NCBI GenBank assembly: GCA_025558095.1 | Contig: JAIVFI010000014.1 | Coordinates: 248,001 to 312,000 of the forward strand | From: Hyaloraphidium curvatum | Taxonomy: Eukaryota > Monoblepharomycota > Hyaloraphidiomycetes > Hyaloraphidiales > Hyaloraphidiaceae | DNA length: 64,000 nt | Direction: 5' to 3' | In this document: positions 1-64,000 of the stretch, one piece after another | Layout: each line of letters begins with the position of its first letter | Position numbering within the stretch: position 1 is the first letter of the stretch | Translations under genes and position numbers: made by a program | Notes under the pieces: model-generated | Told to the model about the DNA's origin: nothing | The model's input: only the letters and a program-made list of their open reading frames with translations | Database searches by the model: none

Positions 1-3000
1 AAGTTCACGGCGGAGCCCTTGACCCCGGCGCGGAGGCAGGAGTACCTCGACGCTACGCGCAATGGACACCTCGCGCAGGCCATGCTGGGCGTGCTGTCGG
101 CGATGGAGGCGGCTGCCGGGCTCGGGGGCAACGAGTTTATGTCGCGCGTCGAGGCGGTTTATCGCACGACTACGATCGGGGGTTTGGAGCCGCGGCACGG
201 GAACCCGGCCGACGCCAATGGCCGCTGGGTCTACGGGGACCTGTCCGAGATCGTGGACCCGCGGCTGCCGACGACCGAGATCTGCGCCAACTGCCCCAAG
301 GGCGACGTGGTACTGGGCTCCCGCCGCTACTTCCTTAACGAGACCAACAGGATCCTCTTTACCGCCCTGGACACCACCGCTTTGGACCGGCTTCGAGGTC
401 TGCTGGCCGAGACGAAGGTAGGCTCTCCTACGCCATGCACGCGCGCATGTCTGATTCGCGCACGGCGGTGTCGCAGGACGAGGCGACAAGGACGGCCATC
501 GGCAATGACATCGCCGTCATCGAGTTCGAGCTGCAGAAGCTGCACGCCCGCGACACGCAGCCCGCCGACTTCGACGATGCGCACTGGCCCAAGGCGATCC
601 GCGCACGCGCTCGCGTGATGGGCAACCTGGTCTTCACGGATGCCAGCAAAGTGTGCCCCCTCCTATTCGTGGGCATCGCGCGCACGCTGCCTCGGATGCG
701 TTTCCTGACAGCCCTTTTCCGCCCAGATCGACGGCGACGGTGATTGTTGCTGTTGCGACAGCATGTCGAAGATGATGGGAGGTGGCGACTGGGACGCCGA
801 CGTTGCGAGGCGCGCTCTGCTCCTTCACCGCCGGATCCAGCTGGAGCACCTCCGGCTGGAATTCGCAGCCTTCCGCCCGACCTTGGTCATCGGCCTGGGG
901 TCGAACATGGCCCGCATGCTGTGCTCCACGAGCGGAAGCCCCCACCTCCCCAAGCGCGCGCTGCCGTTCGCCACCGGCGGCATCCTCAACGTCGAGGTCG
1001 GCGTGGGCGGCTCCGATCTCGCGACCGCCTTCCAGCTCGCGGTCGCCCCGCACCCCGTGGCGTGCGCACTGCTGCCCTCCCATCTGGCCGACTCGGTCAC
1101 CGCCCTCTGCCTCCTCCCGAACCCTGCCAAGGCGGACGCCGGCGCGGTGTTCGACCCGTCGTCGTACTCAGCGGCGGCGGCACTCAACGCGGCATCGCAG
1201 CTCGCAGCGCACACCATCTTTCCGCAGGTCTTTGCGTTCTGGCCCGAGCGGGGCACCGAGGGCGTCACCCACCTCGAGTCGCTCCCCGCGGCTCACCAGC
1301 CGATACCTGAGTCCTTTATTCCGAGCTGGCTCATTTCGACATGCGCAAACATCTTCACCTCGCGGTTCAAGGAGAAGTTCAAGGACCGTTTCCAGGCCTA
1401 CCTCGAGATCTTTGCCGCAAATGGCCTCGGCGACCTCGCTTTCGGCAAGTCCCGTTCGCACCTGGACTCGGCCACCCGCGCGCGGATCGGGCAAGGCGCG
1501 CCCGCACCGCCGGCAGGCCTCCTGGGCGCGCTGGCCTACCGGGCGCGGTGTCTGCTGGTCCCGCGGTCCGGTCAGGCGGCGTCTGCTGCGGTCGCCGAGG
1601 ATGGGGATGAGGTTGCCGTGCTGCTCGAGGACGACGGGCAGGATGCGGTGGCGCTGACGCCGCGAGAGAGCGTGTCCGCCATCTATGGCCTGAAGCCGCA
1701 GGTTGCGGATATCGTCAAGGATCTGGATGGCCTCGGGCGGCATTTCTTGGACCGTTCGTCGGAGAGGACGCGCCCCAGCACCCAGTCCCTCCTGGATGCC
1801 GCGCGCGACCTTCTCTTTGGAGCTGCGGCCGGCGCCGCGCGCCTCCGTCCGATCGCCGACATCCGCCGCGACGTCGGGCTCGGCGAGGTTGCGTTGACGG
1901 ACTTGAAGCTGGACGATAAGCTTGGCTTTGTCCGGAGCGCCGTCGTGGCCGGGGACCTGAACCAGCGGCTCACGCCGAGGCTCCACGCGGGGGATCGCTT
2001 GTCGAGCCTGGACAAAGCCGTATTTGGGAAGTGGCTCACCGCCTACATCGGCTTCCTGCTGCGCCAGGGCGAAGGCGGGAAGGACGAGTTCGGTGCTCCC
2101 GTGTCGTTCGGCCTGGCGGACTCCCTGGACCACTGCAGGATCCCTGGGGCGGCCCGCCGTGGAGTTCTGGCCAAAGTCAAGGAGTGCCTCCGGGACCAGG
2201 ATCCCGGCGTGAATCTCATAGGAGGGGACGTGTCCACCCTCCTCCGCAACTACGCCTTGCCAGGCGCCGCGGCGCTCGGCGCCGGCTCCCCCCGAGATCG
2301 ACTTCATCGTGAATCGAGCAACTACATCGCGTCGAACGGTGTCGCCACCAGGGTGCTCTTTGAGCACCCGCATCATACCAAGGGCTTCAACCGGCTGGGT
2401 GGAGCGCGCAGTGCGGCCAAGGTAATCGCATGCTCGCAGCCAAGTTGACGGTCCGCTGACGGTCGCACCACCTTCCTCGCAGCCGGGTCAGGGTGATCTG
2501 CCTCAAGATGCCAAGTGGGTGACTGGTTGCGTCGGGTGCCCAAGAGGAAGGGGCTGCGATCGCCAGTATCCGAGCTGCAGGTGAGCTTTGCCCCTGTCAA
2601 TTGGTGCCCATTTCCTCCTATCCCTAACTGTCTGCTCACCCGTAGCGCCTGCACCAAAGTGAATCGACAGTGCTTCTACGAGATGCCGGTGTGCGAGTGC
2701 TGCGACAAGGCGCGTCGCGTCTGCGACGGCAGAATGCCCTCGTGCGGGTAGGTTCCCGTCTTGGACACCTCCTCGCACCTCGCGCTGACTGATACGCTTT
2801 CAAACATCAGGCAGTGCACGTATGCAGGGGACACCTGCTCGTGGGACCTTTTGACTGCCCAAGGAAGGCGGAAGGCCGGCGACGCCGAGGACTTTGCCTG
2901 GATCTCCCACGCGCACCACCGCACCATCCCCGAGCTCGCCGGCTGGCATGTTCCCGGCGCCGGCGCCTCGTCGACGCACGCCTTCATGCGTGGCGTGGTG

Positions 3001-4136
3001 CTCGAGGGCGAACTCTGCACCAGCTCGGATCCCGGCCCCCGGAACGGCATCTACTTCCAAAAGATGAAGCAGGGCGACAAGGACGTCGTCTACTACTTCG
3101 ACCACAAGCCAAGCGTCGAGACGGCCACCGACGTCGCGTGCAACATCGTGGCCGCCTCGGTTGACCCGGGTGAGAAGGGCGACACCATTTCGGTCACCGC
3201 CTTTGTCCAAGGGAAGGACGGCAAGCTGGAGGAGCTTACGCTCGACCGCTTGTTCCGGCCGCTGTCGTCGAAGGGTTACAGGGCGAAGGACGAGGCGGCG
3301 CGGCCCGACGAGTGGTGGACGGAGCACCAGGACCTGTCGACGCTGATGGCTGAGGTGTCGAAGTCGCCGTACCCCGTCGACGGCATGCTCGCAGGTGGGC
3401 ATTGACGAAGCTGCTCTGGCTCGTGGTCGCTCACCCGCTCCTATATTCGCCGATCCGCCTCGCAGCGTCTGCGTTCCTCAACCACGCCGGCCCGCTCCTC
3501 GACCACGCGCAGAGCCACCACTCCCAGCTCGCCAAGGAGTACCGCTTCCGCGAGAAGCAGGCCCGCCAGGCGGCCATGAAGAACTGGATCCTCGCGGCCG
3601 GGGAAGCGGTGTGGCGCCAAAAGGTCTACCTGGAGGCCTTCAACGCCCACGTGGAGAAGGAGCGGCCGAAGCTCGGCGAGCCGCCGCCTGACCGCGACCA
3701 CGCGCGCAAGATCGAGGAGGGTGCGCACGCGGCGGGCAGGGACGCGGTGGCGGCGATCGAACGGATCCCCAACCCCATCGTCCTGTGCGGTGCCGGCCAG
3801 GGCTCGGGCTCCCGCATGCCGTACGTCGGCAGCATCGCCGAGTTCCTCTCCCGCCACTTCCTCGTCTTCCTGCTGGGCGAGTACTTCACCTCCCAGCTGT
3901 GCCCGACGTGCCTCGCCAAGCTCGAGCCCAACCCGCTCCAGCGCGGCGACGTCGTGCACAAGCGCTGTGCGACCTGCAAGCGCAACCCCGACCGCGACGG
4001 CTTCGACGGCGAGCTGGTTCTCAACAAGAACCGCTCCGCCACCCTCTGCCTCGTCAGGATCTTTCTTCACATCGTCGCCACTGGCGACCGGCCCGCAGTC
4101 TTCACCCACCGGGCCGCCTCCCGCAACGCCGGATAA
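1..4136 (+). CDS. Fanzor-type (eukaryotic TnpB-like) RuvC nuclease with tandem Zn2Cys6-like clusters, 5'-partial
   Basis: Exons 1-417, 477-650, 727-2421, 2483-2580, 2646-2747, 2811-3394 and 3466-4136 join in frame through GT-AG introns of 59-76 bp into at least 1246 residues, still open at the left edge. The C-terminal part carries a TnpB/Fanzor RuvC core: RuvC-I Asp in SVDPGEKGD (codon 3163, about residue 947), RuvC-II Glu in LLGEYFTS (3879, residue 1162), a CPTC...CATC zinc ribbon, and RuvC-III Asp in NPDRDGFD (3996, residue 1201). A SNGVATRVLFEHP segment (2332-2370) resembles the pre-RuvC strand of Fanzor proteins. Between it and RuvC-I lie two clusters spaced C-x2-C-x5/6-C-x6-C-x2-C-x6-C (2528-2673 and 2692-2838), the spacing of fungal Zn2Cys6 DNA-binding domains. 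The first 700 residues are not recognisable. By homology it would be an RNA-guided DNA endonuclease of a mobile element. All three catalytic acids are present and there is no internal stop, so it may be active. The N-terminal exons could belong to another gene, but splice phase supports one. Confidence 0.75.
2528..2838 (+). other. Tandem Zn2Cys6-like cluster exons inside the Fanzor gene
   Basis: Cluster 1 has Cys codons at 2528, 2537, 2555, 2576, 2650 and 2671. Cluster 2 has them at 2692, 2701, 2722, 2743, 2815 and 2836. Each cluster is cut by a short intron (2581-2645; 2748-2810) at the same place, in phase 2 of the codon after the fourth cysteine. Both contain a CD...PSC core. This is what tandem duplication of one exon would leave. 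Confidence 0.7.
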
Positions 4137-4339
4137 ACCTACCCGGCACTTATCTGAATGAGTGAGTCTCGCGCCCGTCGATGGGGTATCAGGGTGTTGC
4201 GAGCTTTTGATGGGGGCAGTTAACTGACGGAAAGGCCCCCCTCCCCCGCAATTATCTCTCCAGCATACACGTCGAGCAGTAGTGAGCGCGAGATCGAGAT
4301 AACCGGCACCGGAGCGGACGGGCGAGTGACATCGGAAAA

Positions 4340-4476
4340 CCCGGACAAAACATTCCCGACATTTTCGACATTCTAAATGTTCCGAATGTCGCGAATGCTA
4401 AAAGTAACATGTCTACATTCGAATGCATTCAAATGTCGCAACAGGGAAATTTGAATGCCGCGGAATGACCGGGAAT
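4340..4476. repeat. AT-richer GAATG/CATTC repeat, copy A
   Basis: A block dense in gaatg and cattc words (for example gaatgtcgcgaatg) that contrasts with the GC-rich surroundings. A core reading tacattcgaatgcattc and then aaatgtcgc (about 4411-4440) recurs in altered form in copy B, in the same orientation about 1.46 kb away. It starts about 200 bp after the Fanzor stop codon. Confidence 0.55.
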
Positions 4477-5777
4477 GCAGCTCTTCCACAGCAGCTTTCC
4501 GGCCACGGATAGGCTCGTATCGAGTACAGCGAGGCAACTGCGTGTATTGTGCATCCTTCTACGCTACATCAGGATCTTCCGACGCCGTCCAGGTGCCGCC
4601 CAGGTGGAGGTGGAAGGTTGAGTTGTCGCAAATTGCCCGGAGCGTGGTGTCGAATTGAAGTCCCGCGCGGTTGCTGGACGGGAGGTGGGAGAAAGTCGAC
4701 ATCGGCGAAGTCTGGCAGGTGCGACAGAGCGGTACTCGCAAGTGCACTTGGGAGGTGGCGTTCGGCTGGGAGGGGAAGAGTGAGCACAGTCCGAAGGAAA
4801 GACAGCAGCGCGACTCACTTGGAGAACCACGCAAGCTGCGAACGAAGTCACGAGAACGCTGGAAAGAAGTACAAGCTCACCTAGAGTAGTAGGCCACGTT
4901 GTCGAACTCCCGGAATCTGGAGCGGAGGAGAGGAGGAAGGTGAGGGTAGCGTGAGCAGGAGTCAACCAAAGCACGCGCGTGAGGCGGACCGGGCTAGCGA
5001 CATTAGCACCGACTGCAGTCCATGTAGAAAAGTGCCGGTATTGCTGGGCTTGACGGCCGAGGGGCAACGGAGTCGTCTGGAGAGAGAACGCCGTGAGCGA
5101 CCCGCCGAAGGAGACCGCCCCGCAACTCGGAAACCCACCGTGCGCGCCGCCCGAAACCGCGGGACGCTGCAGGAGATGTCATGAAAAAGGCGGAGCCGTT
5201 GTCGACTGCGGCGCTCTCGTGGCAGTAAGGTGTCCGCGGTGTCTGAATTCGAAGTGTTTTTGAGAAGCGGAGCTTTCCCGACTTCCTTCTGACACGTGCG
5301 TTGACGATCCGAAGCAAAGACGAGACCAGACTGGAGCTCAAGTGTGCGGAACTGAAGCAATGAATATCATTCAGTCTCACATTTCGCTTCGGCTCGCCTC
5401 CCCGTCGCCCAGACTGAGTGCCCGTAATCGCGCTCCCGCCAACACCTGGTCGCTCAGAACCGCGTCGCTTCGGTGTGCAGAATGCTCATCGACTATGCCT
5501 CGGCTTTGTGCTGTCTCAAACAGGGAGCTTTGTGCAGCAGCGGTTCCAGTCTCCCGCCGAAGTTGCCCGCCGTTCGTTCGGGAGTCAGCCCCCCAATCAG
5601 ACACGATTACAACTTCAGTCCAAGCACGCGGCGCGCGGGACAGGGTCCCATAGTCGTCCCTGAGCTGCAGTTCTTACTGCCTGATTCGGTGGCGCGATTC
5701 GAGGCCCGCAGTTCGGCGCCATCGGTCGACCCCATGAACGAGTTGCCCTGACTTCAGCGCACCGCCTGCGCAACGGG

Positions 5778-5912
5778 GAGCATTCGTCAACATTCAGCGC
5801 CTCCGAATGTTCTATAGAGAGCATTTAAATGTCGAGAATGCTCGGAATGTTTCGTGTACATTCGAAATGCTTCGGGAATGTCGCGAATGATTCCGAATGC
5901 TATCGGGGGGGT
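5778..5912. repeat. AT-richer GAATG/CATTC repeat, copy B
   Basis: Second gaatg/cattc-rich block. It shares the core tacattcgaaatgcttc and then ggaatgtcgcgaatg (about 5857-5890) with copy A, in direct orientation. The two copies bracket about 1.3 kb. They could be element ends, remnants of a minisatellite, or a regulatory array. Confidence 0.5.
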
Positions 5913-5969
5913 TTTCCGGGCCCTGTACCCATAGGCCGAGTGACAAACTTTGAATAATTTCCGGGGGGT

Positions 5970-5990
5970 CCGGGGGGCGGAGCCCCCCGG
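5970..5990. repeat. GC-rich hairpin element
   Basis: Bases 5970-5978 (ccggggggc) pair perfectly with 5982-5990 (gccccccgg) around a 3-base gga loop, within a G-run tract starting at 5961. Dispersed hairpins of this look occur in some fungal mitochondrial and nuclear DNAs. Here it lies directly after repeat copy B. Its function is unknown. Confidence 0.5.
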
Positions 5991-7239
5991 GAATCTTCAT
6001 TTTGAGCTATGTTTCGAGCGTTGACGACTTTGATTTATCGCCGCGGTGCGTGGGGGAGGTGCACGGCGCATAGATGTCTCGGGCGGCAGCCGCTGCAATA
6101 GACCGTCACGGGCACCCATTCACCATCCGGCAGAGCCAGAACCGGGTAGAGACGATGCGTGGCGGGCGCAGTTGACCCCACAGCTTGCCTGCGGCGCTCG
6201 GAGCCGAAATCACAATGTGTTTCGCGATCGTTCTTGCGAATGCTGCCCCGAATGTAGGCAGCATACTCGTTTGTTGCCCGATCGTCCGCCCCACGGATTC
6301 AGAGGAAGCTTCGTTGGGTTTACATCCTTTTGTGGAGGCATTGGAGGCCGCTTGGCCGGATCCAGGCAGCATCGAAGTTCCCCGCCAAAATCCTCCACAG
6401 TGGTCCTTCCGAGCCGGTTGGCCATCACACGACCGCGCAGAATCAAGCGTAAGCGAAGCTGTTTACGAAATGCAGCGACAAGGGAAGCGTCGCGCTCGCA
6501 ACCCCACCTGAAGTCGGGCCGATGGGCCCCGTGATGCCGGCATCGACCCATGCTCGCGAGCACTTCGTATGGGAAGTTCCTGGAAGCAAGAAGCAGCGCC
6601 CGACGAGCAAGAGAATGGGGACAAGCGCGCCCGCAATGTCTGGTCGACAGGTGCTCGATCGGCTGACCGCCCACGCTGGTACGACGACGCGAGGTGCCCG
6701 CCCTCGTACAAAACACGACGATGATTGACGATAGCGTTGCCAATCCAACTTTCAAGGCCTTTCCTGGCGAAACCGACGGGTTCGGCGCGCCCGTTCGTCA
6801 ACGGGATCCCTCCTCGTCCAGTCCAGCACGAAGTCTTCTGGAAAGCCGACACGCCGTTCAGCGGCAGCCCATAGACCACCAAAAGCGCTCGTCGCGTTGG
6901 AGCCCCCAATCTCCTCAATTGAGAGCGGTGTGCCGACGTCCCGATGACCCGTCCGACGGGAGGCTCTTCGGCGCGCTCCTGCAGGGTCGAAACACCTCCG
7001 CTCGCCCTGACCGCCGGCCCAGCAACTCTTCCGAGTTCTATGGCGAGCTTAGCGGCCGCCAATCGGGGGCACAGGCCCAATAGCGGCGTGGGGAAGGTGT
7101 GTCGTCGTGACCCGTTTGGCGGTGGGCGCCTATGTCGTCCCGCGAAGCCTATGTCGTCGTGACCCCCTAAGGCCGATCGGCCTATGAGGACTGCAATTCT
7201 GGCTCGCTTGCCCTCTCGTGGCCCGTCAATCTCGCGGCG

Positions 7240-8823
7240 ATGCCCCGCCCCGTGAAGGCGCCTGAGCCCAAAGGTAAGGCGCCGGCTTCCGCGGGTGCCG
7301 GTGTTGCGGACGGGCCCGTTGAGAAGGCGGCACCGCCGAAGCCGGCCGCCAAGAAGAGCAAAGAGAAGGAGAAAGCGGCACCGCCGCCGCCGCCAGTCCC
7401 GTACGAGGAACATTCCCGCATTGTTGCCGAGCATGTCGCAAAGCTGGCGGAAGTTGAAGCGGCTTTGGCGGGACTTCGGGATTCTGTTGAACGGCACGCC
7501 GCGGACTCCGGTTCCCGGGAGCAACAGCTCCGGGAAACCCTTGCAGAACGGGAGGAAGTCATTTGCCACTTGGAAAAGAAGGTGCAGGACCAGGGAGATA
7601 GGATCGCGTGCCTGAAGGACGATATGGTTCGGGTGCACAGTGAAGCCTCGAACACGGTTGAAGCCGAGCGTACGAAGCTGCGGTATGAGGAGCGCCGGAT
7701 CTCGGACCGCGTTGCAAGCATCGAAGCTGAGAAGCAAACGATGCAGAGCAAGCTTGACGAACTCGAGGAGTTCCGGCTCAGAAAGGTGGAACTGGAGGAA
7801 GATCTCGCCCGATTGCAGGCCGAGCTGGCAACCAAAACCAAGGAGCACAAGGAGGCCATTCGAGACCTCGAGGTGAAAAGCTTGAGAGACAAGGTGACTT
7901 TGAGCGTGCGCTGCTCGGACATGTTGTGATTTGATGCGTCCGACTCTGCAGGCTTTCGTGAAGAAGCAGGCCATGGACATGGTCAGCGACGCAATAGCGG
8001 CTTTCAAAGACGTCGCCGAAAAGCAACTCTCGGAGTCGACCAAGCATGCCATGCGCGAGGTCAGTCTTCTCGCACCGTAACGGCCGAGTTCCTGCTAACA
8101 ACGCCCCTTACGCAGAACCAAATGATGGACTCGCAGATCCGGCTCCTGTCTTCAAAGCTCGCCAAAATGGTCCCGGTAAACACTTCACTCAAAGCGAGGA
8201 TTCGTGACCTCAAAACGGAGCTGTCACTCGCCGCGGAGAGGGAAAAGATCCTGCTTGGGCGGCAGAAGAAGCGGGACGAGCTGATAAAGGTCCTCGCCGA
8301 GAAGCTTCGAGAGTGCGATTCGCTGCTGCTGAAGATGCTGGATGAGGTCGAGAAGGCTGCGGCCGAGGGTGCTGCGGCCGGGCTGGCCCGTCGGCGGGAC
8401 TTTACCGGCCGGCGAGGTTCCCTCGGCCTGCCGATCGGGGAGACGATTACGATTGCCGTTCCGCACGGGACCAGCCAGGACGGCAAGGCAGCTGCCTTGC
8501 CCCCGCTGCCCGTCGCCGGGGCTGTTGCCGAGAGCACTGCGTACGGTTCCTCCGTGTCGACCCAGCGCGACGCATTGTCGCGGACGCTGGCGACGGTGTT
8601 GACTTTTGCTTCGGACGAAGCCCCCCTACCTCCGCCTACCTCGGCGTTCGGAATGGGAACCGTAACCGAAGAGCAGGACGAAGAAGACCCCGAACTCTGG
8701 GCGGGAGCGGCGTTCGAGGGGCGAACAAAGCGTGAGATGTCGTTGACAGTCGTTGAGGCACTGGCTGGTCAGTTCAGAGAGAAGCTCGAAAAGCTGACCG
8801 GCGGCGCGCAGAGCGTCGGGTAG
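7240..8823 (+). CDS. CFAP157-like coiled-coil ciliary protein
   Basis: Exons 7240-7893, 7952-8059 and 8116-8823 join in frame (phase-0 introns of 58 and 56 bp) to give 489 residues. An alanine/proline/lysine-rich N-terminus is followed by a long heptad-rich coiled coil. The stretch across the exon joins (LRDKAFVKKQ, AEKQLSESTKHAMRENQ) resembles the conserved core of CFAP157/BBOF1-type basal-body and axoneme proteins, where a frame like QMAETTKR-IREN recurs. The C-terminus is low complexity. If correct, the organism builds a flagellum, as zoosporic fungi do. BBOF1 or another ciliary coiled-coil protein is the alternative; coiled coils are easily mis-assigned. Confidence 0.55.
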
Positions 8824-8989
8824 AAGTAGCATGGAGAGTAGAAGAAGGTGTAATCGGTATCGTAGCCCGTACCGGGGCAACTGCCTTGACAAAGAGCCCT
8901 CCCAAGACGTCCACCAGATCTCAACATCTACGCATTCCCAAGATTCCCCGGTATCTTCGCTGCCTCCAGAGACAGCGAATCCTTTTTGC

Positions 8990-11794
8990 TCAGTCCGAGA
9001 TGTTCCATGTGCTCCTCCACTTCCGGTTTGCATACTCCCTGGCGGGAGTGTTGAAGCCGAAGGCGAAGTCTTTGAAGTACCAGAAGTTGGCTGCGACCGC
9101 GAGGCCCACGATGACGAACAGAGCCATCCTGACCGACGCCCACGGCACGTAATGGCGCGTCAGATGGTCGAGGAGGTAGCATTCCATGAGGATGGCAAAG
9201 TAAAGGGCGGGGACTAGGGGTTGGAGACGTCAGAAAGCGCAGAGAAAAGGCATAATCGGCAACCAACAGTAATGGTGCAGGTACGTGACACGGCCCATGA
9301 TGAAGAAGGGAACGTAATGGAGCAGCCATCCAAGGAAGCAGACCTGGAGGCCGGCGAAGAAGTACTCACCCTGCTCGGCTGTGGTCACCAATGTCAGAAT
9401 CGAAACGTTTCGAACATGAAAAGGACCAACCCGGAGTCCAAGACAATGTGCCCCTTTGCCAAAGCGCCAAGTACACGACGGTGATGCCCGCAAACAAGAC
9501 CAGGGCACCAGCACCGCCCCACCAAATAATGGGAGTGCCGAGCAGGTAGAACTTGATCTCGTGGTCGCCCCAGCCGCACATCCGGAGGCCGACCTGCAAG
9601 AAAGGCCATTGCGGCGGGCTCGAGACGAGCTGGTCGGGTTCCTTGTCCGGATCCGGGGTCAGAGCGTTGTTGGTCGTCCACATCCCGACGTTGTGGTCGA
9701 TGAGGTCCTTGAAGAACGTGGAGCGGTAGAGGGTTCCGTTCCCAGGAGGCACTAAAGCGACACAAAATTAGAAAACGCGAATCGCCCATCGCAAGGCGAA
9801 CGCACGCCGAGGGTTCGAGTGCCGCTCAATGTTCCAGATGACTTCCTTCTCATTGCCCGTCGCAAACTTGTCGCACGTGACTTCGAGCTGCTTGAAACCC
9901 CACTGCGGCAGGTTGACGTTGTGGCCCTTGAGCAGGCAGCCGAGAGTCGCGTGGCGGAGACGGAAGCGTGTGGTCAAAGCGTGGATCTCAGTCGGCTTGG
10001 AAATGAAGGCATCCTGATCGGAAGCTGCGTCAGTAAAGCACAACTATCGCACAGCGAACAACGCACATCCAAAATCTCAACCCTCCAGTGGTCGTTCTGG
10101 TCTCCGATTGTCGCGTTTCCGTAGCACGAAACTTCAAGGTCCCTCACGGTGACCGGGGCCTTGTGGTTGTGGCTGTGGAGGTTCCTGCCCGTCTGCTCGT
10201 GCCAAAGCCGGATGAGGTCGCCGTCCTTGATGGTTTCAATGGGCTCCTGGTCAGGGTGCTTTCCGCTGGCCCTGCTCCGGTCCCAATCCTTGAGCAGAAT
10301 CCAGTCATTGTTCGTGTCCTTGTGGTGGTAGCAGGTGACCTGCTGCTGCTCCGATCCCGTCGGATAGCGCTGGATGTGCGAATGAAGCAGGCCGCCCCCG
10401 TGGCCGTTGCTCTTGACCGTGACTTTGGATCCGTAAACGACCTCTGAAGCGGGACGCCATGAGCATGGAATCGCCGTTGCGGCCAGAAAACTCACCGAGG
10501 GGGTTCGAGTCAAGGTCGATTCCCTTCAGGCCAGCCTGGAACAGACTGCTCATGTTGGCATCGCCGGTCCCCGAGCGGTTCAGAATGAAGAAGTGGAGCT
10601 TGAAAGCGATCAGGTAGACCGAAATCGGCAGGACGATCAAGCACGCTATCCTCGCGGCCCAGTGGTAGATGTAGGTCCGCTTGAAGAAGATCAGGGTTTG
10701 AACACAAGGCCCGGCTCCAGCGACGAAGAACCCCCACCATCGAGACGGTCTTGTCTCCAAGGAGCCTCCACAGGTCCTCGATCGTGTACAAGCCAACGAC
10801 AGCAATGACGAAGAGCCCGACCCACTTTACAGACACAACGCAGCCCAGAGACAGTCCCGTCATCGTCATCCAGTACCACCACTCAAAGGAAAACGGCCCC
10901 GGCCTAACGGGGGAAGACCTTGTTGGTTTCCAGAACGGGAAGAACGAGAAAGCAACTCACTTTTCTTCCGTGCTGCGGAAGCAGGCGAGGCAGTAAACAG
11001 AGAGAACGGTGAAGAACAGCAGCATCGAGTCCAGAAGAATGAAGCGCGAAATGGCCAGGTAGGCGATGTCTGGTCAACGAAGACGCTCAAGTCAGCTACA
11101 TTTCGTGAGGCCGCACCGCGCAGGCCGCACCCATGAGGACCATGGCTCCGGCAAGCGTCGCGGCCTTCTTCGACATCTTGAGCTCCAGCGCGGTGAAGTA
11201 GGCCAGCGGCACCATGAGGGCTCCGAAGGACGCGCAGAAAATCCTCATGATCCAGTAGCGCAGCCCGTCCGGGTACTTTTTCCCAGAGTCGAAGTCGAAC
11301 GATCCGTCGTAACCGGCCAGAACCCCGGCAAAGCCCAGCAGCATCTTGCCCAGAGGCGGGTGGACATCGAAGTAGAACTCCCGCTTGATATAGTAGGAGG
11401 CGAACTTGCCGAAATGGGCCTCGTCCCACCTGTAGGCGCCGAATGAGCCGGGTGCCGGGCCCGAAGATGGCGGACGCCGAGGCGGACTCACACGACGTAG
11501 GGCGACCAGCCGATGTTCCAGAGCCGCGTCAGGAAGGCCAGCGCCGTCAGGATCAACGGAATCGACCAGGCGCCGAGGCGAGCGAGGAGGGCCTGGCCCT
11601 GAATGTTGCGTTGCCGCGTGACGAAGAGGCCAGGGCCGGCTCAGCTCCCGGGCGTCCAAACTGCCAATCTCGCGACTTACCGAGCGGCCGGGGGCCACGC
11701 TGGTGGCAACCTTATCCTTCTTGTCGTCGACATCGAGCCCGTCGAACGGCGCGGGGTCCTTCTCCGCTCTCCGACGCCTCAGTTGCTCCGCCAT
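8990..11794 (-). CDS. Protein O-mannosyltransferase, PMT2-like
   Basis: The gene transfers mannose from dolichyl-phosphate-mannose to Ser/Thr of proteins in the ER lumen. Read on the minus strand from ATG 11794, it is interrupted by several short introns. Visible parts in order: a short cytoplasmic N-terminus rich in Arg, a first membrane segment, the conserved WDEAHFGKF catalytic loop, the [15 protein letters not shown] motif typical of the PMT2 group, multiple hydrophobic segments, a MIR region ([20 protein letters not shown] and HWRVEIL), and C-terminal membrane helices ending at 8990. The intron after PYVV and before WDEAHF (acceptor at 11430) keeps the frame, giving VVWDEAHFG. It is divergent from ATG8 about 1 kb away. 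Subfamily is assigned by motif resemblance only. Confidence 0.9.
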
Positions 11795-13445
<1,651 letters not shown>

Positions 13446-13733
13446 TCTTTGCGCATGGGCGAGCGTCGGAGTGGCTAGCTGCGGCGGGGCCGGCGCTTCG
13501 GAGCGCGAAGGAGCGCCGGGTGGATCCGCGTTCAGATTGCACAGCATTTGAATTCGTTGCACAAAGAAAGTGTATTCTCATTCCACTAGCTGATCGGAGA
13601 GTGACGTCGTCCAGGCCGGCGCTGTGCCGATCAACACAGCGTGGCGCGTCCGCTTCGATTCTTCCGCCGCGCTTGGAAACAACGCCGAGCCAGATCAAAG
13701 GCTGGGAACCTGCGATTCAAACCGCGCAGCTCG

Positions 13734-13812
13734 CGTGCTCGTGGTCCCGGCACGAAACTCGCGCAGTTGCGTCCTCGCGGTCCCGGCACGTCGTCCTCGG
13801 AGTTCCGGCACG
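13734..13812 (+). repeat. Three 21-bp direct repeats abutting a start codon
   Basis: Copies lie at 13734-13754, 13770-13790 and 13792-13812. Each begins cgt(g/c)ctcg and ends ccggcacg. The last copy ends on the base before the ATG of the DUF4246 gene, so the repeats sit in its 5' leader. The rest of 13446-13812 shows no gene. Confidence 0.6.
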
Positions 13813-15532
13813 ATGGACGCGCTCGGCTCGCTCTCGGTCGCGGAAGACGACTCTCCCCTCTCGAAGCTCGCCCTCCCGTACGACCTGTGGGAGGAAGGCG
13901 ACTACGGCTCGGGCATGCAGCCGTTGACGAGGTTGGAGCTCGCCATGATGCGCGCGTCCGCGGCGATCCGCGAAAAGCCCAATTGGCACGAAAAGTTCCG
14001 CGACCCTGCCATCAGAGCGAGGTGGAAGGAAGAGGCGGTGGCGGCCGGCATGCGTGCGGACGCGTTCGAGTACGTCCTGGCCGAGCTGGAGCGCTACGAA
14101 GCGCTCCGCAAGGGCGGCATTGAGGTTGCCGGGGTCGACGGCGTCTGGATCGCGGACGGGCTGGTCCCTGATGGCGCTAGGGAGGCGCTGCTGCGGTGTG
14201 CGGCCGAGCTGGAGGACGTGCCGGAGGAGAAGAAGGACTGGCACCCTGGGAGCGACGGGCAGGTTCTCGACCTCGTGCACCCGTCGCTGTTCTGCCTCGT
14301 CTACGGGGTCACCCGCGCCCTCGCGCAGCCGATCTTCACGGGACCGGCGGGAACCTTGCCGTTCATGAATTCGGGGGAGATCGTGCAGCCTCCTGGGGAT
14401 GAGCTCGTCGGGGCCTCCAAAGCGTACCAGTGGCTGCCCACCGAGTTCGACGTCGCCGAGGACGGCAAGGTCTCCGCGCTCTCGTACGTCCCGGGACTGC
14501 ATCCAGAGGAGCGCCAGGACATGTACTCCACTCTATGCCGCATCCTCCAGGCGTTCATCCCCCTATTCAACAACGCCCTCACGGACCTCGTTAACCGGCG
14601 CCCGGCCCGGATAGAGGTCGACCCGTACGCGTGGTACGGCGAGGAACCCGACTTTGAGGACGACGACGACGCGGTGGAGGATTGGTACGAGAACCGGGTG
14701 CCCGCCGAGCCCGCGGTGCCCGAGTACGCGCCCCCTCCGGACCCCGAGACCGTGATCGACCTCAAAGGGCACAGGTTGCAGGTCATTGTGAAGCTGGCAA
14801 ACATCGTGCTGACGCCGGAGAAGCCGGATTACCCCGGCGGGAGCTGGCACGTCGAAGGAACGCGAGGGGAGAACATAATAGCTTCCGGGATCTTTTACTA
14901 CGAGTCCGAAAACATCGGAGAGAGCCGGCTGGGCTTCCGCATGGCCGTGTGCGGTGAGGCGCCCCACGGCAAGCCGCGAGCCTCGCTGACGCCCGCCCGC
15001 AGAGCCCGACTACGAGCAGAGCGACGACAACGGCGTCCTCGCGATCTACGGCCTCGCCAACGACCAGCCCCTTAACCAGGAGCTCGGCTCCGTCGCCACC
15101 ACCGCGGGCCGTATGCTCGTCTTCCCCAACCACCTGCAGCACCGCGTGGCCCCCTTTTCCCTCGCCGACAGGTCCAAGCCGGGCCACCGCAAGATCCTCG
15201 TCTTTTTCCTCGTGAATCCCAAGGAGAGGATCAGGTCGACGGCCGAGGTGCCGCCGCAGGACGCGGCGTGGTTCGCCGACGAGCTGAGGAGGGTGCCGCC
15301 GTTCGACGGCCTGCCGGACGAGATGACGGAGCAGATCGTCGCGGCGATGCCGTTTCCGATATCGCTGAGGGAAGCAATGCGGCACAGGGAGGAGCTGATG
15401 ACGGTTGGTTCCGTGGGGGCATCGCTGCCGTCCGTGGCTCATCGCAGGTTTCCGCCGCCTCAGGAGCGAAAGTTCATGAGCGACGAGAACGAGAACATCT
15501 TTGAGCGGCCCTTCAGCCTGTGCGAGCACTAG
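13813..15532 (+). CDS. DUF4246 family protein
   Basis: Exons 13813-14953 and 15003-15532 (49-bp intron, C-E-P-D-Y across the joint) encode 556 residues. Length and the C-terminal half match the fungal DUF4246 family: PDPETVIDLKGHRLQVIVKLANIVLTPEKP split over its usual place, YPGGSWHVEGTRGENI, GIFYYESENI, GRMLVFPNHLQHRVAPF, GHRKILVFFLVNP and the typical ending FSLCEH. The PGGSWH and PNHLQHRV segments look like the metal- and cofactor-binding parts of a 2-oxoglutarate/Fe(II) oxygenase-like fold, which is an inference; the function is not established. It converges on the FkbM-like gene, ending 25 bp from it. Confidence 0.9.
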
Positions 15533-15557
15533 CCGTGCGCGCGGCGGCAATTGCCCT

Positions 15558-16421
15558 TCAGTTCCAATCGAGATATTCGATCTTGCACCCGATCCCTCCC
15601 TCCTCGTCCATGTCCGCGTCCCCGAGGTACTCGATCAGGTCCTTGAGCCTGCTCTCCCCCCTCCCCTCTGGCTTGCGCTCCCGGTCCCTCAGGCTCGGCG
15701 GGCGCAGCTTGGGCTCGTAGTGCTCCTCCAGCGCGAACATGTCCACCAGGCAGAGCACGGGCACCGCCGGCGCGCCGGGGGGCAGCGAGCCCGCGGGAGC
15801 GGGGAGCAGCGCCATACGGCGGACGATGCGGAACTCGGCGCCTTCCACGTCGATCTTGAGGAAGACGCGGTCGGTGCTGCGGACCAGGGCCGCGAGGTAC
15901 GAGGGAAAGTCGAGGGTGCGGACCATCCGCGTGCGACCGCGCTGGGCGCGGTGGTGCTGCGCGAAGAGGGATGTGCCCGCCGAGTCCTCGAAGTGCTCGT
16001 CGAGGTACAGCTCCATGGTCGTGTTGGCGGTCCACGCGCAGAGGTTGTAGAGCACGTAGTCGTGCTCGGCCGCGTGGTCCTTGAGGTCCGTCACGAGGCG
16101 AGGGTTGCACTCGAAACCTATTTTCACGGCATTCTGGTACCAGGGCAGCCTCTTGCCGAAGTCCACGATCGACGAGCCGTCGTTGAGCCCCACGTCGATC
16201 ACGAAATCCAACGGCGGGGCGGCCGCCTTGCCGTGCTCCAGGTACGCGAGCGGGATGCCGCCCCTGGTTTGCGACGAGTCGACGAGCGGTTCAGGGATGG
16301 GGGAGAAGTCGTCTGGCGGCGGCGGCGGGTGGGTCGCCCGGTACACGATGGGCGGCACGAGGAAGTAGGCCGCCACGAGGGAGCCCAGCACGGCCGTCGG
16401 CCACGCCCGCCGCGGGCCCAT
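15558..16421 (-). CDS. FkbM-type methyltransferase with N-terminal membrane anchor
   Basis: A single exon read from ATG 16421 gives 287 residues. An N-terminal hydrophobic stretch (AVLGSLVAAYFLVPPIVY) suggests a type II membrane anchor. The rest has an SAM-dependent methyltransferase layout: LDFVIDVGLNDGSS (motif I), GFECNPRLVTDL, and the FkbM-characteristic FLKIDVEGAEFRIV. The substrate is unknown. Upstream in-frame codons exist up to 16622 but would overlap the divergent gene's start, so the shorter start is preferred. It is divergent from the orphan at 16520 with only 98 bp between starts. Confidence 0.8.
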   Translation of the reverse strand: MGPRRAWPTAVLGSLVAAYFLVPPIVYRATHPPPPPDDFSPIPEPLVDSSQTRGGIPLAYLEHGKAAAPPLDFVIDVGLNDGSSIVDFGKRLPWYQNAVKIGFECNPRLVTDLKDHAAEHDYVLYNLCAWTANTTMELYLDEHFEDSAGTSLFAQHHRAQRGRTRMVRTLDFPSYLAALVRSTDRVFLKIDVEGAEFRIVRRMALLPAPAGSLPPGAPAVPVLCLVDMFALEEHYEPKLRPPSLRDRERKPEGRGESRLKDLIEYLGDADMDEEGGIGCKIEYLDWN

Positions 16422-16519
16422 CGCAAACGGGGACAAGACGGAAGTGTCGATCGATCGGTCTTTGCATGCGCCGCGTGAGACCTCTAAGACGGGCGGACGG
16501 CAACTCGGCACGCCCTGCG

Positions 16520-17131
16520 ATGTCGGACGCGTCTGGCGGCGATCCACGCGACGAGAACGCTCAATCTGCATCTGATGGACATGCGGACGCGTCGCCTGTG
16601 CCGGGCGAGTCCGGCCCCTCAACCCCGACGACTCCGCGCAGCGCGTCGTTCCTGCCCTCCGCGGACAACATCGCCAGCGCGACGTCGAGCCTGCTGAGCT
16701 CGCTGACCGCGGCGCCCTCGGCCATCCTGAGCCTCTACTCGTCGTCGCCGCCGAGCGTGCCCCCGGCCGCCCCGCCCCCGCTGCCCGCCGCGCAGCCGTC
16801 GGCGCTCCGCGGCCTCATCGCGCCGCACGCCGCCCGTGTGGCATCGCTGACCGCCTCGGCCGCGCCGAACGTGCTCGCCGTGCCGCGCCACCTGCTGCGC
16901 GGCTCGACGGCCCCCGACGAGCTGGCCCGCGCCGCGCGCGTGTTCGCCGGCGCGGCCGACGCCGCCGTGCCGCGGACAGAGGCGTCGATCGACCGCGTGG
17001 TCAGGGAGGCCGCAGAGGCGGAGGCGCGGTGGGAGAAGCTGGTCGTGCAGGGCGGGAAGGAGGTCGACGAGCTCGGGCGCGCGCTGGACTACAGCGGCCG
17101 GATGTGGCCGGCGGGGCGCGCGGTGCCGTGA
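16520..17131 (+). CDS. Hypothetical Ser/Ala/Pro-rich protein
   Basis: An uninterrupted frame of 203 residues from ATG 16520. The first half is rich in Ser, Pro and Ala; the second half (from about residue 95) is less biased and helical-looking, with IDRVVREAAEAEARWEKLVV near the end. I do not recognise a family. Codon choice (G/C in third positions) is like the neighbours, and the short divergent spacing to the methyltransferase gene supports a real gene. Confidence 0.55.
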   Translation: MSDASGGDPRDENAQSASDGHADASPVPGESGPSTPTTPRSASFLPSADNIASATSSLLSSLTAAPSAILSLYSSSPPSVPPAAPPPLPAAQPSALRGLIAPHAARVASLTASAAPNVLAVPRHLLRGSTAPDELARAARVFAGAADAAVPRTEASIDRVVREAAEAEARWEKLVVQGGKEVDELGRALDYSGRMWPAGRAVP

Positions 17132-17586
17132 TGTCGGCCGTCGAGGTCTACCATGGCGTCGGCCATAGGCCCTCCGTCGGGATCGAAGCCGTCAGACCCT
17201 TTGGTGACTCGGGCTGGGTCCTTGGGCGCGACGGGACGGACACAAGAGGATCTTGCGACGTGGCCGGATGGCGGTGCTGCTGAGGCGGTGAACGAAGCCC
17301 CATGTCGTCCCCTGTTTCAACCGCGGTACTGGGGCCAGGAAGCCCAGCCGGCACGTTCATAAGCGCACGGTTGCCCGGCGTCATAGATTACTCAGAAAGC
17401 CGACCGATCGAGGACGCCCGATCCGAGTTGACGTCGTCGGCCGGCGAAGGTCTAGACCCGTCGGCCGTCGGCGGGCGCAGTCGGCCAGGGGGCCCTTGGC
17501 CGGTCCGACCGACTCCGCCCGTCCGATCACGGACCCGCATTTCGAAACTGAACCTCATCGAGATTCCGCATCGCTCTCTGCCTCCG
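17132..17586. other. Intergenic region, no gene seen
   Basis: Sequence between two orphan genes read in the same direction. The plus frame leading into 17587 is open from 17302, but the first codons there are not protein-like, so the start at 17587 was chosen. Nothing else is apparent. Confidence 0.4.
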
Positions 17587-18159
17587 ATGGCCTCTGCGCT
17601 CGCCGCCCGCGGCCCGGCGCCCGCCCCCGCGCCCTCCCCCGCCTCGCCCGCACCGTGGGGCCCCGCGGCCGGCGACGCCTGGTCGTCCTTCTCCTCCTCC
17701 TCCTCTCTCGCCTCGCTACTTGCGCGGTGCGAGCACTCCTCCGGGGGTGACGGCTTCTGCTTCCCGTGCCTCGCAACTCTTTCGGAGGCGCCCAAAGCGC
17801 CGGCACCGCCGGCCTCGGCCGACCTCCTGGACACGCTCTCGCGCCTCTCGCTCGCTTACCGGCGCGCAGACTCGTCGATCTCCCTCTCCTCCACGGACTC
17901 GCCCTCCGACTCCTCTTCTGCCTCCTCAACGGACCCGCAACCGGGCCAGCGCAGCCCGCGCAGAAAGCGCAAACCCGCCCGGGTCACCTTCCGCCCCACC
18001 GTGGACGTGTACGAAACCTTCGCCCCCGAAGACTACCCTGGGCGGTCGCTTACCGCGCCGGAGGAGCCGCCGTCGCCCGCGGGGCCGAGGGCGTTCTCGC
18101 TGGACATGGACGCGCCCGGGGGCGCGGGGGACAGGGGTTTCGCGTTCTATTTCGACTGA
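17587..18159 (+). CDS. Hypothetical low-complexity protein with RVTF motif
   Basis: A frame of 190 residues from ATG 17587, with Ala/Pro-rich and Ser-rich stretches, a C-x11-C-x2-C segment (CEHSSGGDGFCFPC), and a basic patch followed by ARVTFRPTVDVYETFAPEDY. That segment resembles short motifs of fungal regulatory proteins (V-x-F-x-P-x-V-x-V-Y-x-T-F-x-x-E-x-Y), and RVTF fits the RVxF docking motif for protein phosphatase 1. Both points are suggestive only. The family is not recognised. Confidence 0.5.
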   Translation: MASALAARGPAPAPAPSPASPAPWGPAAGDAWSSFSSSSSLASLLARCEHSSGGDGFCFPCLATLSEAPKAPAPPASADLLDTLSRLSLAYRRADSSISLSSTDSPSDSSSASSTDPQPGQRSPRRKRKPARVTFRPTVDVYETFAPEDYPGRSLTAPEEPPSPAGPRAFSLDMDAPGGAGDRGFAFYFD

Positions 18160-18743
18160 GGCGCGGAGGAGGGAATGGAGATGATGTCTGACTGCAGCTG
18201 CGAAGCATGGCATGGTTGATGTACTGCTGGAACATGGAAAAGACTCTGTCTCTGCCTCCTGATCGCATGCCTCCTCGTCCACAACGCTGGCCTCTGCTAC
18301 GCCGGCAAACCGGCCCGCAGCCCATCCAACCACGCCCGTTACCCTCCCGAGGCCGATCCCGCTGCCACCTTTCCGCCACGACGCCCTGAACAACGGAACC
18401 GTCAGCACGCGCCCCTGTACCTCCCCGTCCTCTCCTCCTCCCCATCGACCACGCGTCCGGGAGCTCAGTACCGTTTTTGGTATGATTTGCATTCTCATCA
18501 CCACGAGCGTTGTGGCTCGGCGGTTGAAGACAGAAGGATATCGTCCTCGCGCCCGGCGCGCCCACCCAGTGCCCGCTGCGGGCCCGGAACGGTGCTCACC
18601 TCGTCGTACACTGACTGGAGCGCGCGGTGGAGGGCGATGCGCAGCGCGGACGGGGACGGAGGCGGTTCGCGCTGTGAAGTGATGGCCACCAACTTCTTTG
18701 GCGTCGATCAACACAGAAACTCGCCCTCAACCCCCCCGTCGAA
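18160..18743. other. Intergenic region, no gene seen
   Basis: 584 bp between an orphan gene and TRM6, both on the plus strand. It should hold the first gene's 3' end and the TRM6 promoter. No RNA gene, repeat or coding signal is apparent. Confidence 0.4.
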
Positions 18744-20566
18744 ATGGACGGCCCCGACGCGCCTCCCGCCCCGTCCGACCCCCTCCCCGCCCCTGCCGCC
18801 CCGGGCACCATGCAGCCCGGCCGCCACGTGGTCGTGCTGATGCCCAGCGGCAACGCCAAAGTCGTGAAGCTGCAGCCCGGGGCCACGGTCTCGCTGGGCA
18901 AGTTCGGGAGCTTCCGCGTGGACGACGTGCTCGGGGGGCCGATGGGAGTGCCGTACGAGATATACGATAAGGATAGGGCGAGGGTGGCGCCCAAGGAGGC
19001 GATATTCGACGATTGGGGTGCGAGATTCGCGAGGGACAACGGATGAAGCTTACATTCGCGGCGGCAGACATCGAGGAAGAGCCCGAGGCCAACAATCGGG
19101 AGATTAAGGACGACGGACAGTCGCAGACGCTGTCGCAGAGCGAGATCGCGGCGCTCAAGAACCAGGGCCAGCGCGGGGAGAAGCACAGCAAGGTAGTTCT
19201 TCCCCTCCCCGTGCCTCGAGCACAATTGATGCGCCGCGCATCCCAGGAAATCATCCAGACCCTCATGGCCGCAAACGCCAACATGGCCAAAAAGACCTCC
19301 TTCTCCCGCGCCAAGCTCTACAAGCGCAAGGAATCCAAGTACTCGCGCCTCTTCACCCCCGCCGCGCCCACCTCGCGCGCCCTGTCCGAGTACTACTTTG
19401 CCCACAAGCCCGCCAACGTCCGGTACCTCCGCATCGACTCGCTGTCGCAGATGCTGGCGCTGGGGGGGGTGGGGCCGGGGTGGAGGGGGATCGTGGTGGA
19501 CGACGCGAGCGGGCTGCTTCTGGGGGCCGTGCTGGAGAGGATGGGCGGGGAGGGCGAGGTGGTGGCGGTCCACGAGGGCGACGTGCCGAGCTACGTCGCG
19601 CTCAACTACATGGACGGGGTCAAGAACGGGGTGAAGCTGCATTTCCTGCCGTGGAGGCGGCTGGCGGGGCCCAAGGGGGCGCCAGGGAAGGCGGAGGGGG
19701 CGGACGGGGACACTGCGCCGCAAGCGGGGGCGGAAGGGGATCCGCATCCCGCCGGGGCGGGATCGCCTGCGGAGCCGAACGCCCCGGCGCCCTCGGCTGC
19801 CGATGCGGGCTCGGACATGGCTCCCGAGGACTCGGGCGAGGCGTCCTCGGACGGGACGCCGATGGAGACGGATGGCGCTGCCGAATCCGTCGGCGAAGAC
19901 TTGGACGATGCGGATGGACTCGAAGACGACAGTGCCGGCGCGAACGACGGCGGCTCATCGTCGGACTCTGGTGCCGAGGCGGACGATGCGGGAGTGGAAA
20001 AGCGCCAGAAGGTCTCGGAATCGGACGGGGCAGGACCGGACTCGACGACTCCCGGTCCTTCCGGCGACCCCGTTTACACGGCGCGGCAGATCAAGAAGAA
20101 GAGGCTGAAGGAGGAGAGCTTCCGCCACCGCCTGGCGAAGCGCGAGGCCAAGAACGCTGCGCTGTCGGCGGCCGTGGAGTGCCTCCAGGCCGGCGAGTTC
20201 CACGGCCTCCTCACCGCCTCGCCGTACCACCCCACCCCCCTGCTCGCCGCGTTCCTGCCGTACCTCGCCGGCTCTGGCAGCTTCGCCGTGTTCAGCCCGT
20301 ACAAGGAGCCGCTACCCGAGACGTACCTGTGGCTGCGGAGCTCCGAGATGCCCTACATCAACGTGCAGCTGACCGAGACGATGCTGCGCGAGTGGCAGCC
20401 AAAGAACAAGCGGATGCACCCCGAGATGATGACGAGCGGGACGGGCGGGTTCATCCTCTCGGGGATCAAGGTGATCCGGAATCCGGATCCGCCGAAGGTG
20501 TTCCTGCAACGGCTGGGGTACAGTCCGTCGGGAGAGCGCAGGGGAGGGAAGCGGAGCCGGAAGTGA
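18744..20566 (+). CDS. TRM6: tRNA (adenine-58-N1)-methyltransferase non-catalytic subunit Trm6
   Basis: Trm6 pairs with the catalytic Trm61 to make m1A58 in tRNA. Exons 18744-19017, 19068-19192 and 19247-20566 give 572 residues. Diagnostic parts: MQPGRHVVVLMPSGNAKVVK, GKFGSFRVDDVLGGP and YEIYD at the N-terminus; the REIKDDGQSQTLSQSEIAAL block; ILK-type FSRAKLYKRKESKYSR; and the C-terminal PYKEPLPETYLWLRSS and MHPEMMTSGTGGFILSG. An acidic, low-complexity insertion (about 19680-20070) separates the two Rossmann-like halves. The 54-bp second intron is a multiple of three, so retention would not break the frame. Confidence 0.93.
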
Positions 20567-20603
20567 GGCTATGGTCCCTAAATGTAGTAGCTGCTCAACC
20601 CTG

Positions 20604-21524
20604 CTACACACTGGCTTCTTTCTTCAGCCGAACCACCAGTTCTGCCGGCGACGAGGCGCAATCCGCGCAAGTCGCCCGCTTGCGCACCCAACCGAGATAG
20701 CCGACTTCGATGCTCTCCGTCTCGACAAACTTCAGCAGTCCGGGGCTGTCGCCAAACAGGTTCGGCAGCGGCCTCATCCCACGGAGCTCCTTCGGCTCCA
20801 GCACAGGCTCATCGAAGCAGCCCGTGGCCCGGAACAAGGTGCGCAGCTCGTCCGGCGTGACGAAAAGCCGCCAGTCGTGCGTGTGGACGCCCCGGGCCCA
20901 AACCGTCATGAACAGGTTCGCGAGGTGGGAAAGATAGGTGCGGGTGATGGTGTCAAAGACCAGCACCCCTCCGGGCTTCAGGGTGCGGCACACTTGGAAG
21001 ACGGCGCGGGGAAGATCGTGCAGGTGCTCCAAGACATCCGACATGACGATCCCGTCGAAGGAAGAGTTGGCGTAGGGCAGAGAATAAGCAGAGCCGACAT
21101 CGAACCAAATGGAGAGGCCGCTCCGCCGGGCGTGCTCTCTGGCCGTCTCCACAGAGGCCTTGGAAATGTCAATCCCGGTCATATGATAGCCTTTGCGCTC
21201 GAGTGCCTCTGTTACGATTCCTCCTCCGCATCCAAGATCCAAATATGCGGCATCCCGCGGCACCTTCGGCGGGAATCGCTTCCAAGCACGGTCGAAAAAG
21301 GGTATTCGGACGGGATTGAGCAGCTGCAGCGCAGACAACGAGAACTTGAAGCCCGCCGGCGGGTCCCACCACGATTTCGCCCACTCGGGGCGGTCGTACA
21401 TGCCGTTGTCTATGGTCGTCGTTTCTTCTGGGATGGGCAGGATCCGGGGTCCGTCCAGCGCAGGCGGCGTTGCGAAGTAGCCGAGGACCGCGGCCAACGT
21501 GCTTCCAAGAAGGAGCAGCCTCAT
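20604..21524 (-). CDS. UbiG/COQ3-like SAM methyltransferase
   Basis: Single exon of 306 residues from ATG 21524, with an N-terminal hydrophobic segment. It carries the class I methyltransferase motifs AYLDLGCGGGIVTEAL, MTGIDISKASVETA, FDGIVMSDVLEHLHD and LKPGGVLVFDTI. The opening IDNGMYDRPEWAKSWWDP and LNPVRIPFF follows the layout of UbiG/COQ3 (O-methylation steps of ubiquinone synthesis). The mitochondrial COQ3 role is not proven; the leader looks more like a signal anchor than a classic presequence, so a paralogue with another substrate is possible. It converges on TRM6 (37 bp between stops). Confidence 0.75.
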   Translation of the reverse strand: MRLLLLGSTLAAVLGYFATPPALDGPRILPIPEETTTIDNGMYDRPEWAKSWWDPPAGFKFSLSALQLLNPVRIPFFDRAWKRFPPKVPRDAAYLDLGCGGGIVTEALERKGYHMTGIDISKASVETAREHARRSGLSIWFDVGSAYSLPYANSSFDGIVMSDVLEHLHDLPRAVFQVCRTLKPGGVLVFDTITRTYLSHLANLFMTVWARGVHTHDWRLFVTPDELRTLFRATGCFDEPVLEPKELRGMRPLPNLFGDSPGLLKFVETESIEVGYLGWVRKRATCADCASSPAELVVRLKKEASV

Positions 21525-21810
21525 GGTGTCCCAAAGGCCCAAAGGAACCCTAAATAGCGAGGCGTGGAGCGTTCTGCGCAAAGAGTCGAATGGCCACAAT
21601 CGAAAGGCAAAGTCGAATTCAACGTTGGTCGCGATGCGCGGTGCGGTGATCGCGTGCAGTCCGCCGCTCGTCGAAAACGCGATCGACACGATCCATAAGC
21701 ACACCCGCACGCATCGTGTTCGGTGCCGCCTACCACCAATTTGCTCATGGGAGACAGCTCCAGATGATTGACTGGAGTCCGGGACGCGTCGGAGATCCAT
21801 AGGACGGGCA

Positions 21811-24800
21811 ATGACGTCGCCTCCGCGATCGCCCATGTCGGGCCCCCGGCCTGCGACAACGGGGGGTGCCACGAGCTCGGACGGCGCGCAGCGCGTTTAC
21901 CTGCACGGGATTGGCTTTGAAGCTAGCCCTTTGCTCGTTGCTAGCGCTCTCATGAGCGGTGCGCGATTCGCCACGCAGGAGGATCTTGGAGCGACACCCC
22001 CTTCCCCCGACGGTGTTCTTCTGGAGCCACTTGCCGCCGTGGACGACTCTCGCGTCACTCTGGATGGTGCAGAGACCAGTGTGGGGCCCTCGGAGTCCCG
22101 GGTTGCGGGCCAGGATTCTGTCTCCCACGCCGTCTTTCCTCCACCGGCCAGTGCGGGGCCGTCACAGTCCCGGGTCGCGGGCCAGGATTCCGCCTTCCCG
22201 CAATCGACGTCCTTGAGCTCGCTCGCGCTCAGACAGCGCTCCGGAAAGCTCCGCATCTTCATTGACGAGGGCACCAATGATTTGTTCGAACAACACATCG
22301 GTCCTCTCGTGCCCGACGTGAACTACAGCCTTACGTTCTCGATGTTCCAGATCAGGCAGCTGGAGCGGGAACGGACGGGCACCTACAGGCGGAGCAGCTC
22401 GTTCAAGGTGTTCACATCTGCACTCCTTGTTCTGATGGGAACATCGGTGCTCGTCTACTGGGCAATCTCGGGCGTTCAACTGACCGGCGTATTCGGCGTC
22501 CTGCTTGTGATTACCTACGTTCCCATTAGCATAGCATTGATTTGGGTCGTGGTGGGTAGCAGTGGATCGGAAGTTTGCCGCGGCGCTGAATCTTGCTCCA
22601 CCCATGCCGCCAGTCCATTCGGTTCCGCGGGATTGCCCTCTTGATCCTCGCGACCATGATCGTGTTCGTCGCGTTGTCCCTCTTCTACCAGCAGCCGGGC
22701 AATGAGACCTACAACAGAGCCATTTTTTTGCTCGCGATCACGTTCGGTGTCCTGCTGGGCATCATCGCATTGTTCTACCTCCTCTTCTACATCGTGTGGC
22801 CCCGACTCTTGCTCAGCGATTTAAAGAACTTCCAAATCTCAGTGACGGACACGTGGAAGATACGGCCGGCTCTGGACAAAGGGAGCCCGAACGGGTTCTT
22901 TGAGTTTCGCACGTACGAGGGTCACTGGAGTTTGAAGAGGTCCAAGCGCTACTTCAGCTACCGCGGGGAGGTCAACGCCGATAACCAACCGCATGGTTTG
23001 GGAGAATGGAGCGACGATAGCTACACGGGAGAGTGCTTGCGTGGTTACTTCGAGAACGGCAAGCCCATCGGTCCTTGTGAGTTTGGATGCTATCTTCTCG
23101 ATGGACTAACGTACGATTTCGCGACGCAGTCATATCTCGCGAGTTCGGGACGTCGAATCAGTTTGCTGCCGTACGCCTTGCCATCTGGAGGAACGTGGAG
23201 GATCCCTGGAACCAAAACAGCACCTTCAATCCTTCGCGAAACAAGAGGGGCCCGCAGTGGGGAAGCGTGCGGGGGGAGTGCTCTGTCGGCGGCGACTTTT
23301 TCGCGTGCTTCCCTCTCGCGGAGCAACTCATCCCACCAACGCACGAAGAAGACGATCCCGACATTGTGTCCAAAGTATTCGAGAACGTGAGCCGAGGTGG
23401 GTGGATGCGAGCTCGTGCGCAGGCTCGAAAGTGATCCGATGTTCGTCTAGGGCTTCCTCCTGTTCCACCAGGGGTTAGGTGAGCGAACAACCACGTTTCG
23501 TTGATCTTGCCATTCACTTCGTCGCAGGAAAGAGGCGCTCATCATCCTCCACGGCATGAACTCTCCTCTAGGTGAGATCGGCACGACGTGCATGCCCCGA
23601 TGGGCATGGCCTAACAGCAACCTCTAGAGTATGCGTGTGGGACGTACTCGCAGCTCATGACGCTCGCCAAGTTCCCCACGCACGTCATCGTGCCGGTGAT
23701 GTTCTCATGGCCTGGAGGAACGCTCTTCAACTTCCATGCGGCACGGCGGAATGCCGAGGATCCTGCATGGAGGGAAGACTTTTCGCGCTTCATCGCGACA
23801 CTTCGGGAACAAGGCTTCGAGATCTTTCACATCATGTCCCACAGCATGGGCGCTCGCTTGGTCATAAACATTGCCGAGTGCTTCCCCGAAGTCTTCGAAC
23901 CCGTCGGAGAGTGGGTCTTGGCTTTGCCACACTGGTTCTTGGCCGATGACGCAGCTGTGCAGTGACGGGGAGCACGTCGACTTCAAGACCTCCAACTTCA
24001 CGGATGCGCGGCTCATGAAGCGCAGTGCCTCTAGCACGAGTTCGTTCCTGGAGGCTGCCTTTGCACCTCACCCAGACTATGCCATGGATCCGGGGGGGAC
24101 GAAACACCGTTCCCACGATGCGCCGCACGTGCAGAGGAAGCCCCGACTGATGACAATGACGTTTCTGAATGCCGAGGCCGACATCGAAAGATTCCGCACG
24201 ATGTTCCCCATCATGCGATCCGTATGCCCCATCATTACAGCTTACGGGGACGCTGACGACTGGGCACTCTTGTTCTCGGAAATCCTCAACGGCGGTCAGA
24301 AGATGCTCGGAAAGGAGCTCGAGACCCTCTACGTGGAGCCGGAGGACTACATGCGCCTCGAGGCTTTCTTCTCTTCTTACTCGAGGCAGGACGTGCCAGA
24401 CGAGGACATTGGATCCTTTGCGAACGGCGCGTTCGAGGATGCGGAGGACGGCGACAGTCCGCCGCCGGAGGCGGCCGATGCGGAGATCGTGGAGATGGAG
24501 GAGCCTCCGCACGAAGAGGACCTGAATCGCGGTGGAACGTTCGAAAGGAGCGTCGCCGGACGGAAAATGTCCGCGCCGAGCACCGACGGCAGGCGCACCA
24601 TCGGGCGGGTGCAGACATATCTACGCCGACAACGGCGAAAGTACTACGACATGGTGAGGGAGGGAGAGGGAAGGTTGGGCTCCTCTGACGTCTCTCTAGG
24701 ACGTCATTTCCACCGAATTCTTGCAGACGAATGTGCAGGCGTTGCGACACGTCTACTTGTGAGCTCCGTGGAACGAGAGGTGATGACTGGATCTGAGCTC

Positions 24801-25061
24801 TTTCGTCCTTTCGCGCAGCCAATTCAATCGACAGTTCATGGATGAGTGAGTGGAGTCGTTCTCTCCTTGTGCAGTGCAGCTCAACGCTGTCCTTATAGCC
24901 TGCGAGAAGTACGGTTTGGTGTTCTGACGGCTGTCCACGGCTAACCTGGATCACAACAGACGATCGTGGACAAGCGAAGGGCGCGATATCGGAAGAATCT
25001 GGCCCTTAGAGCGGGCAATTGCTATAGTTTTCTCAACGTGCCGCCATTCGTCACTGTCTAG
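21811..25061 (+). CDS. Membrane protein with MORN-like segment and alpha/beta-hydrolase (DUF900-like) domain
   Basis: A multi-exon gene; clear exons include 21811-22551, 22614-23076 and one from 23130, with later exons to the stop at 25061 (VPPFVTV). The N-terminal cytosolic part contains a duplicated SRVAGQDS segment. It is followed by two pairs of hydrophobic helices (for example ALLILATMIVFVALSLFY). A MORN-like HGLGEWSDDSYTGECLRGY-type unit comes next, then an alpha/beta-hydrolase core: LIILHGMNSPLEYACGTYSQ, SWPGGTLFNF and the nucleophile elbow HSMGAR. The SWPG...HSMG pairing is that of DUF900-type hydrolases found in protists. The substrate is unknown. Exons between 23300 and 24850 are approximate; the joints at 23575/23630 (L-E-Y) and 23912/23960 keep the frame. 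Confidence 0.75.
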
Positions 25062-25193
25062 GAGGGTGGGTGACATGGGGTGTTTGCGGTGGGGTCAGGC
25101 GGGGTGGGGTTTTGCTGAAACCAGGACTGTATCACGGTGCCAGTACGTTTTCCGAAGATCTCTTTCTTTGGGCTTCTCGAATCCGAACAGCTC

Positions 25194-27111
25194 CTACTGT
25201 GCTTGCTCCAGCTCCCGAAGCCTGCACTTTTCGAGCCACCTCTTGAGCATGTAGCTCCCGATCGCCGTCTCCCGGGACCACGGCTCCTTCCGCTCCGCTG
25301 CCCGCCCTCCCTGCAGGAGCTCCCGCACCTCGGGAACGTAGTTGTCCGCCATCGCCCGCACCGCCGATTCGCACACGTCGTACAGCACGGAAGGGTGCTG
25401 GTGGCGGATGCGCGAAAGGACCTCCTCGAGGTCCGAGAGGGCTTCCGCGGCCGCAGCCGAATCACCGTTGCGGTCCCGGGCCTCAGCAATTGCCCTGGTA
25501 AACACCGAGTCCGCCAGCACCTCGCCAATGTAGTCCCGGAACCCCTGGTCGGCGGCGGGCGCCCGCTCCCTGTCCGGAGTCCTCCGCTCCAAGAATGAGT
25601 CGGTCCCGGTGGATACCGCCGATCTGGTCGATCGATTGCTGCTCCTAGTGCTGTTGGATCCGTCCTCGGACGATGCGTCGTCGGGCAGGAGGATGCGGAC
25701 GGTTTTGGCCGGTGCCCAGGCGAACCTGTGGTCGGTTGGAGGCGCCGTCCGCGAACGCAAGGTGATTTCCTGCGCCGCATCCCGGTATGGATCGCGCGCC
25801 GAAAGCACATTCTGGGGGTATCGGGGTTTTGACGCTGCGGTCGGCCGAGGTCCTAGTCCACCGCTGGCTGCGAATCCGCTTTGCAGCGCCGGGGGAGAAG
25901 GTGAAAGCCTGGCTTTCATGTTTGCCGGGCTTCGTGCTCTCGCATCCCTTCATGAAGATGGCATCAGACCAAACACGAGGCTCGCAGTGGTCAACTCACG
26001 GTGCCGATTTCCGAGCCTTGCCCTTGGCCTTTGTCCGAAGCTTCTCCTCCCTTGCACTCCGGCTCGCGCTAACGAGGTCCGAAAGGCAGCCCGTCGGCAA
26101 AGCCGTCGCAACGAAAGGATGGTCCAGCAGCGCCGCCGCCGTCGGCCTTTCCCTCGGGTTCTTCCGCAGGCACTTGTGGACAAAGTCCTTGAGTTCCGGG
26201 GAGAAGGTTCCCGTCAGCTCCGGCGGCGGTGAGGTGGGAATCATCTTGAATATCTGGAGCGGGTGCTTGCCGGAGTGGGGAGGCTGGCCCCTGGCACGGT
26301 GCTTACGGTCAGGCATAGTAGGCAATGAGTCGAGTCCTCTCACTTGGCGAGCTCGATGGCCGTTATGCCCAGAGACCAGATGTCCGCCTTTGTGTCGTGT
26401 CCGCTTCCAAGGATGACCTCTGGAGCCATCCAGTTGCTGTTGCGACGTTAGCACTCGCAGTGACGCAATGCGGCACGACTGCGGACGCACGGAGTCCCAA
26501 CGGTGGTGTGCGTCTTCGAAATCCGCATGCTCTGAAGCTGTCCCGCCACGCCAAAGTCGGCGAGTTTTACTTTGCCGCTTTCGGACAGCAAGATGTTGGC
26601 CGCTGTGTCTGTCAGCCACCGCGTGGAGTGGAGCCTGTTGGCGACGTACCCTTGATGTCCCTGTGGATCTTCCCAGTGGAGTGCAGGTACTTGAGACCTT
26701 CGAGAACGTCCTTTAGGATGACGGCGATGTGGTCCTCTTCGAAGGTGTGCGTCTGGAGCTGCACGCCGTGTCGGTCAACCCGTGCCCGCGCCGTGCCTCC
26801 CGGCGAGGTCTGCCCCGACCCACAATGTCGCCGCAGCTGCCCCCGGTCATGAGCTCCATGACGATCCATAGCTTCTCTCCCGTGAGGAAGGAGTCGATGA
26901 ACTTGGGGACGTACTCGGACGAGCACGCCCGCAGGATCTGGATCTCCTTCTGCACCTCCTCGATGTCGTCGTCGCACTCGGCCAGGTCGATGATCTTGAC
27001 CGCCACGGGGTCACCAGAACTGTTCTCTGTCGCCCGCCATACTTCGCCGAAGGCTCCCTGGCCGAGCGGCTCGTGGAAAGTGTAGCGCGCTTCCGGGGCC
27101 CGCCCGTCCAT
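25194..27111 (-). CDS. Ste20-family (germinal-centre) protein kinase
   Basis: Read from ATG 27111 with several introns. The kinase domain opens with [18 protein letters not shown] (P-loop), VAVKIID (ATP lysine) and [15 protein letters not shown]. It then shows [45 protein letters not shown] and [10 protein letters not shown], all typical of the GCK branch of Ste20 kinases (MST3/4, Sps1, Kic1/Nak1). A variable Ser-rich linker and a C-terminal domain ending in [19 protein letters not shown] follow, as in GCK-III and Kic1-type kinases. Such kinases associate with striatin-containing STRIPAK or RAM/MOR networks; a striatin gene is also in this window. It is divergent from ARH1 with 205 bp between starts. 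Confidence 0.9.
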
Positions 27112-27316
27112 GTCCGAGGTTGCCCGCTTGGGCGGCGCCGCAGGACCACACCGGCGCACCAGGCGCTGTCTCTAGACCGCTCTCTGCTGCTGCGAGCTCC
27201 GCCGAAGCCTCGAGTGGCGGGAAGACGGGGGTCGGATTCCGGACCAATGTTTGGAGCGGGGCTCGCGCGACAACGCAACATCCACTGCGCCGCCTGTTCC
27301 CCTCCCGCGACCGGCG

Positions 27317-29065
27317 ATGGGCAGCCGCATCCCGTCTGCGGCGCCGCCGTGTGCCGCGATGCGGGCGCTGCGCGGCGCCCCGGCCCGGCCGCGCGGTGTG
27401 CGCGCGCCGCCGCGGCCCCGCGCCGCATACTCCACGTCGACGGCGTTGCCCGCGCCCGGCGACACGATCTGGCTGTCGGTGGTCGGCAGCGGGCCGGCGG
27501 GCTTCTACACGGCGGACAAGATCCTGTCGGCGATCCCGAACGCGCGCATCGACATGTTCGAGGCGCTGCCGATCCCGCACGGCCTGGTGCGCTTCGGCGT
27601 GGCTCCCGACCACCCGGAGGTCAAGGTGGGCTGGCCACTCGCCCTCCTGACTTGCGATGCGCTGATCCGCCGCGTCTGCCGCGGCACAGAACGTCATGAC
27701 CAAGTTTGACGCCGTCGCCGCCAATCCGCGGTACCGGTTCGTCGGGAACGCGCGGCTCGGCCAGGACTACACCCTCCCGTCCCTGCGATCACATTACCAT
27801 GGCGTCGTGCTGTCGTACGGCGCGTCGCAGGATCGGCTGATGGGGATCCCGAACGAGGACGCCCGGGGCGTCATCGGGGCCCGCGCCTTTGTCAACTGGT
27901 ACAACGGGGCCCCGCAGTTCAGCAGCTTGGACCCGATGTTGGACAGCACGGACACGGCCGTGATCGTCGGCCAGGGGAATGTGGCGCTGGACGTCGCGCG
28001 GATACTATTGACCCCCGTTGACAAGCTGGCACATAGCGACATTGCTGAGCACGCGCTGGAGAAGCTCAAGATCAGCAGGGTCAAGCGCGTCAAGGTGGTA
28101 GGGAGGCGTGGACCCCTGCAGGTGTGTCCGAGTCTCGCGCCCAACCGCGACGCTCGCTGACCGCGCGGATTGCGCCAGGTCTCGTTCACAGCAAAAGAGC
28201 TCAGGGAAATGTACACAATCCCGGACGTTTCCTTCAAAACGGATACCCAGCTGCTTGCCCGGACACTTGCCGCGAACCAGGAGGCCCTGGCCAACGACCG
28301 GCCCCGAAAGCGGCTCATGCAGCTGATGGAGAAGGGGGCGGCGGAGCACGCTAACCCCGGGGCCGGGCGCGATTGGGAGCTGATGTTCCTGCGGTCGCCC
28401 CGCGCCGTTACGATCGACACCAGCGACCGGGTGAACGGGATTGACCTCGAGGTGAACGACCTCATGGGCACGCGGGCGGCAGGGACGGGCCAGACCGAGC
28501 ACATCCCGTGCGGGCTGGTGTTCCGCAGCATAGGCTACAAAAGCGTCCCGGTGGAGGGGCTGCCGTTCGACCACGGCAAGGGGATCGTGCCGAACAACCG
28601 CGGCAGGGTGCTGGACGTGGGAGACGTCCCCGAGAAGGTAGCGTGACCTCGTGTGACGTGGTGTCATGAGCTCATTCCTCCTCATTCCAGCTCAACGAGC
28701 TTCCCAAGGACTCTCCCTACCTCCAGTTCATCCAGTCGAACCCCCTTCCCGGCCTCTACGTGGCCGGCTGGCTGAAGCGCGGCCCCGTGGGCGTGATCGC
28801 CAGCACCATGTACGACGCCCACGAGACGGCCGAGTCGATCGCCACCGACATCAACACGCGGAAGCTGCCCCTGAAGCACGTCGGGGGCGGGGACGCGATG
28901 CTGGACGGGCTCAAGGCGAGGGGGGTGCGGACGGTCAGCTACGCGGACTGGAAGAGGCTCGAGGCGTGGGAGGAGGAGCAGGGGAAGCGGAAGGGGAAGC
29001 CGCGGGAGAAGGTGGTCGATCTCGAGAGGGCGCTGCGAATCATTGAGACTGGATCCGATACCTAG
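27317..29065 (+). CDS. ARH1: Mitochondrial NADPH:adrenodoxin/ferredoxin oxidoreductase (Arh1)
   Basis: Transfers electrons from NADPH through FAD to mitochondrial ferredoxin for Fe-S cluster and heme A synthesis. Exons 27317-27625, 27690-28121, 28179-28637 and 28691-29065, all joined in phase 0, give 524 residues. An Arg/Ala-rich presequence leads into LSVVGSGPAGFYTADKIL (FAD-binding GxGxxG), IPHGLVRFGVAPDHPEVK, AVIVGQGNVALDVARILL (NADPH-binding) and VVGRRGPLQ. The C-terminal GLYVAGWLKRGPVGVIASTM is the family's flavin-contact segment. A second in-frame Met at 27359 could be the true start. Confidence 0.94.
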
Positions 29066-29181
29066 AGAATGATAGACTCACTCTTGCTTGCAATTGATCC
29101 ACCTCCGGATCCGCCCTGCGCATCGTCACCAGCCCCGCGCGCTGTGCACGTCGCATCCCAAGCACTTCTCCCCCGGCCCCG

Positions 29182-30897
29182 ATGCAGACGGAGGTAGTCG
29201 CGATGGCAGAGCCACGGCATCGTGCTTCAGCGAAGTCGAAGGAGTCCGTCGAAGAAGCGGGGAAGCTGGTCCAAATCCTGCAGCAGGAGCTCGAACGGAG
29301 AATCACTCGCGAGCGGTCGGCGGCATCGTCCTCGAGAGACTCAGCTCCAGAGCTGCCGCGTCCCGAGCGGGACAACGATTCGGAACTGTCGGACTTGACC
29401 CGCGTGGACTCTACGAAATCGGACTTTTCGTTCGTGCTCCCCGAGGTTTCGCTGTCGGACTTGAGCCTCACCGACGACGTGCTCGATGCTACGGCACGGC
29501 GGCCTTCCAGTGAATCCTCGCTGGGTGATGTGCTCGACGCAACGGTACGGCGGGGCACCAGTGAACCCGTGTTGTCGCCGGGTGTCCCTTCCCCCGGCGT
29601 GCCAGTCCGGGGAACGTCTCCGAAACTTCCTCCGCGGCGCGTCAAGGACGAGGAGAGTGGGCGGCTGATTCGAGCTCTGAAAGATACACTCGACCCGCGA
29701 GCACACGCTCTCGCGGACCTGTTCGAGAGCGAAGTCAACTTCTTGAGGGCCCTGGAGGCGTTCCTGAACATTCTGGCCCCCGAGATCAAGGCGAAGAAGG
29801 TCCTGCCTGCGCCGACCTACGAGCGCCTTGTGGAGCGGAGTGGAATCCGCGATATACATCTTCTGCACCGCGAGCTGGTGTTCTCCCTTACCCGGACGTT
29901 CGCTGCGGCGGAGGCTTCCTTGGAGAACCCCGATCCTAGCAGCCACCGGTCGCGCTTCTGGGGTTCGAATGTCGGCGAGCTGTTTGTCGATGCCTTTGCG
30001 GGGATGATCGCAGCCTATACCCGCTTCACTGTTCGATACTGGCTGGTTCGGCACGAAATAGCCCAGCTGGACTCGATCGCCTGGAAGGCCTTCGAAGTCC
30101 GCGCGCGCACGGACAAGCGCATAGGCAAATCAGCCTTAGAGATCTTCTTTCTGCCGATCCAGCGCATCCAGCGGTACCCCATGGTGTTGAGCGAGCTCCT
30201 GCGCCACACTCCTGAGGAACACCCCGACTACGGACCGCTGCAGAAGGCGTATGCGCAAATGACTGCTCTCGCAAACGCGGCAGACAGTGCAAAGGCGGAA
30301 GAGGACGCGCGGGTGTCGACGATCGGTGCCTTCAGGACAACGTCGGGCTTCCCCGCGGGCCTCGTTTCGGCCAAGCGTCTCCTCATTGCCGAAACCGATG
30401 TCTACGAGCGGTCGTGCGAGCTCTATCTCCATGCCATGCTCTTTTCGGATTGTCTCGTGCTTTCGAAGCATCTCCCTCAGAGGGAGGGAGACCACCGGTA
30501 TTCGTTTCACGGCAGTTTTGATCTCCGCGATCTGGCGATCGAGCCTTTGAGGCCGGAGCCGGGCCACAGGTACCCGGTGCCGCAGGACATGCTCCAGATC
30601 CTCCATGAGCCGACCACGCCGCAATCGGCACTCACGATCCTTCCGGAGAAGCCCGACGATGAAGGCAAACCGGGCCTCGACTTTCGCTCCCTGCCCCGAA
30701 TAGGGAAACTGGTTGTCTCTCCTCTGCGGGCTGTGTTTTCGTCTTCGACCAGCCTTCCGCGGAAGCAGGAGGGCGCTGCCGACCATCCATCGAGGCTGAC
30801 TTTCGTCTGGCTGAGGTCGGCCGGTGACTTGTACCCGGAGAAGACGAGGGCGGCGTTTGAGCACCAATTGTCACTGGCGATCGAGGGATCTCATTAG
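29182..30897 (+). CDS. Rho guanine nucleotide exchange factor (DH domain protein)
   Basis: A single exon encodes 571 residues. A Ser/Asp-rich N-terminus contains two related DDVLDAT.RR and DVLDATVRR repeats. The DH domain spans about residues 165-380: LADLFESEVNFLRALEAFL opens it, and LEIFFLPIQRIQRYPMVLSE with HTPEEHPDY marks the conserved CR3 helix. The following region (ELYLHAMLFSDCLVLSKH) looks like a PH domain strand set. It would activate a Rho/Cdc42-type GTPase at the membrane or cortex. The partner GTPase cannot be told. The absence of introns is unusual for this locus. Confidence 0.88.
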   Translation: MQTEVVAMAEPRHRASAKSKESVEEAGKLVQILQQELERRITRERSAASSSRDSAPELPRPERDNDSELSDLTRVDSTKSDFSFVLPEVSLSDLSLTDDVLDATARRPSSESSLGDVLDATVRRGTSEPVLSPGVPSPGVPVRGTSPKLPPRRVKDEESGRLIRALKDTLDPRAHALADLFESEVNFLRALEAFLNILAPEIKAKKVLPAPTYERLVERSGIRDIHLLHRELVFSLTRTFAAAEASLENPDPSSHRSRFWGSNVGELFVDAFAGMIAAYTRFTVRYWLVRHEIAQLDSIAWKAFEVRARTDKRIGKSALEIFFLPIQRIQRYPMVLSELLRHTPEEHPDYGPLQKAYAQMTALANAADSAKAEEDARVSTIGAFRTTSGFPAGLVSAKRLLIAETDVYERSCELYLHAMLFSDCLVLSKHLPQREGDHRYSFHGSFDLRDLAIEPLRPEPGHRYPVPQDMLQILHEPTTPQSALTILPEKPDDEGKPGLDFRSLPRIGKLVVSPLRAVFSSSTSLPRKQEGAADHPSRLTFVWLRSAGDLYPEKTRAAFEHQLSLAIEGSH

Positions 30898-30958
30898 GGG
30901 CCTGCTACATGGTATCGACAGAGGTATCTCGTGTGTAAGGCCGGAAGAAGGAAAGAGA

Positions 30959-32765
<1,807 letters not shown>

Positions 32766-32974
32766 TCAAGATGCCGTACCATGCTGGCGGAGATTTGGAC
32801 GGGGGTTGCGAAATGAGAAGGAATGCAGAGCGTCGCGCGGGACGCGCAAAGCGGCAGCGATCACACACCTCCGTGAGATTGAGATTGAGGGTCTGTGAAC
32901 GAGTCCGACTCGTGGGGCATAGTCCTTGATTTTTGGAGCTCTCGGCGGACTGTCGACTCGGCGTCTGAGGAGCC

Positions 32975-34351
32975 ATGGCGGGCTACGGTGCTGCCTTGCG
33001 AATGCCCACCGCACCACGCGGCTGACACGTCTTCTCTTCCAGATAGAGCGCTTACCGTGTTCAGTCCAGATGGGCACCTCTTTCAGGTGGAATATGGTGG
33101 GTTCGGAGGCTTCAGGAGTCGCATGGGACGTTACGGGTTGGCGGTCGATGGCGGAGGAGGGACGCGACATGGTGCTCTCCGCATCGCACGTTGGAAACGC
33201 GTCGCGAACGTCAGCTGAGGTTCATTGGTCTCTGCGGAAGCGAGATCTTGTGCCCGGGATCTCTCCTCGCGTGGAACCAGCTCTAATCGCCTCCGTCTTC
33301 AGCTCTGGAAGCAGTGCGGAAGGGTACTTGCGCCGTGAGGACCCTTTCAACTGCGGATTGCGGGGCACATGGTTGATCCTCTGTGGTCTGGTGCTCTTTC
33401 AGGTTGGCGTTCGGGGCAAGGACTGCGTTGTGCTCGGGGTGGAGAAGAAGACGGTGCAGAAGCTGCAAGATCCCAGGACGGTCCGGAAGATCTTGCTCCT
33501 CGATTCGCATATCGCATTGGCGTTCGCCGGTGGGTTTTAGGCCGCTCGCGACCGGTGGCAAGTACCGGACTGATTTTGTCCTATCCGTCTTCGTTTCGTT
33601 CGCACGAAAGGCCTCACCGCTGACGCCCGTGTGCTGATTAATCGGGCGCGCATCGAGTGCCAGAGCCATCGCCTCACCGTTGAGGACCCGGTGACGGTTG
33701 AGTACATCACTCGCCACATTGCTGGGATCCAGCAGCGATATACCCAGTCGGGAGGCGTCCGCCCGTTCGGCATCTCCACACTCCTCATCGGCTTCAACCT
33801 CGACAAGACGCCGCAGCTGTACCAGACCGATCCCTCCGGCATCTATTCCGAGTGGAAGGTCGGTTCAATCGTCAATCGCAGGGCACAGCAGCTGAACCTG
33901 TGACGTCGCGCCAGGCCAATGCCATTGGTCGGAGCTCCAAGACCGTGCGGGAATTCCTCGAGAAAAACTACAAGGAGGACATGTCCAAGGACGACGCCAT
34001 CAAGCTCACGATCAAGTCGCTGCTTGAAGTGGTCCAGACTGGTGCCAAGAATATCGAGGTTGCGTACATGGATCCGGATAGCGTCCTCAAGGTCTGTGGG
34101 ACGATTAGCGTCTGAATTACAACGCTCACACCACGCGACAGACTCTGGAAGCCGATGAGGTGGAGCGGATAGTCAAGGAGATTGAGGCGGAGAAGGAAGC
34201 CGGTACGTTTCCCCTCACCGTCGCGCCCCCGGAATCCAATCCTGACGATCCTCTCCCAACAGAGGCCGAGAAAAAGAAGAAGGAGAGATCGGGCCTTTCC
34301 GGGGTGGTCGGCACGGCGGCAACAGACGGGGATGCGCCGACGGGATCGTAG
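32975..34351 (+). CDS. 20S proteasome subunit alpha4 (PSMA7/Pre6 type)
   Basis: Forms part of the alpha ring of the 20S core. Exons 32975-32987, 33043-33097, 33303-33334, 33403-33539, 33611-33858, 33915-34091, 34142-34202 and 34263-34351 splice in frame. The product starts [20 protein letters not shown] (the alpha-type N-terminal signature) and continues [61 protein letters not shown] and [13 protein letters not shown]. These fit alpha4 rather than other alpha subunits. The C-terminal AEKKKKERS tail is typical. One exon is only 13 bp, so the start depends on the splice reading. Confidence 0.95.
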
Positions 34352-34414
34352 ACTCGTTGTTCGGTCGCTGCATTACGATACCATCTACCTTTACATCAAT
34401 AGTCCTGCCCATAC

Positions 34415-35528
34415 TCACGAGCCGAGTTCCTTTGTCTTTCTCCGCAAGACATCGTCGACCTCCTTCGACCACTTCTCGACAAGAGTTTGTATCTGGAGGT
34501 CTTCACCTCAGTCGCGGCGATCGAATGCAGCGCAGAGCAACGAACCTCCTTCTCGATCTTGTGGACATCGTCGGAGCTGTAGACGTCCTTGTACTTCTTC
34601 TTCAGCGCATCCCGCGCGGCCTGCCGCGTGCCGCGGATGCTGCCCTTGACCTTCTCCGCCATCGTGCCCGCAGCCTTGATCATCTGCTGCTTGATGTCGT
34701 CGGTCGGCTTCGGGATCGGAACCTTGATGACCTTTGGACCCCCGGTGCTGTCGGAGACGACCACAGGATTCAGGTTGAGCGTGGCGTCGTCCCTGATGGA
34801 CTTTTCGATTGGGCCTATGAGCTGCAGCGAACGAGACGAGAGCATTAGACGGCCGCACGAGACACTAGACCAGAAGGCGCACCGATTCGTCGTTGACAAT
34901 GACGATAAGTGTCTGCTGATCCTTTACCGTGATCTGTGCAAGCTGGGACAGGGGCATCGACGACGACTTGTGCTTCACGGCGATCTTTTCAAGCAAGGCT
35001 GCGAGTTTGGAGCGATCAGCAACGCCGAGGCAGCCGTTGGAGCCGATAAGTCGCACCTGGATTCGCAGCCCCAGACCGGAGACCAGCGAGATCCTTCTGG
35101 AACTTGGCCAGATGCTTCGTCGCGTCATCCGCCACGAAACTTTCGTAGTCGAACTCTTCCGCAGTATCGCTCTCCGTAAAGCCGCGTTTGCCCTTCCGCC
35201 TGCCTCCATCGTCCTCGTCGCGATCGAGCGCCTCATCCTCTTCGTCGCTGCGTCGCTTCTTGGTCGACTTCTTCTCCTCTTTGGCGCCCTTGCCCTTCTT
35301 CGTGGATGCCCATCGAACCGAATCAGTGGCCCGTAACGGATTTGGCGCCACAGCGAAGCATGAATGTCCCAAGGTCCCGGGCCGAACACCGTCCATTGCC
35401 CGAGGCGAGGGCGTCGGTAGCCGCGGGAAGGCGTGCACGATCGCAGAAGGTCTGCATCGCAGGATATGCAGAGGCCCCAGAGCGATCCCAAGGGAGTCAG
35501 AGGCGACCAGGAGCTTAGACGGGAGCAT
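34415..35528 (-). CDS. Mitochondrial ribosome recycling factor
   Basis: Frees mitochondrial ribosomes from mRNA after termination. Read from ATG 35528. A long basic, then Lys/Glu/Asp-rich, N-terminal extension (presequence plus low-complexity linker) precedes the RRF domain: TKHLAKFQKDLAGLRSG (helix 1 with the LRxG motif), MPLSQLAQITVKDQQTLIV, VPIPKPTDDIKQQMIKAA and KVKGSIRGTRQAARDALKKK. The last exon gives IQTLVEKWSKEVDDVLRRKT and then KELGS, ending 34415. The middle exon joint (about 35090-35110) is approximate. The extended linker is much longer than in bacterial RRF. It converges on PSMA7, 63 bp apart. Confidence 0.88.
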
Positions 35529-36440
35529 TGTTTGGACGGGCCTTAGCGTTTCGCAGACGAAAAGCTCTAATATAAGGCGCGCGACTTGGCGTCCCGATTC
35601 TCGACTCCCTCTCACGCCCAGGTACGTCCGATCCTGCCGCCGGCGCCAGGCGCCAGCATCCTGGATGGGCTTGGCGAGGGAATGCCGCGCGATGGACGCG
35701 TCGGAGCCGCCCTTCGGCCGCGGCGCGGCGCCCAGCGGCTCCCCCGGCGCCTTTCGGGAGCCATTCCGGACCCCACCGGGCCGACGGCGCGGCCGCAGGC
35801 CAAGATCGAGTCGGCTACATCCATGCCGATACTTTCGGATGCCTGGCGATAGCTCGGCGGCGCGAATTAATTGCGCGGCTGGGGGATCCCGCTGGGGTCC
35901 CGGGGCCGGCTCACATCGTGGCGGCCGCTGCACAACGAATCGCGGCCGCAGCATGCCCCTATGCTGCGACGTGGATTTGATGCTGTCGATGGACCTGTTG
36001 CCGGCCGCCTCGCCGCGACCTGCGCCCTTCTCTCTCTCTGATTCTGACTCGTTTTCCCGTTTCCTCCATCCCCCTCGGTCTTCAACCAACCTGCTACGGT
36101 TGCCCTCGGCGCTTCAGCAATAGAAGCGGGAGAGAGATTACGTTGCAAGACTGACAAGAATCGTCAAGTTTTGGCCCTGTGGGTGAAACCCTCCAGGGGT
36201 GTCGGTCTGCCGCCGTGAGAAGCGTGGCTCACGCCTTCCATCCCAATCGCCTTGCAACTGCCTTCGATGCATCTGCCGCATACTTTGAACTCATAGGCCG
36301 GCGCTCATGATCACTGTGAGGCCGTTGGGGATAAGGTGCGGCGTCTCGACGACACTGTAGGGGTGTGAAGAAGGCGGCGATGGCTGAGGTTCGTCGCCAA
36401 CCGATTCGGATCCTCCTTTGCTGACATGATGCCGCTCCGT
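35529..36440. other. Intergenic region, no gene seen
   Basis: About 0.9 kb between RRF and the Pumilio gene, both reading away from it. A tctctctctctga tract lies near 36035. First exons and promoter of the Pumilio gene may be here, for example around 36380, but no exon can be supported. Confidence 0.35.
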
Positions 36441-36445
36441 TCTAC

Positions 36446-39186
36446 ATGATGCGTATCATTCTACTCTGCGGGACGCCTGGGAGCAGGCGGAGACGCATTT
36501 GGATGCACCGAAGGATGAGGCGGAGTTTGCGGAAGGGAAGCCCGCTACCAGGAAATCCGGACCGATGCGCAACCAGAATGGGCAACCGAAGGAGTCAGAC
36601 AAATCCAATGCCGGGGATGCTCCGTCGGGAGTACCGACGATGCGCCAGATGAAGCGCAACCCGGGCGAGGCGGAGATGGATGCCTTGTTTTCCTCGACCG
36701 AGACGTTGACCATTGACGAGGGCCTTGACGATATCACGACTCTGGCTCCACCGAGTTTGCCTGGCGTTCCGTGAGTCTGACAGTGGCTGCTCGCCGTGCT
36801 CGTCTAAGCGCACTCTTTGGCTGCAGTGCAAGCGGTGCCTTTGTGCCACCCCAGTTCGGTTACGTTCTGCAAGCTCCGGGCATGGTTCCTCAGCCTATCG
36901 CAGGGATGGGCCTGCAGCCGTATCCGTACTCAGTGCAGAACGCCGTTTTTCTGCAAGCGGCGCCTCCCATGGGCCCTTTCCCTGGAGCGGGCTTCGAGGG
37001 CGTTCAGTACGCATCCGATCTCCAGACTCAAGGGCAGCAGTTCCGGAGGTACCCAGTGGCAATCGACCCTCGGTTTCAGGTGCCCCAGCAGTTTGCAAGG
37101 CAAACGACTCTGGTGGGGCTTTCCTTTCGTTCCAGCGGGGGACTTTGCTAAGAGCCTACCCGACTACAGGTGAATTTGAACGCCGTTGCTCCCGTCGAGA
37201 AGGCGCGGCAAGCACAGCGGTCAGCTATGCAGCAGTGGTCACAGCCTTACAACCCCATGGCGTCGCCTCCGTCGGGCTACGGGATGGCAGGACCGCAGGG
37301 GTTCGTACCTGGGTCGGGCGCTGCTTTCACGGGGATGATGAGCGGTTTGTTAATTTCCGGTCGTATTGCTCATGTGCTCATGTGCACCTCACCTCACCGC
37401 AGGTATGTTTTCTAGCCCCGCCGCTCGGCGCCCATTTCCGGGGGAGAATCGGCGCGAGGGACAGCAAGAGAGGAAGAATCGTGCCTCTGGAAGCAGCGGC
37501 AATCGGAGCATCAGCGGGTGGGTTGCACGCTGTCGCTACATGTCGGCCTTTGCTGACTGTATTGCTTTAGGGGACCAAGTGTAGTGCAAGGCCAATTGGC
37601 ATCGACGGGAGGCGTCCAGGGAGGGGTATGCCGCTTCTTCCGGCAAGGCCACTGCAAGTTCGAAGATCGGTGCCGCTACTCGCACGACATGGCCCGCGCA
37701 CCGGGCGACAGCTTTGCTCAGTTTCAGGGACCTGGAAGCTCGTACCCTGGCATCGGCATTGCCTACAACCCGTCGGGCATGCCCATGCCATACGCGATGC
37801 AGCCTCAGTACGCTGCGCCTTTCCAGGGATCAGGCTTTGGAATGGGAGCACCGGCGCATGGAAGGCAGCGCTCAGACGGCTCCCACCACCACGGTCACAA
37901 GTCTCGGCAGGCCTCCGAAGAAGGTGCGCTGCAGACATGCGACGTTGCTGGTCATGCTCACCAGCTTCATTCCACAGCACGCTTCGTCAACGCCGAGGTG
38001 TCGACTTTCGTCGGTGAGATCCACAACCTGTGCAAAGACCAGTTCGGCTGCCGGTTTCTGCAACGCAAGTTGGAAGAAGGAGCGGGCAACGATCGGGAGC
38101 TCATTTTTACCGAGGTCTATGATCATTTCAACGATCTGATGACGGGTAAGGACCCTGCAAACGCGGCTGATGGGAACCATGCTAAAGGGCACCCGTAGAT
38201 CCGTTTGGAAACTACCTGTGCCAGAAGATGATCGAAGTCGCCACGGATGCGCAGAAGAGCACGATCGTTGACAAAGTCGGACCGGAATTGGTGAACATTT
38301 CGTTGAACATGCACGGGACGCGGGCGGTGCAGAAGCTGATCGAAAACTTGACCCTACCGGCGCACGTAAGGACGGCCAATGGGGTTTTCCATGAGCTTGT
38401 CTGACGCGCCCCAAAGATTCGTGTCGCCGTGAACTACATGAGCCAAAGCGTCGTGACTCTGATCAAGGACCTTAATGGAAACCACGTCATTCAGAAATGT
38501 CTGAAAACTCTGTTGCACGAGGACAACGAGGTGGGTTAGTTGGCTGGTGGTCAAGCCACCGCCCTGACCCTTCGGCAGTTCATATTTAGGGCGGTCACCG
38601 ACCACTGCTTGGAGGTTGCATGCCACAAGCACGGTTGCTGCGTCCTGCAGCGCTGCTTGGACGACTCGTCCGAAGTGCAAAAGGAGCTGCTGGTCCGCGA
38701 GATTACTTATCATGCTCTGCAACTGGTCAAGGACCAGTTTGGCAACTACGTCGTTCAGTATGTATTGGACCTTGGGGACCCTACCTTCGTCCTTCCTATG
38801 CTGCGTCAGTTCGTGAACTTCGTTCCGGAGCTGAGCATGCAAAAGCACAGTTCGAACGCCATCGAAAAAGTAAGGATCATCTGCGATCTTCCTTAGCTCT
38901 TCTCACACGCGTGCCCTCCAGTCAATCAAGATTGCTGACCCCGAGATGAGGTCTACCTTCATTGGAGAGCTGTTGGCGCCGGAGCGATTCGAGCTGCTGG
39001 TCCGCGACCAGTACGCCAACTTTGTCATCCAAACGGCACTCGAGTACGCCGACCCGTTCCAGCGACGCAAGGTACACCGAATGCGGACGTCAGCGTTCGT
39101 GCTTCTAACGTGTTTTGCAGCTCATTGAATTGATTACCCCTCTCCTCCAGGCAATGCGGAGCACGCCTTTTGGTAGGCACCTATGA
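36446..39186 (+). CDS. Pumilio-family (PUF) RNA-binding protein with CCCH zinc finger; start uncertain
   Basis: Many short exons. A Gln/Pro/Gly-rich N-terminal region (36.5-37.4 kb, with TETLTIDEGLDDITTLAPPS) leads to a CCCH finger, CRFFRQGHCKFEDRCRYSH (C-x7-C-x5-C-x3-H, near 37630). The PUF repeats follow: DQFGCRFLQRKLEEG, DPFGNYLCQKMIE, NMHGTRAVQKLIENL, DLNGNHVIQKCLKTL, HKHGCCVLQRCLDD, DQFGNYVVQYVLDL, MQKHSSNAIEK and DQYANFVIQTALEYAD, eight in all, as in classical Pumilio. It would bind UGUA-type 3' UTR elements and control mRNA decay or translation. The first exon is not placed. The frame ends in TPFGRHL at 39186, although a GT at 39173 could extend it. Confidence 0.88.
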
Positions 39187-39418
39187 AGCTTCAGGGAGTA
39201 TGCCGCTGATCGCTCGCTAAAGGAAAACGAATCACCAGCCGATATCCATCCGAGTTCCCGATCCTCGATACCTCATTCCCTGGCTTCCCGCCCGCAACCC
39301 ATCACATGATGATGCCCGGAGCCTATTCGTGATCGCCAAAGGGTGTCTGTAATGTATAGTGAGAGAAAAATCAGGCACTGGTATCGATTGGTATTGAGAA
39401 TACACCTGAACTGCTCTA

Positions 39419-41510
39419 CTACCGTACGGGAAGCAGATCGTCTGATCACGGGGGAAGAGAATGAGCGCGATCCTTACGGCGACGAACATTCCACCATACC
39501 TATCTTCAGGATCATGCGTACCGTCTCCGTCGATAGAGCAACAGCGCTGGTTGAAACCAGAAGCGGCTGCACGACATTCTCCTCCAGAATGTTCGTGATC
39601 ATGCCTTTGCGGACGTTTATGCCCGCAGTCTTCTCCCCCTTGGCGTGCCTGTTCCGCAGCTCCGTCACGATGGCGATGGGGTTCAGACCCGCGTTCTCGG
39701 CGAGTGTGGTCGGGATGACTTCGAGCGCCTCGGCATATGCCTGGAAGCAGTATGCTTCCATGCCGGTGAGAGTCTTTGCGTACTGCATCATCTTCTGCGA
39801 CACCTCGATCTCGGGCGCGCCTCCACCGGCGATCAGAGCCCTGAAAAGACTGTGAGCCAGCAAACTCGACGGCAACCCGACGTCGGTTACCTCTGCTTCA
39901 CGAGACACCGAATAACGCACAGTGCGTCGTGGAGACTGCGCTCCGCCTCTTCAAGCACCAGGTTGTTGGCGCCGCGTATGAGAACCGACACCGTTTTGCC
40001 GGGGTTCTTGACCCCGGTGATCTTGACCACCTTGGAACCCGAAAGGCTGACTTCTTCCACCGTCTCGGCGTAGCCAAGCTTGTCCTCCGTGAACGAGTCA
40101 ATGTCCGCGATCGGCTTGCAGCCCAAGGTCTTCAAAATGCGAGGTCAGCCATGGGTGCTGAAGGCTATTCGTCGCAGCGCACCTTGCAGATGAACTCGAC
40201 CTCGTCGCGCTCAATGTCCTTGACGACCATGATCTTGAGCTTGGAGAGGAAGTGGAGGCTCAGGTCCGTCACCGCGTCGCGGAGAATGGACTTCTGAATG
40301 AGGATGACGTTGCAACCGGACTTCTTGATTGTCTTGACGATGTTGAGCAAGTAGGTCCTCTCCTCCTTCAGAATCTTATCCATTTGCCGGTAGTCGTTCA
40401 CGACGATCTGGTTCTCCATCTGCGAAACTCGCGTCAGCCACAGACAAATGCTGTCCTGGACAGAAACGTACATCCGGCTTGGGCGGCGACAGCTGGAACT
40501 GGATGAGCGCGACCTTGGCCTTTTCCATCCTGGTGGGGCCTCCGGCGGACGACTGAGCCGTCTGTGTCATGACGATGCCATCCACGAGCTCCGTGTCGTC
40601 AATGGTCCCCCCCAACTTCTGCACCAGGCGAATGTCCTTCAGGTCCACGTTGTTGGCGACGGCGGGGTTTATGACCCGCAGAACGGCGTCCACTGCGATC
40701 GGAGCCAGGAGACTGGAGTACTGTGACACGATCTTGGAGCTCAACGATGTCACCGCAGACTTGAGCAGCGACTCCCTGTCCGACAGGTCCACCTTCGTGG
40801 ACATGTCGGTGAGGAACTCGACGGCCTTGTACGACGCCCGTTGAAACGCGTCCGCGATCGTCGTAGGATGAATGCCTGTGACGGGGTGTGAGCACGGTCC
40901 CCTGCGGGTTTGGGCGTTCCGAACCGACCCTTTTCGAGCAGCTTCTCCACGGCGGTCAGCAAACTCCCGGCAAGAACCACCACGGAGGTCGTCCCGTCTC
41001 CAGCCTCCACGTCCTGCGCCGCGGACAGATCCACCAGCATCTTCGCCGCCGGGTGAAGCACCGACATTTGCTTCAGGATGGTTGCGCCGTCGTTGGTGAT
41101 CAGAACCTCCCCGTCCGCAGTTTGGATCTAGTGCCAGGAGCGCGCGAAAAGAACGCAATGATCGAGAGCAGCAAGCGGTGGCGGCATCGCGCGCGTTTGG
41201 GCCGGGGGCACGTCCGTGAGCGCCGGGCAGAAAAGGGCGACCCGACGCGTTCCCACCATCTTGTCCATCCCGCGCGGTCCCAAGCTCGTCCGTACAGCAT
41301 CGGCAACAGCTGAGTCGATTTTAATTCGGGCGTGGCCGGCGGACGCGTTCAGCGCGGTTCAACCGGGAGGGCACCCCTGGCAGTACCTTTCGCGGCGACG
41401 ATGTTGCTCATGCGCACCTCGGCCGGCTTCTCCTTGTCCCGGAAGACGCCGGCAGATCCGGCGCCTTTCGATGCGGCCGCCGGGGCCGGCGCTGCCGCTG
41501 CGGTGGCCAT
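39419..41510 (-). CDS. CCT4: T-complex protein 1 subunit delta (CCT4)
   Basis: A subunit of the cytosolic CCT/TRiC chaperonin that folds actin and tubulin. Read from ATG 41510 ([18 protein letters not shown]) through about eight exons to the stop at 39419. Seen: [33 protein letters not shown] (ATP-binding), [69 protein letters not shown] and [15 protein letters not shown]. The delta subunit is indicated by the [19 protein letters not shown] stretch and overall order. The last exon, DDLLPVR, lies across an intron from RMILKI. It is divergent from AP-3 sigma, 125 bp between starts. Confidence 0.95.
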
Positions 41511-41635
41511 GGCGCGGGGAGGAAACGAAAGGACAGGAAACGAGGTTGTGGTGATCGCACGCGCGGACTCGCGCGGTCCTCACTCCTGCCCGCTCTGCTC
41601 GCCAAGGACCTGCTTCAGCTCAAGACGCGTCAAGA

Positions 41636-42171
41636 ATGATCAGGTACGCGTCTTTGACCACGTCTCGCGCTGCCACGGTCTTTTCCGACGCCGTTCGGAC
41701 AGGCACGTCTACATCTTCAACACGTCGGGCAAGCCCCGGCTGGTTCAGAACTACGTCCAGATGGACACGGCTGCGACCCAGGAGCTCATGAGGACCATCT
41801 TTGCGCTCGTTGCCCGGCGCCCGGACAGCGCCTGCAACTTCCTGGAGACCAGCGGGATCAGACTGCTGGACGGCGACCACAAGATCATCTATCGCCACTA
41901 CGCGACCCTGTACTTTGTGTTCGTGGTCGACAGCTCCGAGAGCGAGCTCGGTATTCTGGACCTTATCCAGGTCTTTGTGGAGACACTGGACCGGACGTTC
42001 GAAAACGTCTGCGAACTGGACCTCATCTTTTCGTTCACCGAAGTCCACTACATCCTGAACGAGGTCATTGCCGGTGGCCTCGTCGTGAACATGATAAGCT
42101 CGAGCCTGTCGCAGCAGATTCAGGCCCACCAGAAGGCCGCGGGATTCTCGGGGCGATCTAGTTCGTCATAG
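41636..42171 (+). CDS. APS3: AP-3 adaptor complex sigma subunit
   Basis: The small subunit of the AP-3 coat, which sorts cargo from Golgi/endosome to vacuole. Exons 41636-41643 (8 bp: Met-Ile and part of Arg) and 41703-42171 give 158 residues starting MIRHVYIFNTSGKPRLVQNY. IYRHYATLYFVFVVDSSESE, LDLIQVFVETLDRTFENVCE and LDLIFSFTEVHYILNEVI match the AP-3 sigma (not AP-1 or AP-2) pattern. The tiny first exon makes the start dependent on splice prediction. It ends 26 bp from the convergent desaturase gene. Confidence 0.93.
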
Positions 42172-42197
42172 CCCGCAGTGGGCACAAATACTCGGTT

Positions 42198-43876
42198 CTA
42201 CTCTTTCTTCGGATCCTGCCCGAGCTCTCGAAGGTGGTTCCAATGGGTATAGAACGCCTCGCCGAAGGTGACCTGTGCGCGGACGTGAGCAGCTGGAATC
42301 GGCAGTTGCGCAACGTGCCCACCTTGGCGTTGTACGGGACGTCAAACTCCTTGCACGCGGCTTTGACGATGGGCGCGATTTCCGGGTAGTAGTACTGGTT
42401 CACTCCCGGGAACAAGTGGTGGACGACCTGGATTCGCCAGATCAATCGCGGCCGCCCGAGAACCGCCCTCGGACGTACCTGGTAATTCAAGGCTCCCGAC
42501 GCCAAGGTCCAGAACGTGGAGTCGTGACCGTAATCCTGCGAAGTGAGGATCTGGTGGACAGCCCAATCGTTTGCCATCCGCCCGTCCTTGTCGGGCAAGG
42601 GCCAGTCGACGTCTGATAGTGGGGTCAGACTCCGTTCTAGACTGCGCAGGGGTTGCGACGCCTACCGGTAACGACGTGGTTCACCTGGAAGAGCACAGCG
42701 AGCCAGTAGCTCGACATGGCATCCGCCACCGCCGTCAGGAAGAGGACCTTCCAAAGCGGAAGGAAGAAGGCCGGCAGCACGACCCGGTGCAGCACCCAGA
42801 AGACCTTGCCTCCCCAGAACTGCACGTTCTGGCCCTGTGAGGGCTCATTCACCCTGATCGTGTCGTTCCGCTTCTGGACGTAGAGCAGCTGCGGGTCCTG
42901 CACGCGGGTCTTGACAGCGAGGAACGCGTAGAGCAGAGGCACGAACAGCTCCTGGTTCTTGTAATTGGAGTACCAAGACTGCGAGGGCTTGATTCGCCGC
43001 ACGTCCGGATCGCTCGTGACAACGTCCGGATCCGCGTTGGCGATGTTCGTATAAGGGTGGTGGCCCAGGATGTGCTGGTACGTCCAGTTCAGGAACGACG
43101 CCCCGTTCAGGAAGTCATGGGTCGCGCCAAGGAAGTCCCACACCATCGGCGAGTGCGTGAACGAGAAGTGGGACGAGTCGTGCATGGGAATCAGGCCGAG
43201 CTGGAGGCATACGAGCCGTCAAGCCTCGGCATGGAAGTGCCGGCGCAGCGACCCACGAGAGCACATCCCCACCCGAGCAGCACCGCCAAGACAGTCTGGA
43301 CGGGGAGGTTGTTCCGGAGCGGCCCGTAGAAGAATTGTAGGTAGTACGTTCCGAGAATGAGACCGTAGACGGCGAGGTACCTGCCCACGATGGGCCAGGC
43401 AAACTTCGGGTCCTGCTTGGTGTCCTTGAAGTACTGCGCGACGCGGGCCTTGATGGCGCGGTGGAACTCGTTGGGTTCGGGGAACACGGGCAGCTCGTTG
43501 GTCACGAGATCCCCGATGTAGAATTTGCTGCCGCGGCGCGAATGTGAGACCGCATCGCACCCGTTGGAGTGCAAACCTTGCGTACCTGAGTACCGGAGCC
43601 GCCACGGCGTCGTCGTGGTAAGATTCGAACGACTCGGTGACGTCCCGCCCCGCGGCAGCGAGTAGCGCAGCCCTCCCGCCTACGGCCTCCACTGAGCGTT
43701 CCATTCGATAAAAGAGCAATCCATGTCGCCTTACCAGGGTGCCGCGATATGAAATCGGTCACGTCATACACCTTGCCACGGATCGCGAGGTACAGCGAGT
43801 CCGGCCGGTTGTGCTCCGCGAGTTCCTGCCAGGTGAACTGCCGTTTCCCGGCCTTGATCCCGTTCGCTCCAACCAT
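42198..43876 (-). CDS. Cytochrome b5-fused front-end fatty acid desaturase (Delta5/Delta6 family)
   Basis: Inserts double bonds between the carboxyl end and an existing double bond of polyunsaturated fatty acids, in the ER. Read from ATG 43876. The N-terminal cytochrome b5 domain has [17 protein letters not shown] and [14 protein letters not shown] (heme His). Histidine boxes: [16 protein letters not shown] and QVVHHLFPG, where the Gln in place of the first His marks front-end desaturases. The Gln-Val joint is made by an intron. The final exon gives [20 protein letters not shown]. Regiospecificity cannot be told from sequence. It is divergent from NAA10 with 137 bp between starts. Confidence 0.9.
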
Positions 43877-44013
43877 GCCTCCGGCCAGGTGGGGCGAGCA
43901 ACCGCTCCGTCAATGAGCAATCCGAGGGTGGCGGCGCAGAAGTTGGGGCCGCCGCCAAGCAAGTTCAGGCTCCCCGCGTAAAGCCCTTGTTTTCCTGCTC
44001 GCACGACGCGACG

Positions 44014-44742
44014 ATGGTGACCGTCCGATTGGCTCGACCGGAGGATCTGCCTGCGATGCAGGCGTGCAACCTGCTCAACTTGCCGGAGAACTACCAGCTC
44101 AAGTACTAGTGCGTGTTCTCCGATACCCGACCTTGACATCAGAGGAGCTAACCGGACCGCTTCCATCGCAGCATGTACCACGCGTTATCGTGGCCTCAAT
44201 TGAGTTACGTTGCGGAGGACTCCAAGGGGCGGATAGTGGGATACGTTCTGGCCAAGATGTGGGATGCTCCGCGACTCGTGTCTCGCCCTCGACTAATGAA
44301 GCGTTCAGGGAGGAGGAGGGCGGCGAGGCACCACACGGACACATCACTTCTCTCTCCGTGATGAGGACGTACCGGCGGCTAGGGCTGGCAGAACGGCTGA
44401 TGCAGGCTTCCCGTGAGCCGGCCTCGCGAATCTACAAGCATCACCTCAGGCTAACGCGACAGCCTCGACAGAACAAGCCATGGTCAACATCTTTGACGCC
44501 CATTACGTTTCCCTACACGTCCGCAAGTCGAACCGGGCCGCGCTGCATCTTTACCGGGACACTTTGGGCTTTGGTGTTAGCGAAGTGGAGAAGAAGTACT
44601 ATGCGGATGGAGAGGACGCCTAGTAAGAGCTTGCTGGGGTCGCCTCGGGGAAAAGGGTTGACGATCCTTTTACCATAGCGCGTGCAAGAAGTGGTTCAAA
44701 ACGCCAAAGGATCCGAAAGAAGCCGCGAGCATTGCGAAGTGA
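44014..44742 (+). CDS. NAA10: N-alpha-acetyltransferase catalytic subunit Naa10 (Ard1)
   Basis: The catalytic subunit of NatA, which acetylates nascent N-termini on ribosomes. The first exon is 44014-44108 and the second starts at 44172 after a 63-bp intron; three more exons follow, to 44742. Spliced sequence reads [60 protein letters not shown] (acetyl-CoA-binding R-x-x-G-x-A), [20 protein letters not shown] and [13 protein letters not shown]. Unlike animal Naa10 it has no long acidic tail; it ends [20 protein letters not shown]. It ends 22 bp from the convergent NAD synthetase gene. Confidence 0.94.
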
Positions 44743-44764
44743 GGGAGGAAACTCTATTTGTGGC

Positions 44765-47485
44765 TCATTCAGTCTTTTTGGCATCCTTCTCGGCCTCTGC
44801 TGCCGCCTGGTCGATCTTGTCGAACTGCCATTTCCACGACGACGGGTAGAGGAACGGCCGGAGGTCGAAACGATTGTCATCGGGAGAGTACGATTCTGTG
44901 GCACGTCAGCGAGGAAGCCTGGCGCGCGGTGGCGAGGGCTCACCGCAATGAAGGGACGGCGTGAGGACTGTCATCTTGTGGCGGTTGATAGAGTAGTAGA
45001 AGAAGAAGCGCTTCACTTTGGTCGCGATCTGAATTGCGCCGTTAGCCATTGGGCGAGGATGGGCTTTCGCTGACTTCACCTCGGTCGGGCTGAACATTGA
45101 CCCCCAGTCCGAGAGCAGCTTGCCAAACATGGTGTAGGGCCCACTCATCTGCACTTTCCGGAGACGACCAAAGACGGAGAGCTCGGCATAGGTCATCCCC
45201 ATGTCGGCCTCGTCCGTCTGGGTGTACGTTTCCGTGATCGGCTCGAGCTCCGCGGTAGGAGGCGCGTCCAGAAAGCTACGGATAGGCCGTAAGCAGCTGT
45301 GCGGAGCACATAAGGCGTCCGATGCAGCGTACGAACCCGTCAAGCATAGGCAACCCGTAGTCATCGCGAGCGAAGCCGATGAAACCCCGCAGATCGATCT
45401 TGCTGATTGCGCCGATTGGGTTCAGGTCCGCACTCGAACAGTCGTACTTGGTGAGGTAGCCTCGCAAACTTCGAGCAGTCAGCGTCGATGAAGGGATCCC
45501 GGTACCGCTCTTACCTCTCGTCGACGTTACCCGTACCCAAAACCAAAAGCGAACCCTGGCGTCCCCGCACCCAGAGCAGGAGCTGCGCGAAGAGGTACGA
45601 CAGCACCATGCGGATCCGAGCCTGCACGTTCTGCATGGCCTGGTTCTCTCCGAAGGTGCCCCCGTGCGTCCTGAATTGCGGCGTCTTTCCAGTGATGAGA
45701 GTAAAGACACCGAGGATGGCATCGACGACAGTGTCGATGCTCAGGGTGAGGTGGTACGCTCCGATCTTGGCCGCGAGGTCCGCCGCGCGCTGCTTCGTGT
45801 CGTTGCTCGAGTTCTTGGAACCCATGTAAATGGTGTGGAGGATGCGACTGACAACCGATCAGATCGAATCGGCGGCTTTCCCAGGCGACTCACTTGCAAA
45901 ACTCGGTGGGATCCGTGGGCACGTAGTCCGTCCCAGCTTCGCCAACCACAGCTCTGGCGTCTGCCAACACTTGCTTGTCTACGTGATCAGAGTCAGACTC
46001 GCGGACGAGCCGAACATCAGTCACCACATGCCTCCTTTGCCGACAGCCTTGACGACCTGGCGGCACATGGAGAACACCAGAAGAGCAACGGCGCAGGAAT
46101 CCACGCCGCCACTGAGCGGGATGAAGAAACCCCCAGCCTTGGCCCGACGGAGATAGTCCCACAACCAGCAAGCAGGACCGAGGCTTCCCGATTTCGATCA
46201 AGCCCTTCGCTTGCGGTCGAGACACGCGCCTCACCTGATTTCCTCTTCCGGAGTAGGAATGGTCACCGGGATCGGCTTGGACGGTAGCGTGTCCCCGGCA
46301 AGATTCGGGTCGGCCGACGACAACGAGATGTCTGCCTTCACCCGAGGATAGGCAGGTGAAGCAGCGGCTTGCATGGATCTGCTGTAGTGAGCTCCTCGGG
46401 CGGCACGAACGTCCTCGATATCAATCGTGGCTGTGATGACTTCCTAGGATGATCGATACACCCGTCAACCGTGGAAAGCTGTGTCACGGATGCGGGGCCA
46501 AACCCACCACATCCGTCAGAGAGAACTGGGAAGCTTGCGCGACCACGTTCCCGTTGACGGCAATCATTGAACTTCCGTCGTAATAGAGCCGATCGGCGTC
46601 ACACCCCTGCAAGTTGGCATACAGGTAGACACCTCCACACTTCTGGCTCGCGCTCCTGATCAGATCAAGCCGCTTCCCCAGTTTTCGCAGCTCCCAGTGG
46701 GATCCGCTGCTGTTGACGATGATCTCTACGCCGTCGAGGCTCATGGGGATATGCGGGCTCGACGGCGTGAAGAGCTCTTCGCACAGCTCCGTGCCGACAA
46801 CAGTGTCCACGGTCGATATGACGCCGTCCCCGAAAGGCACAGTTTCCTGGCCGGTGATCGCGCGGATCATCCGGGGAAGGTAGTGCTCCTCCACCTGGCG
46901 GATCTTGGTCCACGCCGTGAACCAGCGCGCCTCGCGGTAATTCCCGTCGTTCGCGAGCCACAGCTTGGGGCGAATGAGCAGAACCTTGCCATTGAGCAGG
47001 AACAGGCGGCAGTTGTACTTGACGCCCTTGTGGGCGACAGGCCTGGAAGCGCACAGTCAGCTTCCGTGGGAGCTAGTTGAAACGAAGTGCGGGCAAGACG
47101 CACATGCCGACGTCAATGAGAATGTCGCGAGCGTCTTCCGACTGTAGAATTCGCGCCAAGACCTCCCATGAATGCAGGTACGTGTCGCCTGGTGGTGCGG
47201 CGACACGTCAGCGCCTCATTCCACCCCCCGCGTGCCCTTTCGAGCCGTGCCTTCGAGGAAGTGATCGCTGCAGCCGTATCCCCTGTTTCCACATCGTACG
47301 ATTAGCATGGAAGCATCACATAGGCTCCGGGACACTTGCGTGATTTCGAGCTCCGGCCCCGCACGGAGCTTCGCACCCCGGCTCTTGGCGACGCGAATGC
47401 TCTCCAGGATCCGCTCCAGGTTCCCATTGAAATCCAATGCCCACTGATCCAGCTGCGCAACGGCGACGGTAATGAGGTGGCCCAT
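44765..47485 (-). CDS. QNS1: Glutamine-dependent NAD+ synthetase
   Basis: Makes NAD+ from deamido-NAD+, with ammonia supplied by its own glutaminase domain. Read from ATG 47485 through many exons. The N-terminal nitrilase-type glutaminase has [20 protein letters not shown], the lysine region [30 protein letters not shown] (catalytic Cys) and [12 protein letters not shown]. The synthetase half has [20 protein letters not shown] (P-loop), [28 protein letters not shown] and [20 protein letters not shown]. The C-terminus KKTE lies at 44768-44779. Both domains appear complete. It is divergent from SmE, 123 bp between starts. Confidence 0.95.
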
Positions 47486-47608
47486 CGCGCGAAGGACTCG
47501 CAGGGACAATGCCGAACAAATCCCTTGGCGCAGAATCGACTGCAACGGCCGCGTCTTCCTTCCCCTATCTCGCCGCGGGGTTTCCGCGACAGCATCTTTG
47601 CCGCAGCG

Positions 47609-48287
47609 ATGGCGACCAAAGTCCAGGTTTGGACGGTCGAGCGTCGCGAATCGGAACTTCAGTGACCGCGAGGTTCCCACATCTGCTGCGCTTCTCGCCC
47701 GTCAAAACGACACAATGACCAACAGCGTGTGATGGTTCAACCCATCGTGCGTGTCTCGTTTGCCTCTCGTCGATTGGACCCCTTGCTGACAGCCTGCTCG
47801 TCTGACCTGGGCCGGGATGCTGGTTTCGCGTTCTTGGCAACGATTTGCCCCTCCCACTGCCTTCAGAATCTTATCTTCCGGATGCTGCAAAGTGTCAGTT
47901 GAGCTTTGAATACCTGCTCCAAGTGGACTTGGAGCGTGGACGGGGACTGACACCGGTTCCCGTGTGTTGCTCTCCTCTTCAGAGAACACGCGTGTCGATT
48001 TGGCTGTTCGAGCAGACGGACACTCGGATAGAAGGGAAGATTATTGGATTCGACGAGTTCATGGTGGGAGGAGCGTGAGCAGGCGCTGTCTACCGCTCTC
48101 ACCGGTCTCCACGGCAGAACATGGTGATCGATGACGCTGAGGAGGTTTCGATGAAGGCGGAGGGCGGCCGGAAACAATTAGGGCGGATATTGCTAAAGGT
48201 CTGCGGCTTCTGAGCGACGCGTTCCTGGGGTTCTGATTCCTTTCGCTGCCACAGGGGGACAATATCACGCTAATTCAAAACGCATAG
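47609..48287 (+). CDS. SME1: Small nuclear ribonucleoprotein E (SmE)
   Basis: Part of the heptameric Sm ring of spliceosomal snRNPs. Six exons (47609-47626, 47726-47746, 47867-47893, 47983-48063, 48118-48198, 48255-48287) give 86 residues: [60 protein letters not shown] and [19 protein letters not shown] at the end. These fit the Sm1 and Sm2 motifs of SmE. Very small exons mean the gene is invisible to simple ORF finders. Its last 23 coding bases overlap the end of the Rb gene on the other strand. Confidence 0.95.
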
Positions 48288-51200
48288 GATTCAGCGACAT
48301 GTACATGTGACCGTCTAGAGCTCTGATGTTGCTCATTTGGGCGTTGTCTGCGCCAGCTTTCGCCGGCTGCTGGAGGGAACCGACATGAAGTTCATGACGG
48401 AGTGGAGCGGCGGCTTGGTGTGGTGTGTTTGGGGCTGCTGCGCGGCCGGCTGCAGGGCGGCGGGGAAGGGCACGCCCGAGGATTTCCGGTACGGTGATTC
48501 GCCGAAGTTGTAGAGCTTCTTGGTGATCGGGGTCATTGTGCCGTGGAGGCGGTGGGCTGGGGTGCGCAGCGGATGCCGCATGGGCGAACCGGCCATGCCG
48601 CCCTGTTTCCGACGGTGGTGCATCGGGGTTTTCCCCGTTCGTTTCTGCGGTTCCAAAGGGTGCGAGGGTCAGAGCCGGACCATTGACTTGCAGATCGAGC
48701 GGGACCCACGCTTCCAACTTCTTCGGCTATGAAACTCTTGGCTATGGGGAGATAAACCTCGTTGTAGAACGCCACGATGTCTCCGTTCCGGCCATGGGCC
48801 ACCGGGATATCGGCGAGCGCCTGCCGGACTCGTCAGAAAACCGCGCTGCTCAACACGCCGGGACCCACCTCCGGGATGTGGAAAGAGAGCTGTTGGTATA
48901 CCGTTCGGATCTCGTTGAAGGTTAGGTAGACGTCCGAGACGCGCGTCACGGCGAAGATGGTGCAGAGGAGGACGACGTCCACGTTGCGCTGGAAGAAGAG
49001 CTGGTACTGGTCCTCCTGGGCAAACAGGTGATCGAGCACGCCCCATATCTGCAGAAGCTGGTGAGGGAAGAACAAGCTGGCTTGCCGGAAGCCACGTACT
49101 CGGTCAACCATGACATCGGAAAGGTTCAGGGTGGATCCGAGCTCCTTCAGCTTCTGGAACGCAGCCAAGCCGATCTTGCGCATCATGATCTGTACGACGA
49201 CCAAGAACCTCAGCAAGCGGCCAACACGGAAACGGTCCCGCTTGCCTCAGTCATGTGGGTAATCAAGTCGTCGGGCTTGATGGCTGCTCCAGCGTCGATC
49301 TCCTTCATCACTTCGGAATAGTGGAGTGCGGTCCTGGAAGCTTCCTCCATGGAGATGTCTGCCGCACCCAGCTTGAGTAAGGCACCGCGATAGGACGATG
49401 TACCACCCACCTTGGCCCGTGCGGCATGCGACGAGGAAGTCGTGGAAGACCTGGTCCTTCCAGATCTCGACCTCGAGGATGCGGGCCTCGAGTTGCCGTA
49501 ACCGCTTGGTCAGCATCCACGGGAGCTGAACTGCCGTCAGCAATGAACAGGTTCATCCGGTTCAACTGGCTTACCCAGGTCTCCCGCTCGCAGACTAGGT
49601 CCAGGATCATGTAGAGCTCCAGGTAGCGAGGAGAAAAGAGGTGGAAGATGTCGGGGAAGGAAGGAGTCTTGATCTGGCGCAACACCCGTGATCAGTCCTC
49701 TCCACACCCAAGGTAGCGAGCACGCCGAACCTTGTAGGCAAAGCGGACGCATTCGAAGGCGCAGACCATGAGTGCACGGTGGAATTGGCCGTCCAGCAGG
49801 AGGTCCGGCATCGTCGTCTGGGCAAGGCGTCAGCGAGCGACCCGCGAGAAGGCGGCCGAACGACTCACCATCCTCTTCTTGCCGTCAAATGTCCTGAGGA
49901 AGTTGTGCATCAACCTGTGGAAGAGCCGGATGGAGGTGGAGCAGAAGCCTTCCATGTCGCTGTCATTGCGCAGGATGAGCTCGGTGACGGCGCGCTCGCG
50001 CTCCACGAGCTGTGCCACGATGGTTTGCGCGAGCTCGGGGTTGAGGCGGTCCAGGAACTTGGCGATCGATCTCGCGGGATCGAACGACTGTGGAAGCATG
50101 AACGTTAGCACGAGCGCCAAGAGCCGAGCGGCAGATGCCGACCTCTGCAGCAAGGAACTCCTCCAGACGCTGCTGAAGCCCGCTGAAGTCCCCATCCGCC
50201 GAAGGGCCAGGACTTCCAGGCGTTGATCGTACGCCGAGCGAGGTGGACATGAGGTTGGACTGCCGAAGAGTAAGCCTACGTCGGATGAGGCGTAGCTCGG
50301 CCAGACCCACGTTGCCCGAGCGGACTTTCAAGAGCACCTGGCCAAGCCCCTTGACTCCGGGAGACGACCGAACTGAGTTCATGGCGGAACGGTTCTGGCT
50401 TCGGACGTATCTTCGAGGAGTCGCTGGCGATCGGGGGGACGTCAGCAACGAACACAAAGCTTCCAAGCCGAACCTACCGTTGGGCTTCTGGTTCTGCAGG
50501 AACACCCTGCCGTCCACCTCGTCGCTCTTGCCGTGCAGCCCCGCGGCGTAGCGATTCCGCAGATGCTCCAGGTTCACGTGGAAGTAGCTGTGCCTGTCCG
50601 GCTCCATCGCCCCGTCGTACAGCGGCCACGGGAACGACTCGTGGAGCACGACGACGGAGCGGTACTTGAACTGCGGCGTCTCGATGAAGTGCGGCATCAG
50701 GAAGGCCTGGATGAACTGGGGTTCCACGGCTTCGTAGCGCGGCGCGTTGAGCTGGTAGCGCAGGCACAGCGCGTTCCTCGTCAGCTGCGAGTGGCGGATC
50801 CAGTCGTCGGAGGGAGAGGTGCCATCGGGGAGGTCTCCGGGAGCGAGCTTCTTGCCGCACGCCCGCATGAAGACTGGCGACCAGAGGGGTGTATCAGACT
50901 CTGTTTCCAACGCTGCGTCCGCAGTCCCACCATCACCGATAGACCTCCGGCTCGTGCTTGCCGTTTGCGTGATTGCAAACGTCAGGCAGTACAGAGCCAG
51001 CATCCGCAAAAGCTCCTTGTCCGTCGATTCGGCCATGAGGTGGTCTGTGCCGCACGGTTGAGCTCCCAGCCGCGCGGCTGCGGCGTCCTTGCAACCCACC
51101 CTTGCCGTTCAGAGTCAGCAACCACACAAACACAAACAGGTCCTGCCCGTATGTGTCGGGCCCCTGCCCCCCGTGGTCCTCGGCCACCAAGGTCGGCACC

Positions 51201-51989
51201 CTCAGCAGCGGCTTGGCGGCGCCCGCGCCGTGCACCGAGAGGATCTCGAACGCGTCCAGGCACACGTCGAACGCGTCGCGGAGCAGAGAATAGGATTCGA
51301 AGATGCGGCCCGCGAAGGCCTCGATCTCTGCGCGGGCGGCGGCTGGGATGCCGCCGTGCTGGCAGGCGAGGGGGATCACTTCCGCAAAGGTTTTGAGGGT
51401 GGAGGAGACGAGTTCATGTGGTCTGGTGCGGTGCATTTGAGGAACTGGCGGGATCCGGGAGCAGGCAGAGCCACGAACCTGGCCGAGCCGTTCAGGGCGC
51501 ACATGGTGGCCAGGATCTCAAAGAGCGGATACCGCAACGTCCCGCCGGGCGACTCGAGGTGGATCGCCTTTGCGGCCAGCCAGATCATGCTCAGGCACAC
51601 CGCTGCCGGGCGCTTCTCCTGGCCGGGCGTGAGCGGCAGTAGCGGGCGGCGGTCCGGGGTCCCACCTTGACCTCCGGCACCGCGAAGTCGCCCGTGGCGC
51701 GCGCGGTGCGCAGCAGCATGTCCCACGCGCGCTTCTCGACGTCGTCGTCGAGCGGCATGAAGACCTGCACCGACTGCCACTGCATGAGGTACGCGGCGTC
51801 GGGCGCGGGGGCCGCGGGCGGCGCGGGCACGGCGAACGCGGGCTGCGGCGCGCCGGCAAAGAACTCGGCGGCCGAGACGACGGCGTCGCCCGGCGCGCCC
51901 TGGAAGCGCCGCTTCTTGAGCGGCGTGCCCGCGTCGTCCGCCGGCCGGTCGTCGGCCGCCGCCGCGTTCTTCCGCTTCGCCGACGCCAT
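48265..51989 (-). CDS. Retinoblastoma-family pocket protein
   Basis: Restrains E2F-type transcription and G1/S entry in animals, plants and many protists. Read from ATG 51989 through more than ten exons. An N-terminal RB_N-like region (with DLFVFVWLLTLNGK and ESTDKELLRMLALYCLTFAI) precedes pocket box A (FLDRLNPELAQTIVAQLVER, STSIRLFHRLMHNFLRTFDG). Box B follows, with VDVVLLCTIFAVTRVSDVYL and TFNEIRTVYQQL, then NGDIVAFYNEVYLPIAKSFI. The C-terminus has ITKKLYNFGESPYR and [20 protein letters not shown], as in the MSP-MR C-terminal motif of pocket proteins. Ascomycetes and most higher fungi instead use Whi5; Rb is known from early-diverging fungi. Some intron edges are approximate. Confidence 0.88.
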
Positions 51990-52307
51990 GGCGCCCGCAG
52001 TCCGCGCTAGGAAGCCGGATCCCGCCGCCGCGCGGCTGCAGCGCGGGTGCCGGGCTCGGGGTGCTCCCAGTCTTCGACGGGGGTTGATCCACAACAGCCG
52101 TGGCTCGCACGCACCACCCGCGACCAAACGCCTCGCACCCCCAGAGTCTTCGAAAAATCCAAGGGCGGACGAACACAGCGGTCGGTAGAAGAACGGCATT
52201 TATTGATCCCAGTCGTGTTGATGTCATAGCGGCGGCGGCACGCTTGCACGCCCCCCGCCGAGCGCACGAGAGACAGGGCGCCCCTCCGTCCAAAGCCCGC
52301 GGTCCGC

Positions 52308-53048
52308 TTACTTGCCCCTCGTGATGGGCTCCGCGCTGTGGACGTGAATGGGCGAGGCGCAGGCGCGGGACGTTTGCACATCCGCGAGGGCAAGGTGCGG
52401 TTGCGGCAGGAGAAGAAGGCACTGCGATCAGCCCTCCGACCGCGGCCCGGCGATGCGAGCGGACCCACTTGTCCTCCTCGATGATGCGCTGCAGCTCGGC
52501 GACACCCTCGGGCGACATGGTCTCGGGCAGGGTGCCTGCGGAGGGTCGGGTGAGTCAAGTGCCCCCGCGCCCTGGGCCGGCCGGATGGCGGCTCCCCCTG
52601 ACGAGGGGTGCCCCGGGCGGCCGTGACGCGGCTGTACCCACGGTGCGTGAACCAGTAGTACCAGATGCCGCCGGACACGGCCATGATGAAGGCGACGGTC
52701 GAGTACACGCGCTGGTTCAGGCTGGGGTCCTCGGGCGCGCGCGACGAGTGCGGGCCGTAAGCGATGAAGTAGGCTGCCGATAAAATAACGGTCAGAGGGG
52801 TGGATGCCTGGAGGGAGGGTGCGCCCACCGGCCCGCTTCTCCTCCTGCGTCATCTTCCGCCAGTCGCCCTTCTGCTTCTCGAGCAGCTTCTCGGCGACGG
52901 CGGCCTGCTCGCACTCGGGCAGCCGGCCCCAGCGCGCCTCGAGCCCGACGAGCGCGGCGTCGGACACGGTCGAGGCGGCGCGGGCGGCGGGGCGCGGCGC
53001 CACACGGGCGGCGGCGACGAGCGCGCGGCGGGCGGGCGCGGCGAACAT
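52308..53048 (-). CDS. COX4: Cytochrome c oxidase subunit 4 (yeast Cox5 type)
   Basis: Nuclear-encoded subunit of respiratory complex IV in the mitochondrial inner membrane. Read from ATG 53048 with introns. An Ala/Arg-rich presequence (MFAAPARRALVAAARVAPRP) is followed by LPECEQAAVAEKLLEKQKGD, WRKMTQEEKRAAYFIAYGPH (spliced), SLNQRVYSTVAFIMAVSGGI with WYYWF (the single transmembrane helix), and the C-terminal TMSPEGVAELQRIIEED-NAEPITRGK (hyphen marks the last intron). Naming follows animal subunit IV. A mitochondrial DNA fragment lies 130-340 bp upstream of the start. Confidence 0.9.
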
Positions 53049-53177
53049 CGGGCGGATGGCGCGCGGAGGGGAAGGCGCGGGGCGGCGGCGCTGGCGACAA
53101 AGGCGGCGGGTGGCTGCCTGGTGCGTCAGGTCCGGAGGGCGGGGGTTGGCAGGCCAGCCTGGGTTTCCCCTCCCAGT

Positions 53178-53390
53178 AGAACGAAGAGATCCTAGAAGAG
53201 TATATTTCGAGTTCGCACTCCAACCGGTATAAAGAATAGCATAGACTCCCAAAGAACTAATAGCCAAAATAAGGAGAACACTTAAATCCATGTCCATTAG
53301 AACAACCCCTTTAGCAAGAGGAATAACACGCCAATTTAAAAGGGCAAGATAAAAACTGAGGAAGGGGGCCAGAACGAAGAGCCAGTGATG
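53178..53390 (-). other. Nuclear insertion of mitochondrial nad1 sequence (NUMT)
   Basis: On the minus strand this about 210-bp, AT-rich segment translates without a stop to a fragment of NADH dehydrogenase subunit 1: WLFVLAPFLSFYLALLNWRV, IPLAKGVVLMDMDLSVLLIL and AISSLGVYAILYTGWSANSK, then YTLLGSLRST. That order and the GVY-I..GWS-NSKY signature are mitochondrial ND1. The base composition contrasts sharply with both sides. There is no start, no ND1 remainder and no presequence, so it is a non-functional insertion. End points are estimated from where similarity stops. Confidence 0.85.
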
Positions 53391-53475
53391 AACAGTACAT
53401 CATCAGCAACCAAGTTCCAAGTTCGAGCCGAGCCACGCTGGCGAGCAAGCACACCCAAGACCGTCCGCCGTCCAA

Positions 53476-53700
53476 CTAGTACAGAGACACCTGAAACAAA
53501 AAGGGTGAGCTGGGATGCACAAGAAGCCGCCCTCCGAGACGTACCTGGAGCAGTTGCTCGCGCTCCTCCGCCGACAGCTGGCGCATCAGGTTGCTGATCC
53601 CCTCCAGCAATGCCGCCCTGTCCTTCTTCATGAGCTCCTTCATCTCCGCCTTGATCGCCTCCTTCTTCAGCACCTTGGTTTTGAAAGGAAAAGGTGTCAA
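53476..53700 (-). CDS. Possible small helical protein, doubtful
   Basis: On the minus strand a short frame encodes KKEAIKAEMKELMKKDRAAL and LEGISNLMRQLSAEEREQLL, ending after a possible GT-AG intron (53491-53544) with VSLY at 53476. Amphipathic character and a good splice donor hint at a real exon. However, the longest frame opens without an ATG, its first in-frame Met is internal, and it sits 49 bp after the USP10 stop. No family is recognised. It may be an exon of an alternative USP10 transcript or chance. Confidence 0.25.
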   Translation of the reverse strand: MTPFPFKTKVLKKEAIKAEMKELMKKDRAALLEGISNLMRQLSAEEREQLLQVRLGGRLLVHPSSPFLFQVSLY

Positions 53701-53748
53701 ACTTCCATTCCATGTACACAGCTATACCGCACCAAGCACATCCGCATT

Positions 53749-56101
53749 CTACATAGCAGCGTAGAACAGCAGGTACGGGTCGTACCCCGGCCGCGCAGCG
53801 GCCACCACCTCGTCCTCCGTCGTCCGCTCGATCGCCTGGTCGTCGATGTGCAGCCACTCGCCCGACGAGCGAAGCACGCTGCACGTATAGTGTCCGCCGC
53901 CGGCGGCCTGGCCGAGGTGGTACACCACGGCAAAGAGGCGGTACTTGGGTGGGGGCGGGTTGCGGGCTGCCGGCGACAAGATCGCTGGAAAGAAGAAAGC
54001 GACACAAATGTCAGCGAATCCACCAAGCTTCAGCTCCACATAGACTTGTAAACGTACCGGGATCGATCTCGAGGGTGCTGCCGAACCCGACCCGCTTGTG
54101 CAGCTTGCGCACCCCGTGCCCGCTCGCAAACACGAAGCGCTTCAGGTGCAGGATCAGCACCGGCGGCAGCCGGTCCACGAAGCTCTGCTTCGTCGCGTTG
54201 ACCTTGCCCTTGGTCGAGGACTCGAAGCCGGGGATGGTTTCGGGGGCGGAGAAGTTGGAGAGGGCGTCCTCGATGGTGCGAATCGAGTCGGACTGCGAAA
54301 AAGAGGGAATGTCAGAGTGCCTGGCGTGGGAAGTCAGAGGGCCCGACACGCACGGAAATGTCGAGGGGCAGGGTCTGGAAGGGCTCGACGGTGATCGAGT
54401 CCTTCTGTCCCGGCGCGCGGATGACCGACCGCCACTTGCCCCCGAATATGCGGGAGACGGGCGACTCGCCAAGCGAAAGCTGTGACATGTTATCAGATCC
54501 GAGGCGAGGGCAAATTGGGATGGCCGCCACTGACCGATCTGGTGTTTGCCGTCCGGTTGCGGGGCCCGACTTCCTGCCACTGCTCGAGCTCGCCCGCCGC
54601 CTCTTCGGGAAAGAGCTCCTGGGCGGGCCGCTCGCTGGCGTTCATCGCTGAAGTGGAATTAAGAGCGTAGGAACGTCAATTCACTTGCGCGATCGAGCCC
54701 GCAATGCCGACCGAAGGCCCACCTGCGACGAACTCGTCATGCAATCCGTGCAGGAGATAGCCAAACCACTCTTCCGCATCCTCCTGCCTCCCCTTCTTGG
54801 TATCCATCTTCTGAGTGCGGTGCAGCGCGTCGTACACGTACTCGGGCGCAAAGGCCTCGCCAAAGACCTCCAGGCCCGAGTCAGGTGACGTGGCCGGCCC
54901 GCGGAACTCGCGGGAGAACGTGAGCACGGCATCGGAAAGGGTGCGCGGCGGGGGGGCAGGGGCGGCGGCTATGCGGCGGAAGAGGCGGAGGAAAGGGGGG
55001 CAGTAGACGAGGGGCTGAAGGACCGAGTTCATATAACACCTGTCGGGAACGGTCAGCAAAAGGGCGTAAGGAGAGCAGTCAACCGCACATGTTGCCGTTG
55101 TTGATCAGCCCGCGGGGCTGTATCGGCTCCGGCTTGAGGTTGGCCGAGGGCTGGAAGTCCCTGAGGACGGCGGCGAGCGCCTCCCGCGGGCCCTGCTGCG
55201 TGCCGGCGGGCACCGAACGGCCAGGCTGGCGAACCGGGGCGCCATTTGCGGGGCGAACCAGGTCCGCCCACGATTTGGCCTTCGGCGGGGGCGGTTGCTT
55301 TTGCGGCGGGGCGGGTTCGGGGGCCGCCTCCTCGGGCTCCTTTGGCTCCTTTGGCGGCGGTGAGACGGCGGTCGGTTGCGGTTGCGGTTCCGGGGAGCGT
55401 GCGGCTGCGGCGGCTGAGGACGCCGCGCTCTGTGGTCTGGGTGCAGTGGGTTCCGGTGTGGGTCCCGAGGGCGATGCAGCGGAGGTGGCCGAGGAGGAGG
55501 ATATCGGGGGGGTGGGCGAGGCGGCAGGCACGGCGGCCGGCACCTCTGGCGAGGCTGGAGACGGTGTGACTGCAGGCGCAGACGTGGGTGACGTGGGCGA
55601 GTTGGCGGAGGAGACGGGAGCCGGAGGCGGTCGGGCAGCGGGTGCCGCGGGAGGTCCAGTCGGCGAGGCGACCGAGTTCGCAGCCCGCTTGCTTGCGGGG
55701 ATCGGCACCTGCGCCCTCGGCGGGCCCAGCGGCATGCGCGGCACGCCGGGCGACAGCGGCGACGGCGCCTTCTGCGCGGGCGGCCGCGCGGGCGGCACGA
55801 GCGGCGGCGGGACGGGCTTCGGGGCTGTCCGGGCGGGCTGCGCGGGCTGCGCGGGCGGCTCCCCGCCGTGGCCGTCCGCCGCGCCGCCGACGGCGACCGA
55901 CCCGAAGAGCAGCCGCGGCGCGTCGCGCGCCGACGAGGGGTTCCGCGGCCGCGGCGGGCCGTGCGCGAACTGCAAGTGCGGCGCACCCTCCGCCGTCCAC
56001 AGCGGCCCCGCATGCGTGAAGCCCGACGCGGCCATCAGTGCCTCGGCGTCCTCGACTGGCACCGCGCCGAACACCGGCCGGTCGGGCGGCGGTTCCGACA
56101 T
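53749..56101 (-). CDS. Ubiquitin carboxyl-terminal hydrolase, USP10/Ubp3 type
   Basis: A deubiquitinase of the peptidase C19 family. Read from ATG 56101. A long Pro/Ala/Ser-rich N-terminal region is followed by KSWADLVRPANGAPVR. The catalytic domain has RGLINNGNMCYMNSVLQPLV (Cys box, split by an intron), GRQEDAEEWFGYLLHGLHDE, LPPVLILHLKRFVF, and GQAAGGGHYTCSVL with LHIDDQ (His/Asp box). The stop (AAM) is at 53749-53751. The N-terminal region is where Ubp3 binds Bre5 and USP10 binds G3BP, but no such motif is identifiable. USP10/Ubp3 is preferred from the SWADL and GLINxGNMCYMN arrangement. Confidence 0.9.
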
Positions 56102-56389
56102 CGCGCGGCAGGTGAAGATTGTTGACGAGGTGATCCCTTCGTCCCTCGCCGATGCGCAGGGCGTCGAAGGCGCCGCTGAGCACGCAAAATGAGAGGACTC
56201 GACCAGTCCGATTCCGTTCCAATCTCTGCATTGCATTCTTCCTGTCGCGCTGCAGATCCGTGCACAGATCCTCATGTCAACGGCACGCGGACTGCAGATC
56301 GGACAGGAACGTGCACCGATGCCGGAACCGCTTCTATTATCCCTCTTCCCTCCCGCTCCCTTCCGCGATCCGGCGGCACCCTCGCGCCT

Positions 56390-57282
56390 TCAGGTGCGGT
56401 TCGGGCAGTCGGCGCTCACGTGGCCGGTCCCCTGTTTATGATTCACAAAGTAAGTTCGCAGACGAAGGATATCGTCACGGGACTGTCCAGACCTGGCAAG
56501 AGTAGCAAAGCTTGCCCTTCGTGCACTCCCTTGAGAAGTGGCCCATTTCGCCGCAGTTGTAACATTTCGGGCCAGCACCGCCGCCGCCGCCACCGCCGCC
56601 GCCGTAGCCGCCGCGCTGGTAACCCCCGCCGTTGGCCGCCTGAGGGCAGTCTGGAAGCAACAAGAGTCAAAACTTGCGCGGCAGGAAGTAAAGGAAAGCA
56701 CCAACCACGCGCAAGGTGCCCTTGCTCGCCTGTACACCGAGTGCAAGGACACGTCAGCGACGACTTCTCGATTGGACCGCCCAAGGAACTTGCCGCAACG
56801 GTAGCATGCCCCGCCCCCGCCCCCGTAGCCGCCACCTCCGTAGCGCGGCCCGGACGGCCCCGAGGACCTGTCCGCGTTGGGGCAGTCCCGCGAGAGGTGG
56901 TCGGTCCCGTTGCAGCCTGCGGGGCGGAATCCGGGTCAGAACGCGGCATCGCGAATTTTCGGGCGCCCGGAGAGCACGTACGGTAGCAGGCGCGCGTCTC
57001 GGTGCAGTCGCGCGACATGTGGCCCTCCTTGCCGCAGCTGCGGTGGCGGCGTCAGCGGGGGCGCGAGGAGGAACCGGGGCCCGGGCCCGGCCGGCGCGAC
57101 ACGCACTTGTAGCAGCTCTTCTCCGTCTGGGAGCAGTCCTTTGCCAGGTGGCCGACTTGGCCTGTGTGGGGGCAGGGTGAGCAAGCACCGTCAGCGAAGG
57201 TGGCGCGGGATACGAAACCGCAGCGGTAACATGAAGGTCCACCATCGTGGCGCGGCTCGCTCGCGGGACCGCGGTACGACAT
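56390..57282 (-). CDS. CCHC zinc-knuckle nucleic-acid-binding protein (Gis2/CNBP/Byr3 type)
   Basis: Read from ATG 57282 with several introns. The product is a chain of CCHC knuckles (C-x2-C-x4-H-x4-C), for example [42 protein letters not shown] and a last one ending [11 protein letters not shown], with Gly-rich linkers ([10 protein letters not shown]). CNBP and Gis2 bind single-stranded G-rich DNA or RNA and associate with translating ribosomes and stress granules. Introns fall between knuckles, so the knuckle number (probably seven) is uncertain. It is divergent from the striatin gene with 144 bp between starts. Confidence 0.87.
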
Positions 57283-57426
57283 CGCTTCCACCCGGACGAC
57301 GACGGAGGACGAGATGCCGGTGGCGTTGGATGTGTGTGTGAATTTCTGTACTTGAGTTGCCCGCTGATCGGAAAACCCCTAGCCTTCGTTCAGAGTGGAC
57401 GGGCGGGGCCACGGGCGGCCGCAGCC

Positions 57427-59786
57427 ATGAGCGGGCCACCGCAGGCGCGAAACGGAGGGGGACTCCGGGCGGCAGCGGTCGACGCGGCCCTCTCGCCGCC
57501 CACTGCGGGGTACACGCTTCCCGGCGTCCTCCACTTCCTGCAGTCGCAATGGAGGCGCGCCGAGCGCGACCGCGCGCTGGGCGACATCGAACGCGCCGAT
57601 TTGAAGGCGCGCATCGCGCAGCTCGAGGCCGAGTGCGCCGCCCACGTCGCCTACAACGCGGACCTCGCGAGGCGCGTCAAAATGCTCGAGGCGGCCCTGC
57701 GCGCCGAGCGGCAGCGGGCATTGGAGGCGCTGAAAGAACAGGCAGCACCGCAGCCGGCGGACGGGGCAAACGGCGCGCCTGGCGGGGCTGCCGGCGGGGC
57801 CGCGGAGGCATCCGACCGCGCGAAGAAGGAGGCGGCCCAAACGCTGCAGCGACCTGCGTCGGCGCAGCAGGTCACCGTGCTGAAATACTCGCGTGGCAAC
57901 GGCTCCGGGCGCGCGAAAGAGATCCTCAGGGGATACCTGCACGAGGCCGCCATCCTCTCCGGGTCGGACCCGGACGCGCTGCTCGCAGAGTACCAGCGCC
58001 TGTCGGCGATCAAGCAGGCTTACTCGCGGCAGAACCCGCCGTCGGCGACGTACCGCATGCCGCGCGACCAGCTGCCGCCCTCGGCCGAGGTGCATGTCGG
58101 CGGTGCGCAGATACCCCCGGGTGTGCAGGCCGCGCCGCCGCAGACCGCGCCTTTGCCGCAGCAGCAGGGTCTCCCTGCGCAGCCAACGCCGCAAATCCAA
58201 ATCCTGCGGAATCCTCAGACGGCACAGAACGCATCTTTGGCGGCCGTGAACGCATCGGCTGCGGCCCCGGACGCCTCGTCCTCTAAACCGCTGGCCCAGG
58301 AACCGGCCTCCCCGGGCTCCTCCTCCACCGAATCCCCGGACGACGTTGTCGAAGACGACGATGACGAAACCCTCCCCGACGCGCGCGGCGACGGAGACCC
58401 GGGCCCCGCGCAGCCGCGCCTGCAACGCACCCCGACGGACCCCGTCTTCCGTTCCGGCCCGTCGCCCGTCGGTCCGCCCGAGCCGGAGCAGGCGGCAGTG
58501 ATGCGCAAGTTCGTCGAGTACGAGGCCGGGAAGCGGCGCACGACCCTCAGTAGGATCCGCGAGATCCGGAGGATGGAGGCCGGCAAGGAACCGCACGGGC
58601 CGGCCGAGCCCGTGCAGGCGGACGTTTCGTCGCCCGTGTCGCCGGAGCAGGCGCCGCCGGGGTGCGCAAAGGCGAGGCTGCGGCTGGCCCTGAGGAGCCA
58701 CATGGGCGGGGTAAGGGCGCTGGCGTGGCATCCGGGCGAGAACGCGCTCTTCAGCGCGGGGGAGGACTGCGTCGTGAAGCTGTGGAACATCGCGCACCCG
58801 GCTGCGGGCAAAAGGTGGGCTGCAAAATTGTCGAGTGGCAATGTCGCCGGACTTGACGCACTCCTGTTCCATTCTTCAAGGATGCCTCTCGACATCGAGC
58901 CCGCATACACCTTCCGAGCGCACACCGCACCTGCGACCGCCGTGGCCCCATGCATCGATGCTGAGGGCGCCATGGGCGTCTACACCGCCTCGGCCGACTC
59001 GTCCGTCCTCCTGTGGGCCGCACCGGAACCCAAGCGCGATCCGTATGCCCCGCACGGCGCCTCCCCGCTTCCGCGCACGCAGCTGGTCGGCCACACCGAC
59101 GCGGTCTGGGACGCCGCGGCGCACCCCTTCTACGGGACCAGCGCGCTCCTCGCGACGTGCTCCGCCGACGGCACGTGCCGCATCTGGGACGGCACCAAGC
59201 TCGCGCACGTGCTCCAAGGCGGCGTGAGCGCGGACTGGGTGCGGTCCTCCCCCGCGCGGGTGGCGGTGGGGTTCGACGACGGGACGGTGCGGGTGTACGA
59301 CGCCTTCCAGGGGAAGGAGGTGGCGTCCATGGGAGGCGCCGGTGACGGGGGCTCGGGGGCGCAGATCAACTCGGTGCGGTCGCACCCGACGCTGCCGCTG
59401 CTCTTTGCCGCGTGTGACGACGGGCCGGTGCGCATATTCGACCTCGGGACGGGCAAGTGCCTGCACGCGCTCGAGGCGCACGCGGGCGGGACGACTTGCC
59501 TGGACGTGGACCCGGACGGGACGGCGTTTGCAACCGGAGGTTTGTGGTGCTCCATTGGTTTTCGGGGTCACGCAACTGACATGTCTGTCCTCCGTTCTGT
59601 ACAGGCTACGACGCGGACATGCTCCTCTGGGACCTCGCCGCCCTCCGCCCCACCGAGCGCGTCGCCACGGGCTCCGCGCACCGCGACGAGGGTCTCTGGT
59701 CCGTTGCCTACGGCCCGGCGCACGGGCGGGTGCGCAGCCTGGCCGCGGGCGGGGCGGACGGCGTGGTGCGCGTCTACGAGGTCTGA
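57427..59786 (+). CDS. Striatin family scaffold (STRIPAK component)
   Basis: Exons 57427-59539 and 59605-59786 give 764 residues. The N-terminus has the striatin block YTLPGVLHFLQSQWRRAERD, then a coiled coil (ADLKARIAQLEAECAAHVAY, DLARRVKMLEAALRAER). A long low-complexity linker leads to a C-terminal WD40 propeller, with VRALAWHPGENALFSAGEDC at its start and LLWDLAALRP and DGVVRVYEV at its end. Striatins bind PP2A and GCK kinases in STRIPAK, which controls polarity, cell cycle and fusion. The spliced joint reads GGYDADMLLWD. A Ste20/GCK kinase gene lies about 30 kb away; a functional link is plausible but not shown. Confidence 0.92.
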
Positions 59787-59952
59787 ATCACGGCTGGAGG
59801 CTGCAAGGGGCTGGACCGGCGTGAGGCGGGGCGGTGTAATGTATCGAGGGGTATACCAACCGGTTTGTGGATCGAGCTTTAGACGGCACGGGAGTGTAAT
59901 CGAGGCCCGCGGGGCAGAAACGAAAGATACTGGAGGTGTTGGCCGATATCAT

Positions 59953-60437
59953 TCACCACTTGGTATCCGGATGCGCCTTGTATGCCTCGTAGGCTTCACG
60001 GCCAAAGAAGGAGAGCTCGGTCTCGTCCTCTGCGGCCGGCGCGTCGGCTCTCCGCCACCAGCGGATCCCGAACGGGGCAGCTCACCGATCCCGCACTCGC
60101 GCAGCGTCATCCCGTCCTCCATGAACACGTCCACCGCGTCGACGTTGATCACCAGGTTGGATGTCTTTTGGCCGTGCGCGTGGAAGTAGAGTTTCATGGT
60201 GTCCAGCACCGCGTTGGCGTAGGGCTTGAACCCCGGTGCGGTCTTTGTGCGCTCTTTACAAAACGTTTTGAGCTCGGCGACGGTGGTGTCGAGGGTAAAG
60301 TCCGGGCGCGGGCCGTCGGTTGGGGCGCGCTCGGCGCCGTGCAGGACGAGGTTGCGGAAGTTGCGGTACTCGAACGACTTGATGATGCGGACCGTGATGG
60401 TGAGCGGGCGAGGCGCCGCGGCGTCGGATTCGGCCAT
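59953..60437 (-). CDS. UPF0538 (C2orf76-like) protein
   Basis: Exons 60437-60086 and 60029-59953, joined over a 56-bp intron, give 142 residues: ITVRIIKSFEYRNFRNLVLH, LYFHAHGQKTSNLVINVD, RECGIEDETELSFFGREAYE and AYKAHPDTKW at the end. This is the full length and pattern of the UPF0538 family, found across eukaryotes. The fold looks ubiquitin-like, which is an inference; no function is established. Confidence 0.88.
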
Positions 60438-60719
60438 CTTTGGACGGCCGACGCGGCTACGAAAAGAGAGAGACGCGTTTTGCCTTTGCCACACGCGTGC
60501 GGTTTGTCGTTTTGATTGGACAGCGTGAGGTCCGCTCCACCGGTAGACCGGACACAACAGCTCTCCACGCCCGCATTCCGAGCCAGTAGGGCGCGCGCCC
60601 GGAGAAGGCCTTAGCGGGAGGCAGCGGCCGAGAGGGCGCGCCCGGAGCAGCTCGCCGCGCCGCGCACGCGGCCGGCTTCAGTCCCGCGCGGCCCCGCCCC
60701 CCCGCTCCCCCGCGGCACA

Positions 60720-63700
60720 ATGGACGCCGTGCTCAAGTTCGTGGTCGACGAGGTCGCGCTCGAGGGCGACAAGGGTGGGACGCGCGCCCCGGCCCGCCTT
60801 CGACCCCCGCTGACCCGCGCAGGCTGCCCGCTGGACCGGCTGTGGACGCTGCTGGAGGAGCGGCACGCGCGGGCGCTGCGCGACGCCGGCGACCCCGCCC
60901 CGCCGATCCGCTTCGACGACGACCTGAGGGCATTCTACTGGCCGCACGTGGCTTCCCTGCGCGCGCTGTCGGCCTCGCTGGCACGCCCGGGCAAGAAGGC
61001 AAAGGAGCCCGCCGCCACGAGCCAGCTGCCCGCCGCACGCATCAAGCGCAAGGCGCAGGTGCCCAGGGGCGACACAAGGCCCAAGAAGAAGCCAAAGAAG
61101 GCAAAGGGGAGCGACTACGAGAGCGAGGCCGCAGAGACGGAGGAGTCCGAGGAGGAGGCCGTGGAGACGGACGAGAGCGAGGCCATCGAGACGGGCGAGG
61201 ACAGCGACGGGAGCGGCGACGACGACAGCTCGGCGCCCAGGAAGAAGGCCAAGGCGAAGCCGGCAAAGGGCAAGGCGGCAAAGGACCCGGCGAAGCCCGC
61301 AAAGCCGCGCGGCAGGCCGCCCAAGGCCAAGGTCAAGCCCGCCGAGTCGGAGGAGCCCGAAACGCCCGCGGCGGAGGAGCCCGTGACCGCGACCGCCGCT
61401 GCAGCTGCACCGGCTGCGCAGCCCGAACCCGAGTCGGAGCTCGTGGAAGATGACATCATCGAGGGCCAAGCTGGCGGTGCATACGGAGCATTTGCGGGGC
61501 CCGCCGTTGCGGAACAGGCCGTATCTATGCATGAAGCGCCTATCACCCTCGAGGCTGCCGGACAGGACCCTGCGCTCGCCAACGAGGCCGCCGCGGCAGC
61601 AGAGCTTGTTCCCGTGTCTGCCGAGACCTTGGTTGCGGATGTGCAAATGGTGGACGCCGACGAGGCGCCCAAACCCGCATCCCCGACGGCCGAGGCCGCG
61701 GACGGTTCCGTGAAGGAGGACCCGGCGGAGGAGGCCGAAGCGGCCAAGCCCGACCTGACTGTGCTCGCGGCAATGTCGCTCGAGGACGTGCGCAAGCTCT
61801 ACGGCGACCGTTTGCGCCTCGTCGCGGACGAGGAGTCGAGGTTCCAGGCGCTGACCAAGAACGTCGACGTGAGTTGCCGCCGCATGGCCTCCTCGCTCCC
61901 TCTCATTTTGGTCTCCAGCACACCATCAACATCCCCCCGACGACCTACTCCATCCTCGCCTCGGTCGCGGCGTCGAGAGCGCGCGGCATGACGCAGGTCG
62001 AGATCGCCAAGGCCTTTGGCATCGATCCGCGCAGCATCTTCCACCACGTCAAGCTCCTGCAATCGACGAAGCTTGTGTGGGTGCTCATTGCGTGCTTTGC
62101 CACGTCTCGCATCTGAGCTATTGTTCTCCGCACACAGCGTCAAGTTCCCCGTCATTTCCAAGGGGCAGTACACCAACATCCTCCTCCACAACGCCTCGGC
62201 CCACCTCAACCAGGACTACCTCACCTTCCTGGCCTCAGTGCCCGCCGACGCCGACCCGGACGTCGACCTGGGCGGCATGAAGGGCATGCGCATGCACACG
62301 GACGCGGTGAAGCGCAAGATCACCGACATGCTCAAGGAGAAGAAGAACGGCATCATGTTCGTCGAGGACATGCACCACGCCCTCGGCTTCTTCAACATCG
62401 ACCGGAAGCAGCGCAAGTGGTTCAACAAGATGGTGGACACGCTGTACAAGGCCGGCCACGTCGAGAAGGCGGAGATCCAGGACGACAGCAGGCAGACCAG
62501 CCGGGGCGTGGCGAGGCGCAAGTGCATCCGGTTCATCTCGGACTACGTGCCCGAGCACGAGCTGGAGAGCGCCAAGAAGAAGGAGCCGAGGGACGAGCCG
62601 CCCGTCGTGGGCGAGGGCGGCGTGCTCGCGGACCTGCCGCTTGATTACCAGGTTTACAGGCTCATCGGCTTGTCTGGCGAGGAGGGGATGATCTCCTGGG
62701 TGGGTCGCTATTCGCGGCGCCTGAGCGTGCCAAGAGCTAACCAGGCTTCCATTCCCAGGGGATTCGACGCTCGCTACACAACATACAGCCGCGCGTTCTC
62801 ACGCGCGTTCTGGAGCACATTACCCGTCCCGAAAAGGCGCCCAAGAATGCGCAGGGGCTTTCGCGTTCCGTCGAGTTCGAGGGACGGGAGCGGCGGTACC
62901 GCTACCGCGCGGACGAAGCGTGGCAGGAGAGGATGGCCGCGCTGAACGTGCAGACCGCGGAGCGGCCGCGCCTGAACGGCGTCCAAATCGAGCCCAGGGA
63001 GGCGAGGGCCGAGGGCACACCTGCAGTCGAGGCGAGGCCTACGACCGCGGTCCTGGAACGGCCCGCATCGCGGGCAAACGGCAAGGAGAGGGAGCATTCA
63101 GCACCCCCGCCTGTATCGGTCCAGGCGGGGCCGGCGACTCCCGTTTCTGCGGCCACCGACTCTGCCATCGAACCGCAAAGCCCCGCGCCCTCTGCGGTCA
63201 ACCAGCGCAAGACGAACATTTCTTATGCGGACCGGAAGGACCGCTTGGTACGGCTGCTGGAGCAGCACCTCATCCTCGAGCTGTCGGTCGGCACGACGAG
63301 GCTGTTCCAGGAATTTGAGGACGAGGAGCTCGGCATGGCTTACCCGCACAAGATGGATCGAAAGACCCTGCTGCGGATGGCCGACGTGCTCGAGACCGAG
63401 AAGAAGCTGGCCAAACTCACGTTCGCGGTGCCTACACTGAACGGCTCGTACCGGACCGTGCACGTCATGGTGCGCGTGGATCTGACCCGGGAGAGCAAGG
63501 AAGTGCAGGACTACATCGCCCAGCAGCGGGACCGCGCCATGGTGCCCGACTCGGCGAGGTACAAGGCCGTGGAGCGCACGAACCTGACCGGCGTAGAGAT
63601 CGAGAGCGCGCAGCTGGAGGGCCCGCCGTCGTTTACGGGTCGCATTACGCTTGCGATCAAGCCGGACGACGATGAGGTGGACGTGGACGAGAACGTTGCG

Positions 63701-64000
63701 CCGCAGGCGAACGATGCGGCGGCTCCTGAGGAAGTCGCAAAGCTGGACCTCCCCGCCCCCGGGGACGGGGAGACCAAGGAACGGGAGTCTTGGCACGACA
63801 TCGCGCTGGATTACGGTTGGATCCCCGCGAGGATGGTGCGGTCCCGGCTTGTGCACCAGTTCCTCTTCGACTACGTCAAGTCGAGGGCGACTGGCGAAGG
63901 CGGTGAAGGTCTCGCGGACCCCGAGGGCAATCCGTTGCACTACAAGGACGGCGGCATTTTCCCGACCACTGTTTTCTTCAACGACGTCTCGCTCGCCTTC
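60720..64000 (+). CDS. TFC3: TFIIIC B-block-binding subunit (Tfc3/GTF3C1 type), 3'-partial
   Basis: The largest subunit of TFIIIC, which recognises the B box inside tRNA genes. ATG 60720; exon 1 runs to 61868, exon 2 starts at 61919, and further short introns follow. The frame is open to the right edge. After MDAVLKFVVDEVALEGDKGG comes a long Lys/Glu-rich and Pro/Ala-rich insertion (about 61.0-61.8 kb). The B-block winged-helix motif RGMTQVEIAKAFGIDPRSIF and HHVKLLQSTKLVVKFPVISK follow. Later segments include KMDRKTLLRMADVLETEKKL and GWIPARMVRSRLVHQFLFDY, as in the extended winged-helix region. The acidic insertion between N-terminus and B-block domain is longer than in yeast. Confidence 0.87.

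Follow-up and report, generated by a model that had tools for sequence, protein, structure and literature searches.

Structure of the gene and its copies

The window, that is, the whole stretch of DNA analysed, comprises 64,000 nucleotides of Hyaloraphidium curvatum, and its first 4,136 positions hold the last seven exons of a large predicted gene on the forward strand. The whole gene (C14:242348-252136) has 12 exons, encodes 3,024 residues and starts 5.65 kb upstream of the window edge. The initial annotation described a seven-exon gene, and these seven (exons 6-12) do stand, with GT-AG introns of 59-76 nt between them and a spliced frame that is open all through, but they are not the complete gene, since the window edge cuts it. 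Among the candidates scored, the family of this copy (family A) has at least seven loci and a related family (family B) at least four.

The 3' part of exon 6 occupies positions 1..417, within a frame open across the 12 exons, the exon itself beginning 1.77 kb upstream of the window edge, at C14:246231. The pre-RuvC region is encoded by exon 7 (477..650), placed by the spliced frame, and exon 8 (727..2421), which has a near copy on C5 and distant copies on C8 (two), C31 and C17, so that other genomic copies, originally suggested as a check on the gene, are at hand. Exon 9 (2483..2580), supported by the spliced frame and the cysteine alignment, contains the first part of zinc cluster 1 (from 2528), and exon 10 (2646..2747) its end (to 2673) and the start of cluster 2 (from 2692). 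Cluster 2 ends at 2838 in exon 11 (2811..3394), which continues into the RuvC-I DPG motif, with the codon of D2725 at 3163-3165. Exon 12 (3466..4136) encodes the RuvC-II glutamate E2940 (3879-3881), a zinc ribbon (3900-3977) and the NKN of a RuvC-III-like helix, in which Asn replaces Asp (4023-4031), and ends in the stop codon TAA (4134-4136). All of these exons lie on the plus strand. Exon 10 joins both clusters and is 102 nt long in 6/6 copies, which makes it unlikely that the cluster exons belong to a separate gene, a possibility raised by the initial annotation. The distant copies C8a, C31 and C8b match the window frame from residues 11-12 to residues 3021-3024, with 1165/2878, 1156/2874 and 1041/2740 identical/aligned residues, respectively.

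The C-terminal RuvC region

TnpB has HRDxNAAxN at the start of its last helix. The corresponding helix here starts NKNRSATLCL, and its Asn is invariant in all five aligned sequences, drawn from families A and B. The RuvC-III Asp, missing in both families alike, is therefore replaced by Asn in 5/5 sequences, and the 'three RuvC acids' of the initial annotation are unsupported. The window copy has an RD, with its D seven residues past the last Cys, a position occupied by His or Gly in C8a, C31 and C8b; in addition, an acid is found five residues (four in family B) past the last Cys, without the usual spacing. The motif D-X(125,275)-[TS][TS]XX-C4 finger-X(5,50)-RD (Bao and Jurka 2013) fits the window copy, with 217 residues from D2725 to T2943, TSQL-CPTC and RD after 5 residues, although RD is missing in C8a, C31, C8b and the family-B rows.

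Fanzor and TnpB proteins, as described in PMC10711439 and PMC3627910, are borne on mobile elements and have a RuvC-I DPG, an alternative glutamate that precedes the first CxxC by six residues and a C4 zinc ribbon. The predicted protein has carriage on a mobile element in common with Fanzor (Fz1/Fz2) and TnpB, as well as the RuvC-I DPG (D2725), the shifted glutamate (E2940, six residues ahead of the first CxxC) and the C4 ribbon, which was correctly assigned to the TnpB/Fanzor type (CxxC-x18-CxxC). It differs in its length (3,024 residues, against the 400-700 given in PMC10432273), in the added Zn2Cys6 pair and ubiquitin-like and XPG-like parts, in the RuvC-III Asn and in a DPG-to-E distance of 212, outside the 120-160 of the published pattern (PMC10711439).

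The Fanzor-type assignment of the C-terminus holds in part. An hhalign profile match over RuvC-II, ribbon and RuvC-III, made against 20 of 26 viral TnpB loci and with confident columns only in RuvC-II and the ribbon, reached 38.9, compared with 21.2 for the best of 100 column shuffles. Against the assignment, an intact D-E-D site is not supported and the scores for Pfam TNB PF07282 (16.1 bits in the window copy, 14.4 bits in paralogue L037) lie under the cut-off of 26.3 bits. The RuvC-I segment by itself gave no significant match to TnpB (P 0.15). AlphaFold single-sequence models of exon 12 (mean pLDDT 45.0) and exon 8 (36.6) were too poor for a fold search, a PDB sequence search with the family-A C-terminus returned chance-level matches only, no relative was found in the scanned viral contigs or bacterial and archaeal genomes, and a second viral DNA pattern gave no matches.

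A Fanzor with an extra domain has been described in PpFz1, in which the Fanzor RuvC Insertion (FRI) domain, located within RuvC, provides a new interaction by binding cyclophilin (PMC11423790). The protein studied here resembles PpFz1 in having an additional module, although that module precedes RuvC-I and belongs to a DNA-binding class. The combination of a Fanzor-like protein with zinc clusters was not found in the literature searched.

TldR is a bacterial TnpB derivative that has lost RuvC. A possible, if doubtful, reading is that the RuvC part here is catalytically dead as well and performs no cleavage. The protein would then act as a binder, guided by RNA or by protein alone, in the manner of TldR, whose members are described as RNA-guided transcription factors (PMC13418256), and the zinc clusters would help to seat it on DNA. 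The invariant Asn at the third acid position, in a family-A domain that is still under purifying selection, is consistent with such a role. Nevertheless, the RuvC-I Asp and RuvC-II Glu, which a pure binder would not need, are retained, the element spread nonetheless, and most of the XPG-like acids persist.

The tandem zinc clusters and the stop-codon hairpin

Cluster 1 comprises residues 2556-2582 (window 2528-2673) and cluster 2 residues 2589-2616 (window 2692-2838), and an intron splits each. The placement of two tandem Zn2Cys6 clusters between the pre-RuvC part and RuvC-I is borne out by the cysteine alignment, with 12/12 cysteines retained in 6/6 copies spanning the region. Cluster 2 fits CX2CX6CX5-12CX2CX6-8C in all six; in cluster 1 the gap from Cys2 to Cys3 is 4, 5 or 7 residues long. 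The Zn_clus profile (PF00172), suggested earlier as a check, gave a divided answer in that two of the four copies scanned, paralogues L035 (27.2 bits) and L037 (26.2 bits), passed the cut-off of 21 bits, but the window copy (20.6) and the C5 copy (17.8) did not. The second cluster is likely to have arisen via exon duplication, since in both clusters the intron interrupts, in phase 2, the codon that follows the fourth Cys.

The cysteine pattern and a CDGxxPxC signature are shared with fungal Zn2Cys6 transcription factors (PF00172). The same genome also has tandem-Zn2Cys6 genes that lack RuvC and are a possible source of the pair; a tandem pair was present in all four host loci fetched, these having been chosen for two neighbouring zinc-cluster matches. 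The clusters considered here differ from those of the four host loci in being joined to RuvC, in having starts 33 residues apart rather than 47-79, and in the intron within each cluster. In family B, in which RuvC-I is DFG or DVG, the zinc pair was undetectable in 4/4 stretches by a splice-aware test; a one-frame pattern misses family A as well, because introns interrupt the clusters there.

An inverted repeat, GCCGG-N10-CCGGC, lies across the stop codon (4128..4147, plus strand) and occurs once in each of seven family-A copies; chance alone would yield the pattern 0.53 times per 64 kb, which tells against the mechanism proposed below. As double-stranded DNA it constitutes CGG-N10-CCG in family A, a candidate site with a spacing also known from Zn2Cys6 regulators, Put3 among them. 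The family-B hairpin is without CGG and has two compensatory changes (2/5 pairs changed on both sides; 15/500 shuffles as good). A pure RNA structure, unrelated to the zinc pair, would also account for the hairpin, and the covariation comes from one contrast.

A globally well-folded 3' RNA was rejected, since 3'-end folding was no better than in shuffles in 6/7 copies (z -0.4 to 0.8), leaving only C8b (z -3.7), in which the stretch is probably mostly 3'-UTR intron; an omega-RNA from the element's end is thus favoured by the conserved, covarying hairpin but not by the fold energy. Rfam gave no match on the window or on its 3' end. A second, downstream hairpin does not hold across all families and was not counted.

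It is conceivable, at a probability well short of even, that the zinc pair is a structural or an RNA- or protein-binding module, its likeness to transcription factors reflecting descent without kept DNA binding. The irregular Cys2-Cys3 gap of cluster 1 (4, 5 or 7 residues instead of 6) and, in cluster 2, the differing charge of the residues that fill this gap (DKARRV, EAAERD, QKKNRV) point in this direction, whereas the retention of all 12 cysteines, and the presence of CGG/CCG in the family-A stem together with its absence from the family without a detectable pair, argue for a DNA reader.

Upstream domains

Ubiquitin-like and XPG-like domains, along with most of the element anatomy, were missed by the initial annotation because they lie beyond the window. 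Ubiquitin (PF00240) was matched in paralogue L037 at E 1.2e-8, in two stretches near the start, and the window copy's own ubiquitin-like stretch gave no match at E 1. The N-terminal part probably holds an XPG/FEN1-like nuclease domain, judging from the order and identity of its acids (D, E, E-x-D, D-x-D), which are like those of XPG/FEN1-like (PIN) nucleases. Six positions, which we take from FEN1 to be catalytic, are acidic and invariant in 3/3 aligned paralogues, and the seventh and last differs, being His-Asn (GSHNT). The window copy has no Pfam match for XPG, and the XPG match of L008 is under the Pfam cut-off. The C-terminal 150 alignment columns of family A scored 25.3 against the XPG-like domain of L008, with 0/40 shuffles as good; the same columns scored 18.9 against four host XPG proteins, a match that is not significant (1/40 shuffles better). 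A PDB sequence search with the L008 domain returned only chance-level matches.

The mobile element

The 3,024-residue gene is the only gene recognised in a mobile element of ~13.4 kb, of which two copies of 13.4-13.5 kb, on different contigs, have sharp block ends and unrelated flanks. Truncated copies of varied length have the 3' end alone in common. The 3' untranslated end of the element occupies 4137..4247 (plus strand), its right end at ~4247 being the end of similarity to the C5 copy. Target duplications were sought in five copies, all of which share words of at most 7 nt, taken as chance, and no terminal inverted repeat past a 6-nt word was present in either of the two full-length copies. 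The MCi-2 Fanzor elements of Mucor, as described in PMC3627910, have 'fuzzy' 5' ends, alignable 3' ends and no recognisable terminal inverted repeats; they also show target duplications of 11-12 bp, and one of their subfamilies carries a partial Crypton transposase. The present element is like MCi-2 in its 'fuzzy' 5' ends, its alignable 3' ends and its lack of recognisable terminal inverted repeats, but the target duplications and partial transposase were not seen.

The small number of loci and the lack of target duplications and longer terminal repeats would suit a domesticated host gene family spread by segmental duplication rather than an active mobile element. We consider this improbable, given the sharp block ends within unrelated flanks and the truncated copies of differing lengths that keep one 3' end.

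Selection on the coding sequence

The conservation of RuvC plus ribbon in paralogues (dN/dS 0.144 and 0.186) excludes chance. Outside RuvC, dN/dS suggests weaker selection, with 0.52 for the whole C8a/C31 pair and 0.82 for its first 560 residues, where exons are uncertain; for the zinc pair, the window/C5 comparison gave 1.3, from 13 changes. That the cluster and RuvC exons come from different genes, or are pseudogene pieces, is highly improbable in view of the constant exon 10 and a dN/dS far under 1 across the RuvC part, even though the gene model was built from genomic sequence, an internal stretch of the C5 copy is duplicated and four frameshift marks occur in the C17 copy.

Proposed mechanism and significance

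From the sequence, one reading frame on a mobile element is predicted to combine a C-terminus of TnpB/Fanzor type with a conserved tandem Zn2Cys6 pair. The interpretation towards which we lean, with some reserve, is that of a Fanzor-derived element protein recognising its own 3' end, with zinc clusters that would add protein-based DNA binding. Such a protein would serve the propagation of its element, and would recognise the element's own 3' end, the site of the stop-codon hairpin. The RuvC part may provide a platform that binds guide or hairpin RNA and targets DNA, and the zinc pair would contribute protein-based recognition of CGG half-sites in DNA. As the third RuvC acid is Asn, DNA cleavage may not follow the usual route, and either a RuvC whose metal site is altered or the XPG-like domain would do the cutting.

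A broader proposal, which we regard as rather unlikely, is that giant eukaryotic elements of this kind, each with a single gene, would form a superfamily in which a RuvC of Fanzor type is coupled to a nuclease of XPG type, one branch having captured the Zn2Cys6 pair. These elements would spread from the 3' end without a known transposase, through RNA- and protein-guided recognition of their own terminal hairpin, with truncated copies that keep introns.

The biological role of Fanzors is given as unknown in PMC10432273. A branch with an added protein DNA-reader, possibly a second nuclease and an altered third RuvC acid would provide a natural experiment on how Fanzors serve their elements, and it yields two concrete, separable predictions, one from the covarying hairpin at the stop codon and one from CGG-N10-CCG.

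Gene model and genomic copies

The reading frame of the giant Fanzor-like gene is open across the beginning of the window only in spliced form. The seven exons recognised in the initial annotation are joined in frame by GT-AG introns (window 418-476, 651-726, 2422-2482, 2581-2645, 2748-2810 and 3395-3465), with a stop codon at 4134-4136, and constitute the last seven of the 12 exons of a longer gene. The frame extends upstream of the window through five further introns to an ATG at C14:242348 (C numbers denote contigs of this genome). The complete model has 11 introns of 58-76 nt and encodes 3,024 residues without an internal stop, residue 1779 being the first inside the window.

A genome search with the last reading frame gave at least 17 matches at no fewer than 11 loci, a lower bound because only the best candidates were scored. 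Other genomic copies, for which the initial annotation had proposed a search, include seven family A loci, the window gene's own among them (C14, C5:735-744k, C8:319067-332501 (C8a), C31:133551-147040, C8:80-90k (C8b), C17 and C15), and four more distant family B loci (C30, C2:953k, C13 and C11). With a splice-aware aligner (own script), the window protein was aligned from residues 11-12 to 3021-3024 with C8a (1165 of 2878 aligned residues identical, two frameshift marks), C31 (1156 of 2874, none) and C8b (1041 of 2740, none), the many short exons in the first ~500 residues of this alignment being uncertain. The C5 copy, 91-95% identical to the window in the matched protein parts, lacks its upstream part and carries an internal duplication as well as one frameshift mark. 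Four such marks are found in C17, which is also truncated, and the C15 copy is an end piece of 470 bp.

The mobile element

C8a and C31 have 13.4-13.5 kb in common (94.9% identical); this block ends sharply, and the sequences flanking it are unrelated. The right end lies ~110 nt past the stop codon, and in the window similarity to C5 ends at ~4247. Truncated copies share the 3' part alone (C5, 4.5 kb; C17, 2.6 kb; C15, 0.47 kb); introns are retained in the C5 and C17 copies, and C15 falls inside the last exon. The 3' end is likewise common to all four family B copies; the match is shorter in C30 and C11. Terminal inverted repeats amounted to a 6-nt common word at most in the two full-length copies, no convincing target duplication was found in five copies and no transposase was recognised in a Pfam scan of pieces of the protein.

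Upstream of the gene, a 231-nt stretch (L005; C14:240917-241144) is 75% identical between C8a and C14, with identity highest in its last part, while coding dS between the window and C31 is 1.06, about 1 being the value at this distance. This stretch contains donor- and branch-point-like words and short open frames run through it; it is taken to be putatively non-coding, and is perhaps a conserved 5' untranslated exon. A further 90-nt match places the left extent of the window element at ~C14:239,963 at least. Elsewhere in the genome, 45 bp at C1:1157782-1157826 (L112) match a piece of the 3' untranslated region of the C31 element perfectly. Approximately 100 nt past the right end of the window element, window 4345-5890 contains inverted repeats built of GAATGTCG-like words, with 28-nt arms (4345-4372 and 5828-5855; 82% complementary, 1,455 nt apart), and is perhaps a small non-autonomous element.

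Zinc clusters

The main observation of the initial annotation, two tandem Zn2Cys6 clusters within the TnpB/Fanzor-like protein, holds and is stronger than first stated because six copies conserve it. A pattern search matched CX2CX4-8CX6CX2CX6-8C and, after it, CX2CX6CX6CX2CX6-8C in all six copies covering the region (C15 is too short to reach it), and exon 10 measures 102 nt in each of the six. The proposed Zn_clus (PF00172) search gave a divided result, with the paralogues L035 and L037 above the cut-off of 21 bits (27.2 and 26.2) and the window and C5 copies below it (20.6 and 17.8). In the window copy an intron directly follows the fourth cysteine of each cluster, in the same phase, suggesting that an exon unit was duplicated to give the second cluster. 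Splice-aware alignment with three pair sequences as queries detected no such pair in the four family B stretches, scores being 38-53 against 39-49 for the highest-scoring of the eight shuffles made of each stretch and 134-189 for family A copies with each other. Substitutions within the pair are too few for use of the ratios (C8a/C31: 2 nonsynonymous and 4 synonymous, dN/dS 0.16; window/C5: 10.5 and 2.5, dN/dS 1.3), but all cysteines are retained despite the latter value.

The genome has 96 PF00172 matches, a number that suggests a fungal genome, with nine neighbouring pairs among them. At all four pair loci inspected, the doublet lies in a long open frame, one of which also has a Fungal_trans match slightly under cut-off; such doublet genes are a possible source of the element's pair. 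Long open frames with tandem clusters (L113-L116) apparently represent a double-cluster transcription factor family.

Ubiquitin-like and putative XPG-like domains

Two stretches of L037 match the ubiquitin family (Pfam, E 1.2e-8), and the corresponding stretch of the window copy had no Pfam match at E 1. From alignment of residues ~628-1052, in which D60, E142, E302, D304, D331 and D333 (alignment numbering) are invariant in all three sequences and are followed by GSHNT, at a position which we take to be that of FEN1's GSDY, we infer a putative XPG/FEN1-like domain in family A, with modest profile evidence.

A separate locus, L008 (C5:331500-341000, minus strand), has a fuller XPG-like domain, in an open frame, with FDGK, TDSDYL and LGNDY (XPG_I_2 E 0.0093, under cut-off). 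Frames containing DVG, VDEYLSSQRCPRC, HRD and a Fanzor-like ribbon come after it on that strand. Together these appear to form one gene, probably a second type of XPG-Fanzor gene; no zinc-cluster pattern was found there in a one-frame search. Another possible member, at C16:574007-574189, is an open frame of 1,189 aa that weakly resembles XPG_I and L008. L006 and L007 (C2:393-403k and 423-431k) have Fanzor-type frames with a zinc ribbon and RD; in L006 a frame with an OTU-protease match (under cut-off) precedes this frame, and a further frame presumably resembles a Tc1/mariner transposase.

RuvC part and active site

Compared by hhalign with 20 of 26 viral TnpB loci, found from seeds with the glutamate at the alternative place that it also occupies here, the whole segment scored 41.3 and the C-terminal part 38.9 (maximum of 100 column shuffles, 21.2). 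The TnpB/Fanzor relationship proposed initially is supported for the C-terminal part. The RuvC-I segment alone, with DPG aligned to DLG, was non-significant (P 0.15). Across four family A sequences and one family B sequence, the RuvC-I D and G, NPIV-x2-G-x-G, E-x6-CP-x-C and K-N-x-S-A-T-L-C are invariant.

Fanzor sequence patterns are given in PMC3627910 and PMC10711439, and the window copy fits that of the former, RD included. This RD is missing from C8a, C31, C8b and family B, and both families have [NE]KNxSATLC at the helix start corresponding to TnpB HRDxNAAxN, from which we conclude that the third RuvC acid is absent or displaced. The intact nuclease claimed initially is not upheld. The RuvC part is under purifying selection (dN/dS 0.144 for C8a/C31 and 0.186 for window/C5; Nei-Gojobori, own script, codons split by introns left out); other C8a/C31 values are 0.32 in the XPG-like part, 0.52 over the whole length and 0.82 in the first 560 residues.

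A hairpin at the stop codon

GCCGG-N10-CCGGC occurs exactly once per stretch in all seven family A copies (window 4128-4147), 102-123 nt from the right end in the six copies with an end set by comparison (C8b left out). Chance alone would give this pattern 0.53 times in 64 kb, and therefore the weight rests on conservation. Family B has TACCTG-N10-CAGGTA across its own stop codon (4/4 copies). In five distinct sequences 25 of 25 cells pair and two of five pairs are changed on both sides, a covariation that represents a single evolutionary contrast, family A versus family B; 15 of 500 shuffles were as good, and no pair was changed on both sides once the partners were shifted by 1-3 columns.

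In TnpB elements the guide scaffold is encoded near the corresponding place, and the hairpin, if read as RNA, would be a conserved structure near it. The fold energy of the last 113 nt was no better than that of shuffles in six of seven copies, and no such hairpin was found at the stop in L006, L007 or L008 by a search near the ribbon-frame ends. As DNA, CGG-N10-CCG is present in the zinc-cluster branch, and the branch without detectable clusters has no CGG.

Overall reading

No paper in the literature searched, which covered few subscription journals or preprints, links Fanzor to Zn2Cys6, XPG or basidiomycetes, or TnpB to a zinc cluster; the support that this gives to novelty is weak. An extra domain in a Fanzor has a precedent in the FRI domain of PpFz1 (PMC11423790). 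Self-recognition, RNA guidance and which domain would cut are steps of the proposed mechanism that we infer. The larger discovery is a family of giant single-gene elements with Fanzor-type C-termini, and it lies outside the window.
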